Below are positions 1 to 44,138 of a DNA stretch of 44,138 bases, piece by piece. A program made the position numbers and the translations under genes. Under the pieces are notes generated by a model. The model did no database searches. It was not told the DNA's origin and worked only from the letters and a program-made list of their open reading frames with translations. Position 1 is the stretch's first letter; each line of letters starts with the position of its first letter. Origin of the DNA: Thiobacillus sp. (GTDB lineage Bacteria > Pseudomonadota > Gammaproteobacteria > Burkholderiales > Thiobacillaceae); the NCBI GenBank assembly GCA_024708885.1, contig JANJXT010000067.1, forward strand, positions 1 through 44,138, read 5' to 3'.

Positions 1-102
1 TACAACCGGAAGCGACGGCATTCGACGCTGGGCTACAAGTCGCCGACGCAGTTCATGCATGACTGGCTGACGGTTCAACCGATGGAAAAACAGGTAGCAT
101 GA
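1..102 (+). CDS. IS3-family transposase (OrfB), C-terminal end only
   Basis: The frame is open from the first base and stops at 100-102, giving 33 residues that cannot be the whole protein. It contains the signature of the end of the IS3 OrfB integrase domain: an R-HSTLGY-SP motif followed by F and a short tail. In the family this lies just after the last catalytic glutamate of the DDE domain. The rest of the gene lies to the left of the window. The enzyme would cut and join the element's ends during transposition. The identity is read from this short motif only, so the exact IS cannot be named. Confidence 0.8.
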   Translation, partial: YNRKRRHSTLGYKSPTQFMHDWLTVQPMEKQVA

Positions 103-141
103 AACCCACCTGTTGGAAGACGAAAAACCGAGGGAAGGTCA
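1..141 (+). mobile_element. Right end of an IS3-family insertion sequence
   Basis: The transposase stop codon is followed by about 39 bp of non-coding sequence ending in GGAAGGTCA at 133-141. Read on the other strand this begins TGACCTTCC, which fits the TGA start typical of IS3-family terminal repeats. Base 142 is the first base that belongs to the interrupted pepN frame, which places the boundary closely. The left end and any short target duplication lie outside the window, so the element's length and the duplication cannot be checked here. Confidence 0.65.
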
Positions 142-435
142 TTCCAGCACGCATTGATCCGGCAACGGCCCGACGATGGTCAGCAGGTCGTCCGCGTAGA
201 TGTAACGCACGGGGTCGAGCGTTGCACCGTTGAGCGCGAGGCTGATCAATTCCAGCGCTTCGCCGTTCAGTATCAGCGCGCTGCTTGCGACCGCCGGGTT
301 GCGTGTGCATGCGAGACGCGAACGCACTTCGGTGTGACCGTCGCGGATGGCGACATGCAGGTCAACCGATTCGATCCACCAGGCGGGCGGGGTGTAGTCC
401 TTCAGGAACCGCGTGACGGGGGTTTCGGTGCGCAT
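139..435 (-). pseudogene. pepN: Aminopeptidase N, N-terminal 98 codons, cut by IS insertion
   Basis: The frame starts at an ATG (433-435). It reads like the first hundred residues of PepN, the M1 zinc aminopeptidase that removes N-terminal residues from peptides in the cytoplasm. Visible features are the KDY-PPAWW-IESVDL start of the first beta-sandwich domain, then ALILNGEALELISLALNG, which matches the N-terminal domain of E. coli PepN. The full enzyme is about 870-880 residues and carries its HEXXH site around residue 300, so nothing catalytic remains here. The frame ends in a TGA supplied by the end of the insertion sequence. The rest of pepN is expected beyond the element, left of the window. 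The start has no good ribosome-binding site and lies directly after a toxin-gene remnant, so upstream sequence has probably been rearranged too. Confidence 0.8.
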
Positions 436-440
436 GGGGA

Positions 441-533
441 TTTGGCGGCGGCCTGCGGGTTGTCGGCGGCGATATAGTCGAAGATGTCGCGAAGCCACGT
501 CTGGGCTTCGTTCGTCCACCTCAGTTCGACCAC
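441..533 (-). pseudogene. ParE/RelE-family toxin, N-terminal remnant
   Basis: A GTG start at 531-533 overlaps the end of the antitoxin gene by 13 bases, the usual arrangement in type II toxin-antitoxin pairs. The first 31 codons resemble the start of ParE/RelE toxins: a VELRWT beta strand, then LRDIFDYIAADNPQAA, the first helices with the IAxDNP motif. The similarity then stops abruptly. The frame continues out of phase through the pepN start and ends at 402. An intact toxin of this family is about 90-100 residues, so about two thirds is missing, including the C-terminal strands that carry the activity. This looks like a deletion joining the toxin to pepN. The name rests on motif recognition. 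Confidence 0.6.
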
Positions 534-706
534 GTCTTGATCCGGTGCAGCATGTCCTCGTTGCTGACCACGCGGCGCTTGCGTGCGTCTTCCAGTCCGC
601 GTTGCACCATACGGTCAAACGCCAGTTCGCGAACGATCTCGTCGTAAGTGGCATCCTCGGGCTGTGACTGCACCAGATTCTGGATCAACGCTTTAGCCGT
701 ATTCAT
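521..706 (-). CDS. Small antitoxin of a ParE/RelE-type pair
   Basis: This 61-residue protein starts at an ATG (704-706) with a strong AAGGAG ribosome-binding site just upstream on the minus strand. It is acidic to neutral and helical, with a central YDEIVRELAFDRMVQRGLED stretch and a VSNEDMLHRIKTW ending. Short proteins of this type occur widely next to ParE/RelE toxins and are taken to be their antitoxins. It has no recognisable DNA-binding domain that I can name. Its partner gene downstream overlaps it but survives only as a 31-codon fragment, so the antitoxin is now an orphan. The assignment as antitoxin is inferred from arrangement and family likeness. Confidence 0.6.
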   Translation of the reverse strand: MNTAKALIQNLVQSQPEDATYDEIVRELAFDRMVQRGLEDARKRRVVSNEDMLHRIKTWSN

Positions 707-810
707 GGTGGCGCTCCTTAAGGAAGGGGGGGGGATGGTTTCAACTATTGGCGATGAGCATTTCATTGTAAAGAAGTCATAGCTTGTCTGATGATGGTGT
801 GCAGGATGAG
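707..810 (-). promoter_or_regulatory. Leader of the orphan antitoxin with a nine-base G/C tract
   Basis: This gap separates vapC from the antitoxin gene. On the minus strand a TACAAT hexamer (765-770) makes a plausible -10 element. No convincing -35 is visible at the right distance. A run of nine G on the plus strand (726-734), C on the coding strand, lies between this element and the AAGGAG ribosome-binding site. Confidence 0.35.
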
Positions 811-1206
811 TCAAACCCAGTTCTCGACGATGAGTCCGGGGTAATCCCTGAAATCCGCTTCATTGTTGGTGACGAGCGTGAGGCCGAGACTCGCTGCGTG
901 CGCGGCGATCAGCCGATCCAGTGCGTCGCGGCGACGGTCGCGGACGGCGGCAGCGAAAACGCCGTATTGCACGGCAACGGCGTGGTCGATCGGCAGCACG
1001 GGCAGGTAAGTCAGTAGATTATTCAGCGCGCGCTCGGCTTCGCGTTTGGTGCCAGGGTCGCGCTCGACGCCGTGCCGCAATTCAGCCAGGGTGACGACCG
1101 AGATAAGCAGATCGCCGTAATCGAATGCCTGAAAGCGGCGTAGCAGGTCGGGCGGATGGCGCTGGATGAGGTGGACACAGATGTTGGTGTCGAGCAGGTA
1201 GCGCAT
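811..1206 (-). CDS. vapC: VapC-family PIN-domain ribonuclease toxin
   Basis: This 131-residue protein is a single PIN domain of normal VapC length. VapC toxins are magnesium-dependent endoribonucleases that stop translation by cutting tRNA or rRNA when their antitoxin is lost. The acidic residues expected in the active site are present: Asp6 in the LLDTN start, Glu42 in TLAELRHG, Asp97 before LIAAHA, and Asp118 in TNNEADF. The gene starts four bases after the vapB stop on the same strand, so the two are one operon. No residue loss or truncation is visible, so the toxin looks functional. The RNA it cuts cannot be told from sequence. Confidence 0.9.
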   Translation of the reverse strand: MRYLLDTNICVHLIQRHPPDLLRRFQAFDYGDLLISVVTLAELRHGVERDPGTKREAERALNNLLTYLPVLPIDHAVAVQYGVFAAAVRDRRRDALDRLIAAHAASLGLTLVTNNEADFRDYPGLIVENWV

Positions 1207-1210
1207 GGGC

Positions 1211-1510
1211 TTACTTGTCGCCCGCCGGTTTGTACACTGGGCTGTCCTGATGTGCAGCTGAACTTTCGCCGAAGCCGCTCCAATCGCGTTCTTTTTGCTC
1301 GTGGAATTCGCGGCCTTCGGCCATGAAGCCGGGTGGGAAAGCGGCGAACGCCTCGGCCAGCCCGGTCAATTTGCGTTTGACTACCGGGCGCAGCACCAGG
1401 GTGTCACCGACTTTTTCGATCTCGACATCCTGGCTGGCCTCGACGATGGCGAGTTCCTTGGGAATGCGGACGGCGAGCGAGTTGCCGCTTTTGAAGACGC
1501 GTGTGAGCAT
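1211..1510 (-). CDS. vapB: VapB antitoxin with AbrB/SpoVT-type DNA-binding domain
   Basis: The protein has 99 residues. The first 45 form a swapped-hairpin AbrB/MazE-type domain, recognised by the VFKSGNSLAVRIPKEL start and the following VEIEKVGDTLVLRP strand. This domain dimerises and binds the operon's own operator. The remaining half (GLAEAFAAFPPGF onward, ending in a disordered tail) would wrap around VapC and block its active site. It starts at the ATG at 1508-1510, ten bases downstream of the ribosome-binding sequence and behind a palindrome that covers the promoter. Self-repression is therefore expected. Confidence 0.88.
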   Translation of the reverse strand: MLTRVFKSGNSLAVRIPKELAIVEASQDVEIEKVGDTLVLRPVVKRKLTGLAEAFAAFPPGFMAEGREFHEQKERDWSGFGESSAAHQDSPVYKPAGDK

Positions 1511-1523
1511 GGTTGATCTCCTG

Positions 1524-1561
1524 TGTATATACAGGATATACAACGGGCCGGACGGAGGCAA
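1524..1561 (-). promoter_or_regulatory. vapBC promoter with palindromic operator
   Basis: On the minus strand TTGCCT (1556-1561) and TATCCT (1533-1538) are separated by exactly 17 bp and form a plausible sigma-70 promoter. A perfect inverted repeat, TGTATAT-ACAGG-ATATACA at 1524-1542, lies across the -10 element and about 14 bp from the vapB start. The position suits binding of the VapB-VapC complex and autorepression. The strand, spacing and repeat are seen directly; the regulator is inferred. Confidence 0.6.
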
Positions 1562-1581
1562 GTCAGCCGGGTAATTGCGGC

Positions 1582-2727
1582 TTACAGCGCGCCTTCCTGT
1601 TCGCCTTTGAGGTTGTGCTGTTGCATGTAATCCAGCAAAGCCACGAATGCGGCGGGCAGTTCGGGGGTTTGCCGCAATTGGGCGATGCGTGCGCTGTCCC
1701 AGGCGTTGAGTGCGCCATGGCTGGGCAGGCTTTGCAGGGTGGCGATGTCCATCTGCCAGGGCTGCCAGTCGAGTCCGGCGGCTTGCCACAGCGCGCCGGC
1801 CTGCAGGGCGATGGCGACGCCGGCGGGATCGGGGTCGCAGGCGATGGCGGCGGGGGCGGGTGAGAGTGCGAGCAAATGCGCCACGGCTTCGCGCCACCAG
1901 CCGGGCGGAAAACCGGGCAGCCAGATGACGCCGGTGTCGGCGTCGCGCGCGCGAGCGACGCGCTCGAAGCTGGTGCGGTTTTCCACCAGTTGCCAGTGGG
2001 CCGGCGCGCCGTCGGCGGACGTGGCGGCGGCGAGGGTGGCGGGGGTGAGGGCGCAAAAGTCGGCGCAGGCGGCGAGGTCGAGCACGCCTTGTGGCAGCTG
2101 CAGCGTGACCGGCGCGGCGATCAGCAGCAGCGGCGTGTGACGCTCGATGCCCCATTCGGCGAGATCGGTTGCTTCGCCGAGCCAGGCCCATTCGGCGGAA
2201 CTGATGGCCTTGGTGGCGCCGCGTGCAAACAGCGCGAAATCGCGCTGGGTGCCGTTGCATTGTTCGGCCTGCCAGCGGACGAGTGCGCTGGCGAGATCGG
2301 CGCGGGCGAGCGCGGTTCTGGGCGGCAGCGCATCGAGCGCGTCGAGCAGCGGCGTGTCCGGCGGCAGGGCGTCGCGAAGGCTTTGCCAGTTCGCCGCCGT
2401 CGCCTCCGCATCCGCGATGCCGAGCGCTGCGCGCAGGGCGGCGGGTTCCTGAAATTGCACCCGGTACGGCCACCATTCGGCGCGCTCGAATTTTTCGCTC
2501 AGCCGAATCCAGCCGTTGTCCAGCAGCCAGTCGAGCAGCGCCTGCGCCAGATTCTGCCGCCCCACGCCGGCGTCGCCCTTGAGCGTTTCCCAGCGGCTGT
2601 CGCCGCCGCGCCTGACCCAGCGTTTCAGCAGTTGCCGCCAGTCGTCGGGCAGGCTGTCGAGTCCGCGCGGCGCTTGTTCGGATACGCGCAGCCGCCGGGT
2701 TTTGCTCTGCGTGACGACGCGCAGCAT
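1582..2727 (-). CDS. jetD: Wadjet subunit JetD (Toprim nuclease)
   Basis: The protein has 381 residues. JetD is the nuclease of the Wadjet anti-plasmid system and cuts small circular DNA that the SMC motor has extruded. The C-terminal half shows a Toprim fold: Glu249 in the LVEN motif at the end of a beta strand, and the DxD pair Asp298/Asp300 in the DPDPAGVAIAL segment, the metal-binding residues of this family. The N-terminal half (about 1-170) would be the winged-helix and arm region that binds the complex. The ATG at 2725-2727 is two bases after the jetC stop and was preferred over an upstream in-frame start that would overlap jetC. No catalytic residue appears to be lost. It belongs to the DUF2220-like group; I could not fix the Wadjet subtype. 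Confidence 0.85.
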   Translation of the reverse strand: MLRVVTQSKTRRLRVSEQAPRGLDSLPDDWRQLLKRWVRRGGDSRWETLKGDAGVGRQNLAQALLDWLLDNGWIRLSEKFERAEWWPYRVQFQEPAALRAALGIADAEATAANWQSLRDALPPDTPLLDALDALPPRTALARADLASALVRWQAEQCNGTQRDFALFARGATKAISSAEWAWLGEATDLAEWGIERHTPLLLIAAPVTLQLPQGVLDLAACADFCALTPATLAAATSADGAPAHWQLVENRTSFERVARARDADTGVIWLPGFPPGWWREAVAHLLALSPAPAAIACDPDPAGVAIALQAGALWQAAGLDWQPWQMDIATLQSLPSHGALNAWDSARIAQLRQTPELPAAFVALLDYMQQHNLKGEQEGAL

Positions 2728-2729
2728 GG

Positions 2730-5501
2730 TCAATGCGTCGTCGAGGTGTCGCGCATCAATACTTTCACGCCCGGCGCCCACGCCTCGCCCGGGCGTTTCT
2801 TGAACGTCACCAGCGTCAGCGTGGCCGGGTCGTAGATGTTGACGTTGTGCGTGACCGGCGTGGTGAGCAGGTACTGCGCCCTGGTCGCTTTCAAGAAGCC
2901 CGACACGCGCTCGATGTTGACGATGTCGAGATGCGCGAAGGGCTCGTCGATGAAGACGAAGCCGCCGGGGCGCGACTCTTCCATCATCAGCGCCACCAGC
3001 AGGATCAGCGACTTCATCACCTGCTGGCCGCCGGAGGCGTCGCCGTCGTTCATGCCCATGAAGCCCTTGGCGTCGAAGTCGAAGCGCACGGCCAGCCCTG
3101 CCTGCGCCAGCGTGACGTCGTCGTTGCCGAGCGCCACCGGCTCGTGATCAACACGAATGCCGGCGACCTCGCCCAGGGTCTTGAGGTTCTTGGCGTAGCG
3201 GCCGACGGTGTGGCGCAGCACGGCGATGTAGTGTTCGCGCGCGGCCTGGGTCTGTTCGCTGGCGAGTTCATTGTCGCGGCGGCGCGCGGCGAGATCGGCT
3301 TCCATCTGCCGGTAGTTGGCGGCGATCCTGTCGCGCAGGGCCACGACGGCCTCGTCGGTTTCCCAGCTTTCGTCGGCGAACTTGGTGTCGATTTCAGCCA
3401 GGCGGCGGTCGATGTTGGTGGCATCGCGCCATGTTTCCAGCAGTTGCTGGTTGGCCGCGGCGTCGCGCCAGGCGATGGGCATCTGGCTACGGTCGCGCCG
3501 CAGTTTCAAACGGCGGCGGATCTGTTCGTCGCGTCCGCTGCGGTTTTCGCGTTCGGCGATCTCCTTGTCGAGCCGGACACGTTCAGCATCGAGCCCGGTG
3601 CGCCGGCTGCGCAGATCGGCGATGGCCTTATCCGCCGCTTCGCGTTCCTGCTGCGCCGCCAGCACGCCGTTGTCGCGGCGACGCAGCACCAGCGCCTCGT
3701 ATTGCGTGCGTGCTTCGGCGAATTCGGCGGCGCGCTGGGCCAATTGCGCGGCGGCGGTTTCGCCGCTCAGTTGCGCTTTCATGCCGTTGATTTTGCTTGC
3801 GAGATCGGCTTGCTGGGCCTTGAGCGGCAGGAGCGCTTTGTCGAGCGCCGCGCGTTCGTCGCGCAACGCGTCCAGCCGGGCGCGGCCGAAGCGCATCTGC
3901 TCGGGCGCGGCAAAGCGGCCGCCGCGCCGCTCGCGCAGGTAGCCTTGCCGGGTGATCCAGTCTTCGCCGCGCGGCAGCCTGCTGCCCGCGGCGACGTCTT
4001 CGACGCGGCGGGTGCGTTCCAGCGTGCGCAGCAGCCATTCCGGCACGGCGCTGGAAAAGCGCACCACTTCGAGCAGCGAGCCCTGCGGCGGCAGGCCCGC
4101 GTTCACGCATTCGGGGACGATGAAGTTGCGGTAGCGCTGTTTTTCGCCGAGCGCCATCGCGCGTTCGGCGTCGCGGCCATGTTGCAAGAGCACGATGTGG
4201 GCGAACGGTGCGAGCGCGGCCTCGACCGCCGGCTGCCAGCCCGCATCGACGATTTCGACGACATCGGTGAGCAGGTGGTGGGCGATGTCGGCGGCGCTCA
4301 GCGCCTGGCGAAAAGCCGCCACGTCGTGCGGGTCGGCACGGCGGCCGGCGGCGAGGTTTTCCAGCATTTCGTCGAGCTGGGTCCGGCGCTGCTGCAGGCC
4401 GGCGATGTTGACCAGCAGATCGGCACGCTGCGATTCGAGACGCTCGATTTCGCGGGCGTCGGCGACCTCGCCGCCGGTCGCCTGCGCCTGCTCTTCCAGG
4501 CGCTGCTGCTGCCTGACGATCGTTTCCCAGCCGCCGAGCTCGTGGTTGATCTCGTTGAGTGCCTGGTTCTGGATTTTTTCGTTGTCGTCGGCGGCGCGTT
4601 TGCGCAGCAGCGCCTGCGCGAGCGCGGCATCGAGCGCATCGGAATCCATTTGCAGCGCGGCGCGTTCGTCGCGCCGGGCGCGCCAGTCGCGGCGTTGCGT
4701 CAGCAACGTCCGCGCGGCATGCTCGGCTTCGCGCTGCAACAGGCAATGTTCCAGACGCGGCCGGGTTTCACTGACGAGCGTGATGCGTTCCTGGTTGAGG
4801 CGCTGCCACTCGCGGTAGCGGTTGACCTTCTGCTCGTGTTTCTCGAGATTGTTGCCGAGCGCTTCGAGCTGGTTCTGGCCGGCGTCGAGTTCGCGCGCGG
4901 TGTGCTCCTGGTGGTGGCGCGCCTCCTGGTAGCGGTCGAGCACGTCCTTGTCGCCGAACACCTGGAATACCAGATCGAGCAGTTCGCGTGGCGACAGTTC
5001 GCACAGCTTGTCGGTCTGCCCCTGTTCGAGCGAGAGCACGCGGGCGATGGCGGGCGACAGGCCGGCGCCGTGCAGGATGCGCTGGTAGTCGCGCACGCCG
5101 AATTCCTCGCCCTGTTTTTCGAGCTCGGCCAAGGCGACTTCGCCGTCGGCGATCCAGTATTTGCGCGTCCAGTCGCCGCCTTTTTTGTCGATGCGGCAGG
5201 CGAGCGTGATGCGGTCGCCGGTGTAGGGCAGGCCGAACGGGCGGCGGCTGGAGCCCGGCGCGCGCTGGTTGTCGATCACGCCGCGCAGCCAGCAGAAGTC
5301 CTCGCCGTTGCGCCGCACGTAGCGCTTGTAGTCGCGCTTTTTCGAGCAGTCGAGCGCCAGCAGGGTGCGCAGCGCATCGAGCAGCGTGGTCTTGCCCGAG
5401 CCGTTGGGACCGGAGATGGTGACGATGGAGGCGTCGAGCGGCAGCCGGAAGTTGCGCCAGAAATCCCAGTGCACGGTTTCGAGTTCGAGCAGGCGGAACA
5501 T
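2730..5501 (-). CDS. jetC: Wadjet subunit JetC (SMC/MukB-like ATPase)
   Basis: The protein has 923 residues and is the motor of the complex: an SMC-type ATPase that would extrude DNA loops. The N-terminal head has Walker A GPNGSGKTT (Lys37). Two long coiled-coil arms, rich in Glu, Arg, Gln and Ala, flank a globular middle (around WQPAVEAALAPFAHIVLL), which I take to be the hinge. The C-terminal head has an ASGGQQ signature (about 822-827), Walker B GFVFIDEPFAHLD with Glu853, and a following TH. The signature has GQQ where SMC proteins usually have GE. Its ATG overlaps the jetB stop as TGATG. The alternative names SbcC and RecN are less likely because the jetABD partners flank it. Confidence 0.9.
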   Translation of the reverse strand: MFRLLELETVHWDFWRNFRLPLDASIVTISGPNGSGKTTLLDALRTLLALDCSKKRDYKRYVRRNGEDFCWLRGVIDNQRAPGSSRRPFGLPYTGDRITLACRIDKKGGDWTRKYWIADGEVALAELEKQGEEFGVRDYQRILHGAGLSPAIARVLSLEQGQTDKLCELSPRELLDLVFQVFGDKDVLDRYQEARHHQEHTARELDAGQNQLEALGNNLEKHEQKVNRYREWQRLNQERITLVSETRPRLEHCLLQREAEHAARTLLTQRRDWRARRDERAALQMDSDALDAALAQALLRKRAADDNEKIQNQALNEINHELGGWETIVRQQQRLEEQAQATGGEVADAREIERLESQRADLLVNIAGLQQRRTQLDEMLENLAAGRRADPHDVAAFRQALSAADIAHHLLTDVVEIVDAGWQPAVEAALAPFAHIVLLQHGRDAERAMALGEKQRYRNFIVPECVNAGLPPQGSLLEVVRFSSAVPEWLLRTLERTRRVEDVAAGSRLPRGEDWITRQGYLRERRGGRFAAPEQMRFGRARLDALRDERAALDKALLPLKAQQADLASKINGMKAQLSGETAAAQLAQRAAEFAEARTQYEALVLRRRDNGVLAAQQEREAADKAIADLRSRRTGLDAERVRLDKEIAERENRSGRDEQIRRRLKLRRDRSQMPIAWRDAAANQQLLETWRDATNIDRRLAEIDTKFADESWETDEAVVALRDRIAANYRQMEADLAARRRDNELASEQTQAAREHYIAVLRHTVGRYAKNLKTLGEVAGIRVDHEPVALGNDDVTLAQAGLAVRFDFDAKGFMGMNDGDASGGQQVMKSLILLVALMMEESRPGGFVFIDEPFAHLDIVNIERVSGFLKATRAQYLLTTPVTHNVNIYDPATLTLVTFKKRPGEAWAPGVKVLMRDTSTTH

Positions 5502-6172
5502 CAGGCGTCGTCCTCCGGCGTGGCGACGGACTCCAGCACGCCGCGCTGCTTGAGCAGGTCGGACAGCGCGCCTTCGAGAATGCGCGGCGCGAACTCGGCG
5601 TAGTCGAAGGCGAGGTCGAGCAGCGGACCTTCGTGGATGACCTTGTTGCGGCGCTCGATGAAGCCCAGCCGCGACAATTGCGGCAGCGCGAACTGCTGCA
5701 GGCGCGCGCGGCCGCCCAGTAATTTCCCGTAGTCTTCCAGCAGCACGTTTTCGGGGATGCCGCGCGAGGCCTCGTGCGCGGCGGGCGTGAGTTTCACGGT
5801 TTCGAACAGCTCGTTTTGCGTGTCGCTCTGCGCCACTTCGCTCGCCAGCTGGCGCTCGCGCTTGGGCAGAACGATGAGCGCCCACAGAATGACCAGCAGC
5901 GCGGCGGCATCCCTGGGCAGGCCGATGTTCGACGCCTGCCAGGCATCGTTCTGCTCGAATACGGCGGCCTCGTGCTCGCGCGCAAGGGCGACCGATACAT
6001 GGCTGGCAAAAGGCTGTGCCAGCAGACGCAGGCCGCTGGCGGCGAGCCGCGTGTCGACTTCGTCGCGGAAGCTGGCGTCGACCAGCAGGCGGCGCACCTC
6101 GGCGTCGTCGCGCGGCAGGAAACGCAGCGCGAGCAGGCGCGCGATCAGGCGGGCGGCAAGGTCAGTATTCAT
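5501..6172 (-). CDS. jetB: Wadjet subunit JetB (MukE-like)
   Basis: The protein has 223 residues, about the usual size for JetB. In Wadjet complexes JetB is a MukE-like pair of winged-helix domains that binds the JetA kleisin and helps hold DNA. The sequence is helical with an AAALLVILWALIVLPKRERQ segment near residue 90-110 and a winged-helix-like end with RLGFIERRNKVIHEGPLLDLAFDY. The gene starts in an ATGA overlap with jetA (6169-6172) and ends in a TGATG overlap with jetC. This points to translation-coupled production of subunits in fixed ratio. Sequence conservation in this family is low, so the call leans on position as well as size. Confidence 0.8.
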   Translation of the reverse strand: MNTDLAARLIARLLALRFLPRDDAEVRRLLVDASFRDEVDTRLAASGLRLLAQPFASHVSVALAREHEAAVFEQNDAWQASNIGLPRDAAALLVILWALIVLPKRERQLASEVAQSDTQNELFETVKLTPAAHEASRGIPENVLLEDYGKLLGGRARLQQFALPQLSRLGFIERRNKVIHEGPLLDLAFDYAEFAPRILEGALSDLLKQRGVLESVATPEDDA

Positions 6173-7443
6173 GCTGGAGCGTCATCGTTGGTTTGCTGCG
6201 GCAGGATGCGGCCGGCGCTGATATGGGCGACTTCGCCGCGCCCAACCGCTTGCAGCTCGTCGCCCCATTGCAGCGTCAGCGGCAGATCGGCCAGCGGCGC
6301 GAGTTCGGGGCCGATGTTGGTTTCGCCGATCAGGGCGAGCAGCGACAGGCGATAGGACGCCGAACCGAAGCTGCCGCCGACGACGGTGTCGGCGACGCTG
6401 GCGGGCGATTCCAGCCTGGCGAGCATGCGGGCCAATTCGACGAGCTCGCGCGGCGGTTCCAGCGGCACGTCGCGGGTGTATTCGATTTCGGCGGGCGCGG
6501 GCATGGCCGAGGTTTTGCGATTCGGCTGCTCGCGCGCGATGAATTCCTCGGTGTTGTCGAGCATCACGTCGGGCAGCACGAAACTGCATTCCGGCGTGGT
6601 CGCCAGCCGTCCGTCGGCCAGCGCGGCGAGGCTGTCGAGCGACTGCGTTTTCAGCCAGGCCGCGAGTTCCGAGGTGGACAGGCCGCCCTGCGACAGGTGC
6701 ACCTGCTGGCGGGCGATGGCGGCGAGCTCGCGCTGGAACACCGAGGCCATGCGCAGCAGCCGCGACTGGCGCTGGCCGATGCTTTGCGCGAGCCGCCAGC
6801 TGTCGTCGTCGAGACCGGCGTCGGCCAGGTTTTTCATCACCGCGTTGGCGCGGTCGAGCCATTGCTGCACCGAGGCCAGTTTCGACTGCGCCGCGCGCAG
6901 GCGGAATTCCGAACCGGAGGCGACCGCCTGCGCAAATTCCTCTTCCAGTTCGCCCAGCCGCGCCAGCAGGTGGGACAAGGCCTCGGGCGCGAGCTTGCCG
7001 ACCGCCGCGCCCGCGGCGACCTGCGCCGCCAGAAAGCCCAGTTCGCCGTCCGCCTCCAGATTGAATGCCAGCAGGTTCGACAGCGCGGAGAGCACCATGC
7101 GGCCCTCGGTCGAGAGCTGATACACGCGGCGTTCGCCGTCCCACAGCAGCAAGGCGTGTTCGCGCAGCCGCGCCAGCACGGTATTGAGCTTGGTCTGCGA
7201 GAGGTAGGCGAAATGCGATTCGAGTTCGCGCGGCGTCCATTCCGGCGCATCGGCGCGCAGGCCGACTTCGCGCAGCACCATCAGGCGGATCAGCACTTCC
7301 TCGTCGCCGCCGCGAAACAGCGCGATCAGCGCGCCGATCAGCGGTCGTGCGGCGAGCAGCGGGAACAGCGGCGGGATGTCTTCCGCAAGCAGGCCGGGCG
7401 CGAGGAATTCCGCCAGGCTCGCGCTGTGGCCGGGTGCCTCCAC
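6169..7443 (-). CDS. jetA: Wadjet subunit JetA (MukF-like kleisin)
   Basis: The protein has 424 residues. JetA bridges the SMC heads in Wadjet as MukF does in MukBEF. An N-terminal winged-helix region (about 50-120, with RELESHFAYLSQTKLNTVLARLREHALLLW and a basic wing) is followed by a long helical middle (about 150-270) and a proline-rich stretch before a compact C-terminal domain. The start is a GTG at 7441-7443 that immediately follows the prfB stop with no gap; the end of prfB (AGCAGGG) would serve as ribosome-binding site. No ATG occurs before residue 55. The direct abutment makes co-transcription with prfB very likely. Other SMC-kleisin systems were considered, but the downstream Toprim gene makes it Wadjet. 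Confidence 0.82.
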   Translation of the reverse strand: MEAPGHSASLAEFLAPGLLAEDIPPLFPLLAARPLIGALIALFRGGDEEVLIRLMVLREVGLRADAPEWTPRELESHFAYLSQTKLNTVLARLREHALLLWDGERRVYQLSTEGRMVLSALSNLLAFNLEADGELGFLAAQVAAGAAVGKLAPEALSHLLARLGELEEEFAQAVASGSEFRLRAAQSKLASVQQWLDRANAVMKNLADAGLDDDSWRLAQSIGQRQSRLLRMASVFQRELAAIARQQVHLSQGGLSTSELAAWLKTQSLDSLAALADGRLATTPECSFVLPDVMLDNTEEFIAREQPNRKTSAMPAPAEIEYTRDVPLEPPRELVELARMLARLESPASVADTVVGGSFGSASYRLSLLALIGETNIGPELAPLADLPLTLQWGDELQAVGRGEVAHISAGRILPQQTNDDAPA

Positions 7444-8548
7444 TTACACGCCCTGCTTCAGGCTCGCTTCGATGAAGACGTCGAGATCGCCGTCGAGCAC
7501 TTTCTGGGTGGCGGAGACTTCGACGTTGGTGCGCAGATCCTTGATGCGCGAGTTGTCGAGCACGTAGGAACGGATCTGGTGGCCCCAGCCGACGTCCGCC
7601 TTGCCGGCTTCGAGCTTGTCCTGTTCGGCCTGGCGCTTTCGGAGTTCCGCTTCGTAGAGCTTCGACTTCAGCATCGACATCGCCTCGGCCTTGTTCTTGT
7701 GCTGCGAACGGTCGTTCTGGCATTGCACGACGATGTTGGTCGGCAGGTGGGTGATGCGCACCGCCGAGTCGGTCTTGTTGATGTGCTGGCCGCCCGCGCC
7801 CGATGCGCGGTAGGTGTCGATGCGCAGGTCGGCCGGGTTGATGTCGACCTCGATCGAGTCGTCGACTTCCGGGTAGACGAACACGCTGGCGAAGCTGGTG
7901 TGGCGGCCGCCCGAGGAGTCGAACGGCGATTTGCGCACCAGGCGGTGCACGCCCGTCTCGGTGCGCAGATAGCCGTAGGCGTAGTCGCCCTCGATCTTGA
8001 TACTCGCCGACTTGATGCCGGCGACGTCGCCTTCGGATTCCTCCAGCAGTTCGGCCTTGAAGCCCTTGCGCTCGGCGTATTTAAGATATTGCCGCAGCAG
8101 CATCGACGCCCAGTCGCAGGCTTCGGTGCCGCCGGCGCCGGCCTGGATGTCGAGAAAGCAGTTGCTCGGATCGGCCGGGTTGTTGAACATGCGGCGGAAT
8201 TCGAGCTGCGAGACGTCCTTTTCGATGGACTCGATGTCGAGCTGCACGGCAGCCAGCGTGTCGTCGTCGTCCTCGGCGCGTGCCATCTCGAACAGTTCGC
8301 CGGCGTCCGTGAGGCCAGCGGCGACGCGCTCGAGCACCAGCACGACGTCTTCCAGTGCCTTGCGCTCGCGGCCCAGCGCCTGCGCCTTGTCAGGGTCGTT
8401 CCAGAAATCGGGCGCCTCGGAGAGGCGGATCACTTCTTCGAGGCGGTCCTTCTTGCCAGCGTAGTCAAAGAAACCCCCGGAGCTGGCCGGAGCGCTCGCC
8501 GAGGTCGGCGATGCGGGATTCGATCTGGTTGAGGGTTTCGGCTTCCAT
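7444..8548 (-). CDS. prfB: Peptide chain release factor 2 (with programmed +1 frameshift)
   Basis: RF2 recognises UGA and UAA stop codons and releases the finished peptide. The SPF tripeptide that reads the stop codon is in [10 protein letters not shown] and the catalytic GGQ is in [17 protein letters not shown]. Translation starts at ATG 8546-8548, runs 27 codons to an in-frame UGA at 8465-8467, then shifts +1 and continues to the stop at 7444-7446, giving 367 residues (E. coli RF2 has 365). Low RF2 lets the ribosome pause and shift, so the factor regulates itself. An annotation that starts at 8433 would miss the N terminus. The gene lies 15 bp after the MgtC-like gene and directly before jetA. 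Confidence 0.95.
8464..8480 (-). promoter_or_regulatory. prfB programmed +1 frameshift site
   Basis: On the coding strand the codons are CGG GGG TTT CTT TGA followed by C. This is the conserved CTTTGAC shift sequence of prfB preceded by a G-rich, Shine-Dalgarno-like stretch. Slippage of the peptidyl-tRNA on CTT by one base moves translation into the downstream frame, where the sequence continues as RF2 ([11 protein letters not shown]). The G-rich element is less perfect than the AGGGGG of E. coli. Confidence 0.92.
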
Positions 8549-8563
8549 GGCTGTGCTCGATTG

Positions 8564-9847
8564 CTACGCGGAAAAACCGTGCATTATAACCCATCCGGCG
8601 ATCACCCCGATACCCGCTGCGCCCATGCCGGCGATCGCGTGCCGCGCCATGCGCCAGCCGCCGACGGTCAGCGTGAGCGCCGACTTGAAGACGAGATTGG
8701 CAAGGATGGCGAGGGTGATGACGTTGACCAGCACTGTGATCGACAGCGTGTCGAGGTTGTAAAGGCGCAGGCTGGAGAGTGTGATGGCCGCAACTTCGGT
8801 CAGACCGGAGACCAGCGCCACGGCATACAGCCCACGTTCTCCAAGCCAGTCGGTGAGCCATGCGGCGGCGAGCAGCACCGTGGCGTACAACAGCCCGAAG
8901 CCCAGCGCCGTGCGCAGTTCGGTGGGGTTGCCCATTTCCAGTGGCGGAAATTCGTGTTGCGGGTGCAAACGGCTGATGCCATACATCGCACCGAGGATGC
9001 CGCTCACGAGACCTGCCGCGAGCACCGGCAGCAACGCGGGGAGCACGGTCGGTGACACGATCGCGGCAAGGATGCCGAGTCGCACCAGTACCATGAGGTT
9101 GGCCAGCACGATGACCGTGACGGCGACAGGCAGCATGGCCGCGTTGGTGCGGGCGTGACGGCTGAAGGTGAGCGTGACGGCGGTGGACGAAACCAGGCCG
9201 CCGAGCAGGCCCAGCACCACCGCGCCGCGCCGTTGCCCAACCAGGCGCAACGCGGCATAGCCGACGAGGCCGACACCGGAAATCAGCACCACCATCCACC
9301 AGATCTGGTAGGGGTTGAGTGCGCCATACGGCCCGTAATCGCGGTTCGGCAGCAACGGCAGGATGATGAGCGAGAGTACGGCGAACTGCAGCACCGAGAG
9401 CAGGTCGCGGCGACTCATGTGCTGGCTGATGCCGCTCAGCTCAGGCTTGAAATACAGCAGCATGGTGGCGCCGATGCCGAGCATCACCGCAAGCTGGATT
9501 TCCTCGTGCCAGACCAGCACGCCCAGGCTGTAGCACAGCATCAGCGCCGCCACGGTGGTCGTTCCGGGATCGTCGCCGGGCTGCTGTGGCGACCGCAGAT
9601 AGGCGGCGATCATCATCGACCCGACCAGCAGCAGGCCGACGCCGATCAGCCACGATTCGTTGAGGGCCGTCGCCAGATGCGCGGCCAGCACACCGAGCAG
9701 CCCGGTCAGCGCGAACGTGCGCAAGCCGGCTTTCGCCGCCGGATTGCGCTCGCGTTCCAGCCCCATCAGCAGGCCGATGGCGAGCGCCGCGACATATCGC
9801 GGCAAGGCGGAAAGTTCGGGCGGAAGCCAGCCTGTCAGGTATTCCAT
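8564..9847 (-). CDS. MgtC/SapB and DUF4010 membrane protein
   Basis: The protein has about 427 residues from the ATG at 9845-9847. I chose this start because the upstream in-frame region (to 9925) is not hydrophobic and reads like leader sequence. The N-terminal part resembles the MgtC/SapB domain, with [14 protein letters not shown] as its marker followed by a transmembrane helix and TFALTGLLG. The C-terminal part is the DUF4010 region with many more membrane segments. I count roughly eleven or twelve. The role of the family is not established; MgtC relatives affect magnesium stress and ATP synthase. It is the first gene of the unit that continues into prfB and jetABCD, with 15 bp to prfB. 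Confidence 0.8.
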
Positions 9848-10061
9848 GTGCGCGAGGTGGAGCGGATCAATGCGGCCGCGGCCGCCGTTCTGGGGGTGCA
9901 GCGATATGCTAAGTTTAAAGGCCATTATGAAATGAAAGGCGTGACTTTGTGTCGCCGGTCATACCGGCGGGAAAAGGGCGCCTGTACCGAGGCACACAGG
10001 CTGGTGTGGGCTGCTTCCGGGTTTCGTCGCCAACAACGAGCCCGCAAGGGTGAGGACAGAG
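9848..10061. other. Intergenic region with no gene seen
   Basis: About 210 bp upstream of the MgtC-like gene, which is transcribed to the left. It is relatively AT-rich around 9905-9940 and so probably holds that operon's promoter, although no clear pair of hexamers stands out. A 7-bp perfect inverted repeat with a 3-base loop (9953-9969, CGCCGGT and ACCGGCG) lies within it. There is no U-tract, so it is not a convincing terminator. Confidence 0.4.
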
Positions 10062-10483
10062 ATGGACAGGAGCCGTCGCCGTTTGCTTGCCATGGCCGCG
10101 TTCGCCCCCATTGACGCGGGTGGGCGGCATCGTGCGGATTGGTCACGAACCGCTTTTCATGGCGCGCGAACTTGGGTTCTACGATTTCGGAACCCCGGCT
10201 ATTCTTCGCTGATGTACCTCAAGCGCCTGCCCTTGGCGGAGCTGAAGGTCGACAAGAGTTTCGTACAGGATGTGCCGCACGACATCAACGACGTGGCCCT
10301 GGTGGAAACCATCCTGTCGGTGCGCGCCACCTGCATTTCGAGGTGGTGGCCGAAGGCGTGGAGAACATGGCCCAACTGGATTTTCTGCGCAGCCAGGGAT
10401 GCGAGCGCTTCCAGGGATACCACTTCCAGCGGCCGCAGCCGATCGAGACGTGGGCCGGACAGCTGCCGATCCCGTCGCGTTAG
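10062..10483 (+). pseudogene. Relic joining a substrate-binding-protein fragment to an EAL-domain fragment
   Basis: Two unrelated fragments lie in three frames. From the ATG at 10062 the sequence reads MDRSRRRLLAMAAFAP, the start of a secreted protein. A shift then leads into LTRVGGIVRIGHEPLFMARELGFYD, typical of NMT1/THI5-like periplasmic binding proteins. At about 10180 it becomes [28 protein letters not shown], the EAL-domain DFGTGYSSL motif with two extra bases. A further shift near 10330 leads to FEVVAEGVENMAQLDFLRSQGC and FQGYHFQRP, the normal end of EAL phosphodiesterases. The catalytic first half of the EAL domain is absent. No product is expected. Frames and motifs are seen directly; how the join arose is inferred. 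Confidence 0.75.
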
Positions 10484-10515
10484 CGCGTGACGGGTGGATT
10501 CAACCTGGAAAAAGC

Positions 10516-10674
10516 GGTTGAACCACATAGACACAGAGAACAGCGAGCAAAAGCATATGCGTGCATTCCTGCCGTGGCTCACCGGATGGATGAGCGGGGA
10601 AAAACGCGGAGATCCCCTGTTTTTCGGACTTCTCTGTGCCTCTGCGTCTCTGTGGTGCGGAATGCAGGTTCAAC
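10516..10674. repeat. Dispersed 159-bp element with ACCACAGAGACACAGAG-type inverted ends
   Basis: The left end reads GGTTGAACCACATAGACACAGAGA (10516 onward, with short motif ACCACATAGACACAGAG). The right end is its imperfect reverse complement, CTCTGTGCCTCTGCGTCTCTGTGGTG near 10631-10656, then GGTTCAAC (10667-10674). Sequences of this ACCACAGAGACACAGAG type are scattered between genes in many proteobacteria. Their function is not known. The right end overlaps the stop codon of the diguanylate-cyclase gene on the other strand. Confidence 0.7.
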
Positions 10675-12595
10675 ACGGCGACGTGCTTTCCAGAACGGAC
10701 GCGATCTGGCACACATACTGGCCGCTGCAGACCCGATTGCGCCCCCCGGCCTTGGCCTGGTAGAGCGCGCGGTCGGCGGTGCTGATGAGGGCGTCCGGTT
10801 CCGGCATGTCGGTCTCGCGCTCGGCGACGCCGACGCTGATGGTGACGGTGTGTACGAGGTTGCCAATGGCGATGGGGCGCGACGCGAGTGCGTCACGCAG
10901 ACGCTCGGCGATGAGGCGCGCGGCTTCGCGATCGGCGTTGGGGCAGATCACCAGGAATTCCTCGCCACCGATGCGGCAGACGCTGTCCTCCCGTCGCGCC
11001 GCACGACGCAGTACGGTGGCGACCTCGCGCAGCACCGCATCGCCGGCACTGTGGCCGTAGGTGTCGTTGATGTGCTTGAAATGGTCGATATCGAGCACCA
11101 GCACGGCGAACGACCGCTCCGAGCGGAGTGAGGCGCTCCAGATCTGCTGCAGCTGATCCATCGCCGCGCGGCGATTGGGCAGTCCGGTCAACAGGTCGGT
11201 CAGCGCGGCATTGCCCAGCCGCCGGTTGGCGACTGCGAGTTCGGCGGCGATCTGGCGCAAGTGTGCGCGATCCTTTTCCCAGGCACCCTGCAACTGCACG
11301 AGACGCTGTGCCGCGCGCAGGCGGGTGTGCAGTCCCTGGGCGCTGATGCTGAGCGGGGCGTAGCCGTCGGCGCCGGCTTCATAGGCGCGGGTCAGCTGAT
11401 TTTCGCTCTGGCCGTCGTCCATCAGGATGATGTGGATGCGCCGGCCCTCGTCGGTGGCGCGAAGGGCCTGGCAAAGCTCGATGCCGTCCAGTCCGGGAAG
11501 CTGGAAGGTGGAGAGGATGACGTGCGGGAGCACTTCCATGGCCAGCGCCAGTGCGGCGTCGCCATGGTCGGCCGGATAGACGACATGGCCGCTGTCCTCG
11601 ACCAGCATGGCCATGAGCTTGCGGCGGGTGAAGGCGTTGCCGTCGGCGACGAGGATGCGCAGTGGCGCGTTCGCCGCCGGTGCGGTGGGCGCAGCGGGGC
11701 TGGCTGGCGTAATTTCGGTGAAGCTGGGCAGCTTGGTCACCGGTATCTGCAGCAGCTTGCCCCACTCCCGCCACACTGCAACCACTTCATCCATGAAAAG
11801 ACCGGCCGCCTCGGCGGGCAGATCGAGTTGCGCGGCGAGCGCTATCCATTCCCCCGCGCGGCGCGCGTGCTCGCCCGGGTCCGCGAGACTCAGGTCGGCA
11901 AGGCCGTGGGCGAGGCGCAGCATCAGGAACAGGCTGTTGCTGCGCGAGTCCTGCGGATAGCCGGGGTGGTCGAGCTCTTCATAATGGCCGAGCGGATCGG
12001 CAAGCACACGCGGCAAGCCCCAATCGGTCAGCATGACATGGCCGAGCTCGCAGTGATCGGTTTCCAGCCGCGCACGTTCGTGTGCGGCGAGCGTCTGGCT
12101 GGGGTCGGCACGGTGTGCGGCAAGCACGGCGCCGTAGGATTCCGGGTAGGCGGTGGCGAGCGCCAGCCGGCCGACCTGCGCCAGCAGGCCGCAGACGAAC
12201 AGCTCGTCGGGCGCAGCGATACGCACGCGCTGGCCAAGCGCCTGCATGGCGAGCGCCATCAGCAGCGAGTGCGACCAATAGGCCTGGTAGTCGAAATCCT
12301 TGCAGGCACCGTCCCGATACTGGTCGATCAGCGAAAAGCCGAGGGCCAGCTGCCGCACGGTCAGCATGCCCTGGCGCGCCACGGCCTCCGCAACGGAGAC
12401 CACCGGCCGGGACACGTGTGTCGCCGCGTTGGCCAGCTTGATCAAGCGCCCGGAGAGCGCAGGATCGGTCTGCACCACGCGCGCGATTTCGATCAGGGTC
12501 GCGTTCTCGCGCCGCGACAATTCGAGGATGGCGAGCGCGACACCGCGGGGCGAGGGGAGTTGGCCGCTGAGCTTGAGTTGTTGTGCCTGTTTCAT
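10670..12595 (-). CDS. HDOD, pseudo-receiver and GGDEF signalling protein (diguanylate cyclase)
   Basis: The protein has 641 residues. An HDOD domain (about 10-215) is followed by a linker rich in alanine and proline (about 295-310), a receiver domain (311-430), a short helix and a GGDEF domain (about 465-620). The GGDEF domain keeps its active site as GGEEF (543-547) and the inhibitory RxxD site (RRED, 534-537), so it should make cyclic-di-GMP with product feedback. The receiver lacks the phosphorylated Asp: the strand reads LSTFQLPG with Thr363 there, and the usual Lys is Ala413. It probably senses something else or acts as a protein contact. The last 15-20 residues run toward a dispersed repeat, which supplies the stop. 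Confidence 0.85.
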   Translation of the reverse strand: MKQAQQLKLSGQLPSPRGVALAILELSRRENATLIEIARVVQTDPALSGRLIKLANAATHVSRPVVSVAEAVARQGMLTVRQLALGFSLIDQYRDGACKDFDYQAYWSHSLLMALAMQALGQRVRIAAPDELFVCGLLAQVGRLALATAYPESYGAVLAAHRADPSQTLAAHERARLETDHCELGHVMLTDWGLPRVLADPLGHYEELDHPGYPQDSRSNSLFLMLRLAHGLADLSLADPGEHARRAGEWIALAAQLDLPAEAAGLFMDEVVAVWREWGKLLQIPVTKLPSFTEITPASPAAPTAPAANAPLRILVADGNAFTRRKLMAMLVEDSGHVVYPADHGDAALALAMEVLPHVILSTFQLPGLDGIELCQALRATDEGRRIHIILMDDGQSENQLTRAYEAGADGYAPLSISAQGLHTRLRAAQRLVQLQGAWEKDRAHLRQIAAELAVANRRLGNAALTDLLTGLPNRRAAMDQLQQIWSASLRSERSFAVLVLDIDHFKHINDTYGHSAGDAVLREVATVLRRAARREDSVCRIGGEEFLVICPNADREAARLIAERLRDALASRPIAIGNLVHTVTISVGVAERETDMPEPDALISTADRALYQAKAGGRNRVCSGQYVCQIASVLESTSPC

Positions 12596-12725
12596 GGTCG
12601 CTGAGAGGAAACCGGCCTGTGGGCTGCCAGGCTGTCAATGACTTATCGGCACAACACGCAAAAACTGAAACAGCGGTGACGGCAAAGCCATAGGGAGCGT
12701 GTGCTGGGGCTTGGTCGCCCGGGAT

Positions 12726-13154
12726 TCAGTGCGCGTGCGCGTCGAGACAGGCGAGGTAGGCGTGCGGATCAAAAGGCGCGCCGCGGTGCTGCGTTTGCCA
12801 GACCGCCTCGGCCAGGCATTCGAGGGCAGCATGCTGCGCGTCCATGGCATCGCCGTGGCGTGCCAGCAGGCGCTGGTAACGGACGCGGATGCCGGGCGGC
12901 TGGTCGATCGCGAGCTGCTCGCTCAGCGCCAGATGCATCGCCAGATGCAGGAAGGGATTGGTTTCGCCGTCCTCGGGGCGGTAGTCGCGCTCACGAAAGC
13001 GCTCGGGCTGCTCCAGAATGGCGTGGTATTCGGGATGGGCGAGCACCGCCTCCAGTGCCGGCTGCTCGGCCCCGGCCAGGGCCTGGCCGGCACGGTATTT
13101 GGCCCAGACGTCGAAGAAGAACTGGCGGACCTGGTCGCGGCTGGGATTGAACAT
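12726..13154 (-). CDS. DUF1841 family protein
   Basis: This 142-residue protein of unknown function is common in beta- and gammaproteobacteria. It starts FNPSRDQVRQFFFDVWAKYR, and has the family core with ETNPFLHLAMHLALSEQLAIDQPPGIR, then a helical end with ALECLAEAVWQTQ. No signal peptide, membrane segment or metal-binding motif is visible; it should be soluble. It lies 65 bp downstream of htpG on the same strand, with a strong hairpin between the two. Whether it is read from the heat-shock promoter is therefore uncertain. Confidence 0.8.
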   Translation of the reverse strand: MFNPSRDQVRQFFFDVWAKYRAGQALAGAEQPALEAVLAHPEYHAILEQPERFRERDYRPEDGETNPFLHLAMHLALSEQLAIDQPPGIRVRYQRLLARHGDAMDAQHAALECLAEAVWQTQHRGAPFDPHAYLACLDAHAH

Positions 13155-13174
13155 GGATCAGAGGCAGGTGGCGG

Positions 13175-13196
13175 GCTCCGCCCATGCGGGCGGAGC
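13175..13196 (-). terminator. Hairpin between htpG and the DUF1841 gene
   Basis: Nine perfect pairs, GCTCCGCCC (13175-13183) with GGGCGGAGC (13188-13196), enclose a four-base loop ATGC. It follows the htpG stop by 24 bases and ends about 20 bases before the DUF1841 start. No U-tract follows on the minus strand, so it may slow transcription or protect the htpG transcript end rather than stop transcription fully. Confidence 0.4.
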
Positions 13197-13219
13197 GTGG
13201 GGTGGAGAAGTGAATGGGC

Positions 13220-15118
13220 TCAGTGGGTCGGCACCATCGTGAGCAAGCCGTTCAGGCGCCGCACGAAGCTCGCCGGATCGTCGAGCTGGCCGCCTTCGGC
13301 GAGCAGGGCCTGCTCGAACAGCAGGTTCGCCCAGTCCGCGAAGCGGTCTTCGTCGGATTCGGTGGCAAGGCGCGTGACCAGCACGTGGGTCGGGTTGATC
13401 TCAAGCGTGGGCTTCACCGTGGGCGCGGCCTGGCCGGCAGCCTTCAAGAGACGTTCGAGGTTGGCGCTCATGTCGCCTTCGCCGGTGACGAGGCAGGCGG
13501 GTGAGTCGGTCAGCCGATGCGTGGCGCGTACGTCCTTCACGCGCTCCCCCAGCGTCGTCTTGATGCGTTCGACCAGCGGCTTCAGCGCTTCCTCGGCGTC
13601 CTTCTGTGCGGCCTTCTCGGCTTCGTCTTCCAGTTCGCCCAGATCCAGCCCGCCCTTGGCAACGGACTTCAGCGGCTTGCCGTCGAACTCGGTGAGGTTG
13701 CCCATCAGCCATTCGTCGACACGGTCGGACAGCAGCAGGACCTCGATGCCTTTTTTGCGGAAGATTTCGAGGTGCGGGCTGTGCTTCGCGGCGGCAAAAC
13801 TGTCGGCGGTGATGGTGTAGATCGCCGTCTGGCCCGCCTTCATGCGGCCGACGTAGTCCTGAAGCGAGACGACCTGTGCGTCGGTATCGGTGCGCGTGGA
13901 GGCGAAACGGAGCAGGCCGGCGATCTTCTCCTTGTTGGCGAAATCTTCGCCCGGACCTTCCTTCAGCACGCGGCCGAACGCCTTCCAGAATTCGGCGTAC
14001 CGTTCGGGCTGGCTGGTCGCCAGGTCCTCGAGCATGCCGAGCACCTTCTTCACCGAACCGGCCTTGATGGCGTCGATGTCGCGGCTCGACTGCAGGATTT
14101 CGCGCGAGACGTTCAGGGGCAAATCGGACGAATCGATCACGCCGCGGACGAAACGCAGGTAGGCCGGCATCAGCTGCTCGGCGTCGTCCATGATGAACAC
14201 GCGGCGCACGTAGAGCTTGATGCCGTGGCGCTTCTCGCGGTCGTAGAGGTCGAACGGCGCGTGCGAGGGAACATAGAGCAGCGAGATGTAGTCCTGCTTG
14301 CCCTCGACGCGGTTGTGCGACCAGGCGAGCGGCGGCTCGTAATCGTGCGCGACGTGCTTGTAGAACGCCTTGTACTCGTCGTCGCCGATGTCCTTCTTCG
14401 GGCGCGCCCACAGCGCGGAGGCCTTGTTGACGGTGTCGTCCTCGTCGGTAGGAACCTCGACGCCATCCTTCCATTCCGTCTTCTTCATCACGATGGGCAG
14501 GGTGATGTGATCGGAATACGTGCGGATCACCGACTTGATCTTGTAGTCCGACAGGAACTCGTCCTCGCCGTCGCGCAGATGCAGCACGATCTCGGTGCCG
14601 CGGTCGGGTTTGTCTACGGTTTCCAGCGTGTAGTCGCCGGCGCCCGTCGATTCCCAGCGCACGCCGTGTTCGGCGGTCATTCCGGCGCGGCGGGTGGTGA
14701 GCGTGACACGGTCGGCGACGATGAAGGCGGAATAGAAGCCGACGCCGAACTGGCCGATCAGTGCGGCATCCTTTTTCTGGTCGCCGGAGAGCTGGCTGAA
14801 GAACTCGCGCGTGCCGGATTTGGCGATGGTGCCGATGTGTTCGATGACTTCCTGGCGGCTCATGCCGATGCCGTTGTCGGTAATGGTGAGCGTGCGTGCC
14901 TCGCGGTCGAAGGCGACGCGGATCCTGAGGTCCGGGTCGTCCTCGAACAGCGCGGCGTCGGAAAGCGCCTCGAAGCGCAGCTTGTCGGCGGCGTCGGAGG
15001 CATTGGAGATCAGCTCGCGCAGAAAAATGTCCTTGTTGGAGTACAAGGAATGGATCATCAACTGCAACAGTTGCTTGACTTCGGCCTGGAAGCCCAGGGT
15101 TTCTTTGGTGGCGGACAT
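13220..15118 (-). CDS. htpG: Chaperone protein HtpG (Hsp90)
   Basis: The protein has 632 residues, normal for bacterial Hsp90. It is an ATP-driven cytoplasmic chaperone that helps clients mature and recover from stress. The N-terminal GHKL ATPase domain shows the helix with the ATP-binding Glu and Asn ([16 protein letters not shown]), TITDNGIGM, and the [11 protein letters not shown] lid. The middle domain contains LNVSREILQ and the catalytic Arg region. The C-terminal dimerisation domain is complete and lacks the eukaryotic MEEVD tail. The ATG at 15116-15118 ([11 protein letters not shown]) was chosen over an upstream start because Hsp90 proteins begin in this way and the promoter lies between. 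Confidence 0.97.
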
Positions 15119-15158
15119 GCCTTGGCTCTCCCGTTGACTGACATGCAAGGTGAACGGC

Positions 15159-15187
15159 ACATGGGGGCGGTGCCCGGAGCTTTCAAG
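15159..15187 (-). promoter_or_regulatory. Sigma-32 heat-shock promoter for htpG
   Basis: On the minus strand CTTGAAA (15181-15187) and CCCCATGT (15159-15166) are separated by 14 bp. They match the heat-shock sigma-32 consensus (CTTGAAA and CCCCATNT). The -10 element is 41 bp upstream of the htpG start and the whole site lies between ppk and htpG. Heat induction of htpG follows from it. Confidence 0.88.
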
Positions 15188-15205
15188 AGGCCCGCCTCGT
15201 GGGGG

Positions 15206-17272
15206 CTACTTTCCTTTCGTCAGCAGTGCCAGCAGTTCGGCCTGGGCGCAGTAGGCCTTGGCCCCGCGCTTGCGGCGGTGGCGGTAGCTGCCGTCGGCCT
15301 GCATCTCCCAGGCCTGCACGTTGTCGCGCAGGTAGGGTTTCAGGCCTTCGGCGATGACGCGTTTCTTCAGCTTGGGGTTGAGCACGGGGAAGCCGGTCTC
15401 GATGCGGCGGAAGAAGTTGCGGTCCATCCAGTCGGCCGACGAGAGGTATACGCGTTCGTCGCCGCCGTTCCTGAAACAAAAGATGCGCGTGTGCTCGAGG
15501 AAACGGCCGACGATGGAGCGTACGCGGATATTCTCCGACAGGCCCTTGATGCCGGGTTTGAGCGCACACACGCCGCGCACGATGAGGTCGATCTTCACCC
15601 CGGCCTGGCTGGCGGCGTAGAGTGCGGCGATGACACGTGGCTCGAGCAGGGCGTTCATCTTGGCGATGATGGCGGCGGGCTTGCCCGTGCTGGCGAACGC
15701 GGCCTCGCGCTCGATCGCGGCGATGACTTCGCTGTGCAGCGTGAAGGGCGACTGCCACAGGCGTTTCAATTTGCCCGCCTTGCCCAGGCCGGTGATCTGC
15801 GTGAACAGGCTGGCGACGTCCGCGGTCATGGCCTCGTCGCAGGTGAGCAGGCCGAAATCCGTATACAGGCGCGCGGTGCGGGCATGGTAGTTGCCTGTAC
15901 CCAGGTGCGCGTAGCGGCGCAGCCCGCCTTCCTCGCGGCGCACCACGAGCGCCAGCTTGGCGTGCGTCTTGTGACCGACCACGCCGTACACGACGTGGGC
16001 ACCGACCGCCTCCAGCCTTGCCGCCCAGTTGATGTTGGCTTCCTCGTCGAAGCGCGCCAGGAGCTCCACGACCACGATGACTTCCTTGCCCGACTGTGCC
16101 GCGCGGATCAGCGCCTGCATCAGCTGTGAGTCGGTGCCGGTACGGTAGACGGTCTGGCGGATGGCGACGACCTGCGGGTCGGCCGCCGCCTGTTCGATGA
16201 AGTCGATCACCGGCTGGAAGGACTCGAAGGGATGGTGGAGCAGGATGTCGCCCTTGCGGATCTGCGCGAAGATGTCGGCGTCCTTGACGAGCCGCTGGGG
16301 CAGGGCGGGCACGAAGGGCGGGAACTTCAGGTCGGGCCGGTCGACGCGGTCCGGCACCTGCATGAGCCGCACGAGGTTGACCGGCCCGTTTTCCTGGTAC
16401 AGGTCGTCGGCGCCAAGTTCGAACTGTTCGAGGAGGAAGGCGGCCATGGCCGGTGAGCAGTTGTCGGCGACCTCCAGCCGCACGGCGGCGCCGAAATTGC
16501 GCTGCGGCAGTTCGCCCTGCAGCGCCTGGCGCAGGTTCTTGGTCTCCTCGTCGTCGACGAAGAGGTCGGAGTTGCGGGTGACGCGAAACTGGTAGCAACC
16601 CTCGACCGTCATGCCGGTGAACAGCTCGCCGACGTGTGCGTGCAGGACCGACGACAGGAAGACGAAGCCGTGCTCGCAGCCGGCGACCGCCTCCGGGAGA
16701 TGGATCACCCGGGGCAGCGCACGCGGCGCCTGCACCACGGCGGCGCCGGAATTGCGTCCGAAGGCGTCGCGCCCGGACAGTTCCACCGCGAAGTTGAGAC
16801 TCTTGTTGAGCACGCGCGGGAAGGGGTGCGAGGGATCGAGCCCGATCGGCGTCAACACGGGCATCAGTTCGCGGAAGAAATAGTCGCGGATCCACGCCGC
16901 CTGGGCCTCGTTCCAGTCGGTACGGCGGAAGAAATGGATGGCCTCGGCGGCCAGCGCGGGGACGATGTTCTGGTTGAACAGCGCGTACTGGCGCGCCACC
17001 AGCGCGTGCGCGGTCTCCGACACCGCGCGGTATTGCTGGCGCGGGGTGAGTCCGTCGGCCGAGCGCTGGGTCGAATTGGCGCGGATCTGCTCCTTCAGGC
17101 CGGCCACCCGCACCTCGAAGAACTCGTCCATGTTGCTGGAAAAGATGCAGAGGAACCTGAGGCGTTCCAGCAGCGGCACGCCGGGGTCTTCGGCCTGCGC
17201 CAGCACGCGGCGCTGGAATTCGAGGATGCCGATCTCGCGGTTGATGAGGGTGTCGGGGCCGGGTTGTGTCAT
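15206..17272 (-). CDS. ppk1: Polyphosphate kinase 1
   Basis: PPK1 makes inorganic polyphosphate from the terminal phosphate of ATP, reversibly. The 688-residue protein has all four domains of the family: an N-terminal helical domain with the SSNMDEFFEVRVAGLK start, a head domain, and two PLD-like domains. The catalytic, phosphorylated His is in THAKLALVVRRE (about residue 430). A second His is in FLEHTRIFCF. The start ATG at 17270-17272 (MTQPGPDTLIN) fits the family; the frame is open further upstream, but that part overlaps the divergent CYTH-CHAD gene. The gene is read away from that gene, which is likely related in function. Downstream lies htpG with its own promoter. Confidence 0.96.
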   Translation of the reverse strand: MTQPGPDTLINREIGILEFQRRVLAQAEDPGVPLLERLRFLCIFSSNMDEFFEVRVAGLKEQIRANSTQRSADGLTPRQQYRAVSETAHALVARQYALFNQNIVPALAAEAIHFFRRTDWNEAQAAWIRDYFFRELMPVLTPIGLDPSHPFPRVLNKSLNFAVELSGRDAFGRNSGAAVVQAPRALPRVIHLPEAVAGCEHGFVFLSSVLHAHVGELFTGMTVEGCYQFRVTRNSDLFVDDEETKNLRQALQGELPQRNFGAAVRLEVADNCSPAMAAFLLEQFELGADDLYQENGPVNLVRLMQVPDRVDRPDLKFPPFVPALPQRLVKDADIFAQIRKGDILLHHPFESFQPVIDFIEQAAADPQVVAIRQTVYRTGTDSQLMQALIRAAQSGKEVIVVVELLARFDEEANINWAARLEAVGAHVVYGVVGHKTHAKLALVVRREEGGLRRYAHLGTGNYHARTARLYTDFGLLTCDEAMTADVASLFTQITGLGKAGKLKRLWQSPFTLHSEVIAAIEREAAFASTGKPAAIIAKMNALLEPRVIAALYAASQAGVKIDLIVRGVCALKPGIKGLSENIRVRSIVGRFLEHTRIFCFRNGGDERVYLSSADWMDRNFFRRIETGFPVLNPKLKKRVIAEGLKPYLRDNVQAWEMQADGSYRHRRKRGAKAYCAQAELLALLTKGK

Positions 17273-17336
17273 CGTTCCAGTATCCTTGGCGTGCTTCAAT
17301 GATAAGCGCTTGCCGCTTCCAGCACATGATCGCCGC

Positions 17337-18875
17337 ATGAACGTCCCGCTCGAAATCGAACTCAAGCTGGCGCTGCCGCCTGCACAGGCGGCCGCCTTCG
17401 TGCGCCGCATGGCACGGCGCCGCAGTGTGCCGCTGGAGCAGGACCTCGTCACCCTCTATTTCGACACGCCGGACGTTGCCTTGAGCGCCGCCGGGCTGGC
17501 GCTCAGGCTACGGCGCTCAGGCCGCCGCTGGGTGCAGACGCTGAAGACCGAGGGCGAGCGTGCCGGCGGCCTGTCGCGGCGGGTCGAATTCGAGATGGCG
17601 GTGAAGCGCGGCGCACTCGACTGGTCGCGTTTCCCGCCCGAGGCGCGGGCCTGCGTGCCGGAGGTTTTGCGCGGGACGCTGGCCCCCGCGTTCGAGACGC
17701 ACTTTCATCGCACCGTCTGGCAGGTGAGGGGGCATGGCGGCGCGCAGATCGAGGTGGCGCTGGACGTGGGCGAGGTGCGTGCGGGTGAGCGCCGCGAGCC
17801 GCTGTGCGAGATCGAGCTCGAACTCAAGGCCGGGCATGCGGACGCGTTGTTCGCGCTGGCGCTGGACTGGGCGGATACGTTCGACTGCCTGCCGTTGGAT
17901 ACCAGCAAGGCCGAGCGCGGCGCACGCTTGGCACGCGGGGCGGCGTCCGCGCCGGCGAAGGCGGCGCCGCTGCGGCTCGATCCACACATGAGCGTGGAAG
18001 CGGGTTTCGCCGCGACGGTGCAGCATTGCCTGGCACAATTCCAGGCGAACCTGCCCGGTGTACTGTCCCCGCTCGGCGATCCTCGTCCGCATGCGGGAGC
18101 GGGCGCCGAGACCGAGTACGTGCATCAGGCGCGGGTGGCGCTGCGACGATTGCGTGCGGCGCTGCGGCTGTACCGCAAGGCGTGCGCGCTGCCCGAGCCA
18201 TTGCTGGACGGCTTGCGCACGCTGGTCGCCGTGCTCGGTCCTGCTCGCGATTGGGACGTCCTGTGCGAAGAGACGCTGCCGGCGATTGCGCCGCATACGC
18301 ACGATTCCGCTGCCTGGATGGCAGGCATGCAGGTGCTCGAGGCGCAGCGGCGGACGGTGCATGCGGGGATGCGCGAGGCGCTCGCTGCCGCGCGCCCCGG
18401 GAGCTGGCTGCTGGCGATGCAGCGCTGGCTGCAGCAGCATGGCTGGCGTCAGGTGCCCAAGCCGCAGCGTCTTGCGCAGACGTCGCCGCTCGTCGAGCTG
18501 GCGCGCCGCGCCCTGCGCCGTGGGCAGCGGCGTGTCATGGCCGGCGCGCGCGCCTTTCCCAGCCTGGCAGCGGCGCAGCGGCACGCGCTGCGCATCGCGA
18601 TCAAGCGCCAGCGCTACGCCGTCGAATTCTTCGAGCCGCTGTTTCCGGCGCGGCGGCAGGTCCCGTATCTTGCCGCACTGCGTCGCTTGCAGGACGGTCT
18701 TGGGCGCTGCAACGACGCGCATGTCGGGGCTGCCCTGTTGCAGGGTGCCGGGCCCGTTCCAGCACCGATGGCAGCCTTTGCTTGCGGTTGGCTTGCTGCC
18801 GTCGCCGCGGGGTGCGGCGGCGATGCGACGGCGACGGAATTGAAAATATTCGTGAAACTGCGGTCTTACTGGTAG
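17337..18875 (+). CDS. CYTH-CHAD protein (inorganic triphosphatase, polyphosphate-linked)
   Basis: The protein has 512 residues. The N-terminal CYTH domain (about 1-205) forms a tunnel that binds triphosphate and metal ions. It carries the ExExK motif as Glu6, Glu8 and Lys10 at its start, and acidic and basic pairs follow (EIELELK near 160). The C-terminal CHAD domain (about 215-500) is helical and rich in His and Arg: VHQARVALRRLRAALRLYRK, then ALRIAIKRQRYAVEFF. CHAD domains bind polyphosphate. E. coli YgiF has the same domain order. The ATG at 17337 is 64 bp from the ppk1 start, and the genes diverge. Activity on free tripolyphosphate is likely but not certain. Confidence 0.88.
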   Translation: MNVPLEIELKLALPPAQAAAFVRRMARRRSVPLEQDLVTLYFDTPDVALSAAGLALRLRRSGRRWVQTLKTEGERAGGLSRRVEFEMAVKRGALDWSRFPPEARACVPEVLRGTLAPAFETHFHRTVWQVRGHGGAQIEVALDVGEVRAGERREPLCEIELELKAGHADALFALALDWADTFDCLPLDTSKAERGARLARGAASAPAKAAPLRLDPHMSVEAGFAATVQHCLAQFQANLPGVLSPLGDPRPHAGAGAETEYVHQARVALRRLRAALRLYRKACALPEPLLDGLRTLVAVLGPARDWDVLCEETLPAIAPHTHDSAAWMAGMQVLEAQRRTVHAGMREALAAARPGSWLLAMQRWLQQHGWRQVPKPQRLAQTSPLVELARRALRRGQRRVMAGARAFPSLAAAQRHALRIAIKRQRYAVEFFEPLFPARRQVPYLAALRRLQDGLGRCNDAHVGAALLQGAGPVPAPMAAFACGWLAAVAAGCGGDATATELKIFVKLRSYW

Positions 18876-18969
18876 ATTGAGGGTAAGGTCTCCCCGCCTT
18901 TTCGAAGCACAATCGCGAATCGGACTGCCAACAATGAATCCCGGGCTCGCCCCGCACGCATCCCCTGCC

Positions 18970-19653
18970 ATGAAAATCGCCTTCCTGGAAGATGACGCCG
19001 CCTTCGCCGCCACCATCATCGAATGGCTGGAGCAGGCCGGCCACGACGCCACCTGGTTCCGCTCGGGGCGCGAGTGCGTGCGCGCGCTGTCCGAAGGACG
19101 CTACGATCTGTGTCTGTTCGACTGGATGCTGCCCGACATGAGCGGCCCCGACGTCATGGCAAACCTGAAACTCAAGGGCACCCTGCCGCCGGTGGTGTTC
19201 CTCACCGGGCGCGACGCCGAGGAGGATGTGGTGCAGGTCATCCAGGCGGGTGCCGACGATTACATGGTCAAGCCGCCCTCGCGCAGCGTACTGATTGCGC
19301 GCGTCCATGCCGTGGCGCGGCGCTGCTCGGCGCAACTGCGGCCGGAACCGGTGCAGGACTTCGGTACCCTGCACATCGACTTCGACAAGCGCCGCTTCGA
19401 ACTGGATGGTGCGCCGGCGAAATTGACCGAGAAGGAGACCGAGCTTGCCCTCTACTTCTTCGGCCGCGTCGGCATGCTGCTGCCGCGCGGCCACCTCATC
19501 CAGGTCGTGTGGGGCGTCAATCCCGACATCGACACGCGCACCGTCGACGTCCATGTCAGCCACCTGCGCAGCAAGCTGAAACTGGTGCCGGAAAACGGCT
19601 GGCGGCTCACCTCGGTCTATCGTCAGGGCTACCGCCTGGAACGCGTGGAGTAA
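18970..19653 (+). CDS. OmpR/PhoB-type response regulator
   Basis: The protein has 227 residues. The receiver domain (1-118) has the acid pair Asp8-Asp9, the phosphorylated Asp51 (in LFDWMLPDMSG), Thr79 (FLTGRD) and Lys100 (MVKPPS). The C-terminal winged helix (about 130-225) shows KLTEKETELALYFF, RGHLIQVVWG and the recognition helix TVDVHVSHLRSKL, so it binds DNA. I chose the ATG at 18970 (MKIAFLEDD), which puts the first beta strand at the start. An in-frame ATG 36 bases upstream is possible. It lies two genes before a CHASE2 histidine kinase and is likely its partner. The FecR gene starts four bases after its stop. Confidence 0.9.
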   Translation: MKIAFLEDDAAFAATIIEWLEQAGHDATWFRSGRECVRALSEGRYDLCLFDWMLPDMSGPDVMANLKLKGTLPPVVFLTGRDAEEDVVQVIQAGADDYMVKPPSRSVLIARVHAVARRCSAQLRPEPVQDFGTLHIDFDKRRFELDGAPAKLTEKETELALYFFGRVGMLLPRGHLIQVVWGVNPDIDTRTVDVHVSHLRSKLKLVPENGWRLTSVYRQGYRLERVE

Positions 19654-19656
19654 GCC

Positions 19657-21273
19657 ATGCGCGCGCGTCTCTTTGCCCTGCTGCTGTTCGCGCTGCCGGC
19701 GTTCGCCGCGCCGCCTGCCGCCGGCGATGCGCCGGAATGGCGCTACACCCTGCGGCCCGGCGACACGCTGGTCGGCGTGGCGGCACGCTATCTTGCGCGG
19801 CAGCATGACTGGCCGCGCCTGCAGCGCTTCAACGGCATCGCCGACCCTTACCGCCTGGTGCCCGGCAACGCGCTGCGCATTCCGCTTGCCTGGCTGCGCC
19901 ACGAGCCGGCACCGGCGCAGGTCGTCGCCGTGTCCGGCGATGCGCGCGTGACCCTGCCGGGTGCGGCCGAGCGTCCGGTCGCGGCCGGTGAAACGCTCGG
20001 TGCCGGCGCCGTGCTCGCCGCCGGGGTGAACAGCAGCGTCACCCTGCGGCTCGCCGATGGCGCGCTGCTGGTGCTGCAGCCCGGTGCGCAGCTGGCGCTC
20101 GATACGCTCAGCGTGTATGCGGGCGGCGGCATGGTCGATAGCCGCCTGCGCCTGCAGCACGGACGCGTCGAGGTGGGCGCCAACCCCGGCCGTGCGCCGG
20201 GCAGCCGGCTGCAGGTGATCACCCCGTCGGCGGTGGCGGCGGTACGCGGCACCCGTTTCCGTGTCGCGGCGGACGCCGATGCCACCCGCGAGGAAACCCT
20301 GGAAGGCGCGGTCGGTCTTGCGGCCGCGGGGCGCGAGGTGCGGGTCGGCGCCGCACAGGGCAGCCTCGCCGTAGCCGGGCAGCCGCCGCAGTCGCCGGTC
20401 GCCCTGCTGCCGGCGCCGGATCTGGCCGCGTTGCCGCGGCGCGTCGATGTGCTGCCGCTGCGCTTTGCGTTGCCGGCTCAGCCCGGCGCCGTGGTGTGGC
20501 AGGGGCAGATCGCGCCGGACGCGGCGTTCGAGCGCATTCTTCGGGAACAGACGAGTGCGGCGCCGCAACTCAATTTCGGCGATCTGCCCGACGGCCGCTA
20601 CACGCTGCGCGTACGTGCGGCCGATGCGCGGGGCCTGCATGGGCAGGATGCGCTGCACGCGTTCGAGCTCGATGCGCGGCCATTCCCGCCCTTGGTCGCG
20701 GGCCCCGGCGCGCGCGTGCGCGCCCCGCGTCCCGTGCTGCAATGGACGCCCGTGGTCGGTGCCGAAGCCTATCGGGTGGAACTGGCGCGCGACGCGGGTT
20801 TCGCCGATCCCGTGCTGGCGACGCGCACCACGGACAGTCGCCAGCAGCCGGTGACGGACCTCGTGCCTGGCACGTATTACTGGCGCGTCGCGAGTATCGA
20901 CAGCGATGGCCCAGGGCCGTTCGCGCCGCCACAGCGCGTCGTCTACGATCCGCTCCCCGATGCACCGGAACTGGCGCAGGCCGCGCCGCTGTTTGCCGAC
21001 GGCGGTCTTGCGCTCGCACTGCCGCCGCCGCCTGCCGGGCTGCATTACGAACTTGTCCTGTCCGCCGATGCCGAACGCCAGCAGGTGATCTGGCAAGGAA
21101 CGAGCCGCGACGGGCAGATGCGCGCAGAGCGCGTCGAACGGGTCGATCACCATCTCGGCGCACGCCTGGTCGAAGCCGACGGCACGGCGGGCCCCTGGGC
21201 CACCCGGGTGATCGGGGCGCCGCCGCCGCCGCGCTGGCCCGCGCTGCTCTTCCTGCTGCCGCTGCTGCTGTGA
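19657..21273 (+). CDS. Exported LysM-FecR protein with fibronectin-like repeats
   Basis: The protein has 538 residues. A signal peptide (about 1-17, ending FAAPP) exports it. A LysM domain (about 29-80, YTLRPGDTLVGVAARYL to VPGNALRIP) would bind peptidoglycan. A FecR-like domain follows (about 90-230, with ITPSAVAAVRGTRFRV). The rest has repeats resembling fibronectin type III (for example AEAYRVELARD and PGTYYWRVASIDSDG). The very C terminus is hydrophobic (WPALLFLLPLLL), so it may stay in the membrane. Genes of this type often sit between a response regulator and a CHASE2 sensor. It probably senses the envelope for the downstream kinase; that role is inferred. Confidence 0.82.
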   Translation: MRARLFALLLFALPAFAAPPAAGDAPEWRYTLRPGDTLVGVAARYLARQHDWPRLQRFNGIADPYRLVPGNALRIPLAWLRHEPAPAQVVAVSGDARVTLPGAAERPVAAGETLGAGAVLAAGVNSSVTLRLADGALLVLQPGAQLALDTLSVYAGGGMVDSRLRLQHGRVEVGANPGRAPGSRLQVITPSAVAAVRGTRFRVAADADATREETLEGAVGLAAAGREVRVGAAQGSLAVAGQPPQSPVALLPAPDLAALPRRVDVLPLRFALPAQPGAVVWQGQIAPDAAFERILREQTSAAPQLNFGDLPDGRYTLRVRAADARGLHGQDALHAFELDARPFPPLVAGPGARVRAPRPVLQWTPVVGAEAYRVELARDAGFADPVLATRTTDSRQQPVTDLVPGTYYWRVASIDSDGPGPFAPPQRVVYDPLPDAPELAQAAPLFADGGLALALPPPPAGLHYELVLSADAERQQVIWQGTSRDGQMRAERVERVDHHLGARLVEADGTAGPWATRVIGAPPPPRWPALLFLLPLLL

Positions 21274-21280
21274 TTGCGCC

Positions 21281-23233
21281 GTGCGCCGCCTGCTGCATCT
21301 GCTCGGCAACGACCGCTTCTCAAGTGCACTGATTCTGCTGCTGGTGGTGGTCGTGACCACCGGCAGCGGCGTGCTCGGGCGCGTCGACAATCTCCTCTAC
21401 GATCTGGGCCTGCGCCAGCAGGTGCGCCCGCCGCCGGACGACATCGTCATCGTGGCGATCGACGAGGACAGCCTGTCCAAGCTCGGCCGCTGGCCGTGGT
21501 CGCGCCGGCTGCACGCGACGCTGGTCGACCGCCTGCATGCCGATGGTGCGCGCGTCATCGGGCTCGACCTGGTGTTTTCCGAACCCGACACGGCTGACCA
21601 GCCGGCCGATGCGCTGCTTGCCGAGGCGGTCGGCCGTGCCGGCAATGTCGTGCTGCCGGTGCTGCTGGAGAACAACCGCGTCAACGGCCAGGTGCTGGAG
21701 ACCCTGCCGCTGCCCCTGCTCGTGGAGCAGGCCGCGGGCCTCGGACGCGTGCATGTCGAACTCGACCTCGACGGCATCGGCCGCAGCCTGTTTCTATGGG
21801 AGGGCGTGGGTGCGCCGGTGTGGCCGCATTTCGCGCAGGCGGTGCTCGACGCGGCCGGCCTGCTGCCGCCGAGCCTGTCACGCACCCCGCCGACGAGCGC
21901 GGAAGAATCGCCCTTCGCGCTGGTACGGCAGGGGCAGCGGCGCTTCGCCTTTCTCGGGCCGCCCGGGCACGTGCGCAGCGTGTCCTATGCGCAGGTTTTG
22001 ACGGGCGATTTCGCACCCGGCAGCTTTCGTGACCGCATCGTACTGGTCGGTGCCACCGCAGCGGGGATGGGCGACCTCCTGCCGACACCCGTATCCGGCC
22101 AGGGCCAGCCGATGCCGGGGGTGGAGATCCATGCCAATGCGCTCGACGCCATGCGTACCGGTCATCTCGTGCGCGAGGCGCCGCTGGCATGGACGCTCGT
22201 GATCGGGGTGCTGCTCGCGCTGGCACCGCTTGCATGGCTGCCACGCACCAATCCGCTGGGCGGGCTGCTCGCTACCACGGCGTGGTTTTTTGCCGTGATG
22301 GCGGCGGCCGTGATGCTGCCGCTGGTGGCGCGCACGTGGGTGCCGCCGGCGGGGGCGCTGCTGGCGATTCTCGTGGCCTATCCGGTGTGGAGCTGGCGGC
22401 GGCTGGAAAGTGCCGGCCGGTTCCTCGACCAGGAGTTGAAACGCCTGCGCCGGCAACTCGGCAGCGAAGCGGGGGCGCCGCCGCATAGCTTGCCGCGCGA
22501 TCCCTTCGCGGCGCGCATCCGCCAGGTTCAGGCCGCATCGTACCGCTTGCGCCACCTGCAGGAAGAGCGGCGCGAAACGCTGGCTTTTCTCTCGCACGAC
22601 ATCCGCGCGCCCATCGCCGCCGCACTGATGCGGCTGGACGACGTGCCCGCTGCCGCCCGCCTGCATGAGCCGCTGGCACGCGCCCTGGCCCTGGCCGAGA
22701 AATTCCTGCGTGTGGCGCGTGCCGAGGCGCTGGACGCCGCCCGCTTCGAGGAACTCGACGTCGCCGCGCTGGCCCACCAGGCCGTCGACGACGCCTGGAC
22801 GGCAGCGCGTGCCCGCGCCGTGCGTCTGGTGCGCCGCCTGCCGGACGAACCGGTGTGGATGCAGGGTGACTTCGGCCTCCTGCATCGTGCCCTGCTGAAT
22901 CTGGTGCTCAATGCCGTGCAGCATGCACCCGAGGAAACCGAGGTCGACGTGGCGCTGGAAACCGCGGGTGATTGGGCGACGCTCACTGTTGTCGACCATG
23001 GGCCGGGTATCAGTCCCGACGTGCAGGCACGCCTGTTCCAACGTTTCAGCCGCGGCAGCGAAACACTTGGCGGAACCGGCCTCGGTCTTTACTTCGTTCG
23101 CACCGTGGCGGAAAAACATGGCGGCAGCGCAAGCGCATCGAGCGAGCCCGGTGCACCCACGCGTTTCAAGCTGCGGCTGCCGCTGTCATCGTCCCCTGAC
23201 GCGAACACGGCACAATGGGCGGATCATGAGTAA
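21281..23233 (+). CDS. CHASE2-domain sensor histidine kinase
   Basis: The protein has 650 residues and begins at a GTG eight bases after the FecR stop. One membrane helix (about 14-33) is followed by a periplasmic CHASE2 domain (about 38-285, with VAIDEDSLSKLGRWPWSR at its start and RIVLVGATAAGMGD near the end), then three helices (about 295-390). The cytoplasmic part has the phosphorylated His439 in FLSHDIRAPI, and an ATPase domain with NLVLNAVQHAP, DHGPGIS and GGTGLGLYFV. It should detect a periplasmic signal and phosphorylate the response regulator upstream. All catalytic motifs are present. Confidence 0.9.
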   Translation: MRRLLHLLGNDRFSSALILLLVVVVTTGSGVLGRVDNLLYDLGLRQQVRPPPDDIVIVAIDEDSLSKLGRWPWSRRLHATLVDRLHADGARVIGLDLVFSEPDTADQPADALLAEAVGRAGNVVLPVLLENNRVNGQVLETLPLPLLVEQAAGLGRVHVELDLDGIGRSLFLWEGVGAPVWPHFAQAVLDAAGLLPPSLSRTPPTSAEESPFALVRQGQRRFAFLGPPGHVRSVSYAQVLTGDFAPGSFRDRIVLVGATAAGMGDLLPTPVSGQGQPMPGVEIHANALDAMRTGHLVREAPLAWTLVIGVLLALAPLAWLPRTNPLGGLLATTAWFFAVMAAAVMLPLVARTWVPPAGALLAILVAYPVWSWRRLESAGRFLDQELKRLRRQLGSEAGAPPHSLPRDPFAARIRQVQAASYRLRHLQEERRETLAFLSHDIRAPIAAALMRLDDVPAAARLHEPLARALALAEKFLRVARAEALDAARFEELDVAALAHQAVDDAWTAARARAVRLVRRLPDEPVWMQGDFGLLHRALLNLVLNAVQHAPEETEVDVALETAGDWATLTVVDHGPGISPDVQARLFQRFSRGSETLGGTGLGLYFVRTVAEKHGGSASASSEPGAPTRFKLRLPLSSSPDANTAQWADHE

Positions 23234-23245
23234 AGTGGGGCCGAC

Positions 23246-23698
23246 ATGGACTTGATACTCTGGCGTCATGCCGAAGCCGAGGATGGCGTGCCCGACTTCG
23301 AGCGCGCGCTCACCGCGCGTGGCCGCAAGCAGGCCTCGCGCATGGCCGACTGGCTCAATCCGCGTCTGCCGCCGGACATCCGCATTCTCGTCAGCCCCGC
23401 CACGCGCACCATGCAGACCGCGCAGGCGCTGGGACGCCATTACGAGACGCTGGCGGCGCTCGCACCGGGCGCGACGGCGGACGGCGTGCTCGCTGGCGCG
23501 GGCTGGCCGGACGCATCGCACCCGGCGCTGGTGGTGGGGCATCAGCCGACCCTGGGCCAAACTGCAATGCGTCTGCTGGCTGGCAAGGACCTCGACGCCG
23601 CACTGAAGAAAGGCGCGATCTGGTGGTTCCAGGGGCGCGCGCGCAACGGCCGCGTGGAGACCGTGCTGCGCGCCGTCGTCGCGCCGGACTGGTTGTAA
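23246..23698 (+). CDS. sixA: SixA-type phosphohistidine phosphatase
   Basis: The protein has 150 residues and belongs to the histidine phosphatase superfamily. The phosphate-accepting RHA motif is at WRHAEAE. The second conserved His is in VVGHQPTLGQ, and SPATRTMQTAQ supplies the usual arginine. E. coli SixA removes phosphate from histidine phosphotransfer domains. It begins 12 bases after the kinase stop, on the same strand, so a role in switching off this signalling cassette is plausible. It could equally act on another phosphohistidine protein, such as one of the PTS. Confidence 0.85.
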   Translation: MDLILWRHAEAEDGVPDFERALTARGRKQASRMADWLNPRLPPDIRILVSPATRTMQTAQALGRHYETLAALAPGATADGVLAGAGWPDASHPALVVGHQPTLGQTAMRLLAGKDLDAALKKGAIWWFQGRARNGRVETVLRAVVAPDWL

Positions 23699-23705
23699 CG
23701 CACTA

Positions 23706-23762
23706 TATAATCCAATCGTGGACATTCACTCCCTCCAGCCTGACGCGGCCCGGCCGGGCCGC
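23706..23762 (+). promoter_or_regulatory. fliF leader with TATAAT and a perfect palindrome
   Basis: A perfect TATAAT (23706-23711) stands out in GC-rich sequence between sixA and fliF, but no matching -35 element is visible, so an activator or another sigma factor may be needed. A perfect 18-bp palindrome, GCGGCCCGG and its complement (23745-23762), ends 14 bp before the GTG of fliF. It could be an operator or an RNA hairpin that covers the ribosome-binding site. Confidence 0.45.
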
Positions 23763-23776
23763 CCGATACGGACGAG

Positions 23777-25120
23777 GTGCGGGCAGTGCCGGCCTGGCTG
23801 AGCGCCCTGCGCGACCTCGTCGTCGACGCCAGCCCCTTGCGCCGGTTCATGCTCGCATTGCTGGTTGTCCTGCCGCTCGCGGCATTGGCCGCGGCGTGGC
23901 TGCGTTTCAATGCGCCCGCCTACCAGACGCTGTACGCGCAACTGTCGGACCGCGCCGGCGGCGAAGTCATTGCCGCGCTGGAACAGCTGGATATCCCCTA
24001 CCGTCTGTCGCCGGCCGATGGCCGCATCGAGGTGCCGGCCGACCGTCTGCATGCCGCGCGCTACCGCCTCGCCGCGCGTGGATTGCCGCGCAGCGACGAC
24101 GCCGTCACCGACGCCGCGTCCGACGCGCCGGCGCTCGGGCTCACTTCGGCCCAGGTGCAGCAGCGGCAGCAGCGCGCGCTGGAACTGGAACTCGCCCGCT
24201 CGGTGCAGGCGCTCGATTCGGTCGAACTTGCCCGCGTCCACCTCGCACTGCCGAAAGTGTCGCCCTTCCTGCGCGACGCGCCCCCCGTAACCGCCGCGGT
24301 ACTGGTCCGCTTGCGCCCCGGCACCCGGCTCGATACCGCCCAGGTGACCAGCATCCAGACGCTGGTGGCGGCAAGCGTGCCGCGCCTGCAGCGGGAGCAC
24401 GTCCAGGTGATCGATCCGCACGGCGTGGTGCTGGGTGTGGCCGAGCCGGCCCCCGCCCCCTCCGCGCGCGCGGCCGTCGAGCACGATCTTGCGCGCCGCG
24501 CGCTGGCGGTGCTGACGCCGTGGCTTGGCGAACAGGTCAGCGTGCAGGTCACCGCCACCCTCGACGACAGCGAAACCGTGCAGACCGTCGAACGTGTGCG
24601 CAACGTCGTGGTGGCGGGCGAGGCGCGCCCGCTGGAAAAAAGCGTGCGCACCACGCGCGTGCCCGAGGGACGCGTGGCGCGGGTGAACGCGATCGTCGTG
24701 TTGCGGCTCGATGCGGCGCCGGAGGACGTGCGGCGGGCCGAGCAGATGGCCCGGCAGGCGTTGGGGCTGGTGCGTTCGCGCGGCGACAGCCTGGGCGTGT
24801 TCGTGCTGCCGGCTGCGGCACCTGCGCAGCAATCGCAGGCGCCTGCGGCGCCGCAGGCTGTTGCGCCGGCGGTGATTCCGCAGGTGCGCGCGGCGGAACC
24901 GGCGGCTGCCGCACGCGGGGTGTCGGTGGCGATAATGGGTTGGGGCGCTGGGCTCGCCGTGCTGGCGCTTGCAGGATTTTTCCTGTGGCGCCGGCGCGAG
25001 CCGGCGCCATCGGCCCCGGCCGAAGACGAGCTCGACGCCGTGCTGGGCAGTCTGCGCAGCGAAGTGCTTGCCGATCCGCGTATCGCGGCTGACGTCGTGC
25101 GCCTGTGGATGCGTGCATGA
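23777..25120 (+). CDS. fliF: Flagellar MS-ring protein FliF (short form)
   Basis: FliF builds the membrane ring on which the flagellum assembles. This one has 447 residues instead of about 550. A first helix is near 25-45. The ring-building motif domains follow: the YQTLYAQLSDRAGGEVIAALEQLDIPYRLS start, then ELARSVQALDSVELARVHLALPK. A second helix is near 390-415. The C terminus (AEDELDAVLGSLRSEV to ADPRIAADVVRLWM) matches the part that binds FliG. The GTG at 23777 is the only start after an in-frame stop at 23741 that keeps the first helix. A type III secretion homologue (SctJ) was considered, but fliG overlaps it downstream. Confidence 0.88.
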   Translation: MRAVPAWLSALRDLVVDASPLRRFMLALLVVLPLAALAAAWLRFNAPAYQTLYAQLSDRAGGEVIAALEQLDIPYRLSPADGRIEVPADRLHAARYRLAARGLPRSDDAVTDAASDAPALGLTSAQVQQRQQRALELELARSVQALDSVELARVHLALPKVSPFLRDAPPVTAAVLVRLRPGTRLDTAQVTSIQTLVAASVPRLQREHVQVIDPHGVVLGVAEPAPAPSARAAVEHDLARRALAVLTPWLGEQVSVQVTATLDDSETVQTVERVRNVVVAGEARPLEKSVRTTRVPEGRVARVNAIVVLRLDAAPEDVRRAEQMARQALGLVRSRGDSLGVFVLPAAAPAQQSQAPAAPQAVAPAVIPQVRAAEPAAAARGVSVAIMGWGAGLAVLALAGFFLWRRREPAPSAPAEDELDAVLGSLRSEVLADPRIAADVVRLWMRA

Positions 25121-26082
25121 GTCGCGCGGGGATGGAAAAGGCCGCAGCGCTGCTGCTCGCACTGGGTGAGGAAGCGGCTGCCGCCGTGTTCCGCTGTCTC
25201 GGCCCGCAGGAAGTCAGCGCGCTCGGCAGCGCCATGCGGGCCATTGAAGTATTGCCGCGCGAGCGGGTGCGCGAAATCCTGGGCGACTATGCCGCCGAAG
25301 CTGCGGAGCAGACCGGCTTTGCCGCCGACACACGGCGCTTTCTCGATGATGCGCTGAAGCAGGCGCTGCCGCCGGAACGCGCGCGCGAGGCGCTGCAGCG
25401 CATCAGCGTGCCGGCTTCGGCAGCCCTGGAGCGGCTGGCGTGGCGTCCGCCCGCCGAGATCTCAGGTTTGCTGGAGCCGCTGCCCGCGGCGCTCGTTGCA
25501 GTCGTCGTCGGACAACTGTCGCGCGATGTCGCGGCGGCCACGCTGGAGCTGCTGCCTGCGGCGCAGCGCGCCGACGCGCTGCAAAGCCTTGCGCAGGTTG
25601 GTGTCCCGACGCCCGATGCCCTGGCCGAGCTGGACGACTGGCTCTCCGGCCTCGACCGCGCCGGCGCTGCGCCGGGCGAAGCGATGGCGGCGACGCTGCT
25701 GGCGCAGATGAGTTCGGGCAGCAGCAGCGCCGCGCTGAACCAGATCGGGCAACGCGATGCCGAGCTCGCCGCGCGCCTGCGCGTACATAATCTGGGCTTC
25801 GAGGATCTGGCGCGCCTGTCCGAGTCTGGGCGCCGGACCTTCCTGCGCAATGTCGGCGCGCGCACGCTGCTGCATGCGCTGAAAGGCAGCGACGGCCGCG
25901 CGCTCGAAGCGCTGACGGCGGTGATGACGCCGACCGCGGCGCAACGCCTGCGCGACGATCTCGATACGCTGGGGGCGGTGCCGGTCAGCGAAATCCAGGC
26001 CGCGCAGGAGGCCGTCGGTGAAAACCTGCGCCGCCTGCTGGCCGAGGGGGCGATCCACATTGCCGAGGAGCGCGCAGCATGA
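25117..26082 (+). CDS. fliG: Flagellar motor switch protein FliG (divergent)
   Basis: FliG couples the stator to the rotor and binds FliF. The 321-residue protein starts in an ATGA overlap with fliF. An N-terminal domain (MEKAAALLLALGEEAAAAVFRCL) matches the FliF-binding part. The C-terminal domain has FEDLARLSE, LLHALKG and the charged RDDL (279-282) that carries torque residues. The middle domain lacks the usual EHPQ motif and reads EPLP at 120-123, and it is followed by a long alanine-rich section. The contact to FliM usually uses EHPQ, so the FliM interface may differ or be absent. Confidence 0.85.
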   Translation: MSRAGMEKAAALLLALGEEAAAAVFRCLGPQEVSALGSAMRAIEVLPRERVREILGDYAAEAAEQTGFAADTRRFLDDALKQALPPERAREALQRISVPASAALERLAWRPPAEISGLLEPLPAALVAVVVGQLSRDVAAATLELLPAAQRADALQSLAQVGVPTPDALAELDDWLSGLDRAGAAPGEAMAATLLAQMSSGSSSAALNQIGQRDAELAARLRVHNLGFEDLARLSESGRRTFLRNVGARTLLHALKGSDGRALEALTAVMTPTAAQRLRDDLDTLGAVPVSEIQAAQEAVGENLRRLLAEGAIHIAEERAA

Positions 26083-26669
26083 GCCGCGATGACGAGACGA
26101 CCGCCTTCGAACGCTGGGAGGTGGTGGAACTGGCGACCCCGGTGCCGCCGCCCGGGCTCGATCCGCAGGTCGAGCTGGCGCGGTTGCGCGAACAGGTACG
26201 CGCCGAAGCCTATGCGGAGGGCTTGGCGGCGGGGCGCGCGGAAGCCGAACAATCGTGCGTGCGCATGAAACAGCTGGTCGAGAGCTTCGGCGACACCCTC
26301 GACAACCTCGATTTCCGTCTCGCCGACATGGTGCTGGAACTCGCACTCGACATTGCGCGGCAGGTGGTGGCGGGCGAGCTTGCCGCACACCCCGAGCGCA
26401 TTCTGGAGGTGGTCAATCTGGCACTGAAGCAGATGGTGGAGAGCACGCGCGAGGCGCGCCTGCTGCTCAATCCGGACGATGCCGCGCTGGTGCGCCCGCA
26501 TCTGGAGCAGGTGCTCGACAAGGCGCGTCTGCGCATCGTCGAGGATGTGCGCATCGTGCGCGGCGGTTGCCTGATCGAGACGCCGCACGGCGACATCGAC
26601 GCCACCCTGCCGGCGCGCTGGCGCCAGGTCGTGCAGGTGCTCGGTTCCAGCCGCGACTGGCTCGACTGA
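26079..26669 (+). CDS. fliH: Flagellar export ATPase regulator FliH
   Basis: FliH is the stator of the flagellar export ATPase FliI. The 196-residue protein starts in an ATGA overlap with fliG. An acidic N terminus leads into a helix with the typical small-residue pattern AYAEGLAAGRAEAEQ (about 45-60), then the helical body and a C-terminal domain resembling the delta subunit of F-type ATPases (LLLNPDDAALVRPHLEQV, then GGCLIETPHGDIDATLPARWRQV). The fliI gene lies 89 bp downstream. Confidence 0.85.
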   Translation: MSRDDETTAFERWEVVELATPVPPPGLDPQVELARLREQVRAEAYAEGLAAGRAEAEQSCVRMKQLVESFGDTLDNLDFRLADMVLELALDIARQVVAGELAAHPERILEVVNLALKQMVESTREARLLLNPDDAALVRPHLEQVLDKARLRIVEDVRIVRGGCLIETPHGDIDATLPARWRQVVQVLGSSRDWLD

Positions 26670-26684
26670 GGCTTCGTGGACGTT

Positions 26685-26762
26685 ATGATGCAGCCTGGTT
26701 CCCTGCCTGACCCCGCCATGTCCCTTGCGGCCGCCTCTCTGACCGTGGAGCTTCGCGCATGA
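26685..26762 (+). CDS. Possible 25-codon coupling ORF before fliI
   Basis: A short frame (ATG at 26685, a second ATG at 26688) ends in a TGA that overlaps the fliI start codon as ATGA (26759-26762). All other neighbours in this operon overlap in the same manner, while fliH and fliI are separated by a gap this ORF fills exactly. It may carry ribosomes on to fliI, so its translation rather than its peptide could matter. It has no recognisable domain and could be chance. Confidence 0.25.
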
Positions 26763-28156
26763 GCGAGCGCACCGTTCGCCTGCGCGAGTATCTCGCCAAC
26801 TGCCGGCGTGCGGTGGGATGGGCGACGCCCATCGCGTCGAGCGGGCGGCTGACGCGGGTGTCCGGTCTGGTGATGGAGGCGGTCGGCCTGCGGTTGCCGG
26901 TGGGCAGCCAGTGCCAGGTGCAGGTACCCGGCGGGCAGAGCATCGAGGCCGAAGTGGCCGGTTTTTCCGGTGACCGGCTGTTCATCATGCCGGCGACCGA
27001 CATCTACGGCGTCATGCCCGGCGCACGCGTGATTCCCGAAGACCCGCTGGCGGTCCAGCCACCGCGCCTCGGGGCGCGCTATGTGCCGCGCCGGCGTGCG
27101 CAGGACCGCGTGCGCCAGGTGCCGGTGGGCGAACGTCTGCTCGGGCGCGTGCTCGACGGGGCGGGACGGCCGCTCGACGGCCTGGGGCCGGTGCCGCTGG
27201 AGCGCCGCGTCCCCCTGTACAGCCGTCCGGTCAATCCGCTCGAACGCGCGCCGATTCGCCAGACGCTCGACGTCGGCGTGCGCGCGATCAACGGGCTGCT
27301 CACCGTGGGGCGTGGTCAGCGACTGGGCCTGTTCGCCGGCTCCGGCGTCGGCAAGAGCGTGCTGCTCGGCATGATGGCGCGCTATACCGAGGCCGACGTC
27401 GTGGTGGTCGGGCTGATCGGCGAGCGCGGCCGCGAGGTCAAGGAATTCATCGACCGCATTCTCGGTGCCGAGGGCATGGCGCGTGCGGTGGTGGTCGCTT
27501 CGCCCGCCGACCATCCGCCGCTGATGCGCCTCAATGGCGCGGCCTACGCCATGTCGATCGCCGAATATTTCCGGGATCACGGCAAGCACGTGCTGCTCAT
27601 CATGGACTCGCTCACCCGTTATGCCATGGCGCAGCGCGAAGTGGCGCTGGCGATCGGCGAGCCGCCGGCGACCAAGGGCTATCCGCCCTCGGTGTTCTCC
27701 AAGCTGCCCGCGCTCGCCGAGCGCGCCGGCAACGGCAAGCCGGGCGGCGGATCGATCACCGCCTTCTTCACCGTGCTGATGGAAGGCGACGACCAGCAGG
27801 ATCCGATCGCCGACGCCGCGCGTGCGATTCTCGACGGGCATATCGTGCTGTCGCGCGACCTCGCCGACGCCGGCCACTATCCGGCGATCGACATCGAGGC
27901 CTCGATCAGCCGGGCGCAGCCGGACCTGCTTGCGGAGGAGGCACTGGAGCGCACGCGCCGCTTCAAGTACCTGTATTCGCGCTACATGCGCAGCCGCGAC
28001 CTGATGGCGGTCGGCGCCTACGTTCCGGGGGCCGACCTCGTGCTCGACGAGGGCGTGCGCCTGTATCCGCGCATGCAGGGCTATCTCATGCAGGGCATGC
28101 GCGAACGCGCCACGTTCGACGCCGCGCAGGCCGGTCTCGACGAGGTGCTCGCGTGA
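26759..28156 (+). CDS. fliI: Flagellar export ATPase FliI
   Basis: FliI is the hexameric ATPase that helps unfold and release export substrates. The protein has 465 residues. The N-terminal beta domain (about 25-100) precedes the catalytic domain with Walker [10 protein letters not shown] (Lys199), the [11 protein letters not shown] segment, Walker B near [20 protein letters not shown] and the [20 protein letters not shown] segment. It is close to the F1 beta subunit but has the typical FliI order of motifs. It follows fliH and overlaps fliJ (GTGA). The N terminus is long enough to bind FliH. Confidence 0.95.
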
Positions 28157-28605
28157 CGCCGTTCGCCCTGGCGCGCGTGCTCGCGCTCGCGGAACAGCGC
28201 GCCGAAGCGCTGTCGCGCACGGTCAAGCACAGTCACGGCGTCTGGCTGCGCGCGCGCGGCCGTCTGGTGCAACTCAACAGCCTGCGCGACGCGCACATCG
28301 CACAACTCGGCGGACGCCTGCGTAGCGGTGTGTCGGCGGTGCAACTGCAGGCCGCGCAGCGCCTGCAGCGTGTCCAGGCGGACGAGCGCGCCGCCGCGCA
28401 GGCCGCCGTCGACGCCGCGTGGCACGCATGGCAGGCGCGCCTTGCGGAATGGATGCAGGCGGCGCAGCGGCTCAAGGCGCTGCAATTGCTCGAACAGCGC
28501 CATCGGGCGCACCTCGCGGTGCAACAGCGCCGCATCGAGCAGCGCCAGCACGACGAACTGGCCGAACTGCGGCACCGCCGCGAAAGCGGGCGGCGCGGAT
28601 CATGA
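28153..28605 (+). CDS. fliJ: Flagellar protein FliJ
   Basis: FliJ forms the stalk between FliI and the export gate. The 150-residue protein starts with a GTG that overlaps the fliI stop (28153-28156). It is almost entirely helical and rich in Gln, Arg, Ala and Leu, with long heptad stretches, for example [18 protein letters not shown] and [20 protein letters not shown]. The first residues ([17 protein letters not shown]) match the start of FliJ proteins. Identification rests on composition, length and place. Confidence 0.82.
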
Positions 28606-29072
28606 AGCTGCTCGACCTCACCCAGGAGGAACGCGCCTGGCTGGCAGCGCCGCTGCAAGGCGGCGAGGGCACGGCGGCGCGCCTGGAGCGGACGCTCGCG
28701 GACACCCTGCGCGCCCGCCTGCGCTGCGCCGTGCGGCTCGATCCGGTGGCCGCCCCGGCGCCTGTCGCCGCGCCGGCCGTCCCCGTCTGGCGGATCGATG
28801 ATGCGCTCGCCGCACTGTGGCTGGCACGGCGGCTGGGCGGCCGCTTCACCGGCGGGCGCGCCCCGTTCGTATCCGCCGGCTTGCAAGCCACGCTGGACGC
28901 CATGCTGGCGGAACGCTGGTTCGATCCGCCGCGTGCGGTGCACGTGCCAGCGGCTTTTGCGTGGCGCGTCACCGCGGACGGCGTGACGGCGACCCTCGGC
29001 CTGGAACTGCCGCGCGAGACGCGCGCGATCACCCACTGGGCGCGACGAATCATTTCGGGGTCTGGCGCATGA
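28602..29072 (+). CDS. Unknown protein between fliJ and fliO
   Basis: The 156-residue protein overlaps fliJ (ATGA) and fliO (ATGA), so it is surely translated as part of the operon. I do not recognise it. It has a helical start (LTQEERAWLAAPL), then a stretch of alanine and proline (48-62), a second helical part (WRIDDALAALWLARRLGG) and a C-terminal part with alternating strands (WRVTADGVTATLGLELPR). It has no signal peptide, membrane segment or C-terminal SPOA domain. In other flagellar operons FliK, FliL, FliM and FliN lie here. It may be a shortened FliM/SctQ-like or hook-length-related protein, but nothing in the sequence proves this. Confidence 0.7.
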   Translation: MKLLDLTQEERAWLAAPLQGGEGTAARLERTLADTLRARLRCAVRLDPVAAPAPVAAPAVPVWRIDDALAALWLARRLGGRFTGGRAPFVSAGLQATLDAMLAERWFDPPRAVHVPAAFAWRVTADGVTATLGLELPRETRAITHWARRIISGSGA

Positions 29073-29338
29073 CAGCTTCCAGCTTCATCACCGTGCTTGT
29101 CAGCCTCGTTCTCATTCTCGGCGGTTTTGTCGCCGTCGCCTGGTTCGCGCGTCGCCATTTGCCCGGGCTCGGCGCGCAGGGCGCGATCAGGGTCGTGGGC
29201 TCGACCGCAGTGGGCCCGCGCGAGCGCGTCGTCGTGGTCGAGATCGAGGACACGCGACTCGTGCTGGGGGTCGGCAGCGGCAACGTGCGCCTGTTGCACG
29301 TCCTGTCCGGGGCGCCACCGACGGAGCCGCGCGCATGA
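29069..29338 (+). CDS. fliO: Flagellar export gate assembly protein FliO
   Basis: FliO helps assemble the FliP ring. The 89-residue protein has one membrane helix (about 6-27, ITVLVSLVLILGGFVAVAWFA) and a small cytoplasmic domain with the FliO pattern: IRVVGSTAVGPRERVVVVEIEDTRLVLGV. It overlaps the unknown gene upstream (ATGA) and fliP downstream (ATGA). The start at 29069 is well supported by the overlap and by the helix at the very N terminus. Confidence 0.85.
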   Translation: MTASSFITVLVSLVLILGGFVAVAWFARRHLPGLGAQGAIRVVGSTAVGPRERVVVVEIEDTRLVLGVGSGNVRLLHVLSGAPPTEPRA

Positions 29339-30063
29339 GAATCCTGGTCCTGCCGTGCGTGCTGCTCGCGAGCGGCGCGGTCTTTGCCGCCGAATCGAGC
29401 GTGCCGTTGTTGAGCGTCACGCCCGGCGCGGGTGGGCAGGTCATCGGCGTGCCGGGGGCGAGCCTGCCCTGGCTGCTGCTGTTCCCCTTCCTGCCGGCGC
29501 TGCTGCTGGCGTTCAGCGCGTTCGCCCGCATCGCCGTGGTGCTGTTCCTGCTGCGCCAGGGGCTTGGCAGCCACACCGCACCGCCGAATCTGGTATTGAG
29601 CGGACTGGCGGTACTGCTGACGATTTTCGTCATGTCGCCGGCCCTGAAGACCATCGACGCGGTGGCCTACCAGCCGTTTCTTTCGGGCGCGCTGAATTTC
29701 AACGATGCCGCGGCGAAGGCGGCCGAACCGCTGAAGGTCTTCATGTTGCGGCAGACGCGCGCGGAGGATCTGGCGCTCTTCACCGCCGACGACAGGACCG
29801 TCGACCCGAAGCGCGCCGAGACCGTGCCGCTGGCCGCGCTGGCGCCGGCCTTTCTCACCAGCGAACTCAAGACCGCGTTCCAGATCGGTTTCATGGTGGT
29901 GCTGCCTTTCCTCATCATCGACCTCGTGGTCGCCGCCGTGCTCACCGCGCTCGGCATGATCATGCTGCCGCCCCAGCTCGTTTCCCTGCCGCTGAAGCTG
30001 CTGCTGTTCGTCAGCGTCGATGGCTGGCATCTGCTGGTGGGCTCGCTGATAGGCAGCTTCTGA
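29335..30063 (+). CDS. fliP: Flagellar export gate protein FliP
   Basis: FliP, with FliQ and FliR, forms the inner-membrane pore of the export gate. The 242-residue protein begins with a cleavable signal (about 1-18, ending FAAES). Membrane helices follow: LLLFPFLPALLLAFSAFARIAVVLFLL, then LAVLLTIFVMSP, FMVVLPFLIIDLVVAAVLTALG and a final LKLLLFVSVDGWHLLVGSLIGSF, all in the usual order. It also has the conserved LKTAFQIGFMVVLPF segment. Length is normal for the family. Confidence 0.95.
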   Translation: MRILVLPCVLLASGAVFAAESSVPLLSVTPGAGGQVIGVPGASLPWLLLFPFLPALLLAFSAFARIAVVLFLLRQGLGSHTAPPNLVLSGLAVLLTIFVMSPALKTIDAVAYQPFLSGALNFNDAAAKAAEPLKVFMLRQTRAEDLALFTADDRTVDPKRAETVPLAALAPAFLTSELKTAFQIGFMVVLPFLIIDLVVAAVLTALGMIMLPPQLVSLPLKLLLFVSVDGWHLLVGSLIGSF

Positions 30064-30317
30064 TGGAAGCGCTCGCCCGCGACGCGCTCTGGCTCGTGCT
30101 GCTCATCGCGGTGCCGCCGCTGGCCGCCGGGCTTGCAGTGGCCTTCGCCGTCAGCCTGTTCCAGGCCGCCACGCAGATCCTCGAACCGACCTTGTCGTTC
30201 GTGCCCAAGCTCATCGTCGTCACGCTCGTGCTGGCGCTCCTGGGCGCGTGGATGGGCGGGCAGCTCGCCGATTTCGCGCGCATGCTGTTGACCGATTTCC
30301 CGGCCCTGCTGGAGTGA
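30063..30317 (+). CDS. fliQ: Flagellar export gate protein FliQ
   Basis: The 84-residue protein has two membrane helices (about 9-34 and 50-75) with the FliQ pattern ALWLVLLIAVPPLAAGLAVAF, then SLFQAATQILEPTLSFVPKLIVV. It starts at 30063, overlapping the fliP stop by one base, and ends in a GTGA overlap with fliR. Confidence 0.92.
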   Translation: MEALARDALWLVLLIAVPPLAAGLAVAFAVSLFQAATQILEPTLSFVPKLIVVTLVLALLGAWMGGQLADFARMLLTDFPALLE

Positions 30318-31066
30318 TTCCGCTCGCCGAAGCCCATCTGGCCGTCTGGGCATTGGTGTTCGCCCGGCTTGCCGGCTGGGCATGGTTCGATCCCATGGCC
30401 GGGCGCCTGCCACGCGCGCTGCGCCTCGGCCTCGCGGCCGCGCTCGCGGCGGCGCTGGCGCCCGGGGTGAGCGCCAGCGCGCCGGTGCCGTTCAGCGTCC
30501 AGGGCGTGCTGGCGCTGGGCATGGAAGCGCTGTGGGGCGCTGCGCTGGCACTCTGTGTGCGACTGGTATTTGCCGCCGTCAGCGCTGCACTTGTCTGGTT
30601 CGGGCACACGGCCACGGGTGGCCTCACCACGCTGACCGCGGCGCAGGCGGAGCCCCTGGACGCCGCCTGGCGCGCGCTCGCCGGCTGGCTTGCGGCGATG
30701 GCCTTTCTTGCCGCCAGCGGCCACCTGCTGGTGGTCGATGCCCTGCGCGACAGCTTCACAGCGATGCCCGCCGCCGTGCTGCCCGCCACAACAGATCTGC
30801 GTACGCTCGCGGAAGCGGGCGGTTGGCTCATTGCCGCCGGGGTCCAGCTCGCGCTGCCGCTGCTGGCGCTGGCGCTCCTGATCCAGCTCGCCTTCGGCCT
30901 GTTTGCCCGCGGCAGCCCCGGCGTCGACATGTTCTCCGCAGGCCTCGGCATTGCCGCGCTGGGCACGCTGGCGGCATGGATGTGGGCGGTGCCGCTGGTG
31001 GCGCACGCGGTCGCGCTCGGCGTCGAGGCGCTGGGCGGCTGGCTGGGGGTGCTGGTACCGCGGTGA
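30314..31066 (+). CDS. fliR: Flagellar export gate protein FliR
   Basis: The 250-residue protein has about six membrane helices and closes the export gate. The start is the GTG at 30314, which overlaps the fliQ stop (GTGA); an earlier in-frame start at 30248 would run inside fliQ. Typical features are VWALVFARLAGWAWFDPM at the start and LALLIQLAFGLFARGSPGVDMFSAGLGIA in the second half. FlhB, which usually sits next to FliR, is not found after it; the next gene is zwf. Confidence 0.92.
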   Translation: MIPLAEAHLAVWALVFARLAGWAWFDPMAGRLPRALRLGLAAALAAALAPGVSASAPVPFSVQGVLALGMEALWGAALALCVRLVFAAVSAALVWFGHTATGGLTTLTAAQAEPLDAAWRALAGWLAAMAFLAASGHLLVVDALRDSFTAMPAAVLPATTDLRTLAEAGGWLIAAGVQLALPLLALALLIQLAFGLFARGSPGVDMFSAGLGIAALGTLAAWMWAVPLVAHAVALGVEALGGWLGVLVPR

Positions 31067-31123
31067 CGCAGGTGTGGAACAGCGATGGAATTCACAATGC
31101 AATCTTTCGAGGAGTGAAGCACG

Positions 31124-32518
31124 ATGTCAGACAAGCCGGTTTCCGATGCCATCGTTCTGCTCGGCGCCACGGGCGATCTGGCGCGGCGCAAGATCTTCCC
31201 CGCACTGCACGACATGCTGCGGCACGGACGCACGCTGCCGCCGGTGGTCTGCGTGGCGCACACGCCCGGCTGGGACCTCGAACGCCTGCGCCAGCACGCC
31301 CGCGAAGGCATCGAGGCATTCGGCGGCGGAGCGGACGACGCGGTATTCCGCAATCTCGCCAGCCTGATGACCTACATCAACGGCGACTACGAGGACCCTG
31401 AAACCTTCGCCGCGCTGCGGCGGGCGCTGGAACACCGCCGGCACCCGCTGCACTATTTCGCGATTCCGCCCGCCATGTTTCCCGTGGTGGTGCGGGGGCT
31501 GGCCGAGGCGGGCTGCACGGCGGGCGCGCGCGTGGTGGTCGAAAAGCCCTTCGGCCGCGACCTCGATTCGGCGAAGTCGCTCAACGCCACGCTGCACGAG
31601 GCGCTGCCGGAATCGGACATCTTCCGCATCGACCATTACCTGGGCAAGGAAGCGGTGCAGAACATCCTGTATTTCCGCTTCGCCAATTCATTCCTCGAAC
31701 CGATCTGGAACCGCAACCACATCCGCCAGATCCAGATCACCATGGCGGAAAACTTCGGTGTGGCGGGACGCGGGCGCTTCTATGACTCGGTCGGCGCGAT
31801 CCGCGACGTGCTGCAGAACCATCTGCTGCAGATTCTTGCGCTGCTGGCGATGGAGCCGCCGCTGGGGACCAGCGCGGAGGCGGTGCGCGACGAGCAGGCC
31901 AAGCTGCTGAAAGCGATCCGCCCGCTGGCGCCGGGCGACGTGGTCCGCGGCCAGTACGAGGGTTATCGCAACGAGGACGGCGTCGCACATGGTTCCGACA
32001 CGGAGACCTTCGCCGCGGTGCGTTTCTTCGTCGACACCTGGCGCTGGGCGGGCGTGCCCTTCATCGTGCGCACCGGCAAGCATCTGCCGCTCACCACCAC
32101 CGAAATCCGCGCCGAATTCCAGTTGCCGCCGCAGCGTGTGTTTGCCCTGTCCGAGACCGGCCCGCTGGCGCCGAACTATCTGCGCATGCGCCTGTCGCCC
32201 ACAGTGTCGATCGCACTGGGCGCGCGCACCAAGAATGCCGGCGACCGCATGGTGGGCCGGCCGGTTGAACTGTACGTGTGCAACAGCCATCCGGACGAGA
32301 TGAGCGCCTACGAGCGGCTGCTCGGCGATGCCATGGACGGCGAAGCCATGCTGTTCGCGCGCCAGGACGCGGTCGAGGCGGCCTGGCGCGTGGTCGAGCC
32401 GGTGCTGTCGCATCACGATCCCGTCTGTCTGTACGAGTCGGGTACCTGGGGGCCGAGCGAGGGCGATCTCCTGCTGGCCGGCGGCCGCTGGCACAATCCG
32501 CGCGCACCGCAGGGTTAG
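31124..32518 (+). CDS. zwf: Glucose-6-phosphate 1-dehydrogenase
   Basis: This enzyme starts the oxidative pentose phosphate pathway and makes NADPH. The 464-residue protein shows the nucleotide-binding GATGDLA (14-20), the substrate motif DHYLGKE (170-176, with Lys175), and the [18 protein letters not shown] segment with the catalytic His. E. coli Zwf is about 490 residues, so this is slightly short, with no lost motif. An AGGAG ribosome-binding site lies about 8 bp before the ATG. There is no pgl or edd next to it. It ends 86 bp before dapA. Confidence 0.95.
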
Positions 32519-32547
32519 GCGGCAAAGCGGTGCGCGCCAAGATGCAT

Positions 32548-32590
32548 TAGAATAATGGGATTTCATTGTAGCGGCGCCGCCCGGCGGCGC
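32548..32590 (+). promoter_or_regulatory. Possible dapA promoter with leader hairpin
   Basis: A -10-like TAGAAT (32548-32553) lies in the only AT-rich stretch between zwf and dapA; the -35 element is not clear. Immediately after comes a perfect 7-bp hairpin, GCGCCGC and GCGGCGC with a 3-base loop (32574-32590), which ends 14 bases before the dapA start. Confidence 0.35.
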
Positions 32591-32604
32591 ATTGCGGACT
32601 CAGC

Positions 32605-33495
32605 ATGGCAGACATGAACACTCCCCGGGGCAGCCTGGTCGCGATCGTCACCCCCATGACGGATGACGGCACCCTCGATCTCAACGCGCTGCGCCGCCTC
32701 GTCGACTGGCACATTGCCGAAGGCACCGATGGCATCGTCGTCGTCGGCACCACCGGCGAATCGCCGACCGTCGACTACGACGAACACTGCCTCCTCATCC
32801 GCACCGTGGTCGACCAGGCCGCCGGGCGCGTGCCGGTGATCGCCGGCACCGGCGCCAACTCCACCAGCGAGGCGATCGAGCTCACCGAATGCGCCAAGAC
32901 CGCCGGCGCGCAGGCCGCTCTGTCGGTCGTGCCCTACTACAACAAGCCGACGCAGGAAGGCCTCTACCAGCACTACCGCCGGATCGCCGAGGCGGTCGAC
33001 CTGCCGCTCATCCTCTACAACGTTCCCGGCCGCACCGTCGCCGATCTGTCCAACGACACCGTGCTGCGCCTGGCCGACGTGCCGGGCGTGGCGGGGATCA
33101 AGGACGCCACCGGCAACATGGAGCGCGGGAGCGACCTGATCCGCCGCGCGCCGGCGCACCTGGCCCTGTACAGCGGCGACGACGCATCGGCGCTGCCGTT
33201 CGCGCTGCTGGGCGGACATGGCGTGATCTCGGTGACGGCCAACGTCGCGCCGCGGCTCATGCACCAGATGTGCGAGGCGGCGTTCGCCGGCGATCTCGTG
33301 CGTGCGCGCGAACTGAACAACCTGCTGCTGCCCCTGCACAGCAAGCTGTTCGTCGAGGCCAACCCGATTCCGGTCAAGTGGGCGTGCGCCGAACTCGGCC
33401 TCATCGGTCGCGGCCTGCGCCTGCCGTTGACGCCGTTGTCGGCGGTCCACCACGACATCCTGCGCGAGGCCATGCGCCACGCCCGACTCATCTAA
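32605..33495 (+). CDS. dapA: 4-hydroxy-tetrahydrodipicolinate synthase
   Basis: DapA condenses pyruvate with aspartate semialdehyde in the first step of the diaminopimelate and lysine pathway. The 296-residue protein is a TIM barrel with the Schiff-base Lys166 (GIKDATG), the catalytic Tyr138 (LILYNVPGR), Thr49 and Thr50 (GTTGESP) and Tyr111. A second ATG nine bases downstream is another possible start and would give MNTPRGS. It precedes bamC, the usual dapA-nlpB order of many proteobacteria. Confidence 0.96.
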
Positions 33496-33540
33496 TCCAG
33501 CTGCGCTGCTCTAGCTGCCGCTGACGCTACAGGACCTCTC

Positions 33541-34626
33541 ATGCGTGTTTTGCCCCTGCTGCTGTTGATCGCCATGACCGCCACCGGTTGCGGTGTGATC
33601 GAATCCAAGAAGATCGACTACAAGTCGGCCGGCAAGCTGCCGACGCTCGAAGTGCCGCCCGATCTGGTGGCGCCGGCCGCTGACAACCGCTACGCCATTC
33701 CCGATGCCCAGGGCAGCGGCGCCGCGACCCTCTCGACCTACAGCCAGGAACGCAAGACCGCCCCGAGCAGTGCGCAGACGCTGCTGCCGGCGCAGGACAA
33801 GGCGCGCATCGAGCGTGCCGGCACGCAGCGCTGGCTGGTGGTGCAGGCCACGCCGCAAGAGGTGTGGCCCGTGATCAAGGATTTCTGGCAGGAGACGGGT
33901 TTCATCATCAACCTGGAATCGCCCGAGACCGGCGTGATGGAAACCGACTGGGCGGAAAATCGCGCCAAGATTCCGCAGGACGTGATCCGTCGCACGCTCG
34001 GCAAGGTGCTCGAAGGCCTGTATTCCACCGCCGAGCGCGATAAATACCGCACGCGCATCGAGGCAGGGCAGGGCGGCACCGAAATCTACCTCAGCCACCG
34101 CGGCATGGTGGAGGTCTACGCCACCGAAGCCAAGGACAAGACCGTTTGGCAGCCGCGTGCGGCCGACCCCGAACTGGAGGCGGAGATGCTGCGCCGGCTG
34201 ATGCTGCGCTTCGGTGTCGAGGAAGGCCGCGCGCAGACCCTGCTGGCGCAGCAGCAGGCGCCGGAGCAGGCGCGCATCGTGCGCGACGGCGGCAGCGCAT
34301 CGCTGGAGGTCGACGAACCCTTCGACCGCGCGTGGCGCCGCGTCGGCCTCGCACTCGACCGCGTCGGATTCGCGGTCGAAGACCGCGACCGCACCAAGGG
34401 CACGTATTTCGTGCGTTACATCGACCCCGACGCGGACAACGCCAGCAAGCGCGACGAAGGCATGCTGGCCAGGCTCGCGTTCTGGCGCAGCAAGAAACCG
34501 CAGGCGTCGCCGCAGGTGCGCATCGTTGTCGGCGACGCGGGCGAGAAGAGCCGTGTCAACGTCGAGGGTGCGGACGCCAGCACGCAGACCCGCATTCTCG
34601 GCCTGCTGCACAAGGAACTGAAGTAA
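33541..34626 (+). CDS. bamC: Outer membrane assembly lipoprotein BamC
   Basis: BamC is a lipoprotein of the BAM complex that folds outer-membrane proteins. The 361-residue protein begins with a lipoprotein signal peptide, with the lipobox Cys at residue 17 (TATGC). After a loose N-terminal section (to about 80) two helix-grip domains follow, beginning at RWLVVQATPQEVWPVIKDFW and at SLEVDEPFDRAWRRVGLAL. It directly follows dapA, as nlpB does in E. coli. A weak AGGA lies before the ATG. Confidence 0.88.
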   Translation: MRVLPLLLLIAMTATGCGVIESKKIDYKSAGKLPTLEVPPDLVAPAADNRYAIPDAQGSGAATLSTYSQERKTAPSSAQTLLPAQDKARIERAGTQRWLVVQATPQEVWPVIKDFWQETGFIINLESPETGVMETDWAENRAKIPQDVIRRTLGKVLEGLYSTAERDKYRTRIEAGQGGTEIYLSHRGMVEVYATEAKDKTVWQPRAADPELEAEMLRRLMLRFGVEEGRAQTLLAQQQAPEQARIVRDGGSASLEVDEPFDRAWRRVGLALDRVGFAVEDRDRTKGTYFVRYIDPDADNASKRDEGMLARLAFWRSKKPQASPQVRIVVGDAGEKSRVNVEGADASTQTRILGLLHKELK

Positions 34627-34640
34627 GCAGGGGCGCGCGC

Positions 34641-35399
34641 GTGCAGTTCGCCTCCCTCGGCAGCGGCAGCGCCGGCAACGCTCTGGTGGTGGCAGCCGGC
34701 GCAACGCGGGTGCTGATGGACTGCGGCTTCGGCGTAAGCGACAGCGTGGCGCGGCTGGCGCGTCTGGGACTGGCGCCGGATGCGCTTGCCGGCATCGTGG
34801 TCACCCACGAGCACGCCGACCACATCGGTGGCGTGGGGCGCTTGGCGCGCAGGTACCGCCTGCCGGTGTGGCTCACCGCGGGCACGCTGGCGATGGCGCA
34901 GGACCTCGAAGGCGTTGCGGTGCGGGTGATCGACAGCCACACGGCGTTCGCCGTCGACGGACTGGAACTCACGCCCTATCCGGTGCCGCATGACGCGCGC
35001 GAGCCGGTACAGTACGTGTTCGGCGACGGCAATCGGCGGCTCGGCGTGCTCACCGACGCCGGCTGCAGCACGCCGCACATCGAGGCGACGCTCGCCGGCG
35101 TGGACGCACTGGTGCTCGAGTGCAACCACGATGCCGCGATGCTGCAGAACGGGCCGTATCCGGCGAGCCTCAAGCGTCGCGTCGGCGGGCGTTTCGGCCA
35201 TCTGGAAAACGGCCAGTCGGCGGCCCTGCTGGCAAAGCTTCGGCATGCGCGGCTGCAATGCGTGATGGCGGCGCACGTCTCGCTGAAGAACAACACACCC
35301 GAGCTGGCACGGCAGGCGCTCGCCGGGGCGCTCGGCTGCGACACGGGGGAGGTACGCGTGGCCTGCCAGAACGCAGGCTTTGACTGGATCGGAATCTGA
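34641..35399 (+). CDS. Metallo-beta-lactamase-fold hydrolase, YycJ/PhnP-like
   Basis: The protein has 252 residues. The first strand FASLGSGSAGNALVVAAG matches the start of the YycJ/WalJ group. The metal site shows HEHADH (in THEHADHIGG), then VPHDAREP, the LTDAGCS segment and AAHVSLKNNTPE. These suit two metal ions. No signal peptide is visible, so it works in the cytoplasm. Nuclease activity is known for relatives of this fold, but the substrate is not known here. The GTG at 34641 lies 14 bases after the bamC stop and was chosen because the earlier open frame runs inside bamC. Confidence 0.8.
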   Translation: MQFASLGSGSAGNALVVAAGATRVLMDCGFGVSDSVARLARLGLAPDALAGIVVTHEHADHIGGVGRLARRYRLPVWLTAGTLAMAQDLEGVAVRVIDSHTAFAVDGLELTPYPVPHDAREPVQYVFGDGNRRLGVLTDAGCSTPHIEATLAGVDALVLECNHDAAMLQNGPYPASLKRRVGGRFGHLENGQSAALLAKLRHARLQCVMAAHVSLKNNTPELARQALAGALGCDTGEVRVACQNAGFDWIGI

Positions 35400-35410
35400 C
35401 TGGATGCACC

Positions 35411-36804
<1,394 letters not shown>

Positions 36805-36808
<4 letters not shown>

Positions 36809-37149
36809 GCTGGGAAATCCTGCTGCTGGCGCTGTTCGGCGCGGCTGCGTGGTACTGGTACGCAGGCCTCAACGCGCGCGAGCAGGCTGTCGCCGTCGGC
36901 CGCCGTGCGTGCGCCGGCGCCGGCGTGCAGTTTCTCGACGAGAGCGTGGCGCTGCGCCGCCTGCGCCTCGCGCGCAACGCCGACGGGCAGTTGCAGTTCC
37001 AGCGCGATTTCCAGTTCGAATTTTCCGATACCGGCGACAACCGTCGCCCCGGCATCGTGCGCATGCTCGGCGAGCGCGTCGAATGGGTCAGTCTGGACGG
37101 CGAGTGGCAGCCGGGGCGGGCGGTCAGCGTCCCGCGTCTGCACGACTGA
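36805..37149 (+). CDS. DUF3301 family protein
   Basis: This 114-residue protein of unknown function has one N-terminal membrane helix (about 3-20) followed by a small domain. The family markers are NAREQAVAVGRRACAGAGVQFLDESVALRRL, the LQFQRDFQFEFSDTGDNRRPG segment and a final strand. It starts with a GTG that overlaps the rhlE stop (36805-36808), so it is likely made together with the helicase. Confidence 0.8.
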
Positions 37150-37176
37150 TTTTGGGATTGTCCTTCAGGCGTCCGT

Positions 37177-37284
37177 GCGCTCCGGCAGGAGCGCCGCTTG
37201 CGGCGCGAAGTGGGCGTTCGGACCAGGAGAAGGCTGAGTTCGGCCAGTAAGTGGACGTGCTGTCCCCGGGTGGACGGTCCGGGG
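37177..37284. terminator. Hairpins between two convergent genes
   Basis: Two perfect hairpins overlap each other and so exclude each other: GCGCTCC with GGAGCGC (37177-37194) and GCGCCGC with GCGGCGC (37191-37206). A third, CCCCGG with CCGGGG, lies at 37264-37284, next to the end of the metallohydrolase gene. No U-tract follows any of them on either strand, so termination is possible but weak by the usual rules. Confidence 0.4.
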
Positions 37285-37292
37285 CAAGTCGA

Positions 37293-38231
37293 TCATTCCT
37301 GCTCGATCTCCAGCACCGCCAAACTGATCTGCGGGCCGAGGTTGGTCTCCCATTCGGCCCAGTGGCTGAAGGCCTTCAGCTTTTCGGCGACGGCGGGCTT
37401 CATCTCGAAGTCGCTCATGCCGGCTTCGTACAGGCGCCGCACCTCCGCCATGAGGGTGTCGAACCAGGCCTTCTGTTCCTCGACCAGTGTGCGGTCGCCG
37501 GTCTTGCCGTGGCCCGGCACGTAGATCCTGGCGTCGAGCGCGAGGGCGCGGCCGGTCTCGCGCATCACACCCTTGAACGTGCCGTCGCGCAGGTTCATGA
37601 CCTGGCGGTTGAGGACGTTGTCGCCGGTGAAGACGATGCGGTCCTCGACCATTTCGATCATGAGGTCGGTCTTGCTGTGCCCGTCGGTCGACCCGTGGAT
37701 GCGGAAAGTCTTGCCGCCGATCCTGAAGTTCTGGCCGTCGGCCGCCTCGATGGTGGGAATCTCGGCGCGCGTGCCGTCGGTGTAGCCCTGGGTCATTTGG
37801 GATATGAGCCGTACCCAGAAGGCTGCGGCACCGTCATGCGCCTTGCGGATCATGTCCGGGTGGCCGATGATCTTCGCGCGCGGCCAGGCTTCGAGGACCG
37901 CCTGGTTGCCCAGCCAGTGGTCGCCGTGGACGTGGGTGTTGAAGACGTGGGTGACCGGTTTGTTCGTCGTTTTCTTCAGTTGCGCGACGACCATGCGGCC
38001 GACCTGCACGCTGGAGCCGGGGTCGATGACCACGACACCGTCCCGGGTGACGACCCAGGCGGGGTTGTTCATGAAGCTCTGGTTTTCGACCGAGGGCACG
38101 CCTTGCGGTCCGTGGATCACATGCACGTTCGGTGCGACGCGCTGTGCCGGATAGGAGCGGACGACATCGCTGGGTCCGGCGAGGACGGGGGCGCAGGCGA
38201 GGAGGGCGGCAACAAGGACAATGCTGCGCAT
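37293..38231 (-). CDS. Secreted metallo-beta-lactamase-fold hydrolase, SoxH-like
   Basis: The protein has 312 residues with a signal peptide (about 1-18, ending VLAGP), so it acts in the periplasm. The zinc site shows HVHGDH (in NTHVHGDHWLG), STDGHSKTDL and FTGDNVL; PGHGKTGD supplies another His. Relatives occur near sulfur-oxidation genes (SoxH) and in quinoprotein gene groups, with unknown substrates. None of those genes is next to it here, so the SoxH likeness is only a family statement. It is read toward DUF3301. Confidence 0.78.
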   Translation of the reverse strand: MRSIVLVAALLACAPVLAGPSDVVRSYPAQRVAPNVHVIHGPQGVPSVENQSFMNNPAWVVTRDGVVVIDPGSSVQVGRMVVAQLKKTTNKPVTHVFNTHVHGDHWLGNQAVLEAWPRAKIIGHPDMIRKAHDGAAAFWVRLISQMTQGYTDGTRAEIPTIEAADGQNFRIGGKTFRIHGSTDGHSKTDLMIEMVEDRIVFTGDNVLNRQVMNLRDGTFKGVMRETGRALALDARIYVPGHGKTGDRTLVEEQKAWFDTLMAEVRRLYEAGMSDFEMKPAVAEKLKAFSHWAEWETNLGPQISLAVLEIEQE

Positions 38232-38307
38232 GGGTCGGTCTCCATTCAGGGGCGAGGGGACAACATAACGCGCCAGGCAGCGCGCGTGAATGGTTGGATC
38301 GTTCCGG

Positions 38308-39021
38308 CTACCACCACTTTTCGAAAATGATGCGGCTCATCGGCACGCCCATCTCCTCGTGCAGCAGGCCGCTCATGTCTTCGACCATGCCTTTGGGGCC
38401 GCACAGGTAGTAGAGTGTGTCCGGCGGCGCGTCGATCCGGCCGAGCTTGGATGCGTCGATGCGGCCGGCAAGGCCGGTCCAGCCGGCCGCGGGCTGCGAA
38501 ACAGTGAAGTCCACGGAAAGGTTGGCGTGCGTGTCTGCCGCGGCCCTGAGTTCGTCACGAAAGAGAATTTCCTCCGGGGTGGAGACGCTGTAGAGCAGGC
38601 GCGCGCGCGTCGGCAAGCCGGCGTCGCGCACGTGGCGGAAAATCGAGATCAGCGGCGTGACGCCGACGCCACCGCCGATCAGTACGACGTTCTCGCTCAT
38701 TTCCGGCAGATACACGAAGGGTCCCTGGCCCTGGCTCACCTGCACGCGGTCGCCCACGCATGCCGCGCCGTGAATCCAGCGCGCCACCGGATGCCGCGCG
38801 CTGGTGCGGATGGCCAGTTCGATACCGCCGCGGTCGAGCGGCGAATTGGTGATGGAGTAGCCTGCCGTGCAGGATGTGCCATCAATCTCGACGCTGAAGT
38901 CGACCCATTGTCCCGGCAGGAAACGGAACGCCGGATCGGAAATCGACAGTCGCAGTGTGTGGATGGTGGGTGTCGCTGGGGTGATCGCCACGATTTCGGC
39001 ATCGAAACGCTGCACGTTCAA
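38308..39021 (-). CDS. FAD-binding oxidoreductase of the ferredoxin reductase family
   Basis: The protein has 237 residues. The FAD domain has FLPGQWVDF and GYSITNSPL (an RxYS-like site, here GYS). The NAD(P) domain has [18 protein letters not shown] and the end [15 protein letters not shown]-terminal EKWW closes the protein. There is no ferredoxin domain, so electrons probably pass to another protein or free flavin. The start is the TTG at 39021 (TTGA overlap with the msrB stop) or the GTG at 39015; no ATG fits. It is coupled to msrB and may feed reducing power toward methionine sulfoxide repair; that is inferred. Confidence 0.8.
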
Positions 39022-39413
39022 GCCTTCCGTTCTGCGAAATCCAGCGCGGCCGAATTGATGCAGTAGCGCTGGCCGGTGGGAGCGGGGCCATCGGGGAAGA
39101 CGTGGCCCAGGTGCGAGCCGCACTGTTTGCAGGTCACTTCGGTGCGCACCATGCCGTGGCTCGTGTCGGTCGTTTCCTTCACGGCTGCGCCGTCGACCGG
39201 ACGGGTGAAACTCGGCCAACCGGTGCCGGAATCGAATTTCGTAGTGGAGTCGAAAAGGGGTGCTCCGCAGCCCGCACAGCGGTAGGTGCCATCGGCGTGG
39301 TGGTTCCAGTACCGTCCGGTGAAGGCGGCCTCGGTAGCATGTTCGCGCAGGACGCGATATTGTTCGGGGTTCAGGCGTTGACGACAGGAAGTGTCGTCGG
39401 GTGGCAGGGGCAT
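39018..39413 (-). CDS. msrB: Peptide methionine sulfoxide reductase MsrB
   Basis: MsrB reduces methionine-R-sulfoxide in proteins. The 131-residue protein has the zinc pairs Cys46-Cys49 (CAGC) and Cys95-Cys98 (CKQC) and the catalytic Cys118 (RYCINSAAL). The conserved Trp66 (GTGWPSF) and the His-containing HVFPDGP segment are present. It has no signal peptide and so works in the cytoplasm. It is divergent from rubrerythrin, which also handles oxidants. Confidence 0.95.
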
Positions 39414-39441
39414 GTCGGATGCTCCGGAAAGCAGTTTGCGG

Positions 39442-39499
39442 TTGACAACATAATCATACTAGGTTTATTCTTAAATTAGATATTAGACTAAATCTAATT
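39442..39499 (+). promoter_or_regulatory. Rubrerythrin promoter with long palindrome
   Basis: A perfect TTGACA (39442-39447) is followed after 17 bp by TTATTC (39465-39470), or after 18 by TATTCT. Directly downstream lies an AT-rich inverted repeat: AATTAGAT (39474-39481) and ATCTAATT (39492-39499), with TTAG-A-CTAA between them (39483-39491). The whole forms an almost perfect palindrome. Its place at and after the expected start of transcription suits a repressor. The repressor is not known; a Fur/PerR- or Rrf2-type oxidant sensor is possible. Confidence 0.65.
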
Positions 39500-39608
39500 A
39501 TCCATGGCCCTGATGGGGCGAAGTGCTATAAACAAACGGCAGTTCACACGTCAGGAGGGCAGAAAGTCTGCCGCAGGGCAATCCTCACTTCAACAAGGAG
39601 ATCAGGTT

Positions 39609-40028
39609 ATGCAACTCAAAGGCTCGAAAACCGAACAGCATCTGAAAGACGCCTTCGCCGGCGAATCCCAGGCCAACCGCCGTTACCTCTACTTCGCAGC
39701 CAAGGCGGACGTGGAAGGCTACAACGACGTCGCTGCCGTGTTCCGCTCCACCGCGGAAGGCGAGACCGGTCACGCCCACGGCCATCTGGAGTACCTGGAA
39801 AAGTGCGGCGACCCGGCCACCGGCATGCCGTTCGGCCCCACCGCCGAGAACCTGAAGACCGCGATTGCGGGCGAGACCCACGAGTACACCGACATGTACC
39901 CGGGCATGGCCAAGGACGCGCGCACCGAAGGCTTCGACGAAATCGCCGACTGGTTCGAGACGCTGGCCAAGGCCGAACGCTCGCACGCCAACAAGTTCCA
40001 GAAAACCCTGGACAGCCTGGGCCAGTAA
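39609..40028 (+). CDS. Rubrerythrin (short form, without rubredoxin domain)
   Basis: The protein has 139 residues and consists of the di-iron four-helix bundle. The iron ligands are visible: Glu19 (FAGESQAN), Glu52 and His55 (EGETGHAH), Glu89 and Glu92 ([11 protein letters not shown]), and Glu123 with His126 (KAERSHAN). Rubrerythrins reduce hydrogen peroxide. The C-terminal rubredoxin domain of the classic form is absent, so electrons must come from a partner. The ATG at 39609 has AAGGAG 8 bases before it; an upstream in-frame ATG at 39504 would add a poor N terminus across the palindrome region. It leads an operon with an Fe-S protein and DUF3501. Confidence 0.9.
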
Positions 40029-40102
40029 GATGGGCGGAGAAGGGGCGGATCTGGGTCCGCCTCTTCTCAAAAGCTCATCCGCGAAGGACGACAAGGATCC
40101 CC

Positions 40103-41434
40103 ATGAGCACCCGTGAAGGCAGCCTCGAAGCCCCGACCCGTCATCCACTCGACTGGAAAAACCCGGATTTCTACGGCGAAGACAAGCTCAACCACGAGCT
40201 CGAGCGCATCTTCGACATCTGTCACGGCTGCCGCCGCTGCGTGTCGCTGTGCACCGCGTTTCCCACCCTGTTCGACCTGGTCGACGAATCGTCGACCATG
40301 GAAGTCGACGGCGTCGCCAAGTCCGACTACTGGAAGGTGGTCGACGAGTGCTACCTGTGCGACCTCTGCTACATGACCAAGTGTCCCTACGTGCCGCCGC
40401 ATCCCTGGAACCTGGATTTCCCGCACACGATGCTGCGCGCCAAGGCGGTCAAGTTCAGGAAGGGCGGAACGAACTTCCGCGACAAGCTGCTCTCGAGCAC
40501 CGACGCGATGGGCAAGCTTGCGTCGATTCCGGTGGTCGTGCAGGTGGTCAACGCCAGCCTGAAGAGCAAGCCCATCCGCAAGATGGTCGACGGCGTGCTC
40601 AAGATCCATCCGGATCGCAAGCTGCCCGAGTACGACAGCGCGAAATTCCGCGCGACCGCCAAACCGCGCAACGACTTCCCGGTGAAGGACGGCGAGAAGA
40701 CGCCCGGCAAGGTGGCGATCTACTCGACCTGCTACGTCAACTACAACGAGCCCGGCATCGGCCACGACCTCTTGAAGCTCCTCGCGCACAACGAGATCCC
40801 GCAGGTGCTGGTCGAGAAGGAGGCGTGCTGCGGCATGCCCAAGCTCGAACTGGGCGACCTCGAAGCGGTCGAACGGCTCAAGGAGACCAACATCCCGCAT
40901 CTGGCGAAGCTCGCGCGCGAAGGCTACGCGATTCTCACGCCGGTGCCCTCGTGCACGCTGATGTACAAGCAGGAACTGCCACTGATGTTCCCGCACGACG
41001 CCGACGTCCAGGCGGTGAAGGAAGCCATGTGGGATCCCTTCGAATACCTGATGGCGCGCAACGCAGACGGCTTGTTGAAGACCGACTTCAAGTCGCCGCT
41101 CGGCAAGGTGTCGTACCACGTGCCGTGCCACCAGCGCGTGCAGAACATCGGCAACAAGACGCGCGACGCGCTGCAGTTGGCGGGCGCGACGGTGAACATG
41201 GTCGAGCGCTGCTCGGGACACGACGGCACCTGGGGCGTGAAGACCGAGTACTTCGACAAGTCGATGAAGATCGGCAAGCCGGTGTTCCGCCAGATGGCGG
41301 AGCCTGCGCCGGACTATGTGAGTTCCGACTGCGCGATCGCCGCGCGCCATATCCTGCAGGGCATGGGCGAAGCCGCCACCGCGCAGAAGCAGCATCCGAT
41401 CACGCTGCTGCGCATCGCCTATGGCCTCGAGTAA
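40103..41434 (+). CDS. Fe-S oxidoreductase with CCG domains (GlpC/HdrD-like)
   Basis: The protein has 443 residues. Two 4Fe-4S clusters are bound by Cys40, 43, 46 and 50 and by Cys83, 86, 89 and 94. Two CCG-like domains follow: EKEACCGMP near 236 and, in the second, VPCHQRV with ERCSGHDG, where the first of the paired cysteines remains but the second is Ser. It has no membrane helix or flavin motif, so it passes electrons in the cytoplasm. The gene lies between rubrerythrin and DUF3501, a stable trio, and probably supplies electrons to rubrerythrin. The role is inferred from the neighbours. Confidence 0.82.
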   Translation: MSTREGSLEAPTRHPLDWKNPDFYGEDKLNHELERIFDICHGCRRCVSLCTAFPTLFDLVDESSTMEVDGVAKSDYWKVVDECYLCDLCYMTKCPYVPPHPWNLDFPHTMLRAKAVKFRKGGTNFRDKLLSSTDAMGKLASIPVVVQVVNASLKSKPIRKMVDGVLKIHPDRKLPEYDSAKFRATAKPRNDFPVKDGEKTPGKVAIYSTCYVNYNEPGIGHDLLKLLAHNEIPQVLVEKEACCGMPKLELGDLEAVERLKETNIPHLAKLAREGYAILTPVPSCTLMYKQELPLMFPHDADVQAVKEAMWDPFEYLMARNADGLLKTDFKSPLGKVSYHVPCHQRVQNIGNKTRDALQLAGATVNMVERCSGHDGTWGVKTEYFDKSMKIGKPVFRQMAEPAPDYVSSDCAIAARHILQGMGEAATAQKQHPITLLRIAYGLE

Positions 41435-41456
41435 ACGCTAGCAAGGAGAAGACGAC

Positions 41457-42041
41457 ATGCCGCAGATCACCCGTGACAGCCTGCTGACGCTGGAGGGCTA
41501 CGCCAAGGTGCGTCCGCAGATGCGCGCCGAAATCATGGCGCACAAGAAGAATCGCATGGTCGAACTGGGCGACCACGTCACCCTCATCTTCGAGGACGAG
41601 AAGACGATGCGCTACCAGATCCAGGAGATGCTGCGCGCCGAGCGCACCTTCGAGGAGGCCGGCATCCAGGACGAGCTGGACGCCTACAATCCGCTGGTGC
41701 CGGATGGCACCAACTGGAAGGCGACCATGATGATCCAGTACTCCGACCCCGATGCGCGCAAGGCGGCGCTCGCGCGCCTCAAGGGCATCGAGGACCGTGT
41801 GTGGGTGCAGGTCGCCGACCAGCCGCGCGTCCACGCGATCGCCGACGAGGATCTCGAGCGCGAGACCGAGGAGAAGACCTCGTCGGTGCACTTCCTGCGC
41901 TTCGAGCTCGACCCCACCTCGATCGCGGCCGCCAAGTCGGGCGCCGCCATCCGCATGGGAATCGATCTGCCCGCGTATGCGGTCGAGGCGCTGACGCTGC
42001 CGGAAAACACCCGCGCCTCGCTGGTCGCCGATCTGGCGTAG
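41457..42041 (+). CDS. DUF3501 family protein
   Basis: The 194-residue protein has an unknown function. It begins ITRDSLLTLEGYAKVRPQMRAEIMAHKKNRMVELGDHVTLIFEDEKTMRYQIQEMLRAER, which is the family pattern. It has no cysteine, so it binds no Fe-S cluster itself. It is found with rubrerythrin and the Fe-S protein in many genomes. A strong AAGGAG lies 8 bases before its ATG, 22 bp after the Fe-S gene. Confidence 0.85.
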   Translation: MPQITRDSLLTLEGYAKVRPQMRAEIMAHKKNRMVELGDHVTLIFEDEKTMRYQIQEMLRAERTFEEAGIQDELDAYNPLVPDGTNWKATMMIQYSDPDARKAALARLKGIEDRVWVQVADQPRVHAIADEDLERETEEKTSSVHFLRFELDPTSIAAAKSGAAIRMGIDLPAYAVEALTLPENTRASLVADLA

Positions 42042-42130
42042 CGTTTCCGCTGGTCTAAGCTTCATTCAGGTTTCGTTCCGGCGGCATCCCGATACCCATA
42101 CCCAGCCGCCATCCCCCGGAGGAGGACGTG

Positions 42131-43342
42131 ATGCTGGATCAATTGCTGGTTCATCAGGTACGACGGCGGGTCGAGTCGTCCGGGCTGCCCTTCGTCGTCG
42201 AACTGTGGAACGGCGAGCAGGTCGGCGCGGTCGACGCTGCGGCGGTGCGGGTGAAGCTGCATCAGGCGGCCAGCCTCAGGGCCATGGCCGACCCCAGCCT
42301 GGGCGCGCTGGCGCGGGCCTACGTCGAGGGCCATCTGGACCTGGAAGGGGACGTGCGCGACATCCTGGCGCTCGGCGACCGCCTGTGCAACGCTGGCGAC
42401 TGCGCGCCGAAGACCGGATCGGAAGGCTGGAAATGGTGGCGCCATACGCGCAGCAAGGACCGCCGCAACATCCAGTACCACTACGACGTCTCCAACGACT
42501 TCTACGGCCTGTGGCTGGACAGCCGGCGGGTCTACTCCTGCGCCTATTTCAGGTCGCCCGAAATGAGCCTCGACGCCGCGCAGGAAGCCAAGCTCGACCA
42601 CATCTGCCGCAAGCTCGACCTCAAGCCCGGCGAGCTGTTCCTCGACATCGGCTGCGGCTGGGGCGGGCTGATCCTCCACGCGGCCGAGCACTACGGCGTC
42701 AACGCCGTCGGCATCACCCTGTCGGACGACCAGCACGCGTATGTCGGCGAGCAGATCGCGGCGCGTGGCCTCGCGGGCCGCGTCGAGGTGCGCAGGATGG
42801 ACTACCGGGACGTGCCCGAGCACGGCAGCTACGACAAGATCGCCAGCGTCGGCATGTTCGAGCACGTCGGCCGCCTCAATCTGCGCACCTATTTCGACAA
42901 GATCAACGCGCTGCTGAAACCGGGTGGGCTGGTGCTCAACCACGGCATCACGACGTCGGAACCGGAGGCGAGCGGGCTCGGCAGCGGCATATCCGAGTTC
43001 ATCGAGGATTACGTGTTCCCGGGGGGCGAACTGGTGCACGCCTCCGAGGTGCTGCGCGCCGCCGCCGGCAGCGGCCTCGAATGCCTCGACGCGGAGAACC
43101 TGCGTCCGCACTACGGCAGGACGCTGTGGCACTGGGTCACGCGGCTGGAACGCAACGCCGACGAGGCGCGCCGCCTGATCGGCGAACAGAAGTACCGCAT
43201 CTGGCGCATCTACATGGCGGGCTCCGCCTACGCCTTCGACCACGGCTGGATGGAACTCTGGCAGGTGTTGGCGGGCAAGGGCGTCGACGGCAAGCAGCCG
43301 AACTATCCCTTCAACCGCAGCTTCATCTACCGGGGCGAGTAG
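42131..43342 (+). CDS. Cyclopropane-fatty-acyl-phospholipid synthase family methyltransferase
   Basis: The protein has about 403 residues. It transfers a methylene group from S-adenosylmethionine to unsaturated acyl chains in membrane lipids. The SAM-binding motif is FLDIGCGWGGL (about 170). The family markers HYDVSNDFYGLWLD and YSCAYFRSP lie before it, and ASVGMFEHVG and YVFPGGELVHASEV follow. I chose the ATG at 42131, preceded by GGAGGAGG; a GTG one codon before is equally placed. A related SAM-dependent methyltransferase is possible, as this family has several branches. Confidence 0.85.
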   Translation: MLDQLLVHQVRRRVESSGLPFVVELWNGEQVGAVDAAAVRVKLHQAASLRAMADPSLGALARAYVEGHLDLEGDVRDILALGDRLCNAGDCAPKTGSEGWKWWRHTRSKDRRNIQYHYDVSNDFYGLWLDSRRVYSCAYFRSPEMSLDAAQEAKLDHICRKLDLKPGELFLDIGCGWGGLILHAAEHYGVNAVGITLSDDQHAYVGEQIAARGLAGRVEVRRMDYRDVPEHGSYDKIASVGMFEHVGRLNLRTYFDKINALLKPGGLVLNHGITTSEPEASGLGSGISEFIEDYVFPGGELVHASEVLRAAAGSGLECLDAENLRPHYGRTLWHWVTRLERNADEARRLIGEQKYRIWRIYMAGSAYAFDHGWMELWQVLAGKGVDGKQPNYPFNRSFIYRGE

Positions 43343-43379
43343 GCGACGGTCGCCGTTTCCGGCGCGGCGCCGCCGTGCC

Positions 43380-44138
43380 TCAGCCCACGGCGCGGTCCAG
43401 GTCCTGGTCGGCGTGCGAGCGTGGATCCTCCAGCGGCTCGACGTGGGTGGTGAAGTGCGCATACGGCACGGCGCGACGCAGATCGCCTTCGATGCGCTCG
43501 GACCAGTCGTGCCCTTCCTGCACCGTCCACGCGCCCGGCACAAGGACGTGCAAGGAGACGAACGCACGCGAGCCGGCCTGCCGCGTGCGCAGGGCGTGGA
43601 AATCGAGACCCAGGCGGCGGTAGTCGGCCAGCACCGCCTCGATTGCGGCGATCTCCTCGACGGGGAGCGACACGTCCATGAGTCCTGCGGCCGAGCGGTG
43701 CAGCAGCTTCCAGCCGGTCCAGACGATATTCGCCGCCACTGCGAGCGCGATGACGGGGTCGAGCCACAGCCAGCCCGTCGCCCAGACCAGTCCGACCCCG
43801 GCGATGACGCCCGCCGACGTCCAGACATCGGTCATCAGGTGGTGCGCGTCGGCTTCGAGCGTGATGGACTGGTATCTGCGGCCGACGTCCATGAGGATGC
43901 GCGAGGTGACCAGGTTGATGACCGAGGCGGCCACCGAGACCGCGAGGCCGACGCCCACTGCCGCCAGGGGCTGCGGATTGATCAGGCGCTCGATTGCCGC
44001 GTAGGCGATGCTGACGGCGGCGACGAGGATGAGGAAGCCTTCGAACGCGCTCGAGAAGTATTCCGCCTTGCCGTGCCCGTGCGCGTGGTTCTCGTCCGCG
44101 GGCATGGCCGCGAGCGACAGCATGGCCAGCGCCATCAT
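43380..44138 (-). CDS. Cation diffusion facilitator metal transporter, N terminus outside the window
   Basis: The frame is open to the right edge; 252 residues of the C-terminal part are present. CDF proteins export zinc, iron or related metals in exchange for protons. Visible parts are HAHGHGKAEYFSS after the second helix, then helices with AYAAIERLINPQP, the metal site HHLMTD on the fifth helix and the sixth helix; the cytoplasmic metal-binding domain is at the C terminus (VSLHVLVPGAWTVQEGHDWSERIE). The first helix and the N-terminal metal ligands are missing because of the window edge. The metal is not clear. It ends 37 bp from the end of the convergent cyclopropane synthase gene. Confidence 0.9.
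   Translation of the reverse strand: MMALAMLSLAAMPADENHAHGHGKAEYFSSAFEGFLILVAAVSIAYAAIERLINPQPLAAVGVGLAVSVAASVINLVTSRILMDVGRRYQSITLEADAHHLMTDVWTSAGVIAGVGLVWATGWLWLDPVIALAVAANIVWTGWKLLHRSAAGLMDVSLPVEEIAAIEAVLADYRRLGLDFHALRTRQAGSRAFVSLHVLVPGAWTVQEGHDWSERIEGDLRRAVPYAHFTTHVEPLEDPRSHADQDLDRAVG

Follow-up and report, generated by a model that had tools for sequence, protein, structure and literature searches.

A divergent Wadjet-like operon beside prfB in Thiobacillus, with a nuclease subunit that many of its relatives lack

In the window analysed here, a 44,138-nucleotide stretch of Thiobacillus sp. DNA, four adjoining minus-strand genes at positions 1582-7443 are JetA-, JetB-, JetC- and JetD-like and have their motifs intact. 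We think it likely that they encode a complete, probably working SMC-kleisin-KITE-Toprim complex, representing a divergent, untyped branch of the Wadjet/Mks superfamily in which JetD is a detachable module. In terms of sequence, this is a Wadjet-like branch nearest to type I rather than a typed Wadjet. The genes, the motifs of JetC and the two relevant neighbours are as follows.

6169..7443, minus strand: jetA, kleisin-like subunit, 424 aa, GTG start (basis: open reading frame, homologues)
5501..6172, minus strand: jetB, KITE (tandem winged-helix) subunit, 223 aa (basis: open reading frame, 32-row alignment, structural model)
2730..5501, minus strand: jetC, SMC ATPase, 923 aa from ATG 5501, inside a longer open frame
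JetC residues 31-39: Walker A, GPNGSGKTT
JetC residues ~390-520: SMC-like hinge, boundaries set by eye
JetC residues 823-827: signature SGGQQ
JetC residues ~848-854: Walker B/FIDEP, with FIDEP at 850-854
1582..2781, minus strand: jetD, Toprim nuclease subunit with two possible starts, GTG 2781 (399 aa) or ATG 2727 (381 aa)
7444..8433, minus strand: prfB (release factor 2), upstream neighbour; Pfam PCRF and RF-1
811..1206, minus strand: VapC-like PIN-domain gene downstream of jetD; Pfam PIN, E 2.1e-19

The genes are closely packed. There is zero gap between the prfB stop and the jetA GTG, jetA and jetB overlap by ATGA, jetB and jetC overlap by TGATG, and jetD starts either at GTG 2781, overlapping jetC, or at ATG 2727, 2 bases past the jetC stop. 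The prfB frame, which has a frameshift context upstream, marks the site and lies outside the Jet machine proper. The VapC-like gene, preceded at ~1211-1510 by a frame that we take to be antitoxin-like, is an optional neighbour, being absent or sited elsewhere in other loci of the genus. No other defence genes were found by Pfam among 14 other window proteins scanned (3 of which were also searched with PADLOC). Thirteen further genomes of the genus carry JetA homologues with 79-96% identity (a fragment in one genome, two pieces in another), and the A-B-C-D gene order is repeated in the fetched relative loci; together, these observations place the operon far beyond chance. The Wadjet order of four adjoining genes is present, and its weakest part is the identity of JetA as a kleisin. 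The earlier note had described four genes with intact catalytic motifs, and this description is borne out by the open reading frames, their junctions and the conserved residues of JetC and JetD.

JetC and JetD provide the clearest sequence links. JetC is, by its motifs, an SMC protein that carries both Walker motifs and the signature. Across 36 rows, conservation of Walker A, SGGQQ and FIDEP is complete or at least 90%, and the Pfam SMC_N match reaches 57 bits. Its best Jet match is PADLOC JetC1 (E 3.4e-18), with non-Wadjet ATPase models close behind. For comparison, we used type I-like and MksBEF-like reference sets, labels that are our own and follow from a JetA1 or PF21980 match, SMC length and gene order. 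The JetC profile matched the type I-like JetC set with prob 99.4 and E 5e-22 over most of its length. The best PDB sequence match was PA14 JetC (8dk2, E 1.1e-8), and the profile also matched the Smc construct 4rsj (E 1.7e-6), which we take to be a hinge. The SGGQQ signature had been singled out as a departure from the usual SGGE. As a mark of an odd branch it is ruled out, since SGGQ is found in 6 of nine type I-like JetC and SGGE in the other 3. JetD, in turn, is by profile a JetD1-like Toprim protein: the window protein matches PADLOC JetD1 at residues 207-369 (E 1.4e-14), and this model matches all 33 aligned homologues, 22 of which are also matched by JetD2. The predicted metal ligands E267, D316 and D318, counted from the GTG, are identical to Glu249, Asp298 and Asp300 named earlier, which fit the ATG 2727 start. 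Among 33 full-length rows E267 and D316 never vary, while D318 is at least 90% conserved, one row having His; the C-terminal KGEQE is conserved as well. The JetD profile gave no hhalign match to six type I-like JetD (prob 0.2), a comparison that is blind for this subunit, as the control of type I-like against MksBEF-like JetD gave prob 0.3. Five cross-subunit hhalign comparisons gave prob 1.7 or less.

JetB and JetA are far more divergent, and PDB sequence searches with either of them, as with JetD, gave nothing useful. According to its model (pLDDT 77, pTM 0.70), JetB has a KITE fold as in Wadjet type I. The first three Foldseek matches are E. coli and PA14 Wadjet JetABC chains (E 3.2e-4, 1.6e-3 and 4.2e-3), namely 8as8_C, with TM 0.52/0.59, and then two 8dk1 chains, all of 176-195 residues and taken as JetB by length; ScpAB/ScpB chains follow. 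The window JetB has no match to a PADLOC Jet model. Single JetB1/JetB3 models match 1-3 of 32 JetB rows (best E 0.0028), JetB3 matching 3 of them (best E 0.018), while Pfam DUF4194 is weakly present in 9 of the 32 (best E 0.0038), the window protein not being one of them. Using hhalign, JetB showed no link to either the type I-like or the MksBEF-like set (prob < 3). Here the control is sound, because these two sets are linked to each other with prob 96. As for JetA, searches of PADLOC, Pfam and NCBIfam with the window protein gave no match to Wadjet. The PADLOC JetA1 model matches one of 41 homologue rows (E 0.005), and we take the library also to include JetA models of types II and III. In the AlphaFold model of JetA (pLDDT 80, pTM 0.43) the top four of 740 Foldseek matches in the PDB are chains, given without names, of MukE-MukF, JetABCD, MukBEF and Wadjet-II JetABC entries, all weak (E 0.013 or worse, TM < 0.26). 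JetA gave no hhalign link to the type I-like and MksBEF-like sets (prob < 3), the method being blind for this subunit too (control prob 0.7). Two of the window system's four subunits escape the PADLOC models applied in this analysis.

It could be argued that a separate branch is unneeded and that the operon is simply a type I Wadjet, diverged past the reach of current JetA and JetB models. JetC and JetD do match JetC1 and JetD1 best among Jet models, and the JetB fold matches, the occasional DUF4194 signal, the presumed hinge match and SGGQ all agree with this reading. However, a JetB that links to neither of two reference sets which readily link to each other is hard to accommodate, as is a JetA1 model that reaches a single row. 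Moreover, JetC has 923 aa versus 1107-1223 in the nine type I-like JetC, being ~180-300 shorter as far as unrefined reference starts allow. We regard an ordinary type I identity as possible but rather doubtful. The proposal of a complete Wadjet operon stands as to gene set, order and the JetD1 and JetC1 matches, whereas assignment to a typed Wadjet does not, profiles having failed for JetA and JetB but not for JetD. The suggestion of a possible less-studied branch is supported.

JetD is often absent in this branch, a point that the earlier note missed. In an order-level sample of 300 genomes (profile thresholds E 1e-5 for JetD and 1e-60 for JetC; genome handles suggest one common draw), 46 genomes had JetC, and 10 of these but none of the others had JetD, so that 36 of 46 JetC-bearing genomes lack JetD. 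Many genomes are MAGs; six of the 36 JetD-less ones are single-contig (G413, G461, G581, G621, G639 and G650). In 20 genomes absence was called with a single JetD sequence at E 0.01. Among the 80 loci of the nearest of 124 JetC relatives, 42 have JetD, 27 lack it and 11 are undecided, as judged within the locus alone. Another SMC-kleisin family without a Toprim nuclease, which the earlier note had named as the alternative, is not what the window contains, but JetD is missing from relatives in both samples (36/46, and 27/69 decided loci). JetA, JetB and JetC are all present in 19 of 19 sufficiently long order-level loci, 18 of which were picked as coming from JetD-less genomes.

Remnants of JetD occur in genomes that keep intact JetABC. 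One contig, fetched twice (L032/L070), has just the last 34 JetD residues directly after jetC; on contigs other than that of jetC, L127 has a remnant with an internal deletion, and L126 and L128 have remnants missing N-terminal parts. Trees were built from 104 rows thinned to 75, of which 62 have a settled JetD state; one row, L151, derives from a match interrupted by an in-frame stop. On these trees the JetD state has to change about 9-10 times. The tree counts give no direction; the remnants indicate that some of these changes are losses. The contrast is seen even within genera: Thauera linaloolentis has JetD and T. propionica does not, and likewise Methyloversatilis thermotolerans has it and M. 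universalis EHg5 does not. Pairs with JetD have dN/dS values of 0.09-0.17 in JetABC and 0.11-0.35 in JetD itself, and JetABC without JetD is also under purifying selection. The 3 kb following jetC were searched for an effector that might take the place of JetD in 43 JetD-less loci (18 order-level ones and, leaving out L058 and L070, 25 of the 27 nearest-relative ones), and no JetD trace appeared at E 0.5. Frames shared among these loci recur in up to 8 of them each, one being lysS-like and some probably antisense, and a lineage-specific effector may exist.

In 42 of 63 loci prfB is found upstream of jetA at a distance of no more than 1.5 kb, and 20 of the 63 have a lysS-like gene downstream. 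Phages and plasmids as usual carriers are unsupported: none of 74 pattern-matching stretches of viral contigs encodes a JetA relative and plasmid records gave no JetA match. Partial JetC matches were found in two plasmid records, both large Variovorax replicons; in the one inspected, the match lies between IS66 and IS1071 genes. JetABC as the sole condensin is ruled out by ScpA, the one SMC-ScpAB subunit searched for, in 33 of 33 genomes. The repeated chromosomal site and the frequent absence of JetD suit a condensin better than a defence system. It is worth considering that the complex is primarily chromosomal, an accessory condensin resembling MksBEF, and that JetD, where present, serves the chromosome or its repair rather than acting against plasmids. 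The completeness of JetABC in JetD-less genomes and the selection that persists there are in line with this, and P. aeruginosa MksBEF, according to PMC7485682, organises and segregates the chromosome beside SMC. Yet the catalytic residues are kept throughout the full-length JetD rows, save for the single His, and the distribution is patchy, with a clear JetA in 15 of 117 family genomes, unlike that of a housekeeping condensin. We find this account unlikely. A decaying or non-functional remnant in the window genome is very improbable, for although some relatives carry disrupted genes (L026 has JetC and L037 has JetA split over two frames, and L041 has pieces of JetA and JetD), the four window frames are open and full-length with their motifs preserved, and dN/dS lies well under 1.

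Returning to the complex with a detachable JetD, its action might be pictured on the model of type I Wadjet. A pair of JetABC motors, linked via the kleisin, would reel in DNA using ATP; once a small circle had been fully extruded, the motors would meet and JetD would cut the DNA, so that plasmids would be removed and the chromosome spared. For the window operon, a plasmid-cleaving loop extruder appears to be the best reading, with a putative role in plasmid defence. JetD-less relatives, which keep JetABC, would most likely use it as an accessory condensin beside SMC-ScpAB. A further proposal is that these loci constitute a fourth Wadjet-like type, often located beside prfB in Betaproteobacteria, that has lost its nuclease many times and kept JetABC for another job; we consider the chances of this to be evenly balanced. 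If it is true, single genera would capture an evolutionary state intermediate between a plasmid-defence system and a condensin of the chromosome. JetD is in any case repeatedly absent, at times with remnants, inside one orthologous family whose motor is still under selection, and related strains with and without it, partly cultured, offer a direct test of the motor's role after loss of the cutter.

How does this branch compare with known systems? A literature search, judged from titles and abstract starts, revealed no paper on it, and it may be one of the MksBEF families of Petrushenko et al. 2011. With MksBEF it shares a short SMC, four MksBEF-like loci having SMCs of ~917-943 aa. The presence of JetD in the window operon sets it apart, though many relatives lack JetD, and P. 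aeruginosa MksBEF can, according to two reports (PMC10586767, PMC7485682), occur without a nuclease beside SMC-ScpAB. Furthermore, Pfam MksE (PF21980) matched neither the window genome nor any of 32 JetB rows, hhalign gives no JetA or JetB sequence link, and the four MksB-like proteins have a Walker A of the form NNxGKS/T and no S[GT]G[EQG] motif, unlike JetC here. Types II and III, compared via PADLOC and Foldseek, share the four-subunit logic, the JetD2 matches and a Wadjet-II chain at rank 4 for the JetA model. JetC here differs from theirs in being short and in matching an Smc construct taken as a hinge. In PMC12647877, types II and III are described as having no hinge channel and as having longer arms, the latter with exceptions in III. 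Wadjet type I (JetABCD; EptABCD; C. glutamicum MksBEFG) differs in that JetA and JetB of this branch are missed by PADLOC, and in that the branch is often beside prfB and often lacks JetD. Nonetheless, it is with type I that the window operon shares its A-B-C-D order, an SGGQ/SGGE signature, a JetD1-like Toprim, the predicted JetB fold and the JetC profile match.

The window carries a real, intact, Wadjet-like operon from an untyped branch. Open reading frames and junction sequences bear out the earlier note's placement of four overlapping or abutting genes on the minus strand, 3' of prfB:

6169-7443, minus strand, jetA (kleisin-like)
5501-6172, minus strand, jetB (KITE)
2730-5501, minus strand, jetC (SMC ATPase)
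1582-2781, minus strand, jetD (Toprim nuclease subunit)

The window, one entire 44-kb contig, belongs to a 2.56-Mb genome in 67 contigs, and the closest named JetC relatives come from MAGs labelled Thiobacillus, Hydrogenophilales, or with a class label only. The claim that the catalytic motifs are intact also held: in the 923-residue JetC, Walker A, SGGQQ and FIDEP are invariant or at least 90% conserved across a 36-row alignment, and the acidic residues E267, D316 and D318 of JetD (previously E249, D298 and D300, counted from a later ATG) are conserved over 33 rows, D318 being replaced in one row.

Identity is less uniform across the subunits. A PADLOC scan matched JetC to JetC1 (E 3.4e-18, the models for mad3 and LmuB scoring nearly as well) and JetD to JetD1 over its Toprim half (E 1.4e-14), but matched JetA and JetB to no Jet model. 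At E 0.01, JetA, JetB and JetD had no Pfam or NCBIfam match. Among homologues, JetD1 was matched by all 33 JetD proteins and JetD2 by 22, JetA1 by 1 of 41 JetA proteins (E 0.005), and individual JetB models by 1-3 of 32 JetB proteins. Aligned with profiles of reference sets, JetC matched the type I-like JetC over nearly its full length (prob 99.4, E 5e-22) and MksB-like proteins over part of the head (prob 97.2); JetA and JetB showed no link to either the type I-like or the MksBEF-like set. Against PDB sequences, the JetC profile found PA14 JetC best (E 1.1e-8) and also the Smc construct 4rsj, presumably a hinge (E 1.7e-6). The AlphaFold model of JetB ranked three E. coli and PA14 Wadjet JetABC chains first (E 3.2e-4, 1.6e-3 and 4.2e-3), followed by ScpAB/ScpB chains. 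For JetA, the first four matches were chains from MukE-MukF, JetABCD, MukBEF and Wadjet-II JetABC entries, all weak (E at least 0.013, low TM-scores); as chain names are absent from the listing, we judged these to be kleisins from their length.

JetA was detected at E 1e-3 in 16 of 117 genomes of the window's family (15 clear, G085 weak) and in 3 of 274 in a class sample, namely the window genome, G144 (a broken copy) and G277 (a weak match with stops). JetC occurs in 46 of 300 genomes of an order sample. A genome_contigs search gave 124 JetC relatives, of which the nearest 80 were kept; these best 80 of 124 include Thiobacillus, Gallionellaceae, Methylotenera, Thauera, Methyloversatilis and Chitinibacteraceae, as well as a few Solimonas and Geobacteraceae and one deltaproteobacterium. 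One bin, G098, holds two distinct jetA copies, at L033 (~82% identity with the jetA of the window) and at L040 (~49%), both close to a prfB; with contamination of 7, it may be a mixed bin.

The chromosomal site is often shared. Among the 63 of the nearest-80 loci whose JetA start lies at least 1 kb from an edge, many of them cut short, prfB stands within 1.5 kb upstream of jetA on the same strand in 42; of these, 21 have JetD, 12 lack it, and in 9 a contig end leaves the JetD state undecided. Downstream, 20 of the 63 carry a lysS-like gene. At none of 20 order-level loci is prfB near the operon, and it is absent at the G020 locus from another genus. In the window's genus, prfB is next or next-but-one upstream in all 14 fetched JetA loci (13 genomes, window excluded), with vapC intervening in three (L029, L032, L033). 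The operon occupies a defined site in the genus, since prfB directly precedes a gene that we take to be pepN-like in 5 of 8 operon-free genomes. Window positions 811-1510, flanked by jetD and the pepN-like gene, hold a VapBC-like toxin-antitoxin pair, its antitoxin putative; elsewhere in the genus vapC lies 3' of jetD in L027 and L037, and at further loci none was found. At ~8430-8530 on the minus strand, prfB has a CTTTGAC motif, presumably the release factor 2 frameshift context, because of which the downstream frame 7444-8433 lacks the prfB N-terminus. Two operon-free loci, L240 (G054, 3119-9261) and L239 (G078, 230-3708), carry other genes a few kb past prfB; we take these to be restriction-modification-like and helicase-like, and the region may therefore be a local defence hot spot.

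JetD is an optional part of the system. Of the nearest 80 of 124 loci, 42 carry it, 27 lack it despite more than 2 kb of available sequence, and 11 meet a contig edge that leaves its state undecided; in the order sample it occurs in 10 of 300 genomes, each within the 46 bearing JetC. Twenty order-level loci were fetched, 19 from genomes without a JetD match; all 19 that were long enough have JetA, JetB and JetC, and 18 of these lack JetD. Searching 20 genomes, picked mostly for no JetD beside JetC, gave no match in 14, a full-length JetD in three and a partial one in three (L126, L127, L128), the partial copies being contig-internal and each on a contig other than that of jetC. The remnants are:

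L126, profile positions 215-401 kept
L127, profile positions 3-77 joined in one frame to 259-400
L128, profile positions 314-400 kept
L032 = L070 (one Thiobacillus contig), last 34 residues only, immediately 3' of jetC

No replacement effector stood out 3' of jetC in 43 JetD-less loci, several unlabelled shared frames aside. Gene spacing also varies: JetD lies 5.4 kb downstream of JetC in Methyloversatilis thermotolerans (L105), jetAB lies 6 kb from jetC in Thauera linaloolentis (L093), and jetB and jetC are 926-1604 bases apart in Thauera and relatives (L086, L091, L092, L099, L101, L103, L104, L111, L119).

On a 75-row JetC tree, the 70 rows that could be scored for JetD (present versus absent or remnant) require 12 changes, or 14 when the five undecided rows form an extra state. 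A mixture model on 62 settled-state rows gave 10 changes, 9 of them forced by well-supported branches, and 9 changes remained without six long rows. By itself the JetC tree gives these changes no direction; in the remnant-bearing lineages the remnants supply it. Selection on the motor persists where JetD is lacking or reduced to a remnant: 33 comparisons over 11 such pairs, some of them classed from the locus alone, gave JetABC dN/dS values of 0.06-0.35. The nuclease changes faster than the motor in five Thiobacillus pairs (JetD 0.22-0.35, JetABC 0.09-0.17), and in one Gallionellaceae pair JetD is at 0.11. In G055 (L035/L047), JetD is 61% and JetC 84% identical to the window's, which suggests separate exchange of jetD in this lineage. 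The main interest lies in the repeated parting of motor and nuclease within the family, more than in the operon by itself.

By homology with type I Wadjet, as described in PMC10586767, JetABC would extrude DNA loops and JetD would cut small circles once extrusion is complete. ScpA of SMC-ScpAB is present in all 33 genomes checked. For JetABC of the JetD-less relatives, the likeliest role by analogy would be that of an accessory condensin, like P. aeruginosa MksBEF (PMC7485682).

According to PMC12647877, the SMC hinge has a channel in Wadjet-I and none in Wadjet types II and III and MukBEF, which have longer arms, with exceptions in type III. For JetC, the alignment with MksB-like proteins covers part of the head, that with the type I-like set runs along nearly the whole length, and the best PDB match is PA14 JetC; JetA and JetB align with neither set. 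The Wadjet identity proposed in the earlier note is partly supported: judged from sequences and predicted models, the operon comes closest to type I, yet it is not assignable to any typed Wadjet.
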